A stretch of DNA of 64,000 bases from Pollutibacter soli (lineage in GTDB: Bacteria; Bacteroidota; Bacteroidia; Chitinophagales; Chitinophagaceae): assembly GCA_029269725.1 (NCBI GenBank), contig JARJHS010000002.1:248001-312000 (forward strand), in the 5' to 3' direction. The notes below the pieces were generated by a model. The model was not told the DNA's origin. It saw only the letters and a list, made by a program, of their open reading frames with translations, and did not search any database. Made by a program: the position numbers and the translations under genes. Below, piece after piece: positions 1 through 64,000 of the stretch. The number at the start of each line of letters is the position of its first letter. Positions within the stretch are counted from its first letter, which is position 1.

Positions 1-139
1 AGCCATTTTCAATCCACATTTTTCTTGTGATATCCATTTATTGAGTCAATTCCTGTGAATTAATTTTTTCTGGGTTGCGTCCGCAGAACCAGGTCTGCAT
101 ACCCTAAACAAATTAAACGGAAACAAAATTTTGTACCAG

Positions 140-3100
140 ATGTTTACCACCAACCTAAAGGGAAGGAACCTTCACCGGGTCATCCTTGCAATTCTTATTT
201 TCATTTTCGGGTTTGCTCTACAGCCCGCCGCACAGGTCAACTTTTCATTTAGTACACTGGCAGGAACAAGTGGATTGGATGGACCAACTACTATGCAATT
301 CGGTCCTGATGGGAAATTGTATGTCGGTACTGAAACCGGTAAAATTTTAGTTTACACGGTAAGTCAGACGGGTCCCACCAGTTATACGGTCGCCAGTACA
401 CAAACGATTACACTGGTGGCACAGATTCCCAACCATAACGACGACGGTTCGCTCTATACCGGTGCCTCTAATGTGCGCCAGGTTACGGGAATATTTGTGA
501 CGGGAACTTCTTCCAATCCAATTATATATGTGTCTTCGAGCGATCCCCGTGTAGGAGGTGGCGGTTCAGCAGGTGATGTAAACCTGGATACAAACTCAGG
601 CATGATTTCAAAACTCAGCTGGAATGGTAATACCTGGGAAAAAGTTGACCTCGTAAGAGGTTTGCCGCGTTCTGAAGAAAACCATGCGGTGAATGGTATG
701 ACCATCGACAAAAACACAGGTCAGATGTTTCTTGCAGTTGGGGGAAATACAAATGGTGGTGCTCCCTCCAACAATTTCGCATACCTGAATGAAACAGCAT
801 TATCAGGAGCGATACTCAAAATTGATTTAAACTATATCAGCACCCTTACTGTAAAAGGTGCCGGTAATAATAAATATGTTTACGATATACCAACGCTGAA
901 TGATCCGACAAGACCGGACATTGCTAACCCTGATTATGATCCTGCGGTAATTGGTTCTCCGCAGACAATCGATCAGGGTGATCCATTCGGCGGTAATGAC
1001 GGCCGTAACCAGGCAAAACTGATTCCTAATGGTCCGGTGCAGGTTTATTCGCCCGGTTACCGTAACCCTTATGACCTTGTAATTTCTAAGCTTCCAGGCA
1101 GAGAAGGTCGTATGTACACCATTGATAATGGCGCCAACTTCGGTTGGGGTGGTTATCCGAAGAACGTAAACACAACGAATATCAGCAACGAATATGTTGC
1201 TGGTGAACCCGGTTCCACTTCTGCTGCCGGGCCGGGATTGCCGGTCGTAAACAACCTGGATAATATGCACCTGGTATCAATGCCTGGTATGGCTCCGATA
1301 TATGGTGGTCAGCCAAATCCGATCAGGGCAAATCCTGCGGGTGCCGGTCTTTCCTGGAATGACGGTTCTATTGCAAATTTCAGTTTAACTCCCACTTCCG
1401 ACTGGCCGCCGGTCCCTCTCTCTATGGCGGACCCCAGGGAAAAGGACCTGCTGGTTCCAGGTGCCGGCGATGGAGCTCTGACAACTTTTGCAACTTCTAC
1501 AAATGGTATTACAGAATACACTTCCAGTAACTATTTCGGAGGTCAGATGGCTGGTGATATTCTCGCCGCAGACTTTTCAGGTATCATCTGGAGGATGAAA
1601 ATGAATGATGATGGTACAACGGTGGTAAGTAAAGAAATTTTCGCCAGCGGTTTCGGTGAAATCACGCTGGATGTGGTTGCGCAGGGAACCGGCGAAGTTT
1701 TTGAAGGAACGATCTGGACCTGCGATTACACCGCGGGTAAAATTTATGTATTTACTCCCCAGGGAAGTGTAAACTGTTCAGGCAATAATACAAGTACAAC
1801 ACTGGATGATGATGAAGATGGTTTCAGTAATAAAGATGAAGCAGACAATGGTACAAATCCATGTAATGCTTCCAGTTTCCCTTCTGATTTTGATGGTGAC
1901 GGTATCTCTAACCTGAACGATCCTGATGATGATAATGATGGTATTCTCGATATAAATGATTTCTTCCACAGGGACGCGCAGAACGGACAGGGTTCAGCAA
2001 GTACAATTTTATATCCGTTCCTGAATGGTAACCCGGGAACAGGATTGTATGGACTTGGTCTTACAGGCCTGATGTCCAACGGAACAAGTCCTGATGCGCT
2101 TTACAACCCGTTGAATGATGGATTCATCATGGGTGGTGCCGTAGGTTTGGTGAGCTTCCCCGCAGACCAGGGAACGGCTGTTACGAATACACAGAAAAAT
2201 GGATTTCAGTTTGGATATAAAGTAAACAGCTCATCTCCTTCTTTCACAGTACAGTCAAGCCTGATCGGTCCATTCTTTAATGCAGTTGACCAGGGTCAGT
2301 TGAATGCGAATCACCGCCAGGGTATCTATATCGGAAATGGCGACCAGGACAACTATCTGATGGTTGCTCTTTCGGGCGAAACCGGCGGCACCGCTCAAGG
2401 TATCCGTATTGTTATGGAGAATGCGGGAACGGTTACAAAAAATACGTTCTTTAGTGTTCCAAACATTCTGAGTGTAAACAACGTCTATCTCCATATGGAG
2501 GTGAATCCTGCAACCGGCGTGGTGACTGTGAAATACAGCACCAACGTAAACACTACGCCGGTAACGCTCGGAACGCCGATCACATTGACGGGCACGCTGT
2601 TGTCCACATTGCAGGGTCCAAATGCAATTGCGGTTGGTCTTATCGCTTCGAGTGGTTCAGCAACACCATTCTCTGCGAAGTGGGATTATATGAATATTCT
2701 TACAACGGCACCAGCTGTTGCAAATCCGGTGGCCGACCTGCAAACTACTGTAAACGGTGGTAGTCAGTTACTGGACCTCTCAAATGTATTCACTGATGAT
2801 AAAGGAAACAATAACCTTACACTAAGCATAGGAAGTAATTCCAAGCCTTCATTGGTATCTGCAACAATCAATGGTACAGCACTTACCTTGATGTTTGCTT
2901 CAGAAGATACCGGTACATCCTTTATCAGAATAAGAGCTACGGACAGTGATGGGTTCTTTGCGGAGGATGAGGTGAAAGTAAGTGTGGTGATGCCTCCTCC
3001 AACAACAAGTATTTTGATCAATGCGGGTGGCTCATTGGAAACCTTCGGGTCTGAAACATGGATTGAGGATCAGTATTACACAGGCGGGTCAAATTATACC

Positions 3101-6100
3101 AAGGTAACAGCCATTGACAATACAACCAGGGATGCTGTTTACCAGAGTGAGCGTTGGGGCGACTTCAGCTATGCGATACCGGTACCTATCGGAACATATA
3201 CAGTAAAACTGCATTTCGCTGATTTTTATTATTCTGAAATCAACAAACGCAAGTTCAATGTAGTGGTTGAAAACGGACAGGGTACACTCAACAACTATGA
3301 TATCGTTGCGAAAGCCGGAGGCGGAAGCAAAGCTGTGATTGAAACAATGAATAATATCTCTGTTGCAGATGGTATCCTGAACATCAGTTTCGTTTCACTG
3401 GTCGACTATGCGAAGCTTTCCGGTATTGAGATCATATCTGTATCCGGAGGTGGTGTAAACACTCCACCATTGGTTTCCAACCCGATCCCGGATCAGCAGG
3501 TGGAGGTAAACACGCCCAGCATTACGATGAGTGTTGCCAAAGTGTTTACGGATAATAATGGTCCATCCAACCTGGTGTTGAGCGTGAGCGGCAATTCAAA
3601 TACGGGATTGGTGACCGGTGCCACAATTACCAACAACTTCCTCAAACTCAAATTTGCAGCGGGCGCTACCGGTTCAGCGGATCTGAAAATTAAAGCGACA
3701 GATGCCGGCGGTTTGTTTGTTGAACAACAATTCAAAGTAGAGGTACTGAACAATATGCCAGCTCCTTCCACTGCCATACGGATCAATAGCGGAGGTGGCG
3801 CGCTTACGCATGACGGTAAGGCCTGGATTGCTGATAAATACTTCATTGGAGGTACAACTTACTCCAACGGCAATGCTATTGGCAATACCACGAATGATGC
3901 CATGCACCAGGACGAGCGCACTGAGAATTTCAGTTACGCTATTCCGTTGCCGAACGGTATCTACGGCGTTCGCATACATGAAGCCGAATTGTTCTGGGAG
4001 CAGCCAAATAAACGCTTGCTCAACGTTAACATAGAAAACAACCAGGGCGCATTAACCAACTATGATATTTATGCTCAGGCCGGAGGTTCATACAAAGCTG
4101 TCGTAGAGGAGTTCCATAACATTTATGTAAACGATGGGGTAATGAACATCAGTTTTGCATCTGTTCTGGACAATGCGAAAGTTTCAGGTATTGAAATTTT
4201 CTCTCAACCCGGAAGTGTGAATACAGAACCTGAAGTGGTTAACCCGATCCCGACACAGAACGTGTATAAGAATACACCTTCAAAGACGATCAGCCTGGCC
4301 AATGTATTTACAGATAACAATGGCGCAAATACATTAACATTCACAGTAACCGGAAACAGTAATGCAGCACTTATAACAGGTGCAACTATTACAGGAACAA
4401 ACCTGGTGATGACCATTGCGCCAAATTCAACGGGTCTTGCAGCAATGAGGATCAAGGCGACAGATGCCCAGGGTTTGTTTGTTGAAGATGAGTTCCAGGT
4501 GAATGTTCAGGCTCAACAGACCTTAACAAGCTTCAAGATGGCTACGGGTAGTCCTGGCTTTTCTTTCCGTGGACAAACCTGGAGCAATGACCTGTATTTC
4601 GAAGGCGGCTGGGTGTATTCTGACACATTCGCCGTGGTTACTAATTCAGACAACAAAAGACTGTACCAATATGAGCGTGACGGTGATATCAAATACCATA
4701 TTCCTGTAATCCCGGGATTGTATACAGTAAAACTGCATTTTGCAGATCTGTACTGGACACAACCTGGTCAACGTGTTTTCAAACTCGATGTTGAGTCAGG
4801 CAAGTATGTATGGAACACATTCGATATCGTTGCGAAGGCTGGTGGAATTAAAAAAGCGTATATCGAAACCATCGATAGTGTTGATCTTTCAGATGGTTTC
4901 CTGGACTTCCAGTTACATTCCATCATAGACAATCCAAAAATTTCAGGTGTGGAGATCATACCTTACACTGGTGGAGAGAACGTGGCTCCTGAATTGTTAA
5001 TACCGATACCTGATCAGCAGGTACTGGTAAATCCCGCGGTTATAAAAATTCCTGTCAATACTATGTTCAGTGATGACAAGGGTTTCCCGGATCTTTATCG
5101 TGAAATTTCATCCAATACAAACAGTAATCTTTTATCGGCGGAAGTAATCAGTGACACCCTGAGAATATCGGTGAAACCGAACCAGACCGGTACAGCAGTA
5201 CTGAAGTTCAGGGCAACTGATGCGCAGGGACTTTGGGTGGAAGATGAATTTGAAGTGAAAGTACTGTTGTCTGCTCCGCCGACAACAATCAGGATTGATG
5301 CAGGCAGTACAACGAATCAAACCTTTGGATCTGAAACATGGATTGCTGATCAGTATTTTGTTGGTGGTTATGTAAATACGAACACCAATGATATTTCGAA
5401 CTCAACTATCGATCCGGTTTACCAGAGTGAGCGTTGGGATAATCATGCTTATAATATCCCGGTAATCAATGGAACGTATTCTGTAAAACTGCATTTCTCT
5501 GAAAGCAATTATAATGTGGCAGGTTCCAGGAAGTTCAATGTAAACATCGAGAACGGCCAGGGCGGTTTGAACAACTATGACATCTTTGCGAAGGCCGGTG
5601 GCCAGAACAAAGCAATTATTGAAACGTTCAATAACATCCTCATTAATGATGGTACATTAAATATCAATTTCATAAATGTGGTGGGTAACGCGAAAGTCTG
5701 CGGTATTGAGATTTTGCCCTACTCTGCAGCAAACGCAGCACCTACCGTTGCCAATAATATCCCTGACCAGGCGATTGCCTATAATACAGTTTCAAAACAG
5801 ATCAGCCTGGCTACAACATTTAATGATAATAATGGAGTAGCGAACCTGACTTTTTCTGTTACAGGAAATACAAATACAGCTGTGGTTACGAGCGCAACGT
5901 TGAATGGAAGTAACCTTGTTCTGTTGTTTGGTGCAAATCAATCCGGAACAACAAAAATCAAAGTGAGAGCTACAGATGCTCAGGGATTGTTTGTTGAAGA
6001 CGAATTCAATGTAACAGTATATCCTGAGGGTCCGCTTCCTGTAGCTCCGGTAATCAACAATGCAGTTCCCGATCAGACCGTAAATCTCGGAACAGTTAAT

Positions 6101-9100
6101 AAGGTGATTTCTTTGGTGAATGTATTCTCTGATGATGAAGGTGATGCAAACATGACTTACTCTGTTACAGGAAATACAAACACTGCTTTAATCACCAGTG
6201 CTGTTGTAAGCGGAACGAACCTGACATTAACTTTTGCACCTGGAGTAACAGGTACAGCGAATATCAAGATCAGGTCAACTGACAGCGATGCCTTGTTTGC
6301 CGAAGATGAGTTTAAAGTTGATGTGATGGATATTCCAGAAACGCATATCATGATTGCGTCAGGAGGTCCCGGCCATACCTTCGGAACAGAGGTGTGGAGT
6401 GCTGATAAAAATTTCAACGGAGGAAACGCATACGGTTCCGCAATTGCAATTGCCAATACCACCAATGATCAGCTATATCAGAATGAACGTTGGGGTAACC
6501 ATTCTTATAGTATTCCTGTTCCAAACGGAAACTATACAGTGAAGTTGCATTTTGCTGAGATCTTCCATACAGCTACCGGCCAGCGTATTTTCAATGTAAA
6601 CGTGGAGAATGGACAGAAGACACTGACTAACTATGATATCGTGGCGAAAGCTGGCGGTGGAGCCAAGGCAGTGATTGAAACATTGACGAATATTAATGTA
6701 ACCGACGGAAGCGTATCAATTACATTTACAGGTGTAACTGATAATGCGAAAGTATCAGGTATCGAAGTGATCAGTACAGGTGTTGCAAACTCAGCTCCTG
6801 TTGTAACGACACCAATTCCTGATCAGACAGTTGCTGTAGGAACAGCTTCAAAAGTGATCAGCATTGCCAATGTGTTCACAGATAATGCTGGTGCGGCTAA
6901 CATGACCTTCACCGTTAGTGGCAACACAAATACGGCACTGGTTACAGCAGCAACCATCAGCGGTACCAACCTGACATTAACCTTCGGTACAGGAGTTACA
7001 GGAACATCTACAATTAAAGTAAAAGCTACTGATGCCGGTGGGTTGTTTGTTGAGGATGATTTTGTGGTGACGATCGCCAATACGGCTCCTGTGGTTGCTA
7101 CACCAATTGCTGATCAGACAGTACCCGGTGGAACAGTTTCTAAGCTGGTGAACCTGTCAGGTGTTTTCACTGATAATGGTGGCGCAGCTAACCTGACACT
7201 CACAGTCAGTGGAAATACAAATACAGCGCTGGTAACAGGTGCTGCCATTACAGGCACAGATCTGAATCTGACTTTCGGTGCAGGAGTACTCGGTTCTTCA
7301 ACAATAAAAGTGAAAGCAACTGATGCAGGTGGATTGTTTGTTGAAGATGAGTTTATTGTTACGGTTTCAGCGGCCAACACAGCTCCGGTGGTAACAACGC
7401 CGATTCCTGATCAGCAGATCGTGACAGGTACAACAAGTAAAGTAGTGAGCCTGGCAAACGTGTTCACGGATAACGGAGGTGCAGCTAATATAACGCTGGC
7501 GGTTAGTGGAAATACCAATACAACACTGATCACGGCAGCAACCATCAGCGGCACCAACCTGACACTCACCGTAGGAGCAGGTAAAACAGGTACAGCTACC
7601 ATTAAAATAAGAGCAACTGATGCGCAGGGATTGTTTGTAGAAGATGATTTCATCGTAACTGTGGCAGCCAATGCCAAACCAGTGATAGTAAGCGCATATC
7701 CTGATATTGTTTTTGGATTAAACCAGCAGACATCTGCTACCATCAGCCTGGCCAATGTGTTTGATGATGATGGCGGCAAGGCTAACCTGGTACTCAGCAT
7801 TCCTGCATACACAAACCCGGCAATGATTCCTACTGCAACGATTAGTGGTACAAATCTCACGATGACTTTTGCAGCAGGTATCACTGGTACATCAACATTC
7901 AGGGTTCGTGCAACTGATGCACAGGGACAATTTATTGAGGATGCATTTTATGTAAGAGTTCTCGCAGGTCCTCCAACTGTGGCAAATCCATTGTCTGACC
8001 AACTACTTAGCCAGGGTACTACATCCAAGGTAATCAGCATTGCCAACGTGTTTGCTGATAACGGAGGTGTCGCCAATCTCACCTACACAGTAAGTGGTAA
8101 TTCAAATCCGGCACTGGTTACGGGTTCAGCGATCAGCGGAACGAACCTTACGCTCACCTTAACTGGTCAACCGGGAACTTCTAACATCAAAGTGAAAGCG
8201 ACGGATCTTGCAGGTCTTTCTGTAGAAGACGAGTTCGTGGTGACTATAAGTGACGTTGTAATTCCTGGTAATACACCACCGGTGGTGAGCACGCCTATCG
8301 CTGACGAGAACCTTGTGGTTGGAGTTGCGAGTAAAGTAATCAGCCTTGCGAATACATTCACAGATAATGGCGGTGCTGCCAATATAACGTTGTCAGTTTC
8401 CGGAAACACAAATACGGCTCTTATTTCTGCAGCAACTATCAGCGGAACGAATCTGACACTGAAATTTGTAGCAGCTAAAACAGGAACTGCCACAATTAAA
8501 GTGAAAGCAACTGATGCAGGTGCGCTTTCTGTAGAGGATGAGTTTGTAGTGACTGTAGCAGCAAATGCGAAACCAGTGGTGGTGAATGCATATCCAGATG
8601 TAGTTTATGGTGTGGGTCAGCAGACTTCAGCCACAATCAATCTGTCCAATGTGTTTGATGATGATGGCGGCAAAGCCAACCTGGTGCTGAGTATCCCGGC
8701 ATACACAAATCCTGCTATGATACCTGCGGCAACCATCAGCGGAACAAATCTGACTATGACCTTCGCAGCTGGTGTAACCGGTACTTCAACATTCAGGGTT
8801 CGCGCAACCGATGCACAAGGCCAGTTCATTGAAGATGCGTTTTATGTGAGGGTGCTGGCCGGACCGCCAACAGTTGCAAATCCGATTCCGGATCAGACCA
8901 TTACAGCGGGAACAACTTCGAAAGTGATCAGCATTGCAAATGTCTTTGCAGATAACGGCGGAGTTGCCAACCTGACCTATTCCATCAGCGGCAATACAAA
9001 TACCACGATGGTTAGCGGAGCAACAATCAGTGGAACAAATCTGACACTGACATTCGCTACAGGTCAATCAGGAGTCGCAAACGTGAAAGTGAAAGCAATG

Positions 9101-10480
9101 GATCTGGCAGGTCTTTCAGTAGAAGACGAATTCACAGTCACGATCGCAGGTGTGCTTTCTGCTCCTGTCGTGAGTACGCCGATACCTGATCAGTCAGTGA
9201 ACCAGGGAACAGCAACCAAGGTGATCAGCCTGGCAAATACTTTCACTGATGAAAAAGGTGCAGCGAACATCACACTGAGCGTAACAGGAAATACGAATAC
9301 GGCTCTTGTAACAGGTGCAACAATCAGCGGAACAAACCTGACACTGACATTCGCAGCAAACCTTACTGGTTCGGCAATTATCAAAGTGAAAGCGCTTGAC
9401 AATGACAACCTGTTTGTTGAAGATGACTTTAAAGTTGATGTTGTTTCAACGACACCAACAACACTCATCAGAATTGCAGCAGGTGGTGCAGGTCATACAT
9501 TTGGTTCTGAGGTTTGGGGCGCAGATCAGTACTTCTCTGGTGGTAATGCTTATGGTGAAACAACAGCAATTGCCAACACAACAAATGATCTTCTTTATCA
9601 GAACGAACGTTGGGGTAATACCACCTACAGCATACCGGTGCCAAATGGTCTGTACACAGTTAAACTGCACTTCGCAGAGATATTCTTCAGCACAACTGGT
9701 CAAAGGGTATTCAATGTGAATGTGGAAGGTGGACAAGGCGCACTCAATAACTATGACATCGTTGCGAAAGCAGGTGGCGGAGCAACAGCGGTAGTTGAAC
9801 AATTCACCAATGTGAACGTGGCAGATGGAAACGTAACAATAGCACTGACTGGCATAACAGATAATGCGAAGATTTCAGGTATCGAGGTTATCTCTAACGC
9901 AACCGGTGGTGGTAACACAAGAGTGATGCTCAACAGCACTATCGATGTCAAACCAAGCAATGATATTGTGGAAGTGAACTGGACTTCAGGTGATCGTACC
10001 GATGGTGAATATACAGTTGAAAGATCAGCAGATGGTAAAGTGTTCGAATCATTGCAGACAACAGTTGTGTCGAAGAATGATAAGAAGAGCCTGGTCAGAA
10101 GATATGCTGATATGACACCATTGAACGGCGTATCATACTACAGGATTAAACGCGGTGCGAAAGATGGTTTGGCTGCAAGCTACTCACCTGTTAAACAAGT
10201 GACACTTACAACAAATCACCACAGCTTCCTGGTATATCCGAACCCGAATAATACCGGAGTTCTATTCCTCGAATTCCCTAAAGAACTGGGAATGCAGGAA
10301 AATCTGAAGATCCGCGTACTAAGTCTCCAGGGTGCAGTTCTATATCAGCAGACACAGACAGACCGCGCAGGAATTCTGTTGAAACTCAACCTGCCAAGGA
10401 CGATCGCAAATGGTACTTACATCGTTGAAATTGAGAAGAACGGAAAACGACACCATTCAAGGTTTATCCTGAACAGATAA
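140..10480 (+). CDS. Giant T9SS-secreted multidomain protein with propeller, 15 Ig-like repeats and 6 malectin domains
   Basis: About 3446 residues. The ATG at 140 is preferred to an in-frame TTG at 131. A signal peptide (hydrophobic stretch ILAILIFIFGFALQ, ending near AAQ) is followed by a glucose/sorbosone dehydrogenase-like beta-propeller (about residues 36-545; motifs GPDGKLYVG, ENHAVNGM, GYRNPYDL). Next come an Asp-rich thrombospondin-3-like calcium stretch (about 553-615), a LamG-like beta-sandwich (about 620-860), then cadherin/Ig-like repeats (P-I-P-D-Q ... VFTDN ... IKVKATDA.GL.VED) mixed with six malectin domains (starting near 960, 1215, 1465, 1719, 2072, 3110), an FN3-like module and a T9SS type A sorting domain (from YPNPN, last 90 residues). 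Malectin domains in this phylum are thought to bind carbohydrate. A cell-surface or secreted glycan-binding role, perhaps with sugar oxidation, is inferred; no activity is shown. Confidence 0.85.
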   Translation: MFTTNLKGRNLHRVILAILIFIFGFALQPAAQVNFSFSTLAGTSGLDGPTTMQFGPDGKLYVGTETGKILVYTVSQTGPTSYTVASTQTITLVAQIPNHNDDGSLYTGASNVRQVTGIFVTGTSSNPIIYVSSSDPRVGGGGSAGDVNLDTNSGMISKLSWNGNTWEKVDLVRGLPRSEENHAVNGMTIDKNTGQMFLAVGGNTNGGAPSNNFAYLNETALSGAILKIDLNYISTLTVKGAGNNKYVYDIPTLNDPTRPDIANPDYDPAVIGSPQTIDQGDPFGGNDGRNQAKLIPNGPVQVYSPGYRNPYDLVISKLPGREGRMYTIDNGANFGWGGYPKNVNTTNISNEYVAGEPGSTSAAGPGLPVVNNLDNMHLVSMPGMAPIYGGQPNPIRANPAGAGLSWNDGSIANFSLTPTSDWPPVPLSMADPREKDLLVPGAGDGALTTFATSTNGITEYTSSNYFGGQMAGDILAADFSGIIWRMKMNDDGTTVVSKEIFASGFGEITLDVVAQGTGEVFEGTIWTCDYTAGKIYVFTPQGSVNCSGNNTSTTLDDDEDGFSNKDEADNGTNPCNASSFPSDFDGDGISNLNDPDDDNDGILDINDFFHRDAQNGQGSASTILYPFLNGNPGTGLYGLGLTGLMSNGTSPDALYNPLNDGFIMGGAVGLVSFPADQGTAVTNTQKNGFQFGYKVNSSSPSFTVQSSLIGPFFNAVDQGQLNANHRQGIYIGNGDQDNYLMVALSGETGGTAQGIRIVMENAGTVTKNTFFSVPNILSVNNVYLHMEVNPATGVVTVKYSTNVNTTPVTLGTPITLTGTLLSTLQGPNAIAVGLIASSGSATPFSAKWDYMNILTTAPAVANPVADLQTTVNGGSQLLDLSNVFTDDKGNNNLTLSIGSNSKPSLVSATINGTALTLMFASEDTGTSFIRIRATDSDGFFAEDEVKVSVVMPPPTTSILINAGGSLETFGSETWIEDQYYTGGSNYTKVTAIDNTTRDAVYQSERWGDFSYAIPVPIGTYTVKLHFADFYYSEINKRKFNVVVENGQGTLNNYDIVAKAGGGSKAVIETMNNISVADGILNISFVSLVDYAKLSGIEIISVSGGGVNTPPLVSNPIPDQQVEVNTPSITMSVAKVFTDNNGPSNLVLSVSGNSNTGLVTGATITNNFLKLKFAAGATGSADLKIKATDAGGLFVEQQFKVEVLNNMPAPSTAIRINSGGGALTHDGKAWIADKYFIGGTTYSNGNAIGNTTNDAMHQDERTENFSYAIPLPNGIYGVRIHEAELFWEQPNKRLLNVNIENNQGALTNYDIYAQAGGSYKAVVEEFHNIYVNDGVMNISFASVLDNAKVSGIEIFSQPGSVNTEPEVVNPIPTQNVYKNTPSKTISLANVFTDNNGANTLTFTVTGNSNAALITGATITGTNLVMTIAPNSTGLAAMRIKATDAQGLFVEDEFQVNVQAQQTLTSFKMATGSPGFSFRGQTWSNDLYFEGGWVYSDTFAVVTNSDNKRLYQYERDGDIKYHIPVIPGLYTVKLHFADLYWTQPGQRVFKLDVESGKYVWNTFDIVAKAGGIKKAYIETIDSVDLSDGFLDFQLHSIIDNPKISGVEIIPYTGGENVAPELLIPIPDQQVLVNPAVIKIPVNTMFSDDKGFPDLYREISSNTNSNLLSAEVISDTLRISVKPNQTGTAVLKFRATDAQGLWVEDEFEVKVLLSAPPTTIRIDAGSTTNQTFGSETWIADQYFVGGYVNTNTNDISNSTIDPVYQSERWDNHAYNIPVINGTYSVKLHFSESNYNVAGSRKFNVNIENGQGGLNNYDIFAKAGGQNKAIIETFNNILINDGTLNINFINVVGNAKVCGIEILPYSAANAAPTVANNIPDQAIAYNTVSKQISLATTFNDNNGVANLTFSVTGNTNTAVVTSATLNGSNLVLLFGANQSGTTKIKVRATDAQGLFVEDEFNVTVYPEGPLPVAPVINNAVPDQTVNLGTVNKVISLVNVFSDDEGDANMTYSVTGNTNTALITSAVVSGTNLTLTFAPGVTGTANIKIRSTDSDALFAEDEFKVDVMDIPETHIMIASGGPGHTFGTEVWSADKNFNGGNAYGSAIAIANTTNDQLYQNERWGNHSYSIPVPNGNYTVKLHFAEIFHTATGQRIFNVNVENGQKTLTNYDIVAKAGGGAKAVIETLTNINVTDGSVSITFTGVTDNAKVSGIEVISTGVANSAPVVTTPIPDQTVAVGTASKVISIANVFTDNAGAANMTFTVSGNTNTALVTAATISGTNLTLTFGTGVTGTSTIKVKATDAGGLFVEDDFVVTIANTAPVVATPIADQTVPGGTVSKLVNLSGVFTDNGGAANLTLTVSGNTNTALVTGAAITGTDLNLTFGAGVLGSSTIKVKATDAGGLFVEDEFIVTVSAANTAPVVTTPIPDQQIVTGTTSKVVSLANVFTDNGGAANITLAVSGNTNTTLITAATISGTNLTLTVGAGKTGTATIKIRATDAQGLFVEDDFIVTVAANAKPVIVSAYPDIVFGLNQQTSATISLANVFDDDGGKANLVLSIPAYTNPAMIPTATISGTNLTMTFAAGITGTSTFRVRATDAQGQFIEDAFYVRVLAGPPTVANPLSDQLLSQGTTSKVISIANVFADNGGVANLTYTVSGNSNPALVTGSAISGTNLTLTLTGQPGTSNIKVKATDLAGLSVEDEFVVTISDVVIPGNTPPVVSTPIADENLVVGVASKVISLANTFTDNGGAANITLSVSGNTNTALISAATISGTNLTLKFVAAKTGTATIKVKATDAGALSVEDEFVVTVAANAKPVVVNAYPDVVYGVGQQTSATINLSNVFDDDGGKANLVLSIPAYTNPAMIPAATISGTNLTMTFAAGVTGTSTFRVRATDAQGQFIEDAFYVRVLAGPPTVANPIPDQTITAGTTSKVISIANVFADNGGVANLTYSISGNTNTTMVSGATISGTNLTLTFATGQSGVANVKVKAMDLAGLSVEDEFTVTIAGVLSAPVVSTPIPDQSVNQGTATKVISLANTFTDEKGAANITLSVTGNTNTALVTGATISGTNLTLTFAANLTGSAIIKVKALDNDNLFVEDDFKVDVVSTTPTTLIRIAAGGAGHTFGSEVWGADQYFSGGNAYGETTAIANTTNDLLYQNERWGNTTYSIPVPNGLYTVKLHFAEIFFSTTGQRVFNVNVEGGQGALNNYDIVAKAGGGATAVVEQFTNVNVADGNVTIALTGITDNAKISGIEVISNATGGGNTRVMLNSTIDVKPSNDIVEVNWTSGDRTDGEYTVERSADGKVFESLQTTVVSKNDKKSLVRRYADMTPLNGVSYYRIKRGAKDGLAASYSPVKQVTLTTNHHSFLVYPNPNNTGVLFLEFPKELGMQENLKIRVLSLQGAVLYQQTQTDRAGILLKLNLPRTIANGTYIVEIEKNGKRHHSRFILNR
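7380..9165 (+). repeat. Duplicated three-domain block inside the giant protein (period about 894 bp)
   Basis: Three consecutive Ig-like repeats starting near 7380 are repeated in the same order from about 8274. The marker segment beginning NAKPV starts at 7670 in the first copy and 8564 in the second, 894 bp (298 codons) apart. The next roughly 100 residues (DDDGGKANLVLSIPAYTNPA, then FYVRVLAGPPTVANP) are nearly identical in both copies, while other repeats in the protein differ more. This shows growth by in-frame tandem duplication. Confidence 0.8.
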
Positions 10481-10516
10481 TAACGAACGTCCGAAAAACC
10501 CCGTATAGAAAAACAA

Positions 10517-10547
10517 GGCTGGCTCCAAAGGAGCCGGCCTTTTTCTT
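10517..10547 (+). terminator. Rho-independent terminator after the giant gene
   Basis: A 10-bp stem (GGCTGGCTCC / GGAGCCGGCC, one G-U pair) with an AAA loop is followed by TTTTTC. It lies 36 bp after the stop codon. Confidence 0.85.
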
Positions 10548-10738
10548 TACCATGGTTGAATATTTTGAAAATTGCTACCTTCAAATTAATGCAGCTACCC
10601 TGGTGCTGGATTTTTTACTTCTTGAAAGTGTGAAAACTTCTTCCGGTTCTCTTTCTGATCGTAGCATCGTTTCTATGTAAATAAATGATGGCAGATATTT
10701 TGCTCGGTTCCATCCACAGAAAATTCAATCGTTGTTTT

Positions 10739-11560
10739 ATGAGAAAACAATTACTGATCCTTTCCGCTATGCTGTTTATGGGTGCCACTGTTAACGCACA
10801 GCTTTTTACCATGTCCAACAAATGTTTCGACCGAGTTAAAAATGGCAGGAAACAGCTGGACAGTTTAAAGTATGAAGAGGCGCTTGCCATTTTTAACGAG
10901 GTCATTTCGAAATGCAATTCAAAAGATGCAAAGCTTGAAGGAAACCTGGGAAAGGCGAGGGCATTGAATGGTTTACATAAATATGATGAAGCGATTACCT
11001 GCGCAACAACAGCCATCAGTGCATCAAAAAACAGCAATGTGATGGCCTATTACACGCGCAGCTATGCTTATCAGAAAATAAACCGGCCTGATGACGCAAG
11101 GAAAGATTTGCAAAGAGTAACTGAACTCACGACAAAAAATCAGAATGTAAAAGCAAGGGCAACAATGTTCGCAGCAATGGCGGATATCGATTTCCAGGAA
11201 GGAATGAAAGACTCCGCCATTTCAAACCTCACAAAGGCCATCGAACTGGATCCGTCAAATCCATCATTTTATATACAACGTGGAGATATGTACATAAAGG
11301 AGGGAAATTATGCAGATGCATTTGTCAGTTATGATAAGGCGGTAGCTAAAGGAAAGACAGATCTCGATATGTACCAGATAAGAACTAATGCGCGAATAAA
11401 ACAGGTGCAGCAGAAATATGGTACCGACAATGCAAACACTTTGGCACAGAAAATGACTGCTGAAGAAAAAACAATGGTGTGTGCCGAATTGAAAAAAGCA
11501 AATGAACTCGGCATGCGGAATATGCAGCTCGATCTTTTTTCAACAATGATTTGTAAATAA
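10739..11560 (+). CDS. Exported TPR-repeat protein
   Basis: 273 residues from the ATG at 10739, which gives a clean signal peptide (MRKQLLILSAMLFMGATVNA|Q). An in-frame ATG at 10685 would add 18 non-signal-like residues and is rejected. The mature part is helical with several tetratricopeptide-type units (for example LKYEEALAIFNEVIS, LHKYDEAITCATTAIS, DSAISNLTKAIELDPSNPSFYIQRGDMYIKEGNYADAFVSYDKA, described here in parts). TPRs mediate protein-protein contacts; a periplasmic scaffolding role is inferred. It lies 12 bp before an OmpA-type lipoprotein gene and is probably co-transcribed, which suggests a cell-envelope role. Confidence 0.8.
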   Translation: MRKQLLILSAMLFMGATVNAQLFTMSNKCFDRVKNGRKQLDSLKYEEALAIFNEVISKCNSKDAKLEGNLGKARALNGLHKYDEAITCATTAISASKNSNVMAYYTRSYAYQKINRPDDARKDLQRVTELTTKNQNVKARATMFAAMADIDFQEGMKDSAISNLTKAIELDPSNPSFYIQRGDMYIKEGNYADAFVSYDKAVAKGKTDLDMYQIRTNARIKQVQQKYGTDNANTLAQKMTAEEKTMVCAELKKANELGMRNMQLDLFSTMICK

Positions 11561-11572
11561 AAAACTACTGAC

Positions 11573-12229
11573 ATGAAAAGATATCTTTTGTTCCTTGCCG
11601 CTGTCGTTATTCTTTTCGGGTGTAAAAGTGCAAACAAGAGTCAGAAAGGAGCAGCAATCGGGGCTGCAGGTGGTGCTGTAATTGGCGGACTGGTAGCGAA
11701 AAATTCAGTTGTTGGTGCTTTGCTTGGTGCGGCCATCGGTGGAACTGCAGGTTACTTTATCGGGAAAAGCATGGATAAGCAGGCCCAGGAATTAAAACAG
11801 GCTGTTCCAAACGCAGAAGTCAACCGTGTCGGGGAGGGGATTAATATGACTTTCAATTCAGGGCTGTTATTTAAAATTAATTCTGCTGAATTAAGCGACA
11901 GCGCTAAAAAAGATATCGCCAATGTCTGCCAGGTATTGAAAAAATATGATGATACAAAAATCCTGCTCGAGGGGCATACCGATGATACAGGAGCAGAAGC
12001 GTTCAATATGGACTTATCAAAAAAGCGTGCAGAAGCTGTTGGATCATATATGGAGGCGAATGGAGTTCCACGTACAAGAATAACCGAAAAATGGTATGGC
12101 GAGGAACAGCCCAAGTTCCCTAACGACAGTGAAGCGAACCGCGAAAAGAACCGGCGGGTGGAGATAGGAATTACGGCCGATGAGAACATGAAGGCGGAGG
12201 CACAAAAAGGGGAAATCAAAGACAAGTGA
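11573..12229 (+). CDS. OmpA-family lipoprotein with glycine-zipper segment
   Basis: 218 residues. A lipoprotein signal ends in the lipobox LFGC (Cys17). Residues about 26-66 form a Gly/Ala-rich glycine-zipper segment (GAAIGAAGGAVIGGLVA). The C-terminal part (about 90-205) is an OmpA peptidoglycan-binding domain with GHTDDTG and NREKNRRVEI, which carry the Asp and Arg that bind diaminopimelate in this family. The protein should tether the outer membrane to peptidoglycan. It is the second gene of a probable operon with the TPR protein upstream. The charged tail after residue 205 is not part of the domain. Confidence 0.9.
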   Translation: MKRYLLFLAAVVILFGCKSANKSQKGAAIGAAGGAVIGGLVAKNSVVGALLGAAIGGTAGYFIGKSMDKQAQELKQAVPNAEVNRVGEGINMTFNSGLLFKINSAELSDSAKKDIANVCQVLKKYDDTKILLEGHTDDTGAEAFNMDLSKKRAEAVGSYMEANGVPRTRITEKWYGEEQPKFPNDSEANREKNRRVEIGITADENMKAEAQKGEIKDK

Positions 12230-12329
12230 GCAGTACGAAGTAGGTTGTAAGCAGGAGTTTGAAATTTGGAGTTGGCAGCAAACGCTTGCCGGTGCTAAAA
12301 AATGCCGTCTGTTTAAACAAATACTTCCA

Positions 12330-12367
12330 ACGATAAAGGACCGCGATGCATAGCGTCGCTGTATCGT
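12330..12367. repeat. Imperfect inverted repeat between OmpA and ferritin genes
   Basis: ACGATA at 12330-12335 pairs with TATCGT at 12362-12367, with an inner GCGA / TCGC pair. It lies in a noncoding gap between convergent genes, in a stretch with the phrase-like, low-constraint texture seen in other gaps of this window. No T-run follows, so it is not called a terminator. Confidence 0.4.
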
Positions 12368-12407
12368 ATTGACTTTCGGCTCCTGACGCCCGGCTTCTGC
12401 CCTGTCA

Positions 12408-12905
12408 CTAGTCAGCGGTAGCCATAGCGGGTAGGTCCCTGTCGAAAATATACAGTCCGCCTTTGTCATCACCTATAAGCTTGAGTTTGTCCATGATTTT
12501 GCGCGCAAGCGCTTCTTCCTCAATCTGTTCGCTCACATACCATTGTAAGAAATTATGGGTGGTATAGTCCTTCTCTTTCAGGCAGATATCCACCAGGTTA
12601 TTGATCTCTGTACTTACAAACACTTCATGGGTAAGTACTTCCTGAAAAAGCTCGCGAATGCTTTTGTATTTCTGCGCCGGCTGTTTCAGGGCGGGAATTA
12701 CCGCATGACCGCCGCGTTCGTTGATGAATCTGACCAGTTTGAGCATATGCATCCGTTCTTCGTCAGAATGCCTGAACAGGAATGCGGCAACACCACTGAG
12801 GCCTGCTACTTCGGCCCATGACGCCATAGTCAGGTAAACCTGTGAGGACTCCGCTTCTAATAAAACCTGCTGATTGAGCGCTTTTTCAATTTTTGCTGAA
12901 ATCAT
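12408..12905 (-). CDS. ftnA: Non-heme ferritin
   Basis: 165 residues, the usual length for bacterial ferritin. All ferroxidase-centre residues align by number with E. coli FtnA: Glu17, Glu50, His53, Glu94, Gln127 and Glu130 (LLEAESS, DEERMHM, THEVF, WYVSEQIEEE). The conserved stretch HNFLQWYVSEQ is present. The protein forms a cytosolic 24-mer that oxidises Fe(II) and stores it as ferrihydrite. It is a single gene reading toward the OmpA gene, with no visible partner or heme-binding Met that would make it a bacterioferritin. Confidence 0.95.
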   Translation of the reverse strand: MISAKIEKALNQQVLLEAESSQVYLTMASWAEVAGLSGVAAFLFRHSDEERMHMLKLVRFINERGGHAVIPALKQPAQKYKSIRELFQEVLTHEVFVSTEINNLVDICLKEKDYTTHNFLQWYVSEQIEEEALARKIMDKLKLIGDDKGGLYIFDRDLPAMATAD

Positions 12906-13003
12906 GTCCGGAATTTGTAGAGCCTAAGTTATTAATTAAAGGCTTAATTGTCATGGTTTTGCTGGGCATCAAACTAAAGCAACAAAAAAACCCCGGTTTG
13001 TGT

Positions 13004-13011
13004 TATTTTTG
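13004..13011 (+). promoter_or_regulatory. Candidate Bacteroidota -7 element upstream of nfu
   Basis: TATTTTTG fits the TAnnTTTG -7 consensus of the phylum and lies 25 bp before the nfu ATG. No good TTTG -33 box is found at the usual distance, so the call is tentative. Confidence 0.4.
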
Positions 13012-13036
13012 TACTTCATTAAAGTAACAAGTGGAT

Positions 13037-13633
13037 ATGATAAAAACTGGAAACCTGGTCATCAGCATTTATACTGAAATGACCCCCAATCCGGAAACAA
13101 TGAAATTTGTGGCCAACAAATTGTTGTACCCGGGCAAAAGCATTGATTTTCCGGATGTTGAAAGCGCAAAACCTTCACCTCTCGCAATAGAATTATTCTC
13201 TTTTCCTTTTGTAAAAAGCGTGTTCATTGCCAGCAATTTCGTTACGCTTACTAAAACACCTGATACAGACTGGGAAGATGTCAAACCCGCCATTCGCAGT
13301 TTTTTGAAAGAATATCTCGAAGAAGGCAAACCGGTAATCAACGAAGACGAAGTTCCAGCGGTTCAGAAAAGCAGCAACGATATCGTTCTTTCAGAAGATG
13401 GAGATGTTGTAAAGCGCATTAAAGAATTGCTCGAAAATTATGTAAAGCCAGCTGTTGAAATGGACGGTGGTGCAATTCAGTTTAAAAAATTCGACGATGG
13501 AGTTGTTACACTTATGCTCCAGGGAAGCTGCAGTGGATGTCCTTCATCCATGATTACCCTGAAAGCAGGTATTGAAGGAATGATGAAAAGAATGATTCCT
13601 GAAGTAAATGAAGTAGTGGCTGAAGCAGAATAA
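13037..13633 (+). CDS. NifU/Nfu-type iron-sulfur cluster scaffold
   Basis: 198 residues from the ATG at 13037; an in-frame GTG at 13031 is a possible alternative. The N-terminal half is the Nfu N domain (TPNPETMKFVANK, then FPFVKSVFIASNFVTLTK). The C-terminal half is the NifU C-terminal domain with the cluster-binding Cys pair in GSCSGCPSS (CxxC) after VKPAVEMDGGAIQF. Such proteins carry 4Fe-4S clusters from the assembly machinery to target enzymes in the cytosol. The gene is monocistronic, bounded by a -7-like element upstream and a terminator downstream. Confidence 0.92.
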   Translation: MIKTGNLVISIYTEMTPNPETMKFVANKLLYPGKSIDFPDVESAKPSPLAIELFSFPFVKSVFIASNFVTLTKTPDTDWEDVKPAIRSFLKEYLEEGKPVINEDEVPAVQKSSNDIVLSEDGDVVKRIKELLENYVKPAVEMDGGAIQFKKFDDGVVTLMLQGSCSGCPSSMITLKAGIEGMMKRMIPEVNEVVAEAE

Positions 13634-13659
13634 TCAACCTGGTCAGTAAAATTTATATT

Positions 13660-13692
13660 GAAGCAGCAGGTTATCCCGCTGCTTCTTTTTTG
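13660..13692 (+). terminator. Terminator of nfu lying in the 3' end of the convergent gene
   Basis: Stem GAAGCAGC (13660-13667) / GCTGCTTC (13678-13685) is followed by six T. The 3' part of the hairpin and the T-run also encode the last Lys/Ala codons of the minus-strand gene ending at 13671. Confidence 0.8.
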
Positions 13693-14801
13693 CAATGAAT
13701 TTCTCTCTTATCAAGGTACTGCATCAGGTAATCAAAACTTTCCTTGTGCTTGCCGACCGATTCCGGGGCGAATACACCTTTCTCTTTAAAAATTCCCCTG
13801 GCTATAATATTAGCTGTCGCTGTACAGGTATATCCCGTAGTACGACTCATTGAAGAAACTCCACTTTCCTCATGATAACGATCTAGTAAATTATACACGA
13901 CCGTTTCCGGCTTGCCGTTAATCTTTCCCTTCAGAATTATTTTTAACACAGTCAATTCTGCCTCTTCCGGATCAAGCTTCCACTCTTTAAAGAGAATTTT
14001 TGAAGTGACTTCCAGCGGACTGACTTTCTGGCCCCTGATCAGGATTTCTTCTTTATCAAAAAAACCACCTTGCTGCAAAGCAATGATCAATGCAGCATGA
14101 CCGGGATATCGAAGTGTTTTTTCTTTTTGATTTTTGATATGCGGCATCGTGGTCAGCAGTGAACGCAGACCATCTGTATTGAATGCTTCGAGCGTTCCGA
14201 TCCCATCAAAATCCATGAGTTCAGTTTCACTCATCGCTTTTTTTACAACGATTACACCATTTTCAAGGAATCGCGCCGGCCTTGTATATTCTTCAATAAC
14301 ATCAACCGGTGAGAACGGTGCTTTATATTCAAAAGGTTTTTTCCTGATTTCAGGAAGCCCGCCAACATAGATTTCAAAAGCGTCAATCTCCATGAACTCA
14401 TTATACCGACCAATGATAAAGTTGCTTATACCTGGAGCTACACCGCAATCTGTGATCACCGTACAATTATTTGCTTTTGCTTCTGCATCCAGATTGAGTA
14501 CATCTTCAGGTGAAAAACTGATGTCCGCGACCGACTTACCACAACGAATAACCGCTTTTAAGGTTTCGTATCCCATAAATCCTGGTACTGCTGTTACAAC
14601 AAGATCAAATGGATCCAGCATTTTCTTATAGTTGTTGTAGTCTTTGAGATCAGCAGTAACAACATTGATCTTTGGAAATCTCTTATTCAAAGATCCTAAT
14701 GCAATAGCATCGATATCGAATGCGGTAACATCATATTCGGCGCTGAGGTCGCGCGCAATAACACTTCCTACCAGTCCGGCACCTAACACGGCAATTTTCA
14801 T
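13671..14801 (-). CDS. Saccharopine dehydrogenase-like NAD(P)-dependent enzyme
   Basis: 376 residues. The N-terminus has a Rossmann fold with GAGLVG (residues 7-12) and the acidic end of beta-2 (FDID). A central catalytic-type region (SFSPEDVL, DCGVAPGISN) and the C-terminal domain match the saccharopine dehydrogenase / lysine 6-dehydrogenase family, which handles lysine or related amino acids by NAD(P)-linked oxidation or reduction. The exact substrate cannot be read from sequence. The gene is single and convergent with nfu, and it has no lysine-degradation neighbour in the window. Confidence 0.8.
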   Translation of the reverse strand: MKIAVLGAGLVGSVIARDLSAEYDVTAFDIDAIALGSLNKRFPKINVVTADLKDYNNYKKMLDPFDLVVTAVPGFMGYETLKAVIRCGKSVADISFSPEDVLNLDAEAKANNCTVITDCGVAPGISNFIIGRYNEFMEIDAFEIYVGGLPEIRKKPFEYKAPFSPVDVIEEYTRPARFLENGVIVVKKAMSETELMDFDGIGTLEAFNTDGLRSLLTTMPHIKNQKEKTLRYPGHAALIIALQQGGFFDKEEILIRGQKVSPLEVTSKILFKEWKLDPEEAELTVLKIILKGKINGKPETVVYNLLDRYHEESGVSSMSRTTGYTCTATANIIARGIFKEKGVFAPESVGKHKESFDYLMQYLDKREIHCKKEAAG

Positions 14802-14884
14802 ATAGCTTGTTTTTGAAATTCAGCAAAATAAAGGCAAAGATGGATTAGGTCAGTTTAAAATTAGTGGTCATTTTTGAGCCCGTC

Positions 14885-15511
14885 ATGGAAATTATACTGG
14901 AGCAATTTTTAAAAGACCTTCGTGGTTCCGGAATGTGGGAATGGATCGCGGTAATAACAGGTATTGCCAGCGTTTGGTTTTCAAAAAAGGAACATATCCT
15001 TGTTTACCCGGTAGGATTGGTTAACACGATTATCTATGTTGTTTTAAGTTTTCAGAATCACCTTATCGGAGAAGCATCAGTGAATATCTTTTACAGCGTG
15101 ATGAGCGTCTACGGATGGTTCAACTGGGCCCGGCGGAACGCGGCGCATGAGCATATCGTCCATGTTTGCTTTTCGAACGGTCGCGACTGGAAAATGCAAC
15201 TGTTGTTTTTTGCTGGTTGTTTTGTAGTTCTTTATTACTCGCTCCTGTTTCTGAAACATTCCTTCGCAAAGGAAGCCATTCCACTTCCGGACGCTTTTGC
15301 TTCGGCCGCCGCATTTACCGGTATGTTGCTGATGACCAAAAAGAAAGTGGAAAGCTGGTATTGGTGGATAGCCACCAATATCGCTTCAATCCCTCTCTAT
15401 TTTGTAAAACATATGGTATTGACCAGTGTATATTATCTTATACTCCTGATACTGGCAATTTTCGGATTATTGGAATGGATACAAAGAGCAAAACAACAAC
15501 AAGGCCGCTGA
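14885..15511 (+). CDS. pnuC: Nicotinamide riboside transporter PnuC
   Basis: 208 residues from the ATG at 14885 (a GTG at 14864 is also in frame). The protein is strongly hydrophobic with about 7 membrane segments and carries PnuC hallmarks: WIAVITGIASVWFSKKEHILVYPVGLVNTIIYV, quoted here as the WIAVITG and YPVGLVNT motifs, then YGWFNW and the C-terminal ESWYWWIATNI. PnuC lets nicotinamide riboside cross the inner membrane by facilitated diffusion, trapped by phosphorylation inside. The next gene, overlapping by 37 bp, is the kinase that does this. Confidence 0.92.
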   Translation: MEIILEQFLKDLRGSGMWEWIAVITGIASVWFSKKEHILVYPVGLVNTIIYVVLSFQNHLIGEASVNIFYSVMSVYGWFNWARRNAAHEHIVHVCFSNGRDWKMQLLFFAGCFVVLYYSLLFLKHSFAKEAIPLPDAFASAAAFTGMLLMTKKKVESWYWWIATNIASIPLYFVKHMVLTSVYYLILLILAIFGLLEWIQRAKQQQGR

Positions 15512-16071
15512 AGGTGGTGATAATCGGCCCCGAATCAACGGGCAAGAGTACTCTGTGCACTGAACTCGCCAATCACTACCAGACGATCTGGTGTCCGGAA
15601 TATGCCCGTGAATATTTGTTGAAACACGGAACAGATTATTCATTCGACGACCTGCTGACAATTGCTAAAGGACAGCTCGATAACGAAGAAGCATATACGA
15701 AACAGGTGATGGGAAATTCCCAGGCGGTCGTTAATGATCAGAAGCTTCTATTTATCGATACGGATATGTATGTAATGAAAGTATGGTGTGAATTTGTTTT
15801 CCAGCGTTGCCATCTCTGGATACTCGACCAGATTGTGCAACGGAAATATGATCTTTATTTTTTGTGCAATATTGATCTGCCGTGGCAGAAAGATGAATTG
15901 AGGGAGTATCCAGATCTGGAAAGTCGCGCGCGACTTTACCATATCTATCATGACCTGATGATCAATCAGCACACACCCTGGGTTAAGATTGAAGGAAATT
16001 ATGAGCAGCGTTTACAGATTGCAGTTAAAGCTGTAGATGAATTGCTGGTGAAAAACGCTACCCTTAAATAG
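15475..16071 (+). CDS. nadR: Ribosylnicotinamide kinase (NadR kinase domain only)
   Basis: 198 residues from the ATG at 15475, inside the 3' end of pnuC. A Walker A motif GPESTGKST (about residues 18-26) starts an NadR-type P-loop kinase; EYAREYL and FIDTDMYVMKVW match the same family. It lacks the HTH repressor and the NMN adenylyltransferase domain of enterobacterial NadR, so it should only phosphorylate nicotinamide riboside to NMN for NAD salvage. The 37-bp overlap with pnuC implies coupled translation of transporter and kinase. A longer frame reading upstream through pnuC is a shadow. Confidence 0.88.
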   Translation: MDTKSKTTTRPLKVVIIGPESTGKSTLCTELANHYQTIWCPEYAREYLLKHGTDYSFDDLLTIAKGQLDNEEAYTKQVMGNSQAVVNDQKLLFIDTDMYVMKVWCEFVFQRCHLWILDQIVQRKYDLYFLCNIDLPWQKDELREYPDLESRARLYHIYHDLMINQHTPWVKIEGNYEQRLQIAVKAVDELLVKNATLK

Positions 16072-16079
16072 AATAATTG

Positions 16080-17756
16080 ATGTCCCTGTCGTCATTCATA
16101 CAAAGAAATCACCGGAAGCTTTTTTATTTGTGCTGGGCGCTGCTGAGTATAGTACAAGCTGCAGGCACAGGCCTTTTTGATGATGAAGCATATTATTGGG
16201 TGTATTCGAGGTTTCCTGACTGGGGATATTTCGATCATCCGCCGATGATTGCCATCCTGATAAAAACAGGGTACTATTTTTTTCAGAATGAATTTGGTGT
16301 TCGATTGCTGATCGTCGCGATGAGCACCGCTACTGTTGCAGCGATTGACAGTCTTATTTCCCAGAAAAATGACCGCCTGTTCTATGCAATCGTGCTCAGC
16401 ATGGGCCTTCTTCAGATCGGAAGTATAATCGCGGTGCCTGATGTACCATTGCTTTTTTTTATTGCATTATTTTTTCTTGCGTACAGGCGCTTCAGTAGTC
16501 AACCGGATTATTTTTCAGCGACAGTACTTGGTATGATTATGGCCCTGATGTTGTACAGTAAATATCACGCGGTACTGGTAATATTTTTTACGCTCCTATC
16601 CAATCTTCGTCTTCTTGCGAAACCACAGACATGGTTGGCTGCCATCATTGCATTGTTGCTTTTTGCTCCACACCTCGCCTGGCAATATCAGCACGACTTT
16701 ATTTCTATTCAATACCATCTTTTCGAACGCAATGCAACCGTCTACCAATTCAATTTTACAACAGAATATGTTATCGGTCAGATCCTGCTGGTCGGGCCAT
16801 TGATCGGTTGGTTGTTGTTGTGGTCCTCTGCAAAGCACAAACCGGAATCGGCATTGGAAAGTGCATTGAAATGGACATTCGCCGGCGTGTACCTGCTCTT
16901 TTTTGTGAGCACATTCAAAGGAAGGTCAGAAGCAAACTGGACGGTACCTGCATTGATATCCGTGATAATAATCGCGCATCAGTACCTGCTATTCAAACCG
17001 GCACTCAGTAAATGGATATTCAGGCTGGCGATACCTTCATTGGTATTGATACTTGCTGCAAGATTTTATATGTTAATGGATGTACCACCTGTGAAATGGA
17101 TAAAAAAGGATGCGTTTCACAAAAACCGCCCATGGGCAGCTGCAATCAAAGAACAGGCCAATGGATTGCCGGTAGTATTCATCAATTCATATCAGCGTGC
17201 ATCACAATACTGGTTTTATTCAGGCGATACTTCTTTTGCAATGAACAATATCTTTTACAGGAGGAATAACTACAATTTCTGGCCGCTGGAGGAACGCCTT
17301 CAGCATAGAAAAGTATTGGTAGTATCCGGGGAATCAAGTAATCTTTTTTCAAAACTGATCGTCAACCCCAAAAGAAAAAACTGGTATTATATCGCCGATG
17401 ACTGGTTTTCTTTTTCGCATATCCGCATATATGGCCCTTCAAAAATGAAGGCTCCTGCACATCACTTAAAAACATCGCTGGAATTTATTGTACCCCGAAG
17501 TCTGGAACAAGCGAAACAATTAGGTTATGACAGCGCCGCGGTTTCGCTGGTACTCTATTATCACGATAACGATCCGGGTTTGATTGTGAAGAGTAACCTG
17601 ACTGTAAGAGATATTGCTGCAGGAAAGACTGAAATAGATATGGTCTTGCCTGCTTCTGTTCCTGCGGGTCACCACCGCGCGAGATGGGCCATCAATAGCT
17701 GCCTTCCGGGGCTACCTTCATTGAATAGCATCAGTTATTCTGTCGACGTGGAATAA
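16080..17756 (+). CDS. GT-C family membrane glycosyltransferase (GT39/ArnT-like)
   Basis: 558 residues from the ATG at 16080 (a TTG at 16077 precedes it), 8 bp after nadR. The N-terminal loop has the acidic motif FDDEAYYWVYS and YFDHPPM, typical of PMT/ArnT-type enzymes that take sugar from a polyprenyl phosphate donor at the outer face of the inner membrane. About ten hydrophobic segments follow, then a soluble C-terminal region from about residue 360. The acceptor is unknown. Co-transcription with the NAD salvage genes is likely by spacing, but no functional link is evident. Confidence 0.85.
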   Translation: MSLSSFIQRNHRKLFYLCWALLSIVQAAGTGLFDDEAYYWVYSRFPDWGYFDHPPMIAILIKTGYYFFQNEFGVRLLIVAMSTATVAAIDSLISQKNDRLFYAIVLSMGLLQIGSIIAVPDVPLLFFIALFFLAYRRFSSQPDYFSATVLGMIMALMLYSKYHAVLVIFFTLLSNLRLLAKPQTWLAAIIALLLFAPHLAWQYQHDFISIQYHLFERNATVYQFNFTTEYVIGQILLVGPLIGWLLLWSSAKHKPESALESALKWTFAGVYLLFFVSTFKGRSEANWTVPALISVIIIAHQYLLFKPALSKWIFRLAIPSLVLILAARFYMLMDVPPVKWIKKDAFHKNRPWAAAIKEQANGLPVVFINSYQRASQYWFYSGDTSFAMNNIFYRRNNYNFWPLEERLQHRKVLVVSGESSNLFSKLIVNPKRKNWYYIADDWFSFSHIRIYGPSKMKAPAHHLKTSLEFIVPRSLEQAKQLGYDSAAVSLVLYYHDNDPGLIVKSNLTVRDIAAGKTEIDMVLPASVPAGHHRARWAINSCLPGLPSLNSISYSVDVE

Positions 17757-17845
17757 AATCGAATCCTCTTTCTGAATTTATTATCTCACTGTTACTGAAG
17801 TGAAATAACTAAAACTGGCTATCCCTGGTTCCTCCTGCCTCCTGT

Positions 17846-18538
17846 CTATTTAATCACTCTGACCACATCCGGATCCTTCACCAGGTTATTCATCTGTTTG
17901 AGCACCCAGGGGTATCTCACGGCAACATATCGTGAACGGGGATTTATCGTATAAGCTTTTGGATTAGGTAACGATGCAGCGATCATTGCCACCTGTACAC
18001 GATTGAGTTTTTTTGCTGAAGTCTTGAAATTTTTCCTGGCGCAGGCTTCGATCCCAAAAACACCCTTCCCCATTTCAGCTACATTCAGATACATTTCCAG
18101 GATACGTTGTTTACCCCAGATAAGCTCGATCATAAAAGTGAAATAAGCCTCAAGTCCTTTTCTGAACCAGGTTCTGCCCTGCCATAAGAAAACATTTTTT
18201 GCAACCTGCTGGCTGATGGTTGACGCACCTTTTACCCGACCTGGCTTTTTCTCATTATATGCCATCGCTTTCTTGATGCTTTTAAAATCAAAACCATTGT
18301 GATCAGGAAACATCTGGTCTTCTGATGCAATGACGGCCAGTTTAGCCACCTGGGGAATATTCTCGTTTGAAATATAATCCCTTTTTAATCCGTCGCCCCG
18401 TAACCAGCTTCCCAGTTGGGTAACAGTAATCGGCGGATTCATCCATTTTAATAAAATGATATATACAAATTGGGCGATAAAGAGGATGATGAATGTTCTT
18501 TTAAGAATGCGCCAGGCCTTGAGGAGTTTTTCTTTCAC
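17846..18538 (-). CDS. mtgA: Monofunctional peptidoglycan glycosyltransferase
   Basis: 230 residues if translation starts at the GTG at 18538, which gives the normal MtgA length with a single membrane anchor (TFIILFIAQFVYIILLKW). A reading frame open to 18676 passes through repeat-like noncoding sequence and is unlikely to be translated. GT51 motifs are present: IASEDQMFPDHNGFD (catalytic Glu), KGASTISQQVAKN, ELIWGKQRILEMYLNVAEMG. The enzyme polymerises lipid II into glycan strands on the periplasmic side. The start is the main uncertainty. Confidence 0.9.
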   Translation of the reverse strand: MKEKLLKAWRILKRTFIILFIAQFVYIILLKWMNPPITVTQLGSWLRGDGLKRDYISNENIPQVAKLAVIASEDQMFPDHNGFDFKSIKKAMAYNEKKPGRVKGASTISQQVAKNVFLWQGRTWFRKGLEAYFTFMIELIWGKQRILEMYLNVAEMGKGVFGIEACARKNFKTSAKKLNRVQVAMIAASLPNPKAYTINPRSRYVAVRYPWVLKQMNNLVKDPDVVRVIK

Positions 18539-18574
18539 TTTCAGAGGATATGTTTCAATGCTGCAAAATAAACG

Positions 18575-18735
18575 ATAAAAAGTTGAAGGTTTAAGGTTTA
18601 ACGTAAAACGTTGGCCTAAGCATGTGCACCTTACGCGATTAACGCAGTAAGTCCTGAAATAAATAAAGCAATTCACATTCGCATGAGCATACGTTTAACG
18701 TTGAACGGTTAACGTTCAACGTTAAACGTTCAACC
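18575..18735. repeat. Intergenic AACGTT-type repeats with a perfect 17-bp inverted repeat
   Basis: Left arm ACGTTTAACGTTGAACG (18691-18707), spacer GTTAA, right arm CGTTCAACGTTAAACGT (18713-18729): 17 of 17 bases pair. The 17-mer ACGTTCAACGTTAAACG (18712-18728) recurs exactly at 25614-25630. Related GTTGAAGGTTTAAGGTT text lies at about 18580. No T-run follows, so it is not a classic terminator. Confidence 0.85.
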
Positions 18736-18736
18736 C

Positions 18737-19315
18737 TCAGTTCGTAAGATCCAGATATTTAAACGAATACTTCCCTCCGATAGAATAGCTGTTCTTTCGG
18801 GTGATTTTCATCACAATACCGGTAGCGAGAACAGCACCGGAAATAATCAGTGAAGTAGTGTTGACACTTGATTTCTGAACAGCTGAATTGATGAGATTTA
18901 ATGCGACGAACGTAGCGCCACCTATGATAAATAGGGTGCCATTTCTTACAAATTCAAACCCTTTTCGTTCTTTAACGATGGATGCAATTTCATTATAATG
19001 AAATCGCAGCATGAATTGGCTAACAGTATCAAGCACCGATGTTCCCCAGATGGTATATGCTCTTCGAACATCAAAATCATTAATGTACAACGTATCATCC
19101 TTGATATGATTGATCGTTCCTTCTACATAACGACCACTGGTAGATTTGAATACGATATATGTTCCTGCGGTGATGGTTTGCAGCGTTTTCCCATTCCCTT
19201 TTTTAAGCAACAAAACGTCGGAACCCTGCGCATAGGAAGCTGAAAAAATTGCGGAGCAACCCAACGCAGTAATTGTACAGATAATGCCGATGATATATTT
19301 TCTGATCAGGATCAT
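18737..19315 (-). CDS. Exported hypothetical protein with two C-terminal hydrophobic segments
   Basis: 192 residues, family not recognised. A signal peptide (IIGIICTITALGCSAIFSASYAQ) is followed by a beta-rich part (VLLLKKGNGKTLQTI, TLYINDFDV) and two hydrophobic stretches (GTLFIIGGATFVALNLI and TSLIISGAVLATGIVM). The start ATG overlaps the stop of the LysE gene by one base (TGATG), so the two are translationally coupled. An envelope location is inferred. The N-terminal Cys at residue 20 is not in a convincing lipobox. Confidence 0.7.
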   Translation of the reverse strand: MILIRKYIIGIICTITALGCSAIFSASYAQGSDVLLLKKGNGKTLQTITAGTYIVFKSTSGRYVEGTINHIKDDTLYINDFDVRRAYTIWGTSVLDTVSQFMLRFHYNEIASIVKERKGFEFVRNGTLFIIGGATFVALNLINSAVQKSSVNTTSLIISGAVLATGIVMKITRKNSYSIGGKYSFKYLDLTN

Positions 19316-19953
19316 CAGAGATTGTTCTTCAGGGCAACGACTCCGTAAGCCAATGCAAGACCAAAAATAACCAGTATCGTTCCGGAAATCTTATTGATCA
19401 ATGAAATATTATGAACAGTAAGTTTATCACGAATCTTTCCCGCCATTAAAACTTTTAATACATCTGCAATCATATTCAGGGCAAGACAGACAGAAAAAAT
19501 GACGATACGCTGCCAGATGGAATGATTCACTGCAAAAGCAGTTGCGTTAACCAGCCAGAACAGCATCACACTGGGATTGAGTGTATTAATAAAAAATCCA
19601 GAAAGCATAATTCTGGCAAAATCACTCTTACTGAACTTTGTTGTGTTGCTAAGATCAGCTTTAGTCAGTTTTACTTTCTTAAAAAAGACATAATAAATAC
19701 CCATAGCAACCAGGAAACCACTTCCAACTAAAGCAATTGTCGATTTGTATTCCAGCATCTGGCGGACCAGTTCCGAAAACATATTGCTGACAACAACAAG
19801 AATAATATCACTGATCCAGACTCCGGCGATAAAACTGAAACCACCACGATGACCATTATTCAGGCTCTGTTTAAGAATAGTAAATATTACCGGCCCAACC
19901 GATAACACAAGGATTAACCCAAGTCCGAGTCCTTTAATAATTGATTCAGTCAT
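19315..19953 (-). CDS. LysE/RhtB-family amino acid exporter
   Basis: 212 residues with about six membrane segments. The N-terminus (GLGLGLILVLSVGPVIFTILKQSL) matches the LysE signature with its conserved GP motif, and FFINTLNPSVMLFW is the second family motif. Members export amino acids or similar small molecules across the inner membrane; the substrate here is unknown. It is the first gene of a two-gene unit with the hypothetical protein downstream. Confidence 0.88.
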   Translation of the reverse strand: MTESIIKGLGLGLILVLSVGPVIFTILKQSLNNGHRGGFSFIAGVWISDIILVVVSNMFSELVRQMLEYKSTIALVGSGFLVAMGIYYVFFKKVKLTKADLSNTTKFSKSDFARIMLSGFFINTLNPSVMLFWLVNATAFAVNHSIWQRIVIFSVCLALNMIADVLKVLMAGKIRDKLTVHNISLINKISGTILVIFGLALAYGVVALKNNL

Positions 19954-20058
19954 GCCCGATGAAGATGCTGCAATGATGCATTCTGCTGAGAAAAGAGTCG
20001 TTTCAGCAGGTGGATTTTTTAGCTGACAATATTAAGCTAAATCAGTTTAAAGAGAAGA

Positions 20059-21594
20059 TTATATAGTACCGGTAGCAATAAATTTTTGCCAGTCTTCCAT
20101 GATCTGGCCTTTGAGTACCCGAGGAAATTTATGCTGCCCTCCGACTTTACCTTTTAATCTCATGAAATCGAGAAACCTGCTTTCAGGTAGTACATCAAGG
20201 AACACTTCTTTCAACGCACTTTTTCGTTCAACAGCATAATCATCATTGAGCTGTTTGAGACGTTCATCGATTTTTTTACATAACACTTCCTTGTCGATCT
20301 TGTCGTCAGAAGCCACATACCAGTGATGCGCAAAAAAACTTTTGTACGGAACACCTGCAACAGTAAACTCAGGAATGATCACATTCAATTCTTCACTGGC
20401 GAGTTTTAATGCTTTGTTCATGTTGTCGACACTCAGGTGCTCGCCAACAAGACTTAAAAAATGTTTGGTTCTGCCGGTGATAATGATCTCGCATCTTTCT
20501 TTGTCGGTGAAACGGATAGTGTCACCGATCAGGTATCGCCATGCTCCGGCGGAAGTACTGATCAGTAATGCATAATCTTTTCCTTCTTCCACTTCGTGAA
20601 TCATGAGCGCATTCGGATTGCGGATCATGTTTCCTGAAGAATCAAAATTCTTATCATCAAAAGGAACAAATTCGCAAAAGATATGACCATTGGTGACCAG
20701 TCGCATGCCTTTCGGATCCTGCCGGTCCTGGTAAGCTATAAACCCTTCGGACGCGAGATAGGTTTCAATATAAGTGAGCGGCTTGCCCAACAATTTTTCA
20801 AATCCCTTTTTATAAGGATCAAATGCAACGCCACCGTGCACATAAAAAGCAAGATTGGGCCAGATCTCATGGATGTTTTTCAGATTATATCTTTCAATCA
20901 CCATTTCCATACACATCTGGATCCATGCAGGAACACCAACAACAAATCCGATATCCCAGTTGGGAGCCTGCTGAACAATTTCTTCCAGCTTGACATTCCA
21001 GTCCCGTGTACGCGCAATTTTTTTACCTGGTTTATAAAAAGGAGAAAACCAGAACGGTGCTTTTTTAGCTGTGATACCGCTAAGATCTCCGGCATAATAT
21101 CCGGGTCCTTTCTCAAGATCAGTGCTTCCACCCAGCATCATCCAACCCTTACCCACCGACTTCCATGGAATACCATCGTAGTTGCGAAGAGAAAGGAGTT
21201 GTTTAATCATAACGAGCCTGTTACCTCGCATGAGATCCTGGGTGATAGGAATATACTTGCTCGCACTTTCGGAAGTGCCTGAACTTAATGCAAAATATTT
21301 AATCCTTCCGGGCCAGCACACATCAGGAAGATTCTGTAATGTCCGATGCCAGAAATCTTTATAGAGCGTATTGTAATCGTAAGTAGGAACCTGCTCCTGG
21401 AATTTTTTGATGATATGCCTGTCCATCAGGATCTGGTCGAAAAAAAACTTCTGACCAAACTCTGTATGCCTTGCCTTCTTCAGCAACTTTTTTAAAACGC
21501 GCAATTGCTGATGCTTCGGTGAATTACCCCGGAGATTCAAAGCCTTTGCAATCGTTTTAGGAAGATGAAATTCAATTATCGGCATCTTATGCAA
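20059..21594 (-). CDS. GH3-family acyl-adenylating enzyme
   Basis: 511 residues, full length for the bacterial GH3 auxin-responsive promoter family. Motifs are YFALSSGTSESASKYIP (ATP/phosphate loop), YIETYLASEGF and GAWRYLIGDTIRF (the conserved Tyr/Asp of the adenylating fold). These enzymes activate a carboxylate with ATP and often join it to an amine; plant members make auxin-amino acid conjugates, while substrates of Bacteroidota members are unknown. The start could also be the ATG three codons downstream. Single gene. Confidence 0.85.
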   Translation of the reverse strand: MHKMPIIEFHLPKTIAKALNLRGNSPKHQQLRVLKKLLKKARHTEFGQKFFFDQILMDRHIIKKFQEQVPTYDYNTLYKDFWHRTLQNLPDVCWPGRIKYFALSSGTSESASKYIPITQDLMRGNRLVMIKQLLSLRNYDGIPWKSVGKGWMMLGGSTDLEKGPGYYAGDLSGITAKKAPFWFSPFYKPGKKIARTRDWNVKLEEIVQQAPNWDIGFVVGVPAWIQMCMEMVIERYNLKNIHEIWPNLAFYVHGGVAFDPYKKGFEKLLGKPLTYIETYLASEGFIAYQDRQDPKGMRLVTNGHIFCEFVPFDDKNFDSSGNMIRNPNALMIHEVEEGKDYALLISTSAGAWRYLIGDTIRFTDKERCEIIITGRTKHFLSLVGEHLSVDNMNKALKLASEELNVIIPEFTVAGVPYKSFFAHHWYVASDDKIDKEVLCKKIDERLKQLNDDYAVERKSALKEVFLDVLPESRFLDFMRLKGKVGGQHKFPRVLKGQIMEDWQKFIATGTI

Positions 21595-21629
21595 TATAGT
21601 GTTTTAAGCAAGATAAAATTCGAGGCAAA

Positions 21630-23567
21630 CTATCCGCAAAGTTGACGGTAATTTTTCAGAATAAGCGTGATATCGTTATATACACTGTAATCACGTGCAT
21701 ATAGCTTATCAACCTGCTCAACATTCACAGCCTGCAAACCACGTATGGCAACAGGCATTCCATTTCCTGCGATTATGCTTTTTCGTAAAAATGGTAACCC
21801 GGGCGTGTTGGTGAAATAACCAACCCAGGTTCTTTTTCCAATCAGCACCTGCCAGGCATTGCCGAATGTTTTTAACGGTTTCCTAAGAAAAAAAATACCG
21901 ATCGGAAAACTGATGATCAGCAATATCGATGAAGCAATGTCAACCAGTCTTTTTAAACGTTGATTTACCGGAGAAGAAAGTGCATAGCCTGATTCTTCTG
22001 ATAGAATTTCACCCGCTTCATCTTTGGAATCACTACCCACAATGCTCATTGAACCGCTTCCACTGATTCTGAAACGAAGATTGCCTTTTAATGTCGATAT
22101 TAAACCAATGATCTCTTTAAAACTCAGGCCATTTTCGCAAAAGATAATTTCACGAATGGAAGACTCTTTTATCAATATGTCCAGCTGCTTCTTATCAACA
22201 GATGGGTTGTTGCTATTTTCAATTACAGGTACGCGTCCAAAAACCCTTTCATTTCTTCCGGAATTTTTCAGCAGGTATAAAATTCTTTCATATTCACGCT
22301 CCGTTCCTGCAACTATCGTCTGTAATTTTTTTCCTTTTTCCGGAGGATCAAGAATTCCAAACTGAATGAAAATGGATCTGCATATGCGCAGCAATAGAAA
22401 AGAAAGAACTATTCCTGAGAGTAAAATTCCCCTTGAAAATCTGAACTGTTCCGGCCAGAGTGAATAACAGGAAATGATAATCACTGCTGCAATACCTGTT
22501 GATTTTATTAACTGACCAGGTTTGCCTGGCTTATCATACAAACCTGTGTAGTAGGAGGCGATCATGAACAGAATCGAAAAAAAAGGAAATGCAATCGTTA
22601 ACAGATGCCTCGAATAACTGATATCAGGTCGCACAAAACGGTTCCACAAATATTTCGCGATCCAGAATGATAAGAGAATCAGGGCCGCATCGATCAGTGG
22701 GAGTCCTGCATTTCGAATAAAATTGCCAATTGCAGTCAGTATCGCCCGGATCCAGATAGATATCCGTATAAAAAAAAGAACAAAACCAGCTTTCACTCCT
22801 TTAAGGTGTTTTTTTACAAACAGCGACATCGCTTTATAAAACAACCTGACATAATTGAGCGAACCTTTTTTTGTACTTTCTCCTTTGAAATGAATGATGG
22901 TCGTATCAGCAAAATAAACATTTTTAAATCCCGCTTTTTGTATCCGGTAACTGAGATCAATATCTTCTCCGTACATGAAAAACATTTCATCGAAACCGCC
23001 CGTGATATCCAATACCTTTTTTCGGATCATCATAAATGCACCTGACAGAACATCCGTTTCATGAACTACCTGCTGATTCATGTGACCCATATGATACCTT
23101 GCAAACACAGGTGATTTAGGAAACAATGATGCGAGGCCGGTCAACTTAAAAAAAGAAATCAGCGGCGATGGAAAAGAGCGACGGCTTTCGCGAAGAAAAT
23201 GACCCGTGCCGTCAATCATTTGAACGCCCAACGCACCAACGGTCTTGTTTGCATCAAAATATGCGAGGCACTTTTTAAAACAGTCCTCCGGTACAATCGT
23301 GTCCGGGTTAAGGAAAAGAATGTACTCGCCTCTTGCTATGTTTAAAAGTTGATTGTTGGCTTTTGCAAAACCAGTATTCTCTTCATTCCAGGAAAATCGG
23401 ATGTTATTGAATCTTTCCGAGAGGTATTCACGTGAACCATCGGTGGAAGCATTATCTGCTACCAGCACCTCCGCGTCGATATGTTGAATAGCTTTCTGCA
23501 CAGAAAGCAGGCACTGCTCAAGAAAATGCCTGACATTATAACTCACTATGATGATCGATAACCGCAT
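21630..23567 (-). CDS. GT2 glycosyltransferase fused to a degenerate polyprenyl sugar-transferase-like region
   Basis: 645 residues from the ATG at 23567; an upstream in-frame ATG at 23618 is less likely. Residues 1-270 are a GT2/GT-A domain (MRLSIIIVSYN, VLVADNASTDGS, LFLNPDTIVPED, MYGEDIDLSYR). Several membrane segments follow, then a nucleotide-binding-like part (TIVAGTEREYERILYLL). The C-terminus resembles the start and end of a bacterial sugar transferase (KRLVDIASSILLIISFPI, GKRTWVGY, YARDYSVYNDITLILKNYR), but the central basic and acidic catalytic motifs of that family are missing. It probably acts in surface glycan synthesis. The C-terminal part may be regulatory or structural. Confidence 0.8.
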   Translation of the reverse strand: MRLSIIIVSYNVRHFLEQCLLSVQKAIQHIDAEVLVADNASTDGSREYLSERFNNIRFSWNEENTGFAKANNQLLNIARGEYILFLNPDTIVPEDCFKKCLAYFDANKTVGALGVQMIDGTGHFLRESRRSFPSPLISFFKLTGLASLFPKSPVFARYHMGHMNQQVVHETDVLSGAFMMIRKKVLDITGGFDEMFFMYGEDIDLSYRIQKAGFKNVYFADTTIIHFKGESTKKGSLNYVRLFYKAMSLFVKKHLKGVKAGFVLFFIRISIWIRAILTAIGNFIRNAGLPLIDAALILLSFWIAKYLWNRFVRPDISYSRHLLTIAFPFFSILFMIASYYTGLYDKPGKPGQLIKSTGIAAVIIISCYSLWPEQFRFSRGILLSGIVLSFLLLRICRSIFIQFGILDPPEKGKKLQTIVAGTEREYERILYLLKNSGRNERVFGRVPVIENSNNPSVDKKQLDILIKESSIREIIFCENGLSFKEIIGLISTLKGNLRFRISGSGSMSIVGSDSKDEAGEILSEESGYALSSPVNQRLKRLVDIASSILLIISFPIGIFFLRKPLKTFGNAWQVLIGKRTWVGYFTNTPGLPFLRKSIIAGNGMPVAIRGLQAVNVEQVDKLYARDYSVYNDITLILKNYRQLCG

Positions 23568-23756
23568 GATATATAACTCGGAAAATACGGATGAATTCGG
23601 AATTAAGTATTGGTACAATGAAAAGCATTCTCAGTTGCGATTAAAGATCGAGGGATACGGCCAGTAAAAAAAACATGGTTTCAAACGATGAATGAATTGC
23701 TTTGGTTCTTGACCACAATCCATAAATTCGTTTTCTTTTTATCTAATAATCACTCG

Positions 23757-25607
23757 ATGAAAAAAACGATTGCGATTTGTTATATTCTTTTGAGCGTTGT
23801 GGTTTCCGGATTTTCGCAGGAATGGAAAATTGCGGGAACAAAAATTTCAACGCCATGGGCTTCAAATGTAAATCCTGCATCTGTACACCAGGAGTATCCA
23901 CGCCCGCAAATGGTGAGAAGCAGTTGGATGAACCTGAATGGATTGTGGAATTACACCATTCTTCCCGCTGGTTCGGCAAGCCTCCCTACGGTATATGCTG
24001 GTAAAATACTGGTTCCATTTGCAGTTGAGTCTGCGCTCTCCGGAGTTGGTGCCCGGGTTGGAAAAGATAGTCTTCTGTGGTATGAGCGTGAGCTGGATAT
24101 TTCTTCAGCTATGCGTAAGGGTAAGGTACTTCTGCATTTTGGTGCTGTGGATTGGAGATGCGAAGTATTTGTCAATGGACAGCCTGCCGGTATGCATGAA
24201 GGAGGGTATGATCCATTTAGTTTCGATATCACAGCATTCCTGAAAAAAGGGAATAAACAACAATTGGTTGTAAAAGTGTGGGATCCTTCTGACGATGGTC
24301 CGCAGCCACGCGGCAAGCAGGTAAAGGTTCCGAAAAGCATCTGGTATACACCTGTTACTGGTATCTGGCAGACGGTATGGCTGGAATCGGTTCCTCCAAC
24401 TTATGTCGGCAATATCAAAGCTGTTCCGCAGACTGATCAGCAGGAGCTTAACCTGGAAATACAGGCGAATGGCTTAATTGCAGGTGATGAAATTCGTGCG
24501 ACAGCTCTGCAGGGCGGAAAAACCATCGCCGAAGAAAAACTCGATGCAAATGGCAGCGGAAAGCTGAATATTAAAGACGCGGTTTTGTGGTCGCCTTCGA
24601 ATCCTCATCTGTATGATCTTAAAATTGGGATCTACAGAAAAGGTAAAAAGATTGATGAAGTGAGTTCTTACTTCGCTATGCGGAAAATATCAATGAAGCC
24701 GGATAAAAATGGTATTCAACGTATGCTTCTCAATGATCAGTTTTTATTCCAGTACGGCCCGTTGGATCAGGGGTGGTGGCCCGATGGACTTTATACAGCT
24801 CCATCGGACGAGGCACTAAAATTTGATATCGTTAAAACCAGGGAAATGGGTTTTAACATGATTCGTAAACATGTGAAAACAGAACCAGCACTTTGGTACT
24901 ACTACTGTGATCAGTTGGGAATGCTGGTATGGCAGGATATGCCGAGTGGCGATATGGGTAACCGTTGGGAGAGCCGGCCGGGAATTACCGGTCTGCAAAC
25001 TGATAAAGACCGGACGCCTGAATCTGAAAAGATTTATCGCACGGAATGGAAGGAGATCGTAACCGATTTCGGCCATTTCCCCTCAATTGTTGTCTGGGTA
25101 CCTTTCAACGAAGCATGGGGTCAGTTCAAAACAAAACAGATAGCAGACTGGACAACCCAGATGGACCCTTCCCGCCTGGTAAACAGCGCCAGCGGCGGAA
25201 ACTTTGAGTTCGCAGGAAATATTTTTGACCTGCACAATTATCCTGAACCGGCAATGCCGACACCGGAATTGTTTGGTGCGAAGGAAATACTTGTATTGGG
25301 TGAGTTCGGTGGATTGGGACTACCCGTTGAAAATCATACGTGGCAGGATAAAAACAACTGGGGTTACCAGAGTTTTAAAAATAAAGATGAGCTGTACAAC
25401 AGGTACTCCGAATTCATTGGACGAATACCGGCACTGATCGAAAAAGGTCTTTCGGCGGCTGTGTACACGCAAACCACTGATGTTGAAATCGAAACCAATG
25501 GGCTCATGACCTATGATCGTAAAGTCATCAAAATGGATGAAGCAAAACTGAAGGCCATTCATCAGAAGTTATATGATGATGCATTAGGGAAAAAGTTTAT
25601 GCCATGA
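23757..25607 (+). CDS. Glycoside hydrolase family 2 enzyme, exported
   Basis: 616 residues from the ATG at 23757, which gives a signal peptide (KKTIAICYILLSVVVSGFSQ). In order: sugar-binding jelly roll (LHFGAVDWRCEVFVNG, GGYDPFSFD), Ig-like domain, then a TIM barrel with GFNMIRKHVKTEP, the likely acid/base Glu in PFNEAWGQ (about residue 452) and a nucleophile Glu in LGEFGG (about residue 516). GH2 includes beta-galactosidases, beta-mannosidases and beta-glucuronidases; specificity cannot be decided. It probably acts in the periplasm. The single gene is followed by the AACGTT-type repeat. Confidence 0.87.
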   Translation: MKKTIAICYILLSVVVSGFSQEWKIAGTKISTPWASNVNPASVHQEYPRPQMVRSSWMNLNGLWNYTILPAGSASLPTVYAGKILVPFAVESALSGVGARVGKDSLLWYERELDISSAMRKGKVLLHFGAVDWRCEVFVNGQPAGMHEGGYDPFSFDITAFLKKGNKQQLVVKVWDPSDDGPQPRGKQVKVPKSIWYTPVTGIWQTVWLESVPPTYVGNIKAVPQTDQQELNLEIQANGLIAGDEIRATALQGGKTIAEEKLDANGSGKLNIKDAVLWSPSNPHLYDLKIGIYRKGKKIDEVSSYFAMRKISMKPDKNGIQRMLLNDQFLFQYGPLDQGWWPDGLYTAPSDEALKFDIVKTREMGFNMIRKHVKTEPALWYYYCDQLGMLVWQDMPSGDMGNRWESRPGITGLQTDKDRTPESEKIYRTEWKEIVTDFGHFPSIVVWVPFNEAWGQFKTKQIADWTTQMDPSRLVNSASGGNFEFAGNIFDLHNYPEPAMPTPELFGAKEILVLGEFGGLGLPVENHTWQDKNNWGYQSFKNKDELYNRYSEFIGRIPALIEKGLSAAVYTQTTDVEIETNGLMTYDRKVIKMDEAKLKAIHQKLYDDALGKKFMP

Positions 25608-25611
25608 CGTT

Positions 25612-25680
25612 TTACGTTCAACGTTAAACGCTCAACGCAGGATCTTAACTTTCAACTTTTCACTTAAAACTTAGAACTTC
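25612..25680. repeat. AACGTT-type intergenic repeat copy after the GH2 gene
   Basis: ACGTTCAACGTTAAACG at 25614-25630 equals 18712-18728 exactly (17/17). It is followed by ACTTTCAACTTTTCACTT-type text like that near 28080 and 28240. Confidence 0.75.
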
Positions 25681-25711
25681 TTTTGTACATTTAATTCTCA
25701 AACATTGCTAT

Positions 25712-26284
25712 ATGAACAGACGTGATGCGTTAAACAGGGTCGCACTGATACTGGGAGGAACCGTAGTTGGAGGCGCGGCTTTTTTAGAAGGCTGTAAATC
25801 CGGCGGTGATAAACTGGCTGTGGGTCTTCCATTCTCTGCCGAAAACATTTCTTTCCTTGATGAAGTTGCAGAAACCATTATTCCGACAACAAGCACACCT
25901 GGCGCGAAAGCTGCAAAAGTGGGTGAGTTTATGAATACAATGGTTGTTGATTGTTATACAGAAGGCGATCAGAAAGTATTTGTGGAAGGGCTGCAGAAAA
26001 TTGAAGATGCAAGTCAGAAGAAAAACAGCAAATCATTTATGTCTTCGAGCCCTGAAGAAAAGAAGGCTTTGCTTACAGAGATAGACAATGAATTAAAGGC
26101 CTACAATAAAAATAAAAAAGACGGCGAACCAAATCATTATTTCGGTTTGATGAAACAATTAACCCTCCTGGGTTATTTCACTTCCGAAGTCGGTGCCACA
26201 CAAGCCCTGCGATACATAGCTGTTCCTGGAAAGTATGAAGGATGTATTCCTTATACAAAAGGAGAAAAAGCCTGGGCCACCTAG
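25712..26284 (+). CDS. Gluconate 2-dehydrogenase subunit 3-family protein
   Basis: 190 residues. A Tat-like N-terminus (MNRRDALNRVALILGG) leads to a lipobox-like FLEGC. The body matches the small subunit of flavin-dependent gluconate/sugar dehydrogenases (ISFLDEVAETIIPTTSTPGAKAA, FGLMKQLTLLGYFTSE, PGKYEGCIPY). In known complexes it works with a GMC-type FAD subunit and a cytochrome c. No GMC gene is found here: the next gene, behind a terminator, is an isomerase. The partner must be encoded elsewhere or be missing. Confidence 0.85.
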   Translation: MNRRDALNRVALILGGTVVGGAAFLEGCKSGGDKLAVGLPFSAENISFLDEVAETIIPTTSTPGAKAAKVGEFMNTMVVDCYTEGDQKVFVEGLQKIEDASQKKNSKSFMSSSPEEKKALLTEIDNELKAYNKNKKDGEPNHYFGLMKQLTLLGYFTSEVGATQALRYIAVPGKYEGCIPYTKGEKAWAT

Positions 26285-26304
26285 TAAAATTGTAAATAGA
26301 TTCA

Positions 26305-26338
26305 CTGCCGCGTCCGAAAGACCGGCAGATTTTTTTTA
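26305..26338 (+). terminator. Terminator after the gluconate dehydrogenase subunit gene
   Basis: Stem CTGCCG (26305-26310) / CGGCAG (26323-26328), then ATTTTTTTT. Confidence 0.75.
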
Positions 26339-26356
26339 AACCCAATATTGATTGCC

Positions 26357-27292
26357 ATGACTTTCGACAGAAGAAAATTTCTGAGAACTACTGGTTTATT
26401 TGCATCAGGTATCGCCCTGGGTGCCAGCGCTTGTAATTCCGAAGCTAAAAAAGAAAATGCAGATTCATCAGCAACTGCTCCCGCAGATACCGCATCGACA
26501 GCAGCTGCAGCTCCACAGGGAACAGCACTTCCGCTTTTTGGTATCCAGTTGTATACCTTACGTGATGATCTTCCAAAAGATCCGAAAGGCATTCTGAAAC
26601 AACTTGCAGGTTTTGGATATAAACAAGCCGAAGGATTCGAAGGAAATAAAGGACTCTTCTGGGGAATGAGCAATACTGAGTTTAAAAAGTATATGGATGA
26701 GATCGGGATGGATTTTGTTTCCAGCCATTGCGACATCAATAAAAATTTCGAAAAGAAAGCCGCCGAGGCCGGAGCCATCGGGATGAAATACCTGATCTCG
26801 CCTTATATCGGTCCGCAGAAAACATTGGATGATTACAAAAAATTTGCGGACACATTCAACAAACTCGGTGAAGTCTGCAAAAAGAACGGATTGAAATTCG
26901 CTTATCACAATCACGGCTATACTTTCGAACAAATCGATGGACAATATCCGCAGGATGTACTGATGCAGAATACAGATCCTGCATTGGTGGATTTTGAAAT
27001 GGATATTTATTGGGTGGTATATCCTGGTCAGGACCCACTGACCTGGTTGAAAAAATATCCTAATCGCTGGAGACTGTGCCACGTAAAAGATCGCATGAAA
27101 AATGCGGGTCCGAAAGAAGACAATGCATCAACCGATCTCGGTACAGGTTCAATAGACTTTGCAACGATTCTGAAAGAGGCGAAAGCGCAGGGAATGGAAT
27201 ATTATATTGTAGAGCAGGAGCGCTATGATAATAGTACGCCGTTGAAGAGCGCAGAAGTGGATGCGCAATACCTGAAGAATCTGAAAATCTGA
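26357..27292 (+). CDS. Tat-exported sugar phosphate isomerase/epimerase-like TIM-barrel protein
   Basis: 311 residues from the ATG at 26357 (TTG at 26348 in frame). A twin-arginine signal (DRRKFLRTTGLF) ends at a lipobox-like GASAC. An Ala/Thr/Ser-rich linker (about 30-55) leads to an AP-endonuclease 2/xylose isomerase-like barrel with LPLFGIQLYTLRDDL, GLKFAYHNHGYTFE, DFEMDIYWV, CHVKDR and YYIVEQE, which supply the usual metal-binding Glu/Asp/His. Such secreted barrels in this phylum act on sugars or sugar acids in the periplasm; the substrate is unknown. Confidence 0.85.
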   Translation: MTFDRRKFLRTTGLFASGIALGASACNSEAKKENADSSATAPADTASTAAAAPQGTALPLFGIQLYTLRDDLPKDPKGILKQLAGFGYKQAEGFEGNKGLFWGMSNTEFKKYMDEIGMDFVSSHCDINKNFEKKAAEAGAIGMKYLISPYIGPQKTLDDYKKFADTFNKLGEVCKKNGLKFAYHNHGYTFEQIDGQYPQDVLMQNTDPALVDFEMDIYWVVYPGQDPLTWLKKYPNRWRLCHVKDRMKNAGPKEDNASTDLGTGSIDFATILKEAKAQGMEYYIVEQERYDNSTPLKSAEVDAQYLKNLKI

Positions 27293-27313
27293 CGAGGCAT
27301 TAAAATAATCGGA

Positions 27314-27341
27314 AAACCAGGAATCACTTCCTGGTTTTTTG
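27314..27341 (+). terminator. Terminator after the isomerase gene
   Basis: Stem ACCAGGAA (27316-27323), loop TCAC, TTCCTGGT (27328-27335), then TTTTT. Confidence 0.85.
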
Positions 27342-27392
27342 TTTTGGTATGAATCTATTATGAAGAGATTAACTTAGGAGAAATCATTTTTA

Positions 27393-27818
27393 ATGGACCC
27401 CAGAATTTTCTCCCTTATAATTTCACTCTTCATTTCAACTTTGCTCTGCGCTCAATCCGACGAAGCCATCATCAAGAAAATATTTGCCGACCAGGAAAAA
27501 TCATGGAATAGTGGCAATCTCGATAATTTCATGATCGGCTATTGGGAAAACGATTCACTTATGTACATCGGGTCGTCTGGTATTACATACGGATATGCAC
27601 AAACGCTGGCGCGGTACAAAACAAAATACAGCGACACCGCAAAAATGGGAAAGCTGAAATTTGATATTATCAAACTCAATCCTATCGGACAGGATCATTA
27701 TCTGTTAGTAGGAAGGTTTTATCTGAAAAGATCAGTCGGTGATCTCAGCGGTTATTTTAATCTGCTCTGGAAAAAAATTGACGGTCAATGGAAAATTATT
27801 CTGGATCATAGCAGTTAA
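27393..27818 (+). CDS. Secreted NTF2-like (DUF4440) protein
   Basis: 141 residues. The signal peptide (IFSLIISLFISTLLCAQ) is followed by a SnoaL/NTF2-like fold of the DUF4440 type (IKKIFADQEKSWNSGNLDNFM, WKKIDGQWKIILDHSS). The family is a small cone-shaped fold used for binding or catalysis of unknown ligands. An AGGAG stretch at 27376-27380, 12 bp before the ATG, is one of the few Shine-Dalgarno-like sites in the window. It is convergent with the next small gene, one base apart. Confidence 0.75.
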   Translation: MDPRIFSLIISLFISTLLCAQSDEAIIKKIFADQEKSWNSGNLDNFMIGYWENDSLMYIGSSGITYGYAQTLARYKTKYSDTAKMGKLKFDIIKLNPIGQDHYLLVGRFYLKRSVGDLSGYFNLLWKKIDGQWKIILDHSS

Positions 27819-27819
27819 C

Positions 27820-28050
27820 CTATTTCAGGTGTGGTTTCCACCACCTGATCAATAACCATATCAATAAAACGAAACTGCCGATCAGCCATAGATAAAAAAT
27901 AATATTACCGATGCCGGGTTTATCATTCCAGAAAGCCCAGCCTAACTGAAAACCGAATATTACATTCAGAAACATCCACAGAAATCCTGCGGTCAATGTC
28001 CATCCGATTCTTTGCAGAAATTTTCTTACTTCAGGTTCCATTGAACTCAT
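27820..28050 (-). CDS. Small two-helix membrane protein
   Basis: 76 residues, family not recognised. Two hydrophobic segments (LTAGFLWMFLNVIFGFQLGWAF and IIFYLWLIGSFVLLIWLLI, given as their cores) and a basic Trp-rich C-terminus (RWWKPHLK) are consistent with a real small inner-membrane protein. It has coding-like composition and abuts its convergent neighbour closely. Function unknown. Confidence 0.6.
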   Translation of the reverse strand: MSSMEPEVRKFLQRIGWTLTAGFLWMFLNVIFGFQLGWAFWNDKPGIGNIIFYLWLIGSFVLLIWLLIRWWKPHLK

Positions 28051-28059
28051 ATGTAAAAG

Positions 28060-28265
28060 TAAGGAGTAAGGAGTAAGCAGAGGTTGAAAGTTTAAGGTTG
28101 AAGGTTAAAAATCTACTGTTGTGGAATTCAGAATTTTCAGGTTTTGTAAGCAGGTATTTATTCGCTAATTAATGATTCAAACCGGTATAAGCATTTTAAG
28201 CATTTTAAGGGAAGCGACGCTGCGTACGTCATATGCTTACTTTCAACTTTTAACTTTAAACCTTC
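28060..28265. repeat. Noncoding gap with GTTGAAGGTT / AACCTTCAAC-type repeats
   Basis: Short related words recur in both orientations: AAGGAGTAAGGAGTAAG and GGTTGAAAGTTTAAGGTTGA near 28065-28100, AAGCATTTTAAGCATTTTAAG near 28190-28210, and TTTCAACTTTTAACTTTAAA near 28241. They resemble the stretches near 18580 and 25650. No gene is seen here. Confidence 0.6.
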
Positions 28266-28269
28266 AACT

Positions 28270-29085
28270 CTACTGTATTCGCAACGCATGAAACTCCGTC
28301 GAATCCCCACTGAAAACATTAAAATCCACTTTAGAAATGATTCCATCAACGCGTCCGGTTTCAGCAAATTGCCAGAAATTCCAGGGCCTGTTGATGCGCG
28401 GTTTGTTGCGTTGTAAATAATGCGCTACCCAGAGTGGGTATTCATCAAAGTCTTCTCCGAGATAATTGGCGTAATAATCGGCACCGGTATATATTATGGG
28501 GGTTACACCGTAATGTCTTTCTATAGTATTCAGGTATTCCTGTAATCTTTTTTTGATCTCCGTCTTTTTTACACCGTAAGTTTCTTCAATATCCACTACT
28601 GGCGGAAGATCACCAGGCTCAAGGTCAACTGACCTGATAAAATTCTGCGCCTGTATCAAACCGTTTTTGTTAGGTAGAAAGAAATGATATGCACCACGGA
28701 TCAATCCTACGTCTTTTGCTTTTCGCCAGTTCCTGCTGAACTGTCTGTCTTTTCGTGTATACCCCTCCGTAGCTTTGATAAAAACAAAACCCAGCTTTAC
28801 TGAATTGTCTTCCATCTCTCTGACCGATTCCCATTTAATCAGGTCCTGGTGATGGGACACATCGATACCATGAATTTCAAATCCTATGGGCATCTGAATT
28901 CCAAAACCAGGATAATGTGCAAACCCCGCTTCGCGGATCTTCCACCATTGAATAGTATAATGCGTAGCAACACCAAGCAGCGCCAGGTAGACCATGGTCA
29001 AAGCAATCTTCTTCCACTTTATACGGGAAGATTTTTTACTCTTTCTCGGTTGCGGGATTTTTTCAACTATTTTTCCTGTTGCCAT
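28270..29085 (-). CDS. GH25-family lysozyme (N,O-diacetylmuramidase-like)
   Basis: 271 residues. A basic N-terminus (RKSKKSSRIKWKK) and one membrane segment (IALTMVYLALLGVATHY) anchor a periplasmic GH25 domain: GIDVSHHQDLIKW, FVFIKATEGYTRKD, GAYHFF, PPVVDIEET (catalytic DxE) and WNFWQFAETGRVDG. The fold cleaves beta-1,4 bonds in peptidoglycan. It lies 16 bp downstream of the M1 peptidase gene, so the two are probably one operon. Confidence 0.9.
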   Translation of the reverse strand: MATGKIVEKIPQPRKSKKSSRIKWKKIALTMVYLALLGVATHYTIQWWKIREAGFAHYPGFGIQMPIGFEIHGIDVSHHQDLIKWESVREMEDNSVKLGFVFIKATEGYTRKDRQFSRNWRKAKDVGLIRGAYHFFLPNKNGLIQAQNFIRSVDLEPGDLPPVVDIEETYGVKKTEIKKRLQEYLNTIERHYGVTPIIYTGADYYANYLGEDFDEYPLWVAHYLQRNKPRINRPWNFWQFAETGRVDGIISKVDFNVFSGDSTEFHALRIQ

Positions 29086-29101
29086 TCCTTTTAATACTGA
29101 A

Positions 29102-31090
29102 CTATCTGATGATCTTTTTTATCAATTTATAACCATTGCTGCTATTGATCCGAAGAAAATAAACACCCTGAGGCAATTGAGCCATCGGTATCTGCAAAGA
29201 ATAAAACCTGGAAATGTTTACTTCTTTATTCAACCAAACTTGCTGACCTGTACTACTGTATAAACCAAACCTATATGTACCAGGTTCAAAATGTTTGATA
29301 GTCAGGTTAAGATCAGCAATTACCGGATTCGGAAATGCAGCTACAGATGCAGTTTCATCGTTATCATCCGGGATTTTCATCACTGAATTTCCGTCAGAAA
29401 TCAATCTTAGTTCAGGATCGATAAATGCAGAATCTGCTGCGAATCCGAGTTGTAAAAAAGATTGCTGACTGTTTTTTATATGATCAATCACTATGATGGT
29501 ATCGCGCGTTGCATTTTTAAAACGAATCGGTACGGGCATGTCAAAAAATACTGCGCCAGACGATGGTGTCTGACTCAGGCTCGTGTAAATCCATCCATTA
29601 CCTGCATTATTCCAGGTCAGTTGATACCTCGGATATCCTTCTCCATAAAGCCAGTCGTTGAAAAATTCTGACAAATCCTGACCGGATGCTTTTTGCATAT
29701 GATCGATAAAATCGGTTGAGTATGCAAAATTATAAGCCAGTTTCGGATCGCTGTAATAAGTCCGCATGCCTTTGAAAAATGCAGAATCACCGATTTTCCA
29801 ACGGAGCATGTGTAAAAGCCACCCCCCTTTGGCATAGGTAAGTCGTGGGTCAAAAATGCGCGCTATATCAGTAGTGTCAGTAACGTAAACAGATCCATCA
29901 AGTCGTTTAACCAGGTCCGTTAGCTGCTCCTTAAGGATGGTTTGATACAATGTTTTTGAATAAAATTTTTCTGTCGTGTAATTGGTCAGGAAATGCGCGA
30001 AGCCTTCATTCAGCCAGATGTCCCGCCAGCTTCCGCAGGTGATCAGATCCCCAAACCATTGGTGCGCCGCTTCATGAACAATGAGGGCCTCTGAAGAGTT
30101 CGTCATGAAAGAATTGGTCTGATTTTCCATTCCACCACCCCAGGAAAATTGGGTATGACCATATTTCTCATTCAGAAAAGGATAAGGTCCGAATGTGTCA
30201 TTAAAAATGCGAAGCGTACGCCGTACAAAACGAAGTCCGTTTCGGAAAACCGGCGCTGATTCCGGATAAACATAATGTACCATTGGCAGCACCTTCTGAT
30301 TAACATGAACCGTATCATTCATTTCGGTATAGTTGGTAGCAGCCAGCGCGATCAGGTAAGTCGCTACCGGGTACCGATGTTTCCAGTGAGTAGTTTTCTG
30401 GCCGTTTTCAATTATCGACTGCTTTAACATGCCGATCGACACGCCGGTATACTGTTCAGGCGTGGTAATAAATACATCAAGCGAATCTGCCTTGTCGTCA
30501 AGCCCATTTCTGCATGGCCACCAATCGCGTGAGCCATAAGGCTCGCTGAGTGTCCAGCAGACAGGCGTTCCTGCATGCGTGGTACTCACAAAACTTCCGA
30601 AACCTCCTGCTGCCGGAACGCCCTGGTAGAATATTTCGACAGCATCTTTGCTGTTGGCTGCTAATTGCGCAGGAAGCTGGATACGAAGGGTATTGTTCCC
30701 TGGTCGTGAGAAATTGATCTTTGCATCGTGAAAGAGTACACTATCTACCCTCAATTGATCGATAAGATCAAAAATAAGAACATCTGCAGCTGCAATCATT
30801 TGTATTGCGGCCTTCACTTCACCATTGATATATTGAACAGCCGGATCAACAGTCCATTTGCAACGGAGATACTGAATTCTGAATTCAGGTGATGCCTGGG
30901 TTCTCAAAGATGTATCATCAATACCAACTCGTTTCCTTGCAGCTTTGGCTTCTGCTTCCGCTATCGACCTTGATTCAGTGACTGATTGAGCCCGTAATCT
31001 GGTTGGAACAATAGATATCACGACAGACACCATCACGCAGAAAATCCCGGCGTGAATGCCATTGAAGTATGGATATCGGAAAAAATTCAA
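29102..31090 (-). CDS. M1-family metallopeptidase with T9SS sorting domain
   Basis: 662 residues. The N-terminal hydrophobic stretch ends near RLRAQ. The M1 N-terminal beta domain is followed by a gluzincin catalytic domain with HEAAHQWFG (HExxH, about residues 338-342), the third zinc ligand Glu in WLNEGFAHF, and the exopeptidase motif as GGGMEN. A C-terminal T9SS type A domain (FPNPVIADLNL ... GVYFLRI) marks it for secretion or surface anchoring. It should release N-terminal amino acids from peptides outside the cell. Confidence 0.9.
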   Translation of the reverse strand: MNFFRYPYFNGIHAGIFCVMVSVVISIVPTRLRAQSVTESRSIAEAEAKAARKRVGIDDTSLRTQASPEFRIQYLRCKWTVDPAVQYINGEVKAAIQMIAAADVLIFDLIDQLRVDSVLFHDAKINFSRPGNNTLRIQLPAQLAANSKDAVEIFYQGVPAAGGFGSFVSTTHAGTPVCWTLSEPYGSRDWWPCRNGLDDKADSLDVFITTPEQYTGVSIGMLKQSIIENGQKTTHWKHRYPVATYLIALAATNYTEMNDTVHVNQKVLPMVHYVYPESAPVFRNGLRFVRRTLRIFNDTFGPYPFLNEKYGHTQFSWGGGMENQTNSFMTNSSEALIVHEAAHQWFGDLITCGSWRDIWLNEGFAHFLTNYTTEKFYSKTLYQTILKEQLTDLVKRLDGSVYVTDTTDIARIFDPRLTYAKGGWLLHMLRWKIGDSAFFKGMRTYYSDPKLAYNFAYSTDFIDHMQKASGQDLSEFFNDWLYGEGYPRYQLTWNNAGNGWIYTSLSQTPSSGAVFFDMPVPIRFKNATRDTIIVIDHIKNSQQSFLQLGFAADSAFIDPELRLISDGNSVMKIPDDNDETASVAAFPNPVIADLNLTIKHFEPGTYRFGLYSSTGQQVWLNKEVNISRFYSLQIPMAQLPQGVYFLRINSSNGYKLIKKIIR

Positions 31091-31219
31091 GTTTGAGATT
31101 CGTTTTTTAGCCTGTGAAATTAGTGCTGGAATTTCATAATACCTTGTTTTTCAATATAAGGTAACATCATTCCCGGAAAACACATAACGCAAGCGTGATT
31201 GCTTTATTTTTACATTCTG

Positions 31220-32248
31220 ATGCGCAGGTTCCAGTTTAACGATACCAGAAATCTACTTTCCAAACTCAGTGTAAGGCGGGGCTGGAATGCGCTTAAAGTG
31301 TATAGTAGTTTCTACCTGAGCAGAATGACTGGTAAGCCTATCCAATGGGGATATCCGATCTCTGTTTCGTTTGAGCCTACTACTTCCTGTAATCTTCGTT
31401 GTCCTGAGTGCCCCAGCGGATTGAGGGCCTTTTCCCGCCCGACAGGAATGCTTGAGCAATCTTTTTTCGAGAAAACGATCGATGAAATACATAAGGATCT
31501 GCTCTACCTGATTTTTTATTTCCAGGGTGAACCCTATTTAAATCCTGGTTTCCTGGACATGGTCAGGTACGCATCCGATAAAAAAATCTACACAGCAACT
31601 TCCACCAACGCGCATTACCTCAATGATAAAAATGCAAAGAAGACGGTGGAAAGCGGATTGGACAGACTGATCATCAGTATCGACGGTACAACCCAGGATG
31701 TATATGAACAATATCGTGTTGGTGGAAAATTATCAAAGGTTGTTGAGGGCGCTGCCAACATTGTAAAGTGGAAGAAAGAACTGAAAAGTAAAACACCTCT
31801 GGTCGTTTTCCAGTTTCTTGTTGTCAAACCCAATGAACACCAGGTGGATGACATCAGGCAACTTGCTGATGAAGTTGGTGTTGATGATGTTTGGTACAAA
31901 ACAGCTCAGGTATACGATTACCAGAATGACCCCAACCAGTTGATTCCTGAATTGAATCATTTCAGCCGATACAAAAAAAATAGTGAAGGTCAATACGTTC
32001 CAAAAAACAAATTATCCAATCATTGCTGGAAATTATGGCATGCCAATGTCATCACCTGGGATGGACTTGTTGTTCCCTGTTGTTTCGATAAAGATGCTAT
32101 GCATCAGTTGGGTAATATGAAAATGCAGAGTTTCCGTGAGATCTGGAACAATGAGAACTATCGTCAGTTTCGTAAAGAATTAATGAGCGGTCGCCGCAAC
32201 ATTGATATCTGCTCCAATTGCAGTGAAGGCGTTAAAGTTTGGGGTTAA
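31220..32248 (+). CDS. Radical SAM/SPASM-domain protein
   Basis: 342 residues from the ATG at 31220 (TTG at 31199 in frame). The radical SAM cluster motif is CNLRCPEC (CxxxCxxC) in FEPTTSCNLRCPECPSG. FYFQGEPYLNP is the GGE-like SAM motif. The C-terminal SPASM part has CWKLWHANVITWDGLVVPCC, then CSNCSEG, for auxiliary Fe-S clusters. SPASM enzymes modify peptides or proteins, or act on cofactors. No precursor peptide is evident beside it, so the substrate is unknown. Confidence 0.88.
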   Translation: MRRFQFNDTRNLLSKLSVRRGWNALKVYSSFYLSRMTGKPIQWGYPISVSFEPTTSCNLRCPECPSGLRAFSRPTGMLEQSFFEKTIDEIHKDLLYLIFYFQGEPYLNPGFLDMVRYASDKKIYTATSTNAHYLNDKNAKKTVESGLDRLIISIDGTTQDVYEQYRVGGKLSKVVEGAANIVKWKKELKSKTPLVVFQFLVVKPNEHQVDDIRQLADEVGVDDVWYKTAQVYDYQNDPNQLIPELNHFSRYKKNSEGQYVPKNKLSNHCWKLWHANVITWDGLVVPCCFDKDAMHQLGNMKMQSFREIWNNENYRQFRKELMSGRRNIDICSNCSEGVKVWG

Positions 32249-32357
32249 TACAACATAACAACCGTCGGTTTTCGATAGTTATTTCCATACTTGAATTGGT
32301 AAAAAGAGGATAAGTTTTCAATAACACTTATTTTCAGTTGCCAAAACAACTGCACAT

Positions 32358-33383
32358 ATGTCGGCACAAAGATTCAATGTCAGGATCAGGCAGATCGTAA
32401 TGATATTCCTGATATGTCTACTTTCTTTTCTGATCATCAGGGAACTTTTTATACTGCTCCCTGGCTTTCTCGGAGCAGTTACTTTTTATATCCTTGGAAG
32501 AGAATATTATCTGAAACTCACTGAACAAAAAAAATGGAAGAAAGGGCTGACTGCAGTAATTTTTATGTTGATATTTCTTCTTTTGATTGGCTTCCCTGTT
32601 TATTACGCCATATCGTTAGTTACTCCAAAAGTCACACAGGTATTCGGACATTCACAGGAGTTAATGAACGGCCTTCAATCCTTTTCAGATAAAATCGAAG
32701 GATATACTGGTCAGAAATTGCTATCTGACGAAAACATAAAAGCAGTTGAAAAAGCAATTACCGGGTTTATTCCCGCATTTCTCAACAGCACGGCTAATAT
32801 TCTTTCTAATCTGTTGGTCATGTTTTTTGTTTCCTATTTTATGTTTACCAATGCAAGGATGATGGAGGGAGGCATCGCTAAATTCATGCCTTTGAGCAGA
32901 CATAGCGTAGACGAACTTGCCGTTGAAACCCGGACCATGGTTCGCGCAAATGCTATAGGAATTCCATTAATTTCTTTGATCCAGGGGGTAACTGCCATGA
33001 TCGGATACTGGATTTTCGGATTGAAGGATTGGGTGATGTGGGGGTTTCTCACAGGTGTTTTTGCGTTTTTTCCGCTGGTTGGAACATTATTAATTTGGGT
33101 GCCACTGGTCATTCATTTATATACCCAAGGCAATAACTGGCAAGCCACAGGACTGTTGATTTATAGTTTGATTGTAACAGGAAATGTTGACTACCTCGCG
33201 AGAATTACGCTCATGAAAAAGATCGGCAATGTTCATCCGTTGATAACCATTTTCGGTGTGCTGGTGGGATTACAGCTTTTCGGGTTTATGGGTTTTATAT
33301 TTGGCCCTTTGATTCTTAGCTACCTGTTTATCCTCATCAAACTGTACATGCAGGAATTTGTGGAGGAAGGGCGCGCATCTTAA
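32358..33383 (+). CDS. AI-2E family (PerM-type) membrane transporter
   Basis: 341 residues with about seven to eight membrane segments, the usual size. The N-terminal paired helices, a soluble middle (about residues 85-135), and the C-terminal conserved region (GVFAFFPLVGTLLIWVPLV, HPLITIFGVLVGLQLFGFMGFIFGP) are typical. Members have been linked to AI-2 export and to Na+/H+ antiport, so the substrate is not fixed. It is followed after 51 bp by a MarR regulator and a glycosidase in the same direction. Confidence 0.85.
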   Translation: MSAQRFNVRIRQIVMIFLICLLSFLIIRELFILLPGFLGAVTFYILGREYYLKLTEQKKWKKGLTAVIFMLIFLLLIGFPVYYAISLVTPKVTQVFGHSQELMNGLQSFSDKIEGYTGQKLLSDENIKAVEKAITGFIPAFLNSTANILSNLLVMFFVSYFMFTNARMMEGGIAKFMPLSRHSVDELAVETRTMVRANAIGIPLISLIQGVTAMIGYWIFGLKDWVMWGFLTGVFAFFPLVGTLLIWVPLVIHLYTQGNNWQATGLLIYSLIVTGNVDYLARITLMKKIGNVHPLITIFGVLVGLQLFGFMGFIFGPLILSYLFILIKLYMQEFVEEGRAS

Positions 33384-33434
33384 GGTAGAAATAATAAACG
33401 TACCGACAGGCAATACTCACCAGTAAAAATTCAG

Positions 33435-33887
33435 ATGATGGGACTGGAAAAAGACATCAATCAGTACAAATTCAGAAATCAGCAACAGAAAGCAATCATT
33501 AATTTGCTTTATACCCACAACTGGGTGATGGAAAGAATTAAAAAATTTGTTGCAGAAGAAAATATTACTCCTCAGCAGTACAATATGCTTCGCATCCTGC
33601 GGGGCAGTTATCCCACACCCCTTTCAACATTGCAGATACGCGACAGAATGCTGGATAAAATGAGTGACACCAGCAGGATCGTCGACAGGCTCATTCTAAA
33701 AAATCTTGTTAAAAAAACCGTCTCATCCGCGGATAAAAGATTGGTGGATGTGGTGATTACCGAGCAGGGACAGGCTGTTCTGCAAAGACTTGATGAAAAA
33801 AATATTGAAATGGATAATGTTATAAATCATCTTGACGAAAATGAAATGACCCAATTGAACGTTCTATTGGATAAAATCCGGGGATGA
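33435..33887 (+). CDS. MarR-family transcriptional regulator
   Basis: 150 residues. A winged helix-turn-helix (ITPQQYNMLRILRG, LSTLQIRDRMLDKMSDTSRIVDRL, then the wing SSADKRLVDVVITEQG) lies between N- and C-terminal dimerisation helices. MarR proteins are dimeric repressors that respond to small ligands. Its ATGA overlap with the following glycosidase gene, and the transporter just upstream, make these its likely targets, but no operator could be picked out. Confidence 0.88.
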   Translation: MMGLEKDINQYKFRNQQQKAIINLLYTHNWVMERIKKFVAEENITPQQYNMLRILRGSYPTPLSTLQIRDRMLDKMSDTSRIVDRLILKNLVKKTVSSADKRLVDVVITEQGQAVLQRLDEKNIEMDNVINHLDENEMTQLNVLLDKIRG

Positions 33888-35488
33888 TTTCTAACTTGCG
33901 AAAAAGATTAATGCTGTACCGAAAACCTCTACTGTTTCTGTTTCTGTTTTTGTTTGTCAGTTGTTCATTTGCAATAGCACAGGCATCTCCTAAGCGTGAA
34001 TTCCGTGCGGTCTGGATCGCGACCGTCGATAATATTGACTGGCCCTCGAAAAAAGGACTTTCTTCTGCACAGCAACAGCAGGAATTTATTCGCCAGCTGG
34101 ATCTTCACGAGGCGAATGGTATTAACGCCATCATAATGCAGATCAGACCCGCTGCGGATGCTTTCTTCCCTTCCAAAATTGAACCCTGGAGTGAATGGTT
34201 AACCGGTACACAAGGCAAAGCGCCATCACCTTATTATGATCCTTTGAAATTTATTATTGACGAGGTGCATAAACGAGGAATGGAATTTCATGCCTGGTGT
34301 AATCCATATCGGGCTGTATTCTCAAATAATACATCATCCTTAACGGCAAATCATATCACTAAACGAAAACCGGAATGGTTTATCAATTACGGAGGTCAGC
34401 GTTTTTTTGATCCGGGAAATAAAGATGTTCAGCTCTATGTCAACCAGGTGGTAGAAGATATTGTTCAACGATATGATATTGATGCCATTCATTTCGACGA
34501 TTATTTCTATCCTTATCGCATACCAGGCAAGCATTTTAATGATCAGAAAAGTTTTGCGAAATATGGAAAAGGTTTGTCGCTGGAAGACTGGCGCAGAAGC
34601 AATGTGGATTCTGTAATACGAAAACTGAATGCGACAATTAAAAAAGTAAAACCCTATTGCCGTTTTGGAATTTCACCGTTCGGTGTTTGGAGAAATATTG
34701 ATCGCGATAGTTTAGGTAGTGCGACAAGAGCTGGCCAGACAAATTATGATGACCTTTATGCAGATATTTTATTGTGGTTGCGCAACGATTGGATAGACTA
34801 TGTTGCTCCGCAACTTTACTGGGAATTCGGGCATTCTGCCGCAGCTTATGAAGTTTTATTGAAATGGTGGAACGATCACAGCTACGGCAAAGATTGTTAC
34901 ATAGGATTGGGCGTGTATAAAGCGAATAAGCTGAAAGCCTGGCGTGATCCTGCAGTGATTCCAATGCAGATAAAGGAATTGAGAACGATGCCGAATGTCC
35001 ATGGAATGATTTTCTTTAGCAGTACTTCATTTTACGGCAATCCGCTGGGTTGGAACGACAGTTTACGAAACAATTATTTTCATTATCCGGCATTGATCGG
35101 CGCGCGCCGGAATCCGATGATCGCATTGCCACCCGTGCCTGAAGTTTCACACATCACATCGGGCAGCACAAAAATTTCTTTCCGTGTGTCGACGGCAGCA
35201 GCAGATACCGGGAATGTAAGACTTGTAGCTGTGTACTCTGTTCCAGAGCAGTCAAATGATACATCAGGCTCAAAACTGATTGCTGTTTATCCATTTGTTC
35301 AGCTTCGTTTGATTGAGATTAATGCAGATAGCAGTCAATACCAGAAATTCTATGTGACATTTCTGAATCGTCTCAATGAAGAATCGACGCCTTCACTTGC
35401 TTTGTATTCACCCCGGCAGACTCCTGCAGTTGCTGTTTTGGAAGAAAAGAAAGCCAAAGGGAAAGTGAAGAAACGAAATAAGAGATAA
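33884..35488 (+). CDS. GHL10-family (DUF187) glycosyl hydrolase-like lipoprotein or secreted protein
   Basis: 534 residues, overlapping the MarR gene by 4 bp (ATGA). The signal region (LLFLFLFLFVSCSFAIAQA) may be cleaved after AQA or lipidated at the Cys in FVSC. The catalytic-type TIM barrel (about 38-380) has REFRAVWIATVDNIDWPS, IIMQIRPAADAFFPS, DAIHFDDYFYPYRIPG and APQLYWEFG, the hallmark of the GHL10/YngK family, which cleaves glycans and may bind peptidoglycan-derived glycan. A FN3-like domain follows (about 420-515), and a basic tail ends the protein. Confidence 0.87.
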   Translation: MISNLRKRLMLYRKPLLFLFLFLFVSCSFAIAQASPKREFRAVWIATVDNIDWPSKKGLSSAQQQQEFIRQLDLHEANGINAIIMQIRPAADAFFPSKIEPWSEWLTGTQGKAPSPYYDPLKFIIDEVHKRGMEFHAWCNPYRAVFSNNTSSLTANHITKRKPEWFINYGGQRFFDPGNKDVQLYVNQVVEDIVQRYDIDAIHFDDYFYPYRIPGKHFNDQKSFAKYGKGLSLEDWRRSNVDSVIRKLNATIKKVKPYCRFGISPFGVWRNIDRDSLGSATRAGQTNYDDLYADILLWLRNDWIDYVAPQLYWEFGHSAAAYEVLLKWWNDHSYGKDCYIGLGVYKANKLKAWRDPAVIPMQIKELRTMPNVHGMIFFSSTSFYGNPLGWNDSLRNNYFHYPALIGARRNPMIALPPVPEVSHITSGSTKISFRVSTAAADTGNVRLVAVYSVPEQSNDTSGSKLIAVYPFVQLRLIEINADSSQYQKFYVTFLNRLNEESTPSLALYSPRQTPAVAVLEEKKAKGKVKKRNKR

Positions 35489-35917
35489 TCGATGGAAGAA
35501 TCGGGCGGTGGGCAGAACGTCGTGGTGAAAAACTCTAAAGACAATACTGAAAACAGACTATTGAAAACGGGGGTGTTGAGGACCACCAACAGCCAGCAAA
35601 TTGCAAGCTCTTCGCCAACTCAAATCAAATTGGTTGTACACTGAGAAATGATGGATGGAGCTGTAACTTTTGGTATTTTAAAAACTTTTTGATCCCGCCT
35701 CTGGCTTCCGGCCTCAACAAGTGTTTTGTTTTCCGGGACATTACAGTAACTATTGATTGTAATGCAACCAGAGAACACCAGGAATCAGGCTGAAAAATAA
35801 GAAGTTGAGGTGTCCGATGAAAGCGCTGGATGGAGACGCTGGTTTGTTTAAACGGAGTAGTACGTTTTACGTTTCACTTACAACGTACAACTCCCGCCAC
35901 GATCAGTCAACTCCCAA
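35489..35917. other. 429-bp noncoding gap with decayed, repeat-like text
   Basis: No coding frame, RNA or terminator is recognised. It holds ACGTTTTACGTTT (near 35863) and ACTTACAACGTACAACTC, related to the AACGTT repeats elsewhere, and GTTTGTTTAAAC (near 35845), close to the CTGTTTAAAC at about 12310. Confidence 0.5.
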
Positions 35918-36220
35918 CTACTTTTTTCCTTCCATCTTATTCACATAATCAAGGCTTCCCAACCGGAATCGGAAAGGTATTCCGGTAAGTTTTTCGAGTT
36001 TCCATTCGCCGCGACAAATGACGCCCTGCGACCTGTAGGCGGTATTTGCAGCAGGCGTACTAAGATTGAATTGACGGTTTTGAAACAGCAGGTCCGAGAA
36101 GCGGTTATCAACAGAATCTGCTTTCGAAACCGGCATTGAAAAAGTTTTTTTTAACTGCGCGTTAACACATAACTCGCAGATAATCAATAAATAAAATAAT
36201 ATTACTAAGCGCCTGTACAT
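35918..36220 (-). CDS. Small exported hypothetical protein
   Basis: 100 residues, family not recognised. A clear signal peptide (LVILFYLLIICELCVNAQ) precedes a mature part of about 80 residues with FRLGSLDYVNKMEGKK at the end. The Cys pair at mature residues near VICRGEW and the signal Cys do not form a lipobox. It is divergent from rpoN, 90 bp apart. Probably periplasmic; function unknown. Confidence 0.6.
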   Translation of the reverse strand: MYRRLVILFYLLIICELCVNAQLKKTFSMPVSKADSVDNRFSDLLFQNRQFNLSTPAANTAYRSQGVICRGEWKLEKLTGIPFRFRLGSLDYVNKMEGKK

Positions 36221-36310
36221 TGAATGAACAATTATATATAAATTTAGGCTTGATTTTTGTGGATGGCGCGGATTTTTTAAGAAATTTCAGCGTCTTTACC
36301 GTGTAAAATT

Positions 36311-37804
36311 ATGGCCCTTAATCAGAGTTTACAACAAAGACTATTACAGAAGCTATCCCCTCAGCAGATTCAGCTCATGAAACTGCTGCAGGTTCCTACT
36401 GCAAACCTGGAAGAAAGGATTAAAGAGGAGATGGAGGAAAATCCGGCTCTCGAACAGGCGGAAGAAGGCCACGACGAAAATATGTCTGAGGAACGCCAGG
36501 AGGAGTATGAAGGTAAGGAGGATGATGAATATGAAATGGATGGCAGTGAGGATGAATACGAAAACCTTGATATCAGTGAGTATGTGCAGGATGAAGATGA
36601 GATCGCGGATTATAAGCTGAAAGATGAGAACTACCCGGAGCTTGATGACAGCAAGACCATTCCCCATCGTGTTGAATCGACATTTCACGACCATCTCCTG
36701 GAACAGTTGGGTTTATTAACTATGGACGAGCAGCGTCGCAAAATTGCGGAGCAGATCGTCGGTAGCATCGATGATGACGGATACCTGAGACGTGAAACAA
36801 ATGCGATTGTTGACGATCTCGCATTCCGCCAGAACATTATTGTAACGCCGATGGAGATCGAAGAGCTGATTCAACAGATCCAGCAATTTGATCCGCCTGG
36901 CGTGGCTGCCCGCAATCTGCAGGAATGCCTGCTTCTTCAGCTTTACAGAAAACAGGCATTTTCTTCTGAAACGTCGATAAAGAACGCGACAGCGATCCTG
37001 GAAAAGTATTTCGACGAGTTCACCAAGAAGCACTACGATAAAATTCAAAAGGGCTTAAACCTGAGTGATGAGGATCTGCGGGAGGCGGTAAAGCAGGTGT
37101 TGAGACTGAATCCAAAACCAGGTGGAAATGTAGGCGGAGATCATGTGAGCGAAAGCTATGTGATACCTGACTTTTTTATATACAACAATAACGGAAAACT
37201 TGAGCTTACCCTGAACTCTAAAAATGCTCCCGATCTCCGCATCAGTGAAGGATATCGTGAGATGTTGAAAGAGTATGACAAGGGCAGTAAAAAAGATAAG
37301 CGTCAGAAAGAGGCTGTGATGTTCATCAAACAAAAAATTGATGCGGCAAAATGGTTTATCGATGCTATTCGTCAGCGTCAGAACACTTTGTATGTTACCA
37401 TGCATTCGATCATGGAACAGCAACACAATTTTTTCATGACCGGTGATGAAACCACTTTGCGTCCGATGATCCTGAAGGATATTGCCGAGAAAACAAATCT
37501 CGATATTTCTACGGTGAGCCGGGTTGCGAACAGCAAATTTGTACAAACTGAATTCGGTACTTACAGATTAAAATTCTTTTTCAGTGAATCGCTGAGCACT
37601 GACAGCGGCGAAGAAGTAAGTACGCGCGAGGTGAAGAAAATCCTAAGCGACCTGGTTGAAAATGAAAGCAAGAAAAAACCTTTGAGTGACGAGAAGCTCA
37701 CCGACATGCTTCAGGAAAAAGGTTATAATATTGCACGCCGTACTGTAGCCAAATACAGGGAACAGCTGAATATTCCTGTGGCACGATTACGGAAAGAATT
37801 ATAA
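36311..37804 (+). CDS. rpoN: RNA polymerase sigma-54 factor
   Basis: 497 residues. Region I is Gln/Leu-rich (QSLQQRLLQKLSPQQIQLMKLLQ), region II is very acidic (about residues 45-100), and region III has the core-binding part (IGSIDDDGYL, FDPPGVAARNLQECL), an HTH (LKDIAEKTNLDISTVSRVAN) and the RpoN box ARRTVAKYRE (about residues 474-483) that reads the -24 element. It directs transcription that needs AAA+ activators. It is followed 3 bp later by a membrane protein gene, likely in one operon. Confidence 0.96.
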   Translation: MALNQSLQQRLLQKLSPQQIQLMKLLQVPTANLEERIKEEMEENPALEQAEEGHDENMSEERQEEYEGKEDDEYEMDGSEDEYENLDISEYVQDEDEIADYKLKDENYPELDDSKTIPHRVESTFHDHLLEQLGLLTMDEQRRKIAEQIVGSIDDDGYLRRETNAIVDDLAFRQNIIVTPMEIEELIQQIQQFDPPGVAARNLQECLLLQLYRKQAFSSETSIKNATAILEKYFDEFTKKHYDKIQKGLNLSDEDLREAVKQVLRLNPKPGGNVGGDHVSESYVIPDFFIYNNNGKLELTLNSKNAPDLRISEGYREMLKEYDKGSKKDKRQKEAVMFIKQKIDAAKWFIDAIRQRQNTLYVTMHSIMEQQHNFFMTGDETTLRPMILKDIAEKTNLDISTVSRVANSKFVQTEFGTYRLKFFFSESLSTDSGEEVSTREVKKILSDLVENESKKKPLSDEKLTDMLQEKGYNIARRTVAKYREQLNIPVARLRKEL

Positions 37805-37807
37805 TGC

Positions 37808-38455
37808 ATGGAAGCCAGAACTGAAGCAACACCTTATTCCGGATCTACTGTTTTTTTCGCTCGGATTATCTCTTTTATTTTTCATCCATTACTGATAGGC
37901 GTTTACCTGATGGCCTATCTCGTTTTTGTGCATCCATCATTTTTTATTGCTTTCGATTCAAAAGCAAAGCTGTTGCGCTTTCTCACTTTTGTCAATAACA
38001 ATTTTATTCTGCCATCTTTGGTAGTACTGCTTTTGCGCGGACTCGGCTTTTCAAAATCAATCTATCTCAGAACACAAAAAGAAAGAATTGTTCCTTATAT
38101 CGCATGCACCGTCTTTTTCTTCTGGACTTTCTATGTGTTTAAGAATCTTCCCGGGATGCCGGAAATATCCGTTGATCTCACATTTGGAATGTTTCTCGCA
38201 GCGTGCATGGCCGTCATCATGAATAATTTTTTCAAAGTGAGTATGCATGCTATTGCTGCGGGAGGCGGACTGGGAATGATGATCAATATTATTTACCAGG
38301 CTGCTGCTTATTCCGCATGGCCGATAATAATTACCCTTCTTTTATCGGCATTGATCTGTAGCTCAAGAAAGATAGCATCCGATCATACCTGGTTTGAAAT
38401 ATTCACAGGCTTCTTTACCGGGCTGGCACTTCAGCTCATTTCCGCATGGATATAA
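37808..38455 (+). CDS. PAP2-like integral membrane protein
   Basis: 215 residues with about six membrane segments. It carries what look like relaxed PAP2 phosphatase motifs: QKERIVPY for motif 1, VSMHAIAAGGG for motif 2, and SRKIASDHTWFE for motif 3, where the usual final Asp is Glu. PAP2 enzymes remove phosphate from lipid pyrophosphates such as undecaprenyl-PP. It starts 3 bp after rpoN and ends at a terminator. Catalytic activity is uncertain because of the motif changes. Confidence 0.6.
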   Translation: MEARTEATPYSGSTVFFARIISFIFHPLLIGVYLMAYLVFVHPSFFIAFDSKAKLLRFLTFVNNNFILPSLVVLLLRGLGFSKSIYLRTQKERIVPYIACTVFFFWTFYVFKNLPGMPEISVDLTFGMFLAACMAVIMNNFFKVSMHAIAAGGGLGMMINIIYQAAAYSAWPIIITLLLSALICSSRKIASDHTWFEIFTGFFTGLALQLISAWI

Positions 38456-38460
38456 AAAAA

Positions 38461-38490
38461 GCCCAATCTCCGTAGCAGACTGGGCCTTTA
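38461..38490 (+). terminator. Terminator between convergent genes
   Basis: Stem GCCCAATCT (38461-38469) / AGACTGGGC (38477-38485, one G-T pair) with an A-run before and TTTA after. It may serve both strands. Confidence 0.75.
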
Positions 38491-38511
38491 CCTAACCATG
38501 CTTATCCCAAA

Positions 38512-39252
38512 TTAACCATTAAGCAAAGTAGACTTTTCGAGATATTTTTTATCGGGATAATATACAAACAGGCAATTGCCGTTTTTAATTTTTGAAATAA
38601 TCGTTTTTGAATCCTGTGGAGGTAAGGCAGGGCATCCATAACTTCTTCCGAGATATCCCTTGCCGCGGATAACATTTTCACCGGCATACGCAGCAGGATG
38701 CATAACAATCGCACGTTCTCTCGCTCTATCATTGATACCCGCTTCGCACCCATCCAGCTTAAGGGAAAGGCCATGAGCCCCCATATAGGTTTCCTGTGTT
38801 ATATAAAAGCCTAATGAACTCTTATGCGATTTTGGCTGATTGGAAAAACTCTTTGCATATTCTTTTCCTGTGTTGCGACCATGTGCGACAACAGAGTTGT
38901 AAACCACCTGATCTGTTTTCAAATCGATTACAACCAATCTTTTTTGGCGGGAAGATTTTGTGAAATCGATAATCGTTAATATGCTGTCAGTATTTAATCT
39001 TCCATTCTCAGATAATTTTTCAAAACCTTTCAAAGCATAAGCGAAAGCTTCCTTTGAAATTCCTTTACCGGAAAGATCGAGTTTGCTATAAAGTTGATCT
39101 GCAGAGATCGTGAGTTCTGTCGGGGCAGCAACAGGTGCTGAAATTGTTTCAGCAAAATTCCTCCTGTTTTCATTCACTTTTTTTCCCAACATGATCAGCG
39201 GAGTACAAACAATAAGGAGCAGGGCGAATAGCCGGGGAATTGAAATTTTCAT
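38512..39252 (-). CDS. Murein L,D-transpeptidase catalytic-domain (YkuD-like) protein
   Basis: 246 residues from the ATG at 39252, which gives a signal-like start (MKISIPRLFALLLIVCTPLIM); a frame open to 39345 is unlikely. The mature part matches a Bacteroidota family of L,D-transpeptidase-like proteins: LVVIDLKTDQVVYNSVVAHG, MHPAAYAGE and the active-site Cys in GRSYGCPALP. Such enzymes crosslink or edit peptidoglycan by acting on L,D bonds in the periplasm. Single gene. Confidence 0.85.
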   Translation of the reverse strand: MKISIPRLFALLLIVCTPLIMLGKKVNENRRNFAETISAPVAAPTELTISADQLYSKLDLSGKGISKEAFAYALKGFEKLSENGRLNTDSILTIIDFTKSSRQKRLVVIDLKTDQVVYNSVVAHGRNTGKEYAKSFSNQPKSHKSSLGFYITQETYMGAHGLSLKLDGCEAGINDRARERAIVMHPAAYAGENVIRGKGYLGRSYGCPALPPQDSKTIISKIKNGNCLFVYYPDKKYLEKSTLLNG

Positions 39253-39897
39253 GGGATTGGAATTATACAAGAATGACTTTCTAGAAACGAGCTTCATTTT
39301 CCAATATTGCATTTTATCAATTTTAAAAATGATCTCATAAAGCATAGAACTGGTTGAGAAATTCTATCGTGATAATCAGCATCAGAACAAAATTTCAACG
39401 GGCGACAAAATTAGTTATTGAAAAACTATTGCATACGTTTTCGATTTGATACGGACCATATTTTAACTTTTATAGTTACCCTTCGATAAATTGAAATCTA
39501 TCCAAATAAATATTTTTTTACATCTGCGTCAATCAAAAACATTCATTTTCATCGGTGATTTCGCCGCATCATTACATCGGCAATCACTTGCTCCCGCAGT
39601 ACCAATACCAGATTTCCGAGCACAATGAGGCCAGGTACTGAAATCCGGCTGTAAGTATAAAAATAAACAACGGGATGACGACGGTCTACAATGTGCAAAA
39701 ATTCCACATTGGCAATTTTTAAGATTTTTCTAACAAGCCTTTTTCCCTGGAAATCAACACTGATGCGGGTTTTAGACGATTGTGCAACGCAGAAACCGTC
39801 AGTTTAGTATTCAAAATTTTCAGGATGCCAGTTTTTTGGCTCATTCAGGCAGGTTTAGGCATGGTGATTGATAAGAATGGCCTAATTCCCGAAAAAC
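39253..39897. other. 645-bp divergent intergenic region
   Basis: AT-rich and without a convincing gene. CAATGTG / CACATTG (about 39690-39711) can form a small hairpin. The region should contain the promoters of the L,D-transpeptidase and of the lyase gene at 39898, but no clear TTTG/TAnnTTTG pair was found. A short frame at 39780-39974 overlaps the lyase start and is judged noncoding. Confidence 0.5.
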
Positions 39898-42800
39898 ATG
39901 AAAACTATACCCTGGTTAACTCTGATTTTATTAGCATTATCACCCGTTTTTACATCCGCCCAGTACACGAGTAATCCACCGATTCTCGCTTATGATAACT
40001 GCGAAGTTGATCCTTCATGGCAATGGGGTGGCGATCGCACAAAAAAGTGGTCCTACTGGACAGGCGCAAACCATACGCTGCCCGGTACTTCTTCTACCGC
40101 CAGCATGACGAGGACGAACGTAATTTCGAGGAAAGGAAACTATTCTTACCTCGCAAGAATTACAAAGAACCCTGACTATGATGCGCTTGCAGGAACGCAT
40201 CGTTCGGAGATGACTTTCTCTACTCCCGGACAGACACCTATCGGATGGAGATGGGCGGCAGTAAGTATTTACCTCCCCAATGATTTTTGTATTGATCAGG
40301 CGCCAATGAGCATTGCGTATGATGTAAAAGCTGACCCGGATAATTACAATACGCCTTTCAGGCTTGATGTCAGGGGTGGAAGGATCATCGCTATCAGGGC
40401 CAACATTCAATCAAACGGGACAGTCAATGGAGAGATTGAAAAAGATCTCGGACCCGTCGTAAAAGGTGTTTGGACTGACTGGGTTTTACATCGCAATTTC
40501 GATATGAGTTCTGCCGGATATCTGGAATTGTACCGAAACGGGCAGTTGGTATATAGTTACCAGGGCCCCAACTGGGTTACCGGATCCGGAAGAGCGCCGG
40601 AAGGCTACGTTCATATGGGATTGTACAAATGGCCATGGACCGATCCTGGAGGAATGGGATGGGGCACGCCGGCATGTAATAACCCTGTAGAAGTGTATTA
40701 TGATGAGTACAAATTCGGAAATGATGCTGCTACTCTGCAGGATTTCCTGATCGATCAGTCAGCACCACCACCAACAGCAAAACCTGTAGCTCCCACGGTT
40801 GCAAAAGCTATCCCCGATCAAAACCTGGATTACGGTACAACTTCACAAACAGTGACATTGTCTGGTGTATTTGCGGATGATGACGCTGTTTCAAATCTGC
40901 AGCTTTCGGTCTCAGGAAATTCAAATACAACATTGGTTAAATCCGCTACTATTTCAGGATCTAACCTGGTATTGAGTATAGCCGGTGACAAGAGCGGTAG
41001 TTCCGCAATTAAAGTAAAGGCAACAGATAATGACGGACTTTCAGTTGAAGATGCTTTTAACGTAAACGTTGCTGCATATACAGCAGTAGCACCGCAGGTG
41101 TCAAGTCCTATAGCAGATATTTCATTACCATACAATACAACATCGCGTACCGTTTCTATTTCAAATGTATTCACAGATGATAAGGGAGTAAGTGAATTAA
41201 CGTATGCAATTGCAGGAAACAGCAATACTTCTGTTGTAAGTAATGTTGCTGTATCAGGATCGTCATTGGTTCTTACGATGCCTGCAGGCGCAACGGGAGC
41301 ATCAAATATTTCAGTACGCGCCACTGATGCTGACGGACTTTCTGTTTCAGATGCATTTACTGTTACCCTGGAAGGACAACCAGAAACTCCGGCACTTAGT
41401 CTCTTAATAAATAGTGGTGGATCTTCGGTGACGTTTGGATCACAGATTTGGTCTGCCGACAAAAATTATTCCGGAGGATCAACTTACAAATCCACAAAAG
41501 CGGTTGCTGGTACTACAAATGATGCAATCTACCAGACTGAAAGGTATGGTAACATGAGTTATGCGATTCCGGTTCCTGCGGGTAAGTATACTGTGAAGCT
41601 TCACTTTGCCGAGGTATTTCATACATCGGCAAACAAAAGGAAGTTCAATGTAAATATTGAAAGCGGTCAGGCTTTATTAAGCAACTATGATATTTTCGCG
41701 AAAGCCGGAGCGGCTTCAACTGCGGTCGTTGAAACATTTAATGGTATTAATGTAACCGACGGCACACTGAATATCATTTTTGCATCTGTGCTGGATAACG
41801 CAAAAGTTTCTGCAATTGAAATATCCGGTGGTGCTGCCAACACAGCTCCAACAGTTACTGCGGCAATACCAAATCAAACAGCTGGCGTCGAGGTTGTAAC
41901 GAAAGCAATCAATCTTGCTTCAGTATTTACTGATGATAAAGGAGCCGATAACCTGACGTATTCTGTTCCGGGAAATACAAACAAATCGATTGTCAGCTCA
42001 ACAACAATAAGCGGCACTACCCTGACATTGAATTTTGCTGGCATCCTGGCTGGTCAGACAGATATTACGGTAAGAGCAACGGATGCTGAAGGATTGTTTG
42101 TGGACGATGTATTTACAGTAAACGTGACAAATAAAGCACCAACAGCCAACGCCGGTCCTGCACAAACCATCACCCTGCCTGTATCACAGGCCACATTGGC
42201 CGGTAGCGGTTCAGATGCAGATGGTTCAATAAAAACATACAGCTGGAGCCAGGTGAACGGACCATCAACCGCAACATTCAGCAGCAAAACTGTCGCTAAT
42301 CCAATATTGACAGGTTTAACAACCGCAGGCACTTATACGTTTGCGCTGGTCGTAACCGATAATCTGAACCTCGCGAGTGCATCCGCACAGGTGAATGTGG
42401 TGGTTAAATCATCCTCATTGTTACAGTTGAGCAGTTTTACTTTAATCAATGCAAATACAGATATTGATTTAGGCACTATTACAAATGGTGCACAGATCAA
42501 CCTGGCAACTGTTGGTAGCGCATTGAATATCCGTGCGAATACCTCGCCAACGCTGGCAGGACGGGTTGTATTTGCGCTGACAGGTCCGGTCAACTATAGT
42601 CCGACCGAAACATCTGCACCTTTTGCATTGTATGGTGACGCCAGTGGTAACTATAACACCTGGACACCTCCAACAGGTACGTATACCCTAAAAGCGACAC
42701 CTTACACAACAGGAGGTGTTGCTGGCGATCCTCTGACCGTGACATTCACTGTTATTAATTCAGCCACAGCAGGAGCACGGGCACTTAGCATAGCCGAGGT

Positions 42801-43122
42801 GACAACGCCTCTGGCAACTGCTGATCAGAACCTCAAACAGATGAATGACGCCCCTGTAGTGTCAACCCTTAACGCTTACCCGAACCCGGTAACCACACAG
42901 GTAACATTTGGATTCAAAGCAGAGAAAGAGGCGAAACTTACACTTGATGTAATAAATGCTGAAGGCAAAACTGTTCATCGCTTCCCCGAGGAAAATGTAT
43001 ACCCGGGAATGGTGTACAGAAAAACGATGAACGCATCCAACCTGCCCAACGGAATTTATATTTACAGGATTTCATCTTCTGCAGGTGAAATTAAAACAGG
43101 GCGAATCGTCGTAGCAAAATAA
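39898..43122 (+). CDS. T9SS-secreted polysaccharide-lyase-like protein with Ig, malectin and PKD modules
   Basis: 1074 residues. The signal peptide (KTIPWLTLILLALSPVFTSAQ) is followed by a heparin-lyase-type jelly roll (about 25-285; THRSEMTF, WRWAAVSIYLP, YVHMGLYKWPW, VYYDEYKFG) as in alginate and glucuronan lyases. Then come two Ig/cadherin-like repeats (about 298-495), one malectin domain (about 500-645), a third Ig repeat, a PKD/REJ-like domain (about 746-838), a beta domain, and a T9SS sorting domain (from YPNPV). It should cut acidic polysaccharide outside the cell. The Ig and malectin modules are close relatives of those in the giant protein at 140-10480. Confidence 0.85.
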   Translation: MKTIPWLTLILLALSPVFTSAQYTSNPPILAYDNCEVDPSWQWGGDRTKKWSYWTGANHTLPGTSSTASMTRTNVISRKGNYSYLARITKNPDYDALAGTHRSEMTFSTPGQTPIGWRWAAVSIYLPNDFCIDQAPMSIAYDVKADPDNYNTPFRLDVRGGRIIAIRANIQSNGTVNGEIEKDLGPVVKGVWTDWVLHRNFDMSSAGYLELYRNGQLVYSYQGPNWVTGSGRAPEGYVHMGLYKWPWTDPGGMGWGTPACNNPVEVYYDEYKFGNDAATLQDFLIDQSAPPPTAKPVAPTVAKAIPDQNLDYGTTSQTVTLSGVFADDDAVSNLQLSVSGNSNTTLVKSATISGSNLVLSIAGDKSGSSAIKVKATDNDGLSVEDAFNVNVAAYTAVAPQVSSPIADISLPYNTTSRTVSISNVFTDDKGVSELTYAIAGNSNTSVVSNVAVSGSSLVLTMPAGATGASNISVRATDADGLSVSDAFTVTLEGQPETPALSLLINSGGSSVTFGSQIWSADKNYSGGSTYKSTKAVAGTTNDAIYQTERYGNMSYAIPVPAGKYTVKLHFAEVFHTSANKRKFNVNIESGQALLSNYDIFAKAGAASTAVVETFNGINVTDGTLNIIFASVLDNAKVSAIEISGGAANTAPTVTAAIPNQTAGVEVVTKAINLASVFTDDKGADNLTYSVPGNTNKSIVSSTTISGTTLTLNFAGILAGQTDITVRATDAEGLFVDDVFTVNVTNKAPTANAGPAQTITLPVSQATLAGSGSDADGSIKTYSWSQVNGPSTATFSSKTVANPILTGLTTAGTYTFALVVTDNLNLASASAQVNVVVKSSSLLQLSSFTLINANTDIDLGTITNGAQINLATVGSALNIRANTSPTLAGRVVFALTGPVNYSPTETSAPFALYGDASGNYNTWTPPTGTYTLKATPYTTGGVAGDPLTVTFTVINSATAGARALSIAEVTTPLATADQNLKQMNDAPVVSTLNAYPNPVTTQVTFGFKAEKEAKLTLDVINAEGKTVHRFPEENVYPGMVYRKTMNASNLPNGIYIYRISSSAGEIKTGRIVVAK

Positions 43123-43146
43123 AACGGACCAACTACAAACCAACAG

Positions 43147-43180
43147 CCGGATACTCATAAAGTATCCGGTTTTGTTTTTT
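43147..43180 (+). terminator. Terminator after the lyase gene
   Basis: Perfect 8-bp stem CCGGATAC / GTATCCGG (43147-43154 and 43162-43169) followed by TTTTGTTTTTT. Confidence 0.85.
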
Positions 43181-43195
43181 ATAAATCCGGTTGAA

Positions 43196-43408
43196 TTACA
43201 AGAATGGGAAGAGAAAATACATCGACAGAAAAGAATTTTCCCTTGGAAAATCCAGGAAATCTTTTTTGCTTCGTGAAAGCTTTTTCAGTAGCTCATTAAA
43301 CTTCAGAGGATCGTCTTTTTTTAATGATTGTATTTGCGCAAAAGCATCGAGCGATTGAACACCTTTTACAACTAATTTTTCAGACACAATTAAAAAACTC
43401 CGGCTCAT
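43196..43408 (-). CDS. Possible small helical protein
   Basis: 70 residues, no family recognised. It is Lys/Leu-rich and could be alpha-helical (IQSLKKDDPLKFNELLKKLS). It sits between the lyase terminator and the PQQ-protein gene, in the same direction as the latter. Coding status is uncertain because the length is small and the start context is weak. Confidence 0.35.
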   Translation of the reverse strand: MSRSFLIVSEKLVVKGVQSLDAFAQIQSLKKDDPLKFNELLKKLSRSKKDFLDFPRENSFLSMYFLFPFL

Positions 43409-43478
43409 TAACGTAAGACGTTGCGTACTAAAAACTCAGCGTTGATTCTTTCAGTTTCGTGTATGGTTAAACGTTCAT

Positions 43479-45350
43479 TTACTTCTTCTCCACCTCAAAA
43501 GCCAGAAGCATATTTCCGGGTGCCTGGCCAAACATGCCGTATCCGGAATTAAAGAACAGCATACCATTATCAATCACCGGCGGGGGACCATCAATTGAAC
43601 CGCCTCGCGCTTTGAAGCCATTGATCTCACCATAAGACTTATTACTATCATATTCCCAGATGATTTCCCCGGTTGAAGATTGATAAGCGCGCATTTTGCC
43701 GTCAGTAGAACCTGCAAACACGATTCCGGGAATGACCGCGGGTGCTGCAGAATTGAATGCCATGCATACTTTCGGATTTGCACAGGGGGTAGCTGTCTTC
43801 CAAACAATGGAGCCATCATCAGGTTTTAAAGCATAGATGCCTGGTGAAGCTTTTAATGACGTGTCAGACAACTCCAGTGCAACAGCATTATCAGCATTTG
43901 CAGCGTAAATTAATTTGCCATCAGTTGCCATTCCCCAATGCAAACCTCCGAGTTTACCGCCTTTGCCGACTCTTGTTTGCCAGACCGGTTTACCGTTATC
44001 GGGATCGATCCCCCAAACGATACCAGCCTTCTGACCGACCACAAGAATGTCCTTTCCTTTTGACCTTTTCATTACAATTGGCGCCATTCCAAAGTCGAAG
44101 TCAGGACTTTTTTTGTCAGGACAATTTTCAAAAAAGGGACAGGCAACATTATACATATCATTCTGTGTTGCCTGGAATGACCATTTTAGTTTGCCGGTCT
44201 TTAAATCCAGCGCCTGTATTGCGTCGCTGCCGGTAGATGCAGGTGCACTGTAATTCTGGCCCGTTCCAATGTATACGAGATTGCGTTTTTTATCGATCGT
44301 AGGACTACACCAGACAGGCGCGCCTGAAGGGCCATAGGTGGTGACGCCATTTTTTCTTTTTCCTGTCGCCTGCGCAGGAGGAACAACACGATGCTGCCAC
44401 ATTAATTTCCCGGTGGATACCTGTACTGCAGCAAGGCCACCTGAAGATATACAGCAGGCATAATCTCCTCGTACCGCAGATCCAACTTCCGTTGAGCTGA
44501 GCGGAACATACAAAATATCATTGTACAATGTGACTGATCCTGTTACGCTTGACATTGCATCAACTCCAGTCCTTACACTCCAGAGCTGTTTTCCCGTCCT
44601 GACGTCAACTGCATAAACCGTTGTAGTGAAATTGGCAAAATATGCAGTGATTGCAGTTCCTTTTTTAGTCACAGTAATAGCGCCACGAATTGCAGCTCCA
44701 GTGCTGAAAATCCAGCCTATTTTGCCGGTATTCCGATCAATAGCTGCAACATCTCCATATTGCGATCCTACTATCAACCAGTTGTCAACAATTGCAGGCC
44801 TGGTCCGCATAATAGTTGCTTCCGGAAATGGAATTGCCCATTTCAACTTTAATGAGCCAATATTTTCTTCGGTTATGCCGGCCTGTGAGGTGCCCGTGAA
44901 TCCTGTGCCTTCAATATTGTTTCCCCATCCTGAGCGAATATTATTTACTGTTGCCGGCAATGAAAAGCTGGTAAACATTTCCTTCGGCAATTCATATGTT
45001 TTGAGTTTTACACCAGTGATCCATTCTGCTACAGCTTTTTTTTCTTCAGCACTCAACGCCGAACCCTGCGCTCTCATTTTCCCGCTTTCCAATGCGGCCA
45101 CAATCGATTTAGGTGACATTTGAGAAAGTATACTCAAGCCGGGCGCTAGCACCTGGAGCGTGTCTTTATGGCAACTGGTACAAGCGTTATTGTAAATCTT
45201 CTTTCCTTTGTCAGCAGTGGTGTCACTGATTAAATATAATTGCTGATTTTGAGTTGGAGGGAACGACGATATCTTATCTTCTTTTTCCCCCGGTTGTAAT
45301 GCAATTACAGCAAATATTGCAAGTGAAACAGACACGATAAATTTTCCCAT
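43479..45350 (-). CDS. Cytochrome c / PQQ-propeller protein, polyvinyl-alcohol-dehydrogenase-like
   Basis: 623 residues. A signal region is followed by a cytochrome c domain with heme motif CTSCH (residues 57-61) and a likely axial Met near residue 92 (GKMRAQGSAL). A PQQ-type eight-bladed propeller follows (about 130-620), with repeated blade ends (AIDRNTGKIGWIF, AVDVRTGKQLWSV, ALDLKTGKLKWSF) and a vicinal Cys pair in GDYACCISS, as in PQQ dehydrogenases. The order (cytochrome, then propeller) is that of polyvinyl-alcohol dehydrogenase. The true substrate is unknown. It should act in the periplasm and pass electrons to respiration. It is divergent from susC. Confidence 0.8.
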   Translation of the reverse strand: MGKFIVSVSLAIFAVIALQPGEKEDKISSFPPTQNQQLYLISDTTADKGKKIYNNACTSCHKDTLQVLAPGLSILSQMSPKSIVAALESGKMRAQGSALSAEEKKAVAEWITGVKLKTYELPKEMFTSFSLPATVNNIRSGWGNNIEGTGFTGTSQAGITEENIGSLKLKWAIPFPEATIMRTRPAIVDNWLIVGSQYGDVAAIDRNTGKIGWIFSTGAAIRGAITVTKKGTAITAYFANFTTTVYAVDVRTGKQLWSVRTGVDAMSSVTGSVTLYNDILYVPLSSTEVGSAVRGDYACCISSGGLAAVQVSTGKLMWQHRVVPPAQATGKRKNGVTTYGPSGAPVWCSPTIDKKRNLVYIGTGQNYSAPASTGSDAIQALDLKTGKLKWSFQATQNDMYNVACPFFENCPDKKSPDFDFGMAPIVMKRSKGKDILVVGQKAGIVWGIDPDNGKPVWQTRVGKGGKLGGLHWGMATDGKLIYAANADNAVALELSDTSLKASPGIYALKPDDGSIVWKTATPCANPKVCMAFNSAAPAVIPGIVFAGSTDGKMRAYQSSTGEIIWEYDSNKSYGEINGFKARGGSIDGPPPVIDNGMLFFNSGYGMFGQAPGNMLLAFEVEKK

Positions 45351-45795
45351 AAAGCTTTTTTTGAAGGCTGATTCTGGTTACCTGTTAGATAGAATTTCCC
45401 AAAAAGGAAAAGTCTATGATGAATAGTCGCCCTGAATGGTTGTACGAGCACTAATGGAAATAATCGACAACTTTGTTCCCGAAATTGATTCTAATTCAAT
45501 TCTCATCGATCGGGAGATAAAGGTCTGCTAACTTCGCGGATCATTTTTTGCTTGCAAACATTCTGTCACCCCATTGGCATTTAATGATTTCTACGCCATC
45601 AGTGATTGAATTTGCAGCGATTTTGTTTGCATCCGATTGCCTCCGCCAGCACATGAATACTAATTTTACGCCTCGGTTGTAGCAAAACGGAATCCGGCTT
45701 GTCATATCCAACGGCGGCTGCCTTCAAACTTTCAGAATCTATTCTACAGTATTTAAGCTCGTTTCATACGGCATCGATTATAAATCGTTTGCCAC

Positions 45796-45823
45796 GGCCG
45801 GGATTTCTATCCTGGCCTTTTTA
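45796..45823 (+). terminator. Orphan rho-independent terminator-like hairpin upstream of susC
   Basis: Stem GGCCGGGA (45796-45803) / TCCTGGCC (45810-45817, one G-T pair) followed by TTTTTA. The plus strand has no gene upstream of it in this gap (the neighbour reads away), so it would end an unannotated RNA or a leader. Confidence 0.6.
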
Positions 45824-45926
45824 TTGACCATGTGCAACTTACCAGCTTTTCGAAAGAATAATCCTGTTTAAAAAAAGATTATTCACCGGGAAAATCCAAT
45901 AATCGGATTTTACTTCGTAAAAGCTC

Positions 45927-45962
45927 CCAGGTATCCGATACTTTAAAGTATCGGATACCTGG
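45927..45962. repeat. Perfect 36-bp palindrome
   Basis: CCAGGTATCCGATACTTT is followed directly by its exact reverse complement, with no spacer. It lies 219 bp before the susC ATG, and no T-run follows. Confidence 0.95.
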
Positions 45963-46180
45963 CGAAAATTGCTCAAGATGAAGCCATACGCTTTTGCAAC
46001 TTTATGCCTGGGCCGCATGCCATCTATTAGAATTGGTTACTGCCATATAAATTCTTTCCTGGTGCTAATATAAATTCCTCGTTTTCGAAATCTTATCTAT
46101 TTGTTATATTAGAATTACATTAAGGTTCCCGGCATACGTGGAATACTTTACTCTTTACTTTCACCAACTATTAATTGCTT

Positions 46181-49100
46181 ATGACGAAGATTAATTTACT
46201 TCAGCTCATTGCTGTAATGCTACTATGCTGTTACAGCAACTCTACACTCGCCTCACCGGAAAAAAGACTTTTTGATCGCAAAGATTTTTTTCAGAACACA
46301 CAACAGAATGCCAGGTTGATTACGGGCCGCGTCACTGCGGCGCCAGGCGACTCAGCATTAACGGGGGCAACAATTTCAGTAAAGGGCACAAGAACAACAA
46401 CGCGAACTGATGCTGAAGGAAATTTCAGCATTGCAATCAACAGTGACAATGCTATTCTGGTAGTCAGTTTTGTCGGTTATGCCACACAGGAAGTACCAAC
46501 GGCAGGCCAATCCACTATTAATATCGCACTGCAGGTTCTTACTTCTGACCTCGCTAATGTTGTGGTTGTCGGCTATGGATCTCAGAACAGAAGGGATGTT
46601 ACCGGAGCTGTTAAATCAGTGAAAGCAGAATCGTTCAACAAAGGAATTATTACGTCGCCGGAACAACTCCTCCAGGGTAAGGTTTCAGGTGTAAACGTTA
46701 CATCTGCCAGTGGTGAACCCGGCGTTATCACAGGCATCACTATCCGCGGACCTGGTGGTGTGCGTACAGGAAGTACACCATTGTTTGTAGTTGACGGTCT
46801 GGCACTGGATAATTCGAGTACCGGCGGAGGAAATCCTTTGAACTTTTTGAATCCGCAGGATATCGAATCCATGGATGTTTTAAAAGATGCATCAGCTACT
46901 GCTATCTACGGATCGCGCGGCGCAAATGGTGTTATATTGATTACCACCAAGCGAGGACGAGCGGGTACTTCTTCCCTTGTATTCAGCTCAAATGTTGGAC
47001 TCTCAACAATAGCAAACCCTATTGAAGTTTTCGATGCTGCTAGATATCGTGCTGAAGTGAATAAGATCGGCGGCACCCTTCTTGATAAAGGAGCAAGTAC
47101 CGATTGGCAGAAAGAGATCACACGAACAGCTTTCACGCAGAATCAAAACCTCAGTTTCAGCGGCGGTTCAAGAGGACTGACTTATTACGCTTCGTTTAAT
47201 ATGCAAAGACAGGAGGGTATTCTGAAAAACAACAATCTCAACAGGTATACCGGAAGGTTTAATGTAACACAACGATTCCTGGATGACCGCCTGGTGGTAG
47301 AAGCAAACATGAATGCTACCAATACCTATAATCAGCGCCCAAATATAGGAGCCGTGATAGGAGAAGCACTCTCGGGAAACCCCACGTATCCTGCATATGA
47401 CTCTTCCGGAAAACCAGCGCAATACCAGGATATGAATAATCCTTTGGTTACAATGAATCTTGAAAAAGATCTCACCAAAATCAACAGGATTATTGGTAAT
47501 ATTTCTCCTTCTCTCAGGATCATCAAAGGGCTGATTTATAAATTGAATTTCGGTGTTGACGTTTCCAACGGCACCCGTGATATTCAGAGTCTTCCAAACG
47601 CGATTCCACAAAGGGATGGTCGTCTTGAGACTTATTACACATACAACAGGAATACCCTTTTCGAAAATTATCTCACCTATAATTTCGATGTTAAGGATCA
47701 TGCATTCTCTGTGCTGGCTGGTTATTCCTATCAGAAGATTTTTTTGCAGGGAAGAAATTACAGCATCAACAAATTCCCGATTGGTTCGGTTGAGCCTATT
47801 TACAATCCGGGACTTGGCCAGGAATTAACGCTGGCGAACAATAAGCCCGGAGGTTACGCACTGATAAATGAGTTGCAATCATTCTTCGGAAGGATCAATT
47901 ATTCCTATCAGAATAAATATTTACTGACGATCAACATGCGTGCCGATGGTTCTTCGAAATTTGGAGAGAACAATAAATATGGCTTTTTTCCTTCTTTCAG
48001 TGCAGGATGGCGTATTTCGGAAGAATCGTTTATGGAAGGATCCATTTTCAGCAATCTTAAACTGAGAGCCGGCTGGGGATTGACCGGCAATCAGGAGATT
48101 CCTTCAAAAATTACCCAACCCTTATATACTTCCACTGTTTCTGCGAGTACCAGTTATCCTCTTTCACCAAGTGGACCTTATCCTGCGGGAACAACTTTTT
48201 CGCGGTTAGCTAATCCTGATATCCAGTGGGAAGTTTCAAACCAGGTGGATGTTGGTCTTGATTTCGGATTGTTTGGTGGAAGATTAAATGGTACGATCGA
48301 TTACTTCCGCAAAGTTTCCAGCAACATACTTCTGGAGGTAATTCCTGCTGATCCGATTCAACCCGCAGGTACAGTTTGGACAAATGTGAAAGATATGACC
48401 ATAACCAACCAGGGCCTTGAATTTGACCTCGAATACCGTGACCAGACAGCCAGTGGATTTCAGTATGGCGTTGGTGGAAATATGACTTTTATAAAAAATA
48501 TAGTTGAAAATTCTCCTTACTCCGTTATCCCTTCCGGATCTGCATCGGGTTCGGGTCTCACTTCGGCTACTATTAACGGTTACATCAATGGTGAGCCGAT
48601 CGGAACTTTCTATCTGAAAGATTTCATTGGCTTTGATACAGCGGGCATGAATAAGTTCCGTGACAAGGACAACGACGGGATCATTTCCGATAAAGATCGT
48701 TTCCCCATGGGATCTGCATTGCCCAAAACGATGTATAACTTCTTTTTCAATCTCGGTTATAAAGGATTTGATCTCGCGGTCAATTTCAACGGAGTTACCG
48801 GAAATATGATCTATGATAATACCGCAAACGCGAATTTTTATAAACTGCGACTGTACAAAGGGATTAATACTACAGCTGAAGCGGTACAATATCCGGAAGA
48901 GAACGTGAACAATGCGGCCCCGGTAAGTTCAAGGTACCTGAAAGAGGGCGGATATTTCCGTCTGAATAATGCTGCTTTAGGTTATAATTTCAACACGGGG
49001 GCGTGGAAATCAAAAGGATGGTTGAAAGGGCTGAGGGTTTCCGTAACCGGTCAGAATCTTTGGCTAATTACAAAATATGATGGCTATGATCCTGAAGTAA

Positions 49101-49201
49101 ATACTGACAGGTCGATCAATGGAATTACTTCTAACGGTATCGACTACCTGAGTTATCCGAAAGCAAGATCGTTCATTTTAGGTGTTAATGTTTCATTCTG
49201 A
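46181..49201 (+). CDS. susC: SusC/RagA-family TonB-dependent outer-membrane transporter
   Basis: 1006 residues from the ATG at 46181 (TTG at 46175 in frame). The signal peptide is followed by a carboxypeptidase-regulatory-like domain (ITGRVTAAPGDSALTGATIS ... GYATQEV), the SusC motif VVVVGYGSQNRRDVTGAV, a plug with TPLFVVDGLALD and DASATAIYGSRGANGVIL, and a beta-barrel ending FILGVNVSF with a terminal aromatic. With SusD it imports oligosaccharides or other large nutrients using TonB energy. It is followed 13 bp later by susD. No ECF sigma/anti-sigma pair or hybrid sensor is adjacent, so regulation is not apparent. Confidence 0.96.
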   Translation: MTKINLLQLIAVMLLCCYSNSTLASPEKRLFDRKDFFQNTQQNARLITGRVTAAPGDSALTGATISVKGTRTTTRTDAEGNFSIAINSDNAILVVSFVGYATQEVPTAGQSTINIALQVLTSDLANVVVVGYGSQNRRDVTGAVKSVKAESFNKGIITSPEQLLQGKVSGVNVTSASGEPGVITGITIRGPGGVRTGSTPLFVVDGLALDNSSTGGGNPLNFLNPQDIESMDVLKDASATAIYGSRGANGVILITTKRGRAGTSSLVFSSNVGLSTIANPIEVFDAARYRAEVNKIGGTLLDKGASTDWQKEITRTAFTQNQNLSFSGGSRGLTYYASFNMQRQEGILKNNNLNRYTGRFNVTQRFLDDRLVVEANMNATNTYNQRPNIGAVIGEALSGNPTYPAYDSSGKPAQYQDMNNPLVTMNLEKDLTKINRIIGNISPSLRIIKGLIYKLNFGVDVSNGTRDIQSLPNAIPQRDGRLETYYTYNRNTLFENYLTYNFDVKDHAFSVLAGYSYQKIFLQGRNYSINKFPIGSVEPIYNPGLGQELTLANNKPGGYALINELQSFFGRINYSYQNKYLLTINMRADGSSKFGENNKYGFFPSFSAGWRISEESFMEGSIFSNLKLRAGWGLTGNQEIPSKITQPLYTSTVSASTSYPLSPSGPYPAGTTFSRLANPDIQWEVSNQVDVGLDFGLFGGRLNGTIDYFRKVSSNILLEVIPADPIQPAGTVWTNVKDMTITNQGLEFDLEYRDQTASGFQYGVGGNMTFIKNIVENSPYSVIPSGSASGSGLTSATINGYINGEPIGTFYLKDFIGFDTAGMNKFRDKDNDGIISDKDRFPMGSALPKTMYNFFFNLGYKGFDLAVNFNGVTGNMIYDNTANANFYKLRLYKGINTTAEAVQYPEENVNNAAPVSSRYLKEGGYFRLNNAALGYNFNTGAWKSKGWLKGLRVSVTGQNLWLITKYDGYDPEVNTDRSINGITSNGIDYLSYPKARSFILGVNVSF

Positions 49202-49214
49202 TAAATTCTGAGTT

Positions 49215-50906
49215 ATGCAAAAAGATTTAATCAAAATATTGACTATATTATTTCTCATTGGTTTCATTTCCTCATGTACAAAACTGGAAGAAGAAGTGTT
49301 GGATGAATCATCCATCACTGGCCAGACTGACAAACAGGTTGCAGATGGTTTGATTGCGCCGGTATATGCGCGACTTCCGGATATATTTTTACATACCAAC
49401 TATTTCGCATTGCAGGAAATTTCAACAGATGAAGCCATACTGCCTTATCGCGGAGGTACAGACTGGGGTGACAATGGTATCTATCTTTCACTTCATAAAC
49501 ATGAAACCACGAGTACAGATCCGAACGTGCGAAACACATGGAACCTGATTACCCAGGGGATCTCAAGGGCGCTGACAGCGATCACCGCACTTCCCACGAA
49601 TGCTGACCCCAATGCAAAATTGTACCTCGCTGAAGCAAGAGCAATGCGCGCATACTACAATATGCTGAGCCTGGATCTTTTCGGAATTTCTTTTATTAAA
49701 GAATCTCCCGGTGAAATTTCAAAAATCGTTCGTGGCCAGGAAGCCATTGATTATATAAAATCAGAATTGCTGGCAGCAGAACCTGTGCTGGATGCTAATG
49801 TTGGTCCGGGAAGAATTTCAAAAGCGGGAGCCTGGGGATTGCTGGCGAGGCTGCATCTCAATTCAGCAGTTTACCGTGACCGCTACGCAGCCTCTTTTTC
49901 TCATACCAATGAAGATCTTGATGCTGTGATTGATTACACCAGCAGGATTATTGGCTCGAACCTCTACGCACTTTCCGCAGATTATTTTTCCATTTTCGGG
50001 AATAATAATCATGACAATAAAGAACTGGTGTTTGCAGTAGACCAGCGTGCGGATCTGAACGGGCATAATCGTATGGCTTACTTTTCTCTTTCCGGTGACC
50101 AGTTTCCACTTCCTGAGTTTCCTGCAGCTAACGGAACCGATGGCCCTGGAATAACACCTGATTTTTATCGTTCCTGGGCAAACACCTATGCTCCTGTTGA
50201 TCCTGCTGCAGCCGACCCAAGATTTTTCAAACAAAACGTTGGAATGTATTCCAATCCAAATGATACTTGTGTTGCAGCAGCAGATTTCAATATCAATCGC
50301 GGTATACTTCGTGGTCAGCAATACGGACTTATTCGTGTGAATGGAGCATTCGTAAAATGCGCAGATGGAAGATATAAAGTTGGAAAACTTTTCCATGATA
50401 CAAGGTCAAGGCCGACTCTTGCTGTCGATTTCACGGAACAGATCGATTTTACTACTGCAGGTAGTAACTATCCGACAGGCTATCGTGTGGAAAAATATGA
50501 ATTCAGCAGAAAGTCTGCCAGTGGAAGAAATTTTGGTGAAGCTGATATTTCTATCGTACGCCTTGCAGACGTTTACCTTATGCGCGCAGAAGCAAAATTG
50601 CGTAAAGGCGATGCATCAGGCGCTCTTGCAGATGTAAATATTGTTCGTGCTTCGCGCACAGCCTATGGCTTTTCTGCTCCCGCCCTGACAGATATGAACC
50701 TGGATATTCTTTTCCGTGAACGCGGATTTGAATTGTACTGGGAAATGGTTCGAAGGACGGACATGATCCGGTTTGAGAAATATGAAGGCACCTGGACTGA
50801 GAAGAACAACACCGATAAGAATAAACGCATCTTCCCGATACCCCAAACGGCTGTCGATGGATCGTCCAATATACCTGGGTACCTGACACAGAATCCGGGT
50901 TACTGA
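49215..50906 (+). CDS. susD: SusD/RagB-family nutrient-binding outer-membrane lipoprotein
   Basis: 563 residues. The lipobox is SSC (Cys21) after LFLIGFIS. The helical SusD fold is supported by AEARAMRAYYNMLSLDLFG, KAGAWGLLARLHLNSAVY, VRLADVYLMRAEAKLRKGD and LDILFRERGFELYWE, with a typical C-terminus (RIFPIPQTAVDGS). It caps SusC on the cell surface and presents ligand. Operon with susC; a strong terminator follows. Ligand unknown, although the neighbouring lyase suggests acidic polysaccharide. Confidence 0.95.
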   Translation: MQKDLIKILTILFLIGFISSCTKLEEEVLDESSITGQTDKQVADGLIAPVYARLPDIFLHTNYFALQEISTDEAILPYRGGTDWGDNGIYLSLHKHETTSTDPNVRNTWNLITQGISRALTAITALPTNADPNAKLYLAEARAMRAYYNMLSLDLFGISFIKESPGEISKIVRGQEAIDYIKSELLAAEPVLDANVGPGRISKAGAWGLLARLHLNSAVYRDRYAASFSHTNEDLDAVIDYTSRIIGSNLYALSADYFSIFGNNNHDNKELVFAVDQRADLNGHNRMAYFSLSGDQFPLPEFPAANGTDGPGITPDFYRSWANTYAPVDPAAADPRFFKQNVGMYSNPNDTCVAAADFNINRGILRGQQYGLIRVNGAFVKCADGRYKVGKLFHDTRSRPTLAVDFTEQIDFTTAGSNYPTGYRVEKYEFSRKSASGRNFGEADISIVRLADVYLMRAEAKLRKGDASGALADVNIVRASRTAYGFSAPALTDMNLDILFRERGFELYWEMVRRTDMIRFEKYEGTWTEKNNTDKNKRIFPIPQTAVDGSSNIPGYLTQNPGY

Positions 50907-50925
50907 TCAAATTGATTTTGATAAA

Positions 50926-50973
50926 CTGCCACCAGCCTGGAGAAATCTGACTCCGCTGGTGGCAGCTTTTATT
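50926..50973 (+). terminator. Terminator of the susCD operon
   Basis: Perfect 11-bp stem CTGCCACCAGC (50926-50936) / GCTGGTGGCAG (50955-50965), then CTTTTATTT. Confidence 0.85.
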
Positions 50974-51129
50974 TAATGTTCCATAATACGTTGACAGGTA
51001 ATGATGTTGATCCGCAGTTCATCTGCTGATATTGAAAGTACTCCCGATTTACAGCAGGCATATGCCCACCTGCTGCGGCTAATAGACTAACTTCTGCGGG
51101 CGGATTTTGTTAATTTCAATGCGTCAGAC

Positions 51130-51159
51130 TTTGCTGAATGAAATTCTTTATTATCTTTG
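51130..51159 (+). promoter_or_regulatory. Bacteroidota-type promoter of the tetR gene
   Basis: The -33 box TTTG (51130-51133), an 18-bp spacer, and the -7 box TATCTTTG (51152-51159) match TTTG / TAnnTTTG exactly. The start codon is 30 bp further on. Confidence 0.8.
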
Positions 51160-51176
51160 TTAAACAAATTTGTCAA
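51157..51176 (+). promoter_or_regulatory. Candidate TetR operator, site A (overlaps the -7 box)
   Basis: TTGTTAAACAAATTTGTCAA is an imperfect dyad (TTGnnAAA-N4-TTTnnCAA). It overlaps the end of the -7 box and the likely transcription start. It matches site B in reverse complement at 18 of 20 positions. Another TTGTCAA lies at 51183-51189. Confidence 0.7.
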
Positions 51177-51189
51177 ACATAGTTGTCAA

Positions 51190-51795
51190 ATGGCAGTAAA
51201 AGACAGTGTTACGGAAGCGCAGATCAAGGAAGCAGCGAAAAAATTGTTTTTCAGGGAAGGTCGTTTTAAAGCGACTACCCAGGAAATAGCAGACGCTGCA
51301 GGTGTGAACCGTACCCTGGTAAACTATTACTTCCGCTCCCGCGACCAGCTCTTTGACCAGGTATTAAAAGATGCACGTGACAGTGTGGATAGCCGCATGA
51401 ATAAATCAATGGAAACCGCTAAATCTTTCCGGGAGAAACTGGAATTGTTTATTGATTTTTTCCTCGAGCAATCTTTCAACTATCCCTACCTGGATCTGTA
51501 TATGTTGTCGAGGATCAATGATGATGTAGACAAACAGAATGAGATCATTTCCAATCTTAAGAAGACAGAAAGGCTCAAACATTTTCTCAAGGATATAGAA
51601 GATGAAATGAAGAAAGGAACTATTGAAACAATGCCGCCTGTGCAGTTTTTTTTCAACCTGATGTCATTATTAACCTACCCGATGATCATGCAGTCCTTGT
51701 TTAAAAAGATATTGAACTATAGTGATAAACAATACAGGCAGTTGATGATGGAAAGAAGGGAATTGATTTTAAAAATTTTGCTCAGAAAAGGGTGA
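51190..51795 (+). CDS. TetR/AcrR-family transcriptional regulator
   Basis: 201 residues from the ATG at 51190; an upstream in-frame start at 51157 would lie inside the operator and is rejected. The N-terminal HTH (IKEAAKKLFFREGRFKATTQEIADAAGVNRTLVNYYFRSRDQLFDQV, described here by its ends) is a standard TetR DNA-binding domain. The C-terminal helical domain would bind a ligand. It directly precedes an RND efflux operon in the same direction and probably represses itself and the pump through the sites at 51157 and 51813. Confidence 0.9.
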   Translation: MAVKDSVTEAQIKEAAKKLFFREGRFKATTQEIADAAGVNRTLVNYYFRSRDQLFDQVLKDARDSVDSRMNKSMETAKSFREKLELFIDFFLEQSFNYPYLDLYMLSRINDDVDKQNEIISNLKKTERLKHFLKDIEDEMKKGTIETMPPVQFFFNLMSLLTYPMIMQSLFKKILNYSDKQYRQLMMERRELILKILLRKG

Positions 51796-51812
51796 TTTTT
51801 TTTGACCCGGAA

Positions 51813-51832
51813 TTGACAAATATGTTAAACAA
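51813..51832 (-). promoter_or_regulatory. Candidate TetR operator, site B (upstream of the efflux genes)
   Basis: The plus strand reads TTGACAAATATGTTAAACAA. Its reverse complement matches site A at 18 of 20 bases. It starts 17 bp after the tetR stop and lies about 140 bp before the TolC-like gene. Confidence 0.7.
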
Positions 51833-51969
51833 CATAATTAAATGACTGTGTTAATATGAGAGAACGGATAGCCGAATCAGCAGTAACCTTACAAAGGAGA
51901 ATTCTCAACAATATTTAAATGAAAAGAAAAACTATCCGCTACTGAAAGTATACCCTTACGAACAGAAAA

Positions 51970-53343
51970 ATGAGTGAGAAAAAATTAAAACAAAAGATGA
52001 TGAAAAAATTATTCCTGATTATGCTTTCACTCGCTTCTTTCGCGGGTGTTTATGCTCAGGGAAAAAAACTTACGCTACCGGAAGTACTTGGCTACACACT
52101 GGAAGCGAGTCAGACTGCACGCAAAGCACGACTTGAAGTTGAAAAGGGTGAAAGTAAAATCGATGAAATAAAAGCAAGAACGATACCGCAGCTGAATGCG
52201 ACCGGTTCTTTGAATTATAATCCTATTCTGCAGCTGACAGCACTTCCTGGTGAACTTGCCGGACGTCCCGGAGAAACTATGCTTGTTGCATTCGGGCAAA
52301 AATGGAATTCCGGAGCAACAGTTGCGCTTTCACAAAATATTTTTGACCAGGGCTTATTCACTGGTTTGAAAGCTGCACGTTCTACAAGAGAGTTCTACCA
52401 GATCAATGCTGAGCTAACCGAAGAACAGTTAATCGAGCAGGTGGCAAGTCTTTATTACCAGGTGATGGTGCAAAAACATCGGGTCACAGTATTCGATACC
52501 ACAATCGAAAAGAACCAAAAAGTTCATAAGATCATCGAGGGACAATACCAGAATGGGCTGGCAAAACAAATCGATGTTGATCGTGTTACTGTAAATATTT
52601 CAAATCTTCAGTCTCAACGCCAGCAACTGGTCAATAATGTTGTGCAGCTGGAATACCAGCTCAAATATGCGATGGGTATGCCGATACAGGATACACTTGC
52701 TTTAGCACCCGTCGAGGCTGCAAGCATTCGTCCACAGGAATTGGTGGAAGGGGATGTACTCGATGTAAACAGCAGAACAGAATTGAAATTGTTGAAGAAG
52801 CAGGAACAATTGCTGGCTTACCAGAAAGAATCTTATAAAGCAGAATATTATCCTACGCTTTCTCTTAATGGAAACTACGGATATCAGGGTCTGGGTAATA
52901 CTTTCCCGATTTCAAAGGGACAGGGTGTAAACTGGTTTGACTATGCATCGGTTGGTTTAAGTCTTAAGGTTCCCATTTTCAATGGCTTTGGAACCCGCTC
53001 ACGTATCCGGCAGGCAGATGTAGAGCTGCGTAAGATGCGTGAAGATATTTCTCAGACAAATCTCTCTTTGAATCTCCAGTTTGAAAATGCTAAAACACAG
53101 TTGAAAAACAACCTTGTGATATTGCAGAATCAGCAGGAAAACGTGAAACTCTCCAAACGTGTTTTCGACAATACACGAAACAACTATAACAACGGTCTTG
53201 CATCGTTAACCGATTTGCTGGACGCAGAAAACTCATTTACTGAAGCCAATAATAATCAATCCGCTGCTTTGCTGAATTACAAACTCGCAGAGTTACAGTT
53301 GATTAAAGCAAAAGGGAATTTAAAATCATTATTAAACAGGTAA
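51970..53343 (+). CDS. TolC-family outer-membrane efflux protein
   Basis: 457 residues as given. The true start may be one of the ATGs at 51997 or 52000, which give a tighter signal peptide (MKKLFLIMLSLASFAGVYAQ). Two outer-membrane-efflux repeats are seen, with long helices (SEEQ-like EEQLIEQVASLYYQVMVQKH; FENAKTQLKNNLVILQNQQENVKL, given as their ends) and a C-terminal NNYNNGLASLTDLLDAENSF motif. It forms the outer-membrane channel of the tripartite pump with the next two genes (gaps of 5 and 19 bp). Confidence 0.92.
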   Translation: MSEKKLKQKMMKKLFLIMLSLASFAGVYAQGKKLTLPEVLGYTLEASQTARKARLEVEKGESKIDEIKARTIPQLNATGSLNYNPILQLTALPGELAGRPGETMLVAFGQKWNSGATVALSQNIFDQGLFTGLKAARSTREFYQINAELTEEQLIEQVASLYYQVMVQKHRVTVFDTTIEKNQKVHKIIEGQYQNGLAKQIDVDRVTVNISNLQSQRQQLVNNVVQLEYQLKYAMGMPIQDTLALAPVEAASIRPQELVEGDVLDVNSRTELKLLKKQEQLLAYQKESYKAEYYPTLSLNGNYGYQGLGNTFPISKGQGVNWFDYASVGLSLKVPIFNGFGTRSRIRQADVELRKMREDISQTNLSLNLQFENAKTQLKNNLVILQNQQENVKLSKRVFDNTRNNYNNGLASLTDLLDAENSFTEANNNQSAALLNYKLAELQLIKAKGNLKSLLNR

Positions 53344-53348
53344 TATTT

Positions 53349-54425
53349 ATGAGAAAGAAGTCGATAATAAACACATTGGTAACCATCCTCATACTGATCG
53401 TTTCAGTTGTACTCGTCGGATGGGTTCTTGCAAACAACAAAAAGAAAAATGCAGAGAAAACAGCAATAGTTGCACAGGCTGATGGTGTTGTTGTGGTGCG
53501 GATGAGTGAGGCAAAAAAGCAGGCCATAGAGCAGGATTTTACTGCCAATGGAAATTTCATTCCTGCGCATCAGATGAATTTTTCAGCTGAAAATTCCGGT
53601 CGGGTAACGAAAGTGCTGGTTGACGAAGGCAGTCGCGTAAGTAAAGGTCAGACACTCGCCGTGATTAAAGCCGATCAGCTGAATGTTGACCTTGAAAGTG
53701 CACAGGCTGCATACCAGACTTCCCTGAGAGATAAGGAACGTTATGAAAACGCTTTTGCAACAGGAGGTGTCACACAGCAGCAGCTTGACCAGGCAAAATT
53801 GCAATTGAGTAATGCGGAAGCAAGACTCGCTCAGGCAAAGCTCAGAATAAATGATACATATGTTCGATCATCAATCAACGGTGTTGTAAATAAAAGATAT
53901 ATTGAACCAGGTGCAGTAGTAGCTCCCGGTACGCAGCTGTTTGAACTGGTGGATGTTTCACAACTCAAATTGCAGACAACGGTAAACGAAGGACAGGTCG
54001 CACAATTGAAAGAAGGAGATAAAGTGAATATCCGTGTAAGTGTGTTTCCGGATAAATCATTCAGTGGAAAAATCAGTTTTATCGCTCCGAAAGCCGACAA
54101 TGCCTTAAACTTTCCTATCCAGATAGAGCTTGCTTCAAATCCTGATAACTCCGTTAAAGCGGGCATGTATGGAACTGCCGTGTTTGGCTTCCCTGTGCAG
54201 ACACCGGTTATTCTTGTTCCCCGCTCTTCCTTTATTGGAAGTGTCAACAGCAATGAAGTTTTTGTAATTAAATCTGACAGTACTGCCGCTTTACGTAAAG
54301 TGGTTGCGGGTAGAACAATTGGTGACCAGGTGGAAGTGCTGGATGGAATTGCAGAAGGTGAGAAAATAATCACCAGTGGACAGATTAACCTGGCCGAGGG
54401 AACGAAAGTATCTGTAGTTAAATAA
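53349..54425 (+). CDS. RND efflux periplasmic adaptor (membrane fusion protein)
   Basis: 358 residues. One N-terminal membrane anchor (NTLVTILILIVSVVLVGWVL) is followed by a barrel-sandwich/lipoyl domain (VTKVLVDEGSRVSKGQTLAVIK), a coiled-coil hairpin (about 110-165), the second lipoyl half (VNKRYIEPGAVVAPGTQLFELVD), a beta-barrel domain and the membrane-proximal domain (VVAGRTIGDQVEVLDGIAEGEKII). It bridges the pump and the TolC-like channel. Third gene of the tetR efflux locus. Confidence 0.93.
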   Translation: MRKKSIINTLVTILILIVSVVLVGWVLANNKKKNAEKTAIVAQADGVVVVRMSEAKKQAIEQDFTANGNFIPAHQMNFSAENSGRVTKVLVDEGSRVSKGQTLAVIKADQLNVDLESAQAAYQTSLRDKERYENAFATGGVTQQQLDQAKLQLSNAEARLAQAKLRINDTYVRSSINGVVNKRYIEPGAVVAPGTQLFELVDVSQLKLQTTVNEGQVAQLKEGDKVNIRVSVFPDKSFSGKISFIAPKADNALNFPIQIELASNPDNSVKAGMYGTAVFGFPVQTPVILVPRSSFIGSVNSNEVFVIKSDSTAALRKVVAGRTIGDQVEVLDGIAEGEKIITSGQINLAEGTKVSVVK

Positions 54426-54444
54426 GGAAAGTAAAAACGAATTC

Positions 54445-57400
54445 ATGAAACTTGCAGAAATATCAATAAAACGCCCGACGCTAGTCATCGTTTTATTTAC
54501 CGTGTTGATTCTTGGAGGTATCCTGAGTTATACCTCACTGAACTATGAACTGCTGCCGAAATTTTCTTCTCCGGTAGTATCTGTTACTACAATTTATCCT
54601 GGTGCATCACCAAGTGAAGTTGAAAATACTGTTTCCAAGAAAATTGAAGACGCCGTATCGTCGATGGAGAACATCAAAAAGCTGGAGACAAGATCTTTTG
54701 AAAGTATATCCATCGTTACCATAACATTAAAAAGTGGATCGGATGTTGACTATGCATTGAATGATGCCCAGCGCAAAGTGAATGCGATACTCGGCGACTT
54801 ACCCGAAGATGCTGATCCGCCATCATTGAATAAATTCTCGATTGATGACCTTCCGATCATGACGCTAGCTGCAACAGGAACTGTTGATGAAGGAGAGTTT
54901 TACGATCTCATCGACAAACGTGTTGCTCCGGTGCTTTCGCGTGTACAAGGTGTTGCGCAGGTAAACCTGATCGGTGGACAGGAAAGAGAGATACAGGTGA
55001 ATATTGATGCTACACGTCTCCAGGGTTTTGGACTATCCCTGGGCCAGGTACAGAATGCAATCCTTGCATCGAACCTGGATTTCCCGACGGGTAGTGTACA
55101 GACGCGTGAGCAGGATATACTCATCCGTCTCGCAGGTAAATACAAAAATATTGATGAGCTGAGAAATCTCGTCATCTCGAATAAGCAAGGTGTACAGGTG
55201 AGGTTGAAAGATGTTGCCGATGTGCAGGATACACAAAAAGATGTTGAAAAACTTGCGAGGGTAAATGAAAAGAGTTCCATCGCATTACAGGTAATTAAAC
55301 AGTCGGATGCAAATGCCGTTGCTGTAAGTAAAGAAATTACAGCAAGTGTAAAAAAATTACAAAGCGACTATGCCAATTTTGGTTTGAATGTTGAAATTGC
55401 CAATGACAGTTCCGTATATACACTACAATCTGCTGATGCGGTAATTCATGACCTGATTCTGGCAATTGTATTGGTTGCTGTCGTAATGCTGTCTTTCCTG
55501 CACAGTTTGCGTAACGCCGTTATTGTGATGGTGGCGATTCCCGCTTCTTTGATTGCAACTTTTATCGGGATGTCGCTGTTGGGGTATTCGCTTAACCTGA
55601 TGTCCTTACTTGCGTTGTCTCTTGTGGTAGGTATTCTTGTTGATGATGCCATAGTAGTGTTAGAGAATATTTACCGGCACATGGAGATGGGAAAAAACAG
55701 GGTGCGTGCGGCATTTGATGGTACAAAAGAAATTGGTTTCACGGTTACATCGATCACGCTTGTTATCGTTGTGGTGTTTCTGCCGATCGCATTGAGTACA
55801 GGTCTTGCAGCCGATATCCTTAAACAGTTTTGTGTTACTGTTTCTATTGCAACACTTCTATCGCTGCTGAGTTCATTTACTATTGTACCCTGGCTTTCTT
55901 CACGTTTTGGAAAGCTTGAGAAAATCAAGGGCACATCTTTCTTTGGGAAAATAATTATTGGATTTGAAAAAGCGCTTGACAGATTTACGAACTGGATTAC
56001 GGGAATTCTGAAATGGAGTCTTGCACATAAAAAAACCACACTCGTTGTGATGTTGATGTTGTTCTTCGGATCCTTTGCTTTGGTGGGTGCAGGATTTATC
56101 GGAGCTGAGTTTTTTGCAAAATCAGATCGTGGTGAATTTCTCGTGCAGATAGAAATGCCAAAAGATGCATCTATCGAGCAAACAAACGCGATGACCCGTA
56201 AAGCTGAACATTACCTGAGAACTAAACCTGAGGTAACAAAAGTGATAGCTACTGTCGGGCAGACCAGCGATGGTATGGGTGCTTCACAAAGCACGGCATA
56301 TAAATCTGAAATAAATGTGCAGCTTGTTCCGAAAACAGAACGTGTTGACGCAGCAAATATCTACGCAGTAAAAACCAAAAGAGAATTGCAGCAGATACTT
56401 GTTGGTGCTAAAGTGAAAACTGTTCCGGTAAGTATCCTGGGTATTGCTGAGCAGGCGCCTCTTGCGCTGGTAGTAACAGGTCCTGAACTGGACAGTGTTA
56501 CAAAATTTGCGAACGCTGCAATGGCTGAATTAAGAACAATTCCTGGTGCTACTGAAATGCGGTTGTCGGTGGAATCCGGAAATCCGGAAATCAGTGTTCA
56601 GGTGGACAGAGATAAAATGGCTTCACTTGGCCTATCACTTGCGACAGTTGGTAGCACAATGCAGACTGCATTCAGTGGTAACACCAATGGTAAATTCCGC
56701 CAGGGTGAATACGAGTACGATATCAACATCCGTTATGAAAAATTTGACCGGAAGAACATCAATGATGTAAGTAACCTGATGTTCATTAACGACCAGGGAC
56801 AACAGGTAAAACTTTCGCAGTTTGCTTCTATCAAAGAAGCGAGCGGACCCAGCCAGCTGGATCGCAGGGATAAAAGTACCTCAGTAACAATTCAGGCACA
56901 GTCTGTAGGTAGACCTTCAGGTACAATTGCAGCAGAATGGCAGAAGAAGTTTGAATTGTTACCAAAACCACAGGGTGTAAGCTATGTATGGAGTGGCGAT
57001 ATGGAAAACCAGAGTGAAGGTTTCGGATCGATGGGTATTGCCTTGCTCGCAGCTATCGTGCTCGTATACCTGATCATGGTAGCGTTGTACAACAGTTTTG
57101 TTTATCCGTTCGTGGTATTGTTTTCGATCCCGCTCGCGATTATCGGCGCATTCCTGGCACTTGCATTGACCAATAACTCGCTGAACTTATTCACAATACT
57201 GGGTTTGATCATGCTGATTGGACTGGTTGCAAAAAATGCGATTATCCTGGTTGATTTTACTAACCAGCGAAAAGCGGAAGGCGCCAGCACGTACCAGGCA
57301 TTGATCGATGCCAATCACGCCCGTTTGCGTCCGATCCTTATGACGACCATAGCCATGGTGATCGGTATGTTGCCGATCGCCATCGCGAAGGGCGCAGGTG

Positions 57401-57615
57401 CCGAATGGAAAAACGGGCTCGCGTGGGTAATTATCGGTGGTCTGATCAGTTCGTTGTTTCTTACCCTGGTAGTTGTTCCGGTAATGTATTCGGTCTTTGA
57501 CAAGATTGTTGTTCGTCTGAACAGAAAGAAGAAAACGAAATCAGTGGAAGACCAGATGACGGAAGCCTACATTCCGTTGTCGCCTGGTCATGAATTTAAT
57601 CCTTCGCACATTTAA
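54445..57615 (+). CDS. RND-family efflux pump (AcrB/MexB-like)
   Basis: 1056 residues, full length for a HAE-type RND pump. Twelve membrane segments and two large periplasmic loops are expected. The N-terminus has the usual KRPTLVIVLFTVLILGG and YPGASPSEVE. The proton-relay Asp pair lies in VGILVDDAIVVLENI (about residues 398-399), and the relay Lys in LVAKNAIILVDF (about residue 929). It expels hydrophobic or amphiphilic compounds using proton motive force. Substrates cannot be predicted. A terminator follows 43 bp later. Confidence 0.95.
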   Translation: MKLAEISIKRPTLVIVLFTVLILGGILSYTSLNYELLPKFSSPVVSVTTIYPGASPSEVENTVSKKIEDAVSSMENIKKLETRSFESISIVTITLKSGSDVDYALNDAQRKVNAILGDLPEDADPPSLNKFSIDDLPIMTLAATGTVDEGEFYDLIDKRVAPVLSRVQGVAQVNLIGGQEREIQVNIDATRLQGFGLSLGQVQNAILASNLDFPTGSVQTREQDILIRLAGKYKNIDELRNLVISNKQGVQVRLKDVADVQDTQKDVEKLARVNEKSSIALQVIKQSDANAVAVSKEITASVKKLQSDYANFGLNVEIANDSSVYTLQSADAVIHDLILAIVLVAVVMLSFLHSLRNAVIVMVAIPASLIATFIGMSLLGYSLNLMSLLALSLVVGILVDDAIVVLENIYRHMEMGKNRVRAAFDGTKEIGFTVTSITLVIVVVFLPIALSTGLAADILKQFCVTVSIATLLSLLSSFTIVPWLSSRFGKLEKIKGTSFFGKIIIGFEKALDRFTNWITGILKWSLAHKKTTLVVMLMLFFGSFALVGAGFIGAEFFAKSDRGEFLVQIEMPKDASIEQTNAMTRKAEHYLRTKPEVTKVIATVGQTSDGMGASQSTAYKSEINVQLVPKTERVDAANIYAVKTKRELQQILVGAKVKTVPVSILGIAEQAPLALVVTGPELDSVTKFANAAMAELRTIPGATEMRLSVESGNPEISVQVDRDKMASLGLSLATVGSTMQTAFSGNTNGKFRQGEYEYDINIRYEKFDRKNINDVSNLMFINDQGQQVKLSQFASIKEASGPSQLDRRDKSTSVTIQAQSVGRPSGTIAAEWQKKFELLPKPQGVSYVWSGDMENQSEGFGSMGIALLAAIVLVYLIMVALYNSFVYPFVVLFSIPLAIIGAFLALALTNNSLNLFTILGLIMLIGLVAKNAIILVDFTNQRKAEGASTYQALIDANHARLRPILMTTIAMVIGMLPIAIAKGAGAEWKNGLAWVIIGGLISSLFLTLVVVPVMYSVFDKIVVRLNRKKKTKSVEDQMTEAYIPLSPGHEFNPSHI

Positions 57616-57657
57616 AATGAATGGTAAATATTTTAAAGGGTAGAGGCTGGTTAGCAA

Positions 57658-57690
57658 AGGCCCCGTCGAAAGGCGGGGTCTTTATTTTTT
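57658..57690 (+). terminator. Terminator of the efflux operon
   Basis: Stem AGGCCCCG (57658-57665) / CGGGGTCT (57674-57681, one G-T pair), then TTATTTTTTT. Confidence 0.8.
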
Positions 57691-57720
57691 TCTAAAGGAC
57701 AAACAATATGCAGAGCAGAT

Positions 57721-58053
57721 TTATGCCGCCATTTTTCTGCACTCCGCAGCGCATCTTTTACATGCTTCGGCGCACTCTCTGCAATGCTTATGCTCATGTT
57801 GTCCGCATTCTGCTCCACATGCATCACAAATATCCGCACAGATCAAGCAAATTTTTGCCGCCTGGGAACTACCGAGACTCATCAGTTGTGCAGCAGAATA
57901 GCAAACCGCAGCACATTCCATATCCAGCTGGATACATTTGGCCATCATATGGATATGTTCTTCCTGTGTGCATGAACTAGCACAATGATTACAAATGGCG
58001 GCACAATTGAGACAAGCTTCAATACAAGATTTATGGGTATGATAATCATTCAT
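57721..58053 (-). CDS. Four-helix-bundle copper-storage protein (Csp/DUF326-like)
   Basis: 110 residues from the ATG at 58053 (an upstream in-frame ATG at 58080 is possible). It contains 19 Cys, many spaced CxxC or CxxxC on predicted helices (CIEACLNCAAICNHC, KICLICADICDACGAEC, CRECAEACKRCAAEC), plus a His-rich loop (GQHEHKHC). This is the pattern of Csp proteins, whose helix-lining Cys bind many Cu(I) ions. The lack of a signal peptide fits the cytosolic Csp3 type. No copper pump or regulator is adjacent. Confidence 0.85.
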   Translation of the reverse strand: MNDYHTHKSCIEACLNCAAICNHCASSCTQEEHIHMMAKCIQLDMECAAVCYSAAQLMSLGSSQAAKICLICADICDACGAECGQHEHKHCRECAEACKRCAAECRKMAA

Positions 58054-58528
58054 ATGGAAGTTTTTTAATGGTGTCACCAAAATCCTGCCAGCGGGTTCTC
58101 CTGGAAAGAATGGTTCGGATCACCTAGATGGCATATGGCGGCCGGCCATTAATTGTAAATCCGGTCGTGAAAGAGGAAGTTTATTGATTACAGGAGGTAA
58201 TGCTGCTTCGGGAATTTCAAAAACGATTTGACCGATATTGGTATGGCTCGGCCTGCTCAAACTATTTTTGCAGGTACAGGAACTTTCAAAAGCCCCTGAA
58301 CAAAATGACCTCGGATTTAAACTTTAATGAGCCAATAACAATAGCTGTTTAATCGTTTAAGCAAAATCGGTTACTTTTGCTTTATTAAAGTGTTTTAGGT
58401 ATTTCAAAGGAATCTTTTTCCACCTGTTTAAAAACAGATGTACTCCGACGATCAGCTCACGCCATTTGCAAATTCATTGACTCACAGATGATTGCCGCAC
58501 CATTTATTGGTAAGCAAATGAACTTATT
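58054..58528. other. 475-bp intergenic region between the copper-storage and MFS genes
   Basis: No gene is supported. TACTTTTG at 58372-58379 fits the -7 consensus TAnnTTTG, but it lies about 150 bp before the MFS start and lacks a clear -33 box. If used, it would give a long 5' leader. The motif CCACCTGTTTAAAAACAGATG near 58420 contains a short inverted repeat (CTGTTT / AAACAG). Confidence 0.45.
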
Positions 58529-59731
58529 ATGAAAAGTGCTATTGGTTTTTACAGAAAGATCTATTTAAGGACTAATATCAAACCGGGGTTAATCACACTG
58601 GCTCTTGGCGGGTTGACTATAGGGATGACTGAGTTTATGATGATGGGCTTGTTACCGGATATTTCTAAGACGTTGGATATAAGTATTCCGACAGCGGGAC
58701 ACCTCATTTCGATATATGCCCTCGGAGTTGTTGTTGGGGCGCCATTGATGACGTTCTTATCCGCCGCATATCAGCCAAGAAAAGTACTGATGATGCTGAT
58801 GCTGATGTTCACCTTGTTCAACACCCTGTTTGCACTTGCTCCAGGCTTTGAAACCCTGCTGATCGCGAGGTTTTTTGCAGGGTTGCCGCACGGTGCGTTC
58901 TTTGGAATTGGCGCGGTTGTAGCGAGTAAGCTGGCAGAACCCGGTCGTGAAGCGCGTTCCATTGCCGTAATGTTTTCAGGTTTGACACTGGCCAATATTA
59001 TTGGTGTGCCTCTGGGAACTTACCTGGGGCATAATTATAGCTGGCGCTTTTCATTTTTCCTGATCGCACTGGTTGCCTTTCTTGCAGCAGCGAGTATCCG
59101 CTACTGGATGCCCGACACCAATACTCAGGGCCGTGATCAGTTTAAAGCCGGCTTTTCCGTTTTTAAGAAAACCAATTTCTGGTTGATATTACTAATTACT
59201 GCTATCGGTACCGGCGGATTATTCGCCTGGATCAGCTATATCGCTCCTCTTATGACGGAAGTCGCCGGCTTTAACGCCAACTCAGTTTCCATGATCATGA
59301 TTATTGCAGGCGTGGGAATGGCAGTAGGAAATTTCCTGGGTGGAATGCTGGCTGATCGTTTTTCACCAACAAAAGCAGTCGCTGCTTTACTGGTTACGAT
59401 GACGATAACGCTGATACTTGTAGCCCTGTTTTCTCATTACAAGCCTATTGCACTTGTGCTGACTTTTGTCACCGGTGCTGTAGCCTTCGCCATAGCCCCT
59501 TCGATCCAGATGCTGATGATTAATACAGCAAAAGGCGCCGAAATGCTGGCTTCTTCGATGATCCAGGCAAGTTTCAATGTTGGCAATACGCTAGGTGCTT
59601 TTCTCGGAGGGCTACCGATTGCAGCTGGTTTTGGCTACCGTTCTCCCGAGTATGTTGGAGCGCTGATGGCATTTGGTGGTTTTGTGATCTGTTCAATTTT
59701 GATGCGAAGGCTGAGGGCCAGAACTCCATAA
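58529..59731 (+). CDS. MFS transporter (DHA1, AraJ-like)
   Basis: 400 residues with about 12 membrane segments. The N-terminal segment (GMTEFMMMGLLPDISKTL) and GHLISIYALGVVVGAP are typical of the AraJ/CynX-type DHA1 group; MFS motif A appears in relaxed form between TM2 and TM3 (YQPRKVLM), and GMLADRFSPTKAV lies in the second half. Members export sugars or drugs in antiport with protons. Single gene; substrate unknown. Confidence 0.87.
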   Translation: MKSAIGFYRKIYLRTNIKPGLITLALGGLTIGMTEFMMMGLLPDISKTLDISIPTAGHLISIYALGVVVGAPLMTFLSAAYQPRKVLMMLMLMFTLFNTLFALAPGFETLLIARFFAGLPHGAFFGIGAVVASKLAEPGREARSIAVMFSGLTLANIIGVPLGTYLGHNYSWRFSFFLIALVAFLAAASIRYWMPDTNTQGRDQFKAGFSVFKKTNFWLILLITAIGTGGLFAWISYIAPLMTEVAGFNANSVSMIMIIAGVGMAVGNFLGGMLADRFSPTKAVAALLVTMTITLILVALFSHYKPIALVLTFVTGAVAFAIAPSIQMLMINTAKGAEMLASSMIQASFNVGNTLGAFLGGLPIAAGFGYRSPEYVGALMAFGGFVICSILMRRLRARTP

Positions 59732-59739
59732 TAAAACCC

Positions 59740-59778
59740 GGGAGGTCTTAAACCTGGGAGGTCTTAGACCTCCCAGGT
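59740..59778. repeat. Tandem 16-bp repeat and near-perfect hairpin
   Basis: GGGAGGTCTTAAACCT (59740-59755) is followed directly by GGGAGGTCTTAGACCT (59756-59771), 15/16 identical. ACCTGGGAGGTCT (59752-59764) and AGACCTCCCAGGT (59766-59778) form a perfect 13-bp inverted repeat around one base. No T-run follows. Confidence 0.9.
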
Positions 59779-59864
59779 AGTATAGTCCGGGTTGCATTCT
59801 GGCTGTCAGGCAGAAGGCCTTTTGTTGAATTCTCTGATAATCTGATTCTGATTTTTTTCCTGTT

Positions 59865-59899
59865 TTTGAATTAGTATTAGCAGGAAAGCCTTATTTTTG
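59865..59899 (+). promoter_or_regulatory. Probable promoter of the tRNA-Asn gene
   Basis: TTTG (59865-59868) and TATTTTTG (59892-59899) match the phylum -33/-7 pair, though the 23-bp spacer is a little long. The tRNA begins 18 bp after the -7 box. Confidence 0.6.
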
Positions 59900-59916
59900 C
59901 CACCCCAAAAACAGAT

Positions 59917-59990
59917 TCCTCAGTAGCTCAGCTGGTTAGAGCATCTGACTGTTAATCAGAGGGTCACTGGTTCAAGTCCAGTCTGAGGAG
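59917..59990 (+). tRNA. tRNA-Asn (anticodon GTT)
   Basis: 74 nt. The acceptor stem TCCTCAG / CTGAGGA pairs fully, with G as discriminator. D-arm AGCTCAGCTGGTTAGAGC, anticodon arm TCTGA-CTGTTAA-TCAGA with anticodon GTT at 59951-59953, and T-loop GGTTCAAGTCC are all present. CCA is not encoded. It marks the start of an AT-rich minus-strand gene cluster. Confidence 0.97.
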
Positions 59991-60001
59991 CGTTGCTAGT
60001 C

Positions 60002-60033
60002 AAGGGTTTCATTAACTGGAACCCTTTTTTATT
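60002..60033 (+). terminator. Terminator after tRNA-Asn
   Basis: AAGGGTTTC pairs with GGAACCCTT with a one-base bulge, followed by TTTTATTT. Confidence 0.65.
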
Positions 60034-60042
60034 TCTCCTACC

Positions 60043-60065
60043 ACGACACATTGACGACACAATTG
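60043..60065. repeat. Short direct repeat downstream of tRNA-Asn
   Basis: ACGACACATTG (60043-60053) is followed at once by ACGACACAATTG (60054-60065). It lies between the tRNA and the first island gene. Whether it is an integration footprint is unknown. Confidence 0.5.
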
Positions 60066-60096
60066 AGTAATTAAAACTAATAATGATAGTAAGTAC

Positions 60097-60996
60097 TTAA
60101 TGAACTCGAAAGCTCTCTTTTCGTAAACAAAGGGCCTGTTTTGAAGGATGATTTGCTATGCGAGCCGGTAATGTTATTTTAGTTCCATTAAATGACTGGT
60201 AGTAAGGATCTAAAACCAAAGGACTTACGTTAATTACATATTCCTCATCTATATACAATAACCCATTATCATAAAGCCTGTGAATATCCACTCTCAATAA
60301 AATTCCATTTCTTATATGATTAGAATTTTTGTTGATATACGGCTGAATATGGGCCGCTTCTAATAATTCTGGCAAACATGGCCCAGAAACACAACATTGA
60401 TTATTATAAGCACCCAGAATTCTGCCTTTAAACATTCCTTGACCCACCCTAACCGTCGCTAGCCTACGATGCCGCGGTAAATCATCATCTATCAACACGA
60501 ATTCATTTGCATTCAAATTTTCAAAAATCTGAGGTTCTGCTTGCTGGAAATACTTCATTTTAACGACCTGAGAGGGAAAAGAAATTCCAAGATCATTAGG
60601 AGACATAAAATATTCCTCATCCCAGTATTCACAGTTTTTGAGGACAATGCATCCAATTCGATGTGTATTTACTGAAAAGTCATCATTATTGATAACCTTA
60701 CTATTTCTTTGGAGATAATTAATAATGCTTTCAAACATGAGTTCTTGTGAGGCTCTTCCATTTCGTAGACCGAACTCATTCCAAGCCTCAGTGGCTGAGA
60801 TGTTCTTATAAAGTACAAACTCCCCGAAACCACCTAGTTTACGATAAGGAGATTTTAGTAAAAAATACAATTTGTCTCCGATACTCAATTTGCTAACATT
60901 CCAAGGTGTAGGTGTCCAAAAATTTACAAAGGAATTGAAACCGTTGTCTTTTAGATAATTAAACCAATTTAAATCAGTGGGCGATACTGCAAACAT
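60097..60996 (-). CDS. HNH endonuclease with unassigned N-terminal domain
   Basis: 299 residues. The C-terminal half has an HNH_2-type nuclease core: CCVSGPCLPELLEAAHIQP, RNGILLRVDIHRLYDNG, which give His, Asn and His in the expected order. The first roughly 140 residues (W-F-N ... KLSIGDKLYFLLKSPYRKLGGFGEF) look like a PUA/EVE-like small beta domain, the kind used to read modified bases in type IV restriction enzymes; that fold is inference. It is the last gene of a three-gene minus-strand run, 43 bp after the previous one. Codon use is AT-rich compared with the core genes. Confidence 0.8.
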   Translation of the reverse strand: MFAVSPTDLNWFNYLKDNGFNSFVNFWTPTPWNVSKLSIGDKLYFLLKSPYRKLGGFGEFVLYKNISATEAWNEFGLRNGRASQELMFESIINYLQRNSKVINNDDFSVNTHRIGCIVLKNCEYWDEEYFMSPNDLGISFPSQVVKMKYFQQAEPQIFENLNANEFVLIDDDLPRHRRLATVRVGQGMFKGRILGAYNNQCCVSGPCLPELLEAAHIQPYINKNSNHIRNGILLRVDIHRLYDNGLLYIDEEYVINVSPLVLDPYYQSFNGTKITLPARIANHPSKQALCLRKESFRVH

Positions 60997-61039
60997 GATA
61001 ATTACAATATTTTGATGGAAACAAAAATTGTCGACTGGC

Positions 61040-61699
61040 TTATTTTTTTGCTAATATTAGAGGCTTCCTAAGTGTTTTCTTAAACGCATCTTGTAGATAT
61101 GCACAATCCGTTTCGATATTCAAAATATCTTCAAAGTTGTCATTAAGCAATGCTTCATCAAGGCCCATTTTAAAATTGCCATAATCAGAATAATTAACAT
61201 CAAGATGATACAATGGATGCCGTCTGCCATTAGCGCGCTCCTTATCAAAATCGTATCTTATATAACAGGGCTCAAACATTATTATTTCTTCGAGCAAATT
61301 GAAAACAGCATCATTTGGAGATTGCTGTCTAAAATAAAAACCAGTCAGTGAAGGATTATGTAAGAAATTTTCATCATTTAGTATTTCGAAACATTTAGAA
61401 ATTATTTCCGAATCTATGTTTACACCCCATCTTGACCGAATTGCAAGAACTTCTTCCTTTTCAATGTCAACAAATAAAGGGAACGCGAAACTTAAAAATT
61501 TGCTTTGCTTAAAAATGAATATTCTACTCATTTTGCCCACTACCAGCTTCATTGAACTTTCTGTCGACTCGTTGGGCTTTAATAATAGAAACCTTGAAAC
61601 ATAAAGAATACTTTTGGCATAATGAATTTTATCTCTCATTGCTGAAAAAACCTGGCCTTCTTGAAAAGGCAATAAGAATCGTGAAATTTCTTTAGCCAT
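61040..61699 (-). CDS. DUF2290-like protein paired with an SF1 helicase
   Basis: 219 residues, function unknown. The segment CYIRYDFDKERANGRRHPLYH, then LDVNYSDYGNFKMGLDEAL, follows the pattern IRFD-D ... HP..HL ... of DUF2290 proteins as I recall them; I cannot check this by search. No signal peptide or membrane segment is seen. Its start overlaps the helicase stop by 8 bp, so the two are translationally coupled and probably act together. Confidence 0.65.
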   Translation of the reverse strand: MAKEISRFLLPFQEGQVFSAMRDKIHYAKSILYVSRFLLLKPNESTESSMKLVVGKMSRIFIFKQSKFLSFAFPLFVDIEKEEVLAIRSRWGVNIDSEIISKCFEILNDENFLHNPSLTGFYFRQQSPNDAVFNLLEEIIMFEPCYIRYDFDKERANGRRHPLYHLDVNYSDYGNFKMGLDEALLNDNFEDILNIETDCAYLQDAFKKTLRKPLILAKK

Positions 61700-63704
61700 T
61701 TTGATCTTCCAAATATTTTAAATTATCTATTACAAATTGGGTTAAAGTTTTTTCGTCGCTCCCCATCATTCCAAGTTGCTGAGCAACTGAGAAGAGTCGG
61801 TTATGATATTTCTTTTCTATTTTTTTCTTTCTGAAAATATCCATCATTATTTCGTGGTATGATCTATCTCGATACATTTTCATAAACCGAGTCATGATCT
61901 TTTTTTGTTCTGTCTCGGAGGGCTGATCTATAACCATTTCATTCTTCCTTAAAATGTGGTCAAGTCCATCTTTAATCTCTTTGCTTAACCCTGAATTCTC
62001 GTCTTCCTTTATCAAAAAATATGTTTTTATAAATGATCGAGTAATCATTGTATAAAGAGAATTCCTATAGCTCGGTGTTTTTAGAATCTTAATTGTCACG
62101 CATATTACAAATGGAAATTCTAGCCCTTTCACATTGTTTTTATTCGAAAGGAAAATTTGATTAGGCCGTTTCGTTTTTGTTTCATAGGCCTTATTTACAG
62201 GCCATGAAAATTTTCTTTGGATACTAACTTCCAACTGATCTGCCAAATCATAGATATACCTGTAGTCGTCCAATAAAATTATTCCGATATCTTCAGGTAA
62301 TACAGTCTCGTTTTCCTTCACGATGTGAGATAGTATGTCAATTATGTGCGAATCGAGATTATTTTTTGCTTCGATTATTTCGATGCTATCAAAGTCATCA
62401 TCAATATCTTCAAATCTTCTCAATGGTTCACGACTAAGGTGAAGCTTTTTTCTAGCATCTACTGACACATTATAACCGCAGGCTATCCACTCATTTTCAT
62501 CCAACCAGCGTAATTTCTCTTTTTCAAATAATCCCATTCCCAAGGCATGGCCGAACATTAGAGTCTTCGGATCAGTTCTATAACATTTGCCTAGGAGATA
62601 GTCTGGTTTTATAGTGTGTGCTAATTTAGCTTGATCAAAAATACTTTGAAAGATGTCGCCAGCTATGTATACATTCTTCTCAGTTACAAATTCGCAAAGC
62701 TTAAAAAAATTTTCATCAAAATCTTGACTCTCGTCTATTATTATATAACTAAAGGCATACTCTGGAGAATCATCTATGTACTTTTCTTGCAAGTCTTTTA
62801 ATGCCAACTCACACGCCTTACTGAAACTCATGACGGAAGAATATCTGTAAAACGGAATACTATAAAAATGGCAGATATAAGAATAGACGCCGGAATGATA
62901 ATAGCTACCTGAACCCCATGCATTCCTACACCAAAATCTTTTTTCCCAATCAATCTGCTGTTCAACTTTCATGAAGTTGAAGAAAGAAGGAATTCTTTGT
63001 CTAAGATTGTCCGAGAGCACCTTATTATGGCAAGTAAAGAATATTTTCGATTCTTGATTTTGGATGTATAGGTCCTTCAATTTATGTAATAGAAGTTCAG
63101 TTTTCCCTGTTCCGGAGAGCCCTTGAATTGTTACACGTTTTGAGTGTGGGACCTGATAGACAAATCTTGTTTGGTCGCCATCGAATAGTTGAATTTTCTG
63201 TTTGACTTTATCAAGTACAGTTTCAGGCACTTCGTCTTTTACTCGATCAACGTCATTAATACTTCCAATTAAGAGAGAGATTAGCAGGTCTACTTTTTTA
63301 ATTTCAGCCGGATCCTTGAGCTTCACACTTGTAAAAAAATTTGGAATGTCTTCCAATTTTGATGGGTCTTTAATCACTTCAATCAGAACACCTTTCCAAT
63401 TTCTAGGCCGCCCTACAATAGAGCGGTATAAATATTTATCAGATATGGAAGTCAAATCCTCAAGAAAATCTTCAACGTAGTTTTCAAACTTATGCCTGCC
63501 TTGTCCAAAGTCGACAACCGAAATTTTATGTCTAGGAGACAATAAAATTAAAGCGTCTTGGTAGTCGTAGCTATATTTTTGATCTAACGGCCCACTGATA
63601 ACATACACTAATTGCTTTTTAGTTTCTGAATAGATTTCGAGATCTTTTAATAAAGTGTCATCTAGTCCTCCGCTCGAAATCTGCGAAAAAAAATAACTTG
63701 TCAT
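61692..63704 (-). CDS. SF1 (UvrD-like) helicase/ATPase with a novel N-terminal region
   Basis: 670 residues. Helicase motifs run in order: Walker A GLSGTGKTELL (about residue 197), Ia-like FFTCHNKVLSDNLRQ, motif II IIIDESQDF, motif III AGDIFQSIF, motif IV-like CYRTDP, motif V NVKGLEFPFVI and motif VI YTMITRSFIKTYF. The first 185 residues match no family I know; a beta-rich part (DALILLSPRHKISVVDFG) vaguely recalls NERD-type nuclease-like domains but lacks a clear ExK. It is cytosolic. It is the middle gene of the minus-strand island cluster; the gap to the gene upstream is 68 bp. Confidence 0.85.
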   Translation of the reverse strand: MTSYFFSQISSGGLDDTLLKDLEIYSETKKQLVYVISGPLDQKYSYDYQDALILLSPRHKISVVDFGQGRHKFENYVEDFLEDLTSISDKYLYRSIVGRPRNWKGVLIEVIKDPSKLEDIPNFFTSVKLKDPAEIKKVDLLISLLIGSINDVDRVKDEVPETVLDKVKQKIQLFDGDQTRFVYQVPHSKRVTIQGLSGTGKTELLLHKLKDLYIQNQESKIFFTCHNKVLSDNLRQRIPSFFNFMKVEQQIDWEKRFWCRNAWGSGSYYHSGVYSYICHFYSIPFYRYSSVMSFSKACELALKDLQEKYIDDSPEYAFSYIIIDESQDFDENFFKLCEFVTEKNVYIAGDIFQSIFDQAKLAHTIKPDYLLGKCYRTDPKTLMFGHALGMGLFEKEKLRWLDENEWIACGYNVSVDARKKLHLSREPLRRFEDIDDDFDSIEIIEAKNNLDSHIIDILSHIVKENETVLPEDIGIILLDDYRYIYDLADQLEVSIQRKFSWPVNKAYETKTKRPNQIFLSNKNNVKGLEFPFVICVTIKILKTPSYRNSLYTMITRSFIKTYFLIKEDENSGLSKEIKDGLDHILRKNEMVIDQPSETEQKKIMTRFMKMYRDRSYHEIMMDIFRKKKIEKKYHNRLFSVAQQLGMMGSDEKTLTQFVIDNLKYLEDQNG

Positions 63705-63772
63705 TGTTTGAATTTAATGCTCGACAAAATAAATATTTTGGTTGGGTACCTAACGTTGACGTATTGCGAAAT

Positions 63773-64000
63773 TTAGTCTAAAGGTGCCGTATCGACCGCT
63801 CCCAAATTATTGATTGGAGTTACTCGAAATAAAGTTGGTTCAAATTTATAAAATGGCTTCAATTGAGTTTCGCAATTGATAAAATAAATTTCTGCCTTTT
63901 GGGTTTCCAAATTAAGATTATATACTCTGTAAATGAAATAGTTTTTTAGTGTATTCATCATTCGAATTTCGGTTTCTGTTAGGTAGAATGGGGCCTGCGA
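63773..64000 (-). CDS. C-terminal end of a DUF3883-like protein (cut by window edge)
   Basis: At least 75 residues; the frame is open to the window edge at 64000, so the start is outside. The end reads APFYLTETEIRMMNTLKNYF, then YRVYNLNLETQKAEIYF and FEPTLFRVTP, which fits the C-terminus of DUF3883 domains (pattern: F.LT..E ... Y.LYRVYN ... F.L.P..YRV). DUF3883 is a nuclease-fold-related domain often found in large helicase- or defence-associated proteins. It is upstream of and in the same direction as the helicase gene. Confidence 0.6.
   Translation of the reverse strand, partial: SQAPFYLTETEIRMMNTLKNYFIYRVYNLNLETQKAEIYFINCETQLKPFYKFEPTLFRVTPINNLGAVDTAPLD

Follow-up and report, generated by a model that had tools for sequence, protein, structure and literature searches.

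The window analysed here, a stretch of 64,000 nucleotides from Pollutibacter soli, ends in four AT-rich minus-strand genes that adjoin a tRNA-Asn gene, and the question raised by this locus is whether the four make up one new anti-phage system or a set of separate units, and what the helicase among them does. The first-pass annotation had reported the four genes, their shared direction, their composition and their position beside tRNA-Asn, all of which agreed with the ORF calls, ARAGORN and the GC content (0.33-0.36 for the four cargo genes compared with 0.429 for window positions 1-59900). The 8-bp overlap that it described between the helicase and DUF2290-like reading frames was likewise borne out by the ORF coordinates (61692-61699). 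The features are as follows.

59917..59991, plus strand: tRNA-Asn (GTT), called by ARAGORN; integration target gene
59946..59991, no strand: att repeat formed by 46 bp from the 3' half of tRNA-Asn; exact second copy 9771 bp further
60097..60996, minus strand: HNH_2 endonuclease, 299 aa (Pfam HNH_2); separate cargo
61040..61699, minus strand: DUF2290-like / STM2766-family helicase-associated protein, 219 aa; proposed effector
61692..63704, minus strand: SF1 (UvrD-like) helicase, STM2767 family, 670 aa; proposed sensor and regulator
63773..64000, minus strand: NOV_C (DUF3883) gene, 3' part only, truncated at the edge of the window; separate cargo

The intergenic gaps, in the order NOV_C, helicase, DUF2290-like and HNH, are 68, -8 and 43 bp, and the four cargo genes may be co-transcribed. 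A promoter scan returned 16 sites compared with 21.5 in shuffled sequences, and terminator-like sites numbered 9 compared with 3.4.

An integrated element at tRNA-Asn

The second copy of the att repeat (L002:11718-11763 of the extended locus) lies 138 bp beyond an integrase gene, and the two copies delimit a 9.8-kb element that ends at window-equivalent position 69762. Window positions 59946-64000 are the cargo end of this element, and its cargo genes probably represent several independent defence units. The four genes that had been annotated are real, but the structure drawn from them was incomplete: the NOV_C gene extends past the window, as far as window-equivalent 64903, as does the element, as far as 69762, and the integrase, a P4-type primase/helicase and the second att site all lie beyond the window edge, outside the view of the first-pass annotation. 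Its placing of the locus among anti-phage islands was supported.

The element encodes a tyrosine integrase (Phage_integrase, 62.8 bits), a P4-family primase (TIGR01613, primase_Cterm; 190.9 bits), an HTH/excisionase-like protein and one 149-aa ORF without a family match. It resembles P4-like satellites and PICIs in its integration at the end of a tRNA gene, its tyrosine integrase, its HTH/excisionase-like protein, its P4-family primase/helicase and its defence-like cargo, but differs from them in having a Bacteroidota host and in that Pfam and PHROG scans of the nine element proteins recognised no capsid-size, packaging or terminase gene, apart from a weak match of the HTH protein to the terminase small subunit (20.6 bits). 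Two related elements are also found at tRNA-Asn, with direct repeats of 57 and 49 bp. Together these elements suggest a family of such tRNA-integrated elements in Bacteroidota, with a P4-type primase and a changing cargo, which consists of the helicase pair, NOV_C and HNH here, includes an AbiU-like gene in one relative, and has DISARM drmA/drmB-like genes beside the backbone of another; comparable variation in cargo has been reported for E. coli P4-like satellites (PMC9122126). In a search for the empty integration site, 11 tRNA-Asn loci taken from the genus (1.6-3.1 kb each) matched neither of the adjacent flanks and no part of the element; in three of them the sole match was to a gene lying some 10 kb right of it.

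Pairing of the helicase and DUF2290-like genes

The helicase was recognised by Pfam as UvrD_C_2 (37.2 bits, cut-off 27.4), AAA_19 (31, cut-off 25.1) and UvrD-helicase (25, cut-off 23), and its SF1 motifs are almost invariant in an alignment of 11 sequences. The first-pass annotation had taken the overlap with the DUF2290-like gene as a sign of a coupled pair and had suggested a search for co-occurrence across genomes. In the family (294 genomes) the helicase was found in three genomes and the partner in the same three, the window's own included; in the phylum (395 genomes) both genes occurred in the same two, again with the window's own among them. The partner lies directly 3' of the helicase, on the same strand, in 16/16 other distinct loci opened, a count that refers to loci with a full-length or nearly full-length helicase and covers three phyla and one phage contig, in which the pair sits downstream of terminase and portal genes. 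Across 18 pairs, with the window included, the gap between the two genes ranges only from -8 to +13 bp. Distances between helicases and distances between partners are also correlated (r = 0.93 for 18 pairs and 0.91 for 16 pairs), a value reached in 0/5000 permutations. Two weak helicase matches, one in Haloferax and one a Parabacteroides fragment, had no annotated partner. No INPHARED phage record matched the helicase or a DUF2290-annotated E. coli protein. The unit formed by the two genes is real and its pairing strict, far beyond what chance would give, and the coupling that had been proposed from the overlap is upheld by gene order, co-occurrence and co-divergence.

Relation to the Helicase+DUF2290 system

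The combination had been regarded as an unnamed new system. This did not hold, as both proteins score far above the curated cut-offs of a named NCBIfam 20 pair: 881 bits (cut-off 550; residues 3-662) for the helicase against NF053713 (STM2767), and 184.7 bits (cut-off 70; residues 9-203) for the partner against NF053714 (STM2766). The matches are near full length, the gene order was the same in the other loci scanned, and no difference from the STM2767/STM2766 pair was found; these names carry no function. No paper was found that tests this clade against phage, and the four found to name STM2767 are not about defence as far as their titles and the beginnings of their abstracts go; searches of the literature on lactococcal plasmid systems likewise yielded no name for the clade.

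The characterised sister is the Helicase+DUF2290 system (Rousset et al. 2022, PMC9122126; PADLOC PDLC03002, PDLC02998/02999), which is reported to block phage T7 and occurs in P4-like satellites. Both consist of a UvrD-like helicase gene followed by a gene for a protein of about 200 aa with an R-x-D...H(P)xxH signature, and both are found on mobile carriers. A comparison with PADLOC, which had also been suggested, gave a divided answer: the helicase matched the Helicase model (90.9 bits), but the partner was barely touched by the DUF2290 model (18.2 bits; 58 residues matched, covering 54/195 profile positions), and two other partners of the window clade had no PADLOC match at 0.001. Against Pfam DUF2290 the partner scored 19.1 bits, below the cut-off of 25. 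Profile comparison nevertheless linked the window-clade partners to DUF2290 (probability 87%, E 4e-6; 81% and E 1.3e-5 with a broader set), and DUF2290 is annotated beside a weaker helicase match in eight of the plasmid records opened. A branch with support of 100/100 set the three annotated Helicase+DUF2290 members apart, and the window helicase shares 26-28% identity with them over part of its length. As in the published system, an ATP-dependent helicase gene here lies directly beside its partner, but this partner falls below the curated DUF2290 threshold. Because of this score, and although homology is supported, we file the pair as a sister clade rather than a member; judged by these comparisons it is a deep and remote sister of Helicase+DUF2290. 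The assignment joins two families kept apart in the databases searched, one tested and the other known by name only.

Proposed function of the pair

The partner carries the conserved signature Y-x-R-x-D-x-D...H-P-x-x-H-x-D, in which R148, D150, H161 and H165 are invariant in 14 aligned proteins (12 of the window clade and two annotated as DUF2290). That these four residues are constant across both clades offers a direct mutational test of how the system works. The structure of the partner is a predicted model (pLDDT 82), and any assignment of biochemical activity is a guess because Foldseek found no fold match for this model at E <= 0.001 in PDB or BFVD; Pfam, PDB sequence-profile and Foldseek searches also gave no significant match to a known nuclease or toxin fold. 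The idea that the R-Y-D...H motif resembles that of TumE-type toxins received no support from the Pfam scan and was dropped.

We infer an anti-phage function for the STM2767/STM2766 clade. The cargo probably comprises separate defence units, the central one being the helicase and DUF2290-like pair, with the helicase as sensor and the partner as effector. The SF1 helicase would load on abnormal invader DNA, such as ends, forks or replication intermediates of phages or plasmids; its ATP-driven movement would then activate or deliver the DUF2290-like protein, whose putative R-D...HPxxH site would act on nucleic acid, and either the invader would cease to replicate or the infected cell would cease to grow. 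A 2023 review (PMC10952713) describes the role of the helicase domains in Helicase+DUF2290 as not explored. The two-gene logic of a helicase with a partner is shared with Gabija and with Hachiman, the latter described as a helicase sensor with a nuclease effector; the pair differs from them in the low scores of the helicase against GajB models (<=22.2 bits) and in a partner for which no fold match reached significance.

It is unlikely that the role of the pair lies in competition among mobile elements, directed at plasmids or other integrating elements with phage protection minor or absent, although 26 plasmid records match the helicase and, at one locus, the pair is found among phage structural genes. 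Residence on plasmids and phages is usual for anti-phage systems too. PA1372, a sister helicase named with PA1371 as a Helicase+DUF2290 system (PMC11637435), bears on both readings: its loss removes the cost of a plasmid and lowers expression of the plasmid's rep gene (PMC4410645). The authors of the plasmid study did not consider the compensatory mutations general plasmid adaptations and invoked raised rep expression, not defence (PMC4410645). Against it stands the block to T7 exerted by the sister pair (PMC9122126).

A bolder form of the sensor and effector reading, which we consider a long shot, is that STM2766/DUF2290 is an effector family with a fold that has no solved relative, cleaving nucleic acid through R-D...HPxxH and switched on by the helicase. 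The pair would then be a bacterial two-gene counterpart of Schlafen proteins, a nuclease with an SF1 helicase, in two deep clades spread by plasmids, phages and tRNA-integrated elements. The best-ranked solved structures for the helicase were SLFN11/14, Dna2 and Upf1, with query TM-scores of just 0.28-0.37; the best Foldseek match was SLFN11 (E 7e-13, query TM 0.37). The Pfam SLFN-g3 score was 12.8 bits, below the cut-off of 24, and no PDB entry was matched at 0.001 when a sequence profile built on the helicase alignment was searched.

The tight two-gene arrangement, the small second protein with its conserved polar signature and the mobile context would also suit an addiction unit in which a toxic DUF2290-like protein is restrained by the helicase and the element is stabilised. 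We consider such a toxin-antitoxin role improbable, as the partner matched no toxin family at E <= 1 in Pfam and known antitoxins do not resemble a 670-aa helicase with conserved motifs.

The HNH and NOV_C genes

That NOV_C, helicase, DUF2290-like and HNH genes form one defence system, as their common strand, short gaps and similarly low GC might suggest, is highly improbable and was rejected, since the models matched by NOV_C and HNH are those of other defence genes, and since a search among ORFs of 90 aa or more in 21 other loci with the pair, 19 of them distinct, turned up no homologue of either (best E 0.49 for HNH and 0.61 for NOV_C). The lack of homologues in these related loci makes them separate cargo, a possibility that the first-pass annotation had raised for HNH, and they are probably two other phage-defence genes.

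The HNH gene scored 46.3 bits against Pfam HNH_2 (cut-off 21) and 32.8 bits against PT-DNA_restrict, far under the cut-off of 180. From residue 171 its HNH part aligns with PDB 6yex, the structure of VcaM4I (PMC7897488), an EVE-HNH enzyme of the modification-dependent kind, whereas no EVE or other sensor domain was detected at its N-terminus, which matches no assigned domain. The gene possibly provides modification-dependent (type IV-like) restriction.

The complete NOV_C gene encodes 376 aa; the domain, which we take to be the renamed DUF3883 of the first-pass annotation, scored 17.5 bits on the cut gene (below 22.1) and 58 on the complete one. The protein matched PADLOC PD-T4-1 and PDC-S36 with 80 and 99 bits, the similarity being in its C-terminal NOV_C part, whereas its N-terminal ~200 residues lie outside the match. 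PD-T4-1 is a single-gene system. By eye, the N-terminus of the protein contains a hydrophobic stretch.

An element integrated at tRNA-Asn

The cassette at the end of the window is real, mobile and defence-like, and its central pair, an SF1 helicase gene and its DUF2290-like partner, belongs to a named family without assigned function that is tied here to an experimentally tested anti-phage system. The first-pass annotation had described four AT-rich genes on one strand adjoining tRNA-Asn, and this was confirmed by the minus-strand ORFs and by their GC content (0.33-0.36 in the four genes, compared with 0.429 in window positions 1-59900).

Features at the window end (genes from ORF calls)
59917-59991, tRNA-Asn, adjoining the four-gene cluster
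60097-60996, minus strand, HNH gene
61040-61699, minus strand, DUF2290-like gene
61692-63704, minus strand, SF1 helicase gene
From 63773, minus strand, NOV_C gene, cut by the window edge (376 aa when complete, from reading beyond the window end)

A 46-bp stretch of the tRNA-Asn 3' half (59946-59991) recurs exactly at L002:11718-11763, in a longer stretch of the same contig (window position equals L002 position plus 57999), 138 bp beyond an integrase gene, and the stretch bounded by these repeats is a 9771-bp integrated element. All genes between the repeats lie on the minus strand, in the order HNH, DUF2290-like, helicase, NOV_C (376 aa), a 149-aa ORF that matched no family, a DUF6371 protein, a D5_N/DUF5906 primase/helicase (190.9 bits to the P4 family model), an HTH_17 protein and a tyrosine integrase. 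A search of relatives for an unoccupied site pointed neither way: at 11 tRNA-Asn loci of the genus, neither adjacent flank nor the element matched, and three of the 11 matched just one gene some 10 kb to the right. Because no capsid or packaging genes were recognised in the element, except for one weak match of the HTH protein, the name satellite is not used for it here.

The flanks have features of their own. Directly past the second repeat, outside the window, L002:11764-12560 (window-equivalent 69763-70559) holds two tandem GIY-YIG genes that are 97% identical; the first is followed by a further 3' fragment of tRNA-Asn, where part of the tRNA sequence has given way to an 18-bp perfect palindrome found at three exact places in the genome. 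This stretch resembles a repeated insertion unit exploiting the tRNA end. In the right flank, arsenic-resistance-like genes, judged from their translations (Acr3-like transporter, ArsM-like methyltransferase and ArsR-like regulator), occupy L002:12662-16002 (window-equivalent 70661-74001). Upstream of tRNA-Asn, window 59732-59783 contains a palindromic repeat of about 47 bp with many copies in the same genome (84-100% identity among the matches listed), and window 57721-58080 encodes a small Cys/His-rich protein that by eye resembles a copper-storage four-helix protein, behind an RND efflux gene.

The pair is probably a sister clade of Helicase+DUF2290

The combination had not been recognised as a named system, but both proteins do have family names: NCBIfam 20 assigns the helicase to the STM2767 family (881 bits, cut-off 550) and the partner to the STM2766-family helicase-associated proteins (184.7 bits, cut-off 70). 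In PADLOC, proposed earlier as a check, the helicase scored 90.9 bits to the Helicase model and the partner 18.2 bits to DUF2290. A DUF2290-annotated E. coli plasmid pair scored 988 and 277 bits in PADLOC; in NCBIfam its helicase reached 105.7 bits for STM2767 and there was no STM2766 match at 0.01. A tree of 19 helicases, which included two rows with long branches and one with an unusual composition, separated the three DUF2290-annotated rows from the 16 others across one branch with support of 100/100.

Residues R148, D150, H161 and H165 (window numbering) were invariant in 14/14 aligned partners from both clades, two of them DUF2290-annotated, and R, D, H, H were kept by nine DUF2290-annotated proteins; 16 window-clade partners kept Y146, R148, D150, D152, H161, P162, H165 and D167. 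Comparison of partner profiles gave a probability of 87% (E 4.3e-6) over 53 columns around this signature, or 81% (E 1.3e-5) with a broader set, and no alignment outside the signature region. Taken together, the database scores, tree, common residues and profile comparison place the window pair in a sister clade of Helicase+DUF2290, outside that system by curated threshold.

PMC9122126 reports that a helicase and DUF2290 protein from a P4-like satellite hotspot inhibit phage T7 specifically, and that Vibrionaceae and Bacillus prophage hotspots also contain the system. Prediction tools assign PA1372/PA1371 of Pseudomonas aeruginosa PAO1 to Helicase+DUF2290 (PMC11637435). In a plasmid study (PMC4410645), loss of PA1372 removed a plasmid's cost, which its authors attribute to rep expression without mentioning defence.

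Helicase and partner are conserved together

The suggestion that the two genes form a coupled, conserved pair held up. Searched separately in 294 genomes of the family, helicase and partner were found in the same three genomes, own counted, and the NCBIfam models placed both proteins in the same two of 395 phylum genomes, own being one. Scans gave relatives at nine loci in genome contigs (two apparently coinciding with two of the family-genome matches), at one locus in viral contigs and in 26 plasmid records, with hosts including Flavobacteriaceae, Chitinophagaceae, Dyadobacter, a Bacteroidales MAG, Lachnospiraceae, Acinetobacter, Pantoea, Salmonella, Lacticaseibacillus, Lactococcus and Exiguobacterium. 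One relative sits in a phage contig, whose terminase (L020:1954-4311) matches an intein splicing domain.

Besides the window, 16 distinct loci were inspected whose helicase alignment covers about 76% of the query or more, and in every one of the 16 a relative of the DUF2290-like protein comes next on that strand. The partner was identified by BLASTP at E <= 2e-8 in 15 of these; in the sixteenth, from Exiguobacterium, it was annotated DUF2290 and BLASTP to the window protein was not significant. Gene context was inspected in 16 of the 26 plasmid records; three others (H2, H7 and H8) contain full-length helicase matches with scores equal to those inspected. In an unannotated Proteus record a signature-bearing ORF lay behind the helicase ORF. 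Against strict pairing, however, a Haloferax helicase match had no such partner annotated, and Parabacteroides had a mere 150-residue helicase fragment and no partner. The intergenic gap was -8 to +13 bp across 18 pairs, and helicase and partner distances were correlated (r 0.93; 0/5000 permutations, in a test that ignores shared descent).

A Gynurincola locus (L010:4568-14777) provides a second defence-island context: the pair lies behind genes for what by eye resemble a Vsr nuclease and a DNA cytosine methyltransferase, and for a kinase/ORC-CDC6-like protein and a HATPase matching type II REase models.

Proposed mechanism

In an alignment of 11 helicases, nearly all columns of the helicase motifs GLSGTGKT, IDESQDF, GDIFQ, YRTDP, NNVKGLEFPF and YTM.TRSF were invariant. 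For the helicase, the AlphaFold model (pLDDT 77.7) matched human SLFN11/SLFN14 best, followed by Dna2 and Upf1, with low TM-scores; for the partner, the model (pLDDT 81.6) found no fold in PDB or BFVD at E <= 0.001. On the basis of these motifs and models we propose that the helicase would act as sensor, and infer that the partner, lacking a fold match, may be the effector. The main interest is that the four residues common to both clades open this mechanism to testing.

Other cargo

The HNH protein has an HNH_2 domain, its C-terminal part aligns to VcaM4I (PDB 6yex) and its N-terminus has no assigned domain; it is plausibly a modification-dependent nuclease. In PADLOC the NOV_C protein matched PDC-S36 (99 bits) and PD-T4-1 (80 bits). 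The end of the element opposite the integrase thus has three adjacent defence-like units. Neither protein had a homologue in 21 other pair loci, 19 of them distinct (best E 0.49 for HNH and 0.61 for NOV_C), in keeping with one of the two options raised earlier, that HNH is separate from the pair.

Related elements in the family

Kin of the element were sought through its primase (E <= 1e-20), which matched in 11 of the 294 family genomes, own counted, and 13 stretches were read. One, from another genome of the family (L047:1080-6673), carries genes matching DISARM DrmA (588 bits) and DrmB (202 bits) adjoining a related integrase/primase backbone; since no tRNA was found there from which to look for att sites, the two genes could be outside the element. 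Two others (L044 and L050) are flanked by tRNA-Asn 3'-end repeats of 57 and 49 bp and have other cargo, namely a resolvase with a 696-aa protein without family, and SRAP. In a further one (L046), the repeat is 15 bp long and lies at a tRNA-Phe end, and the cargo includes an AIPR gene with an AbiU match of 102.8 bits.
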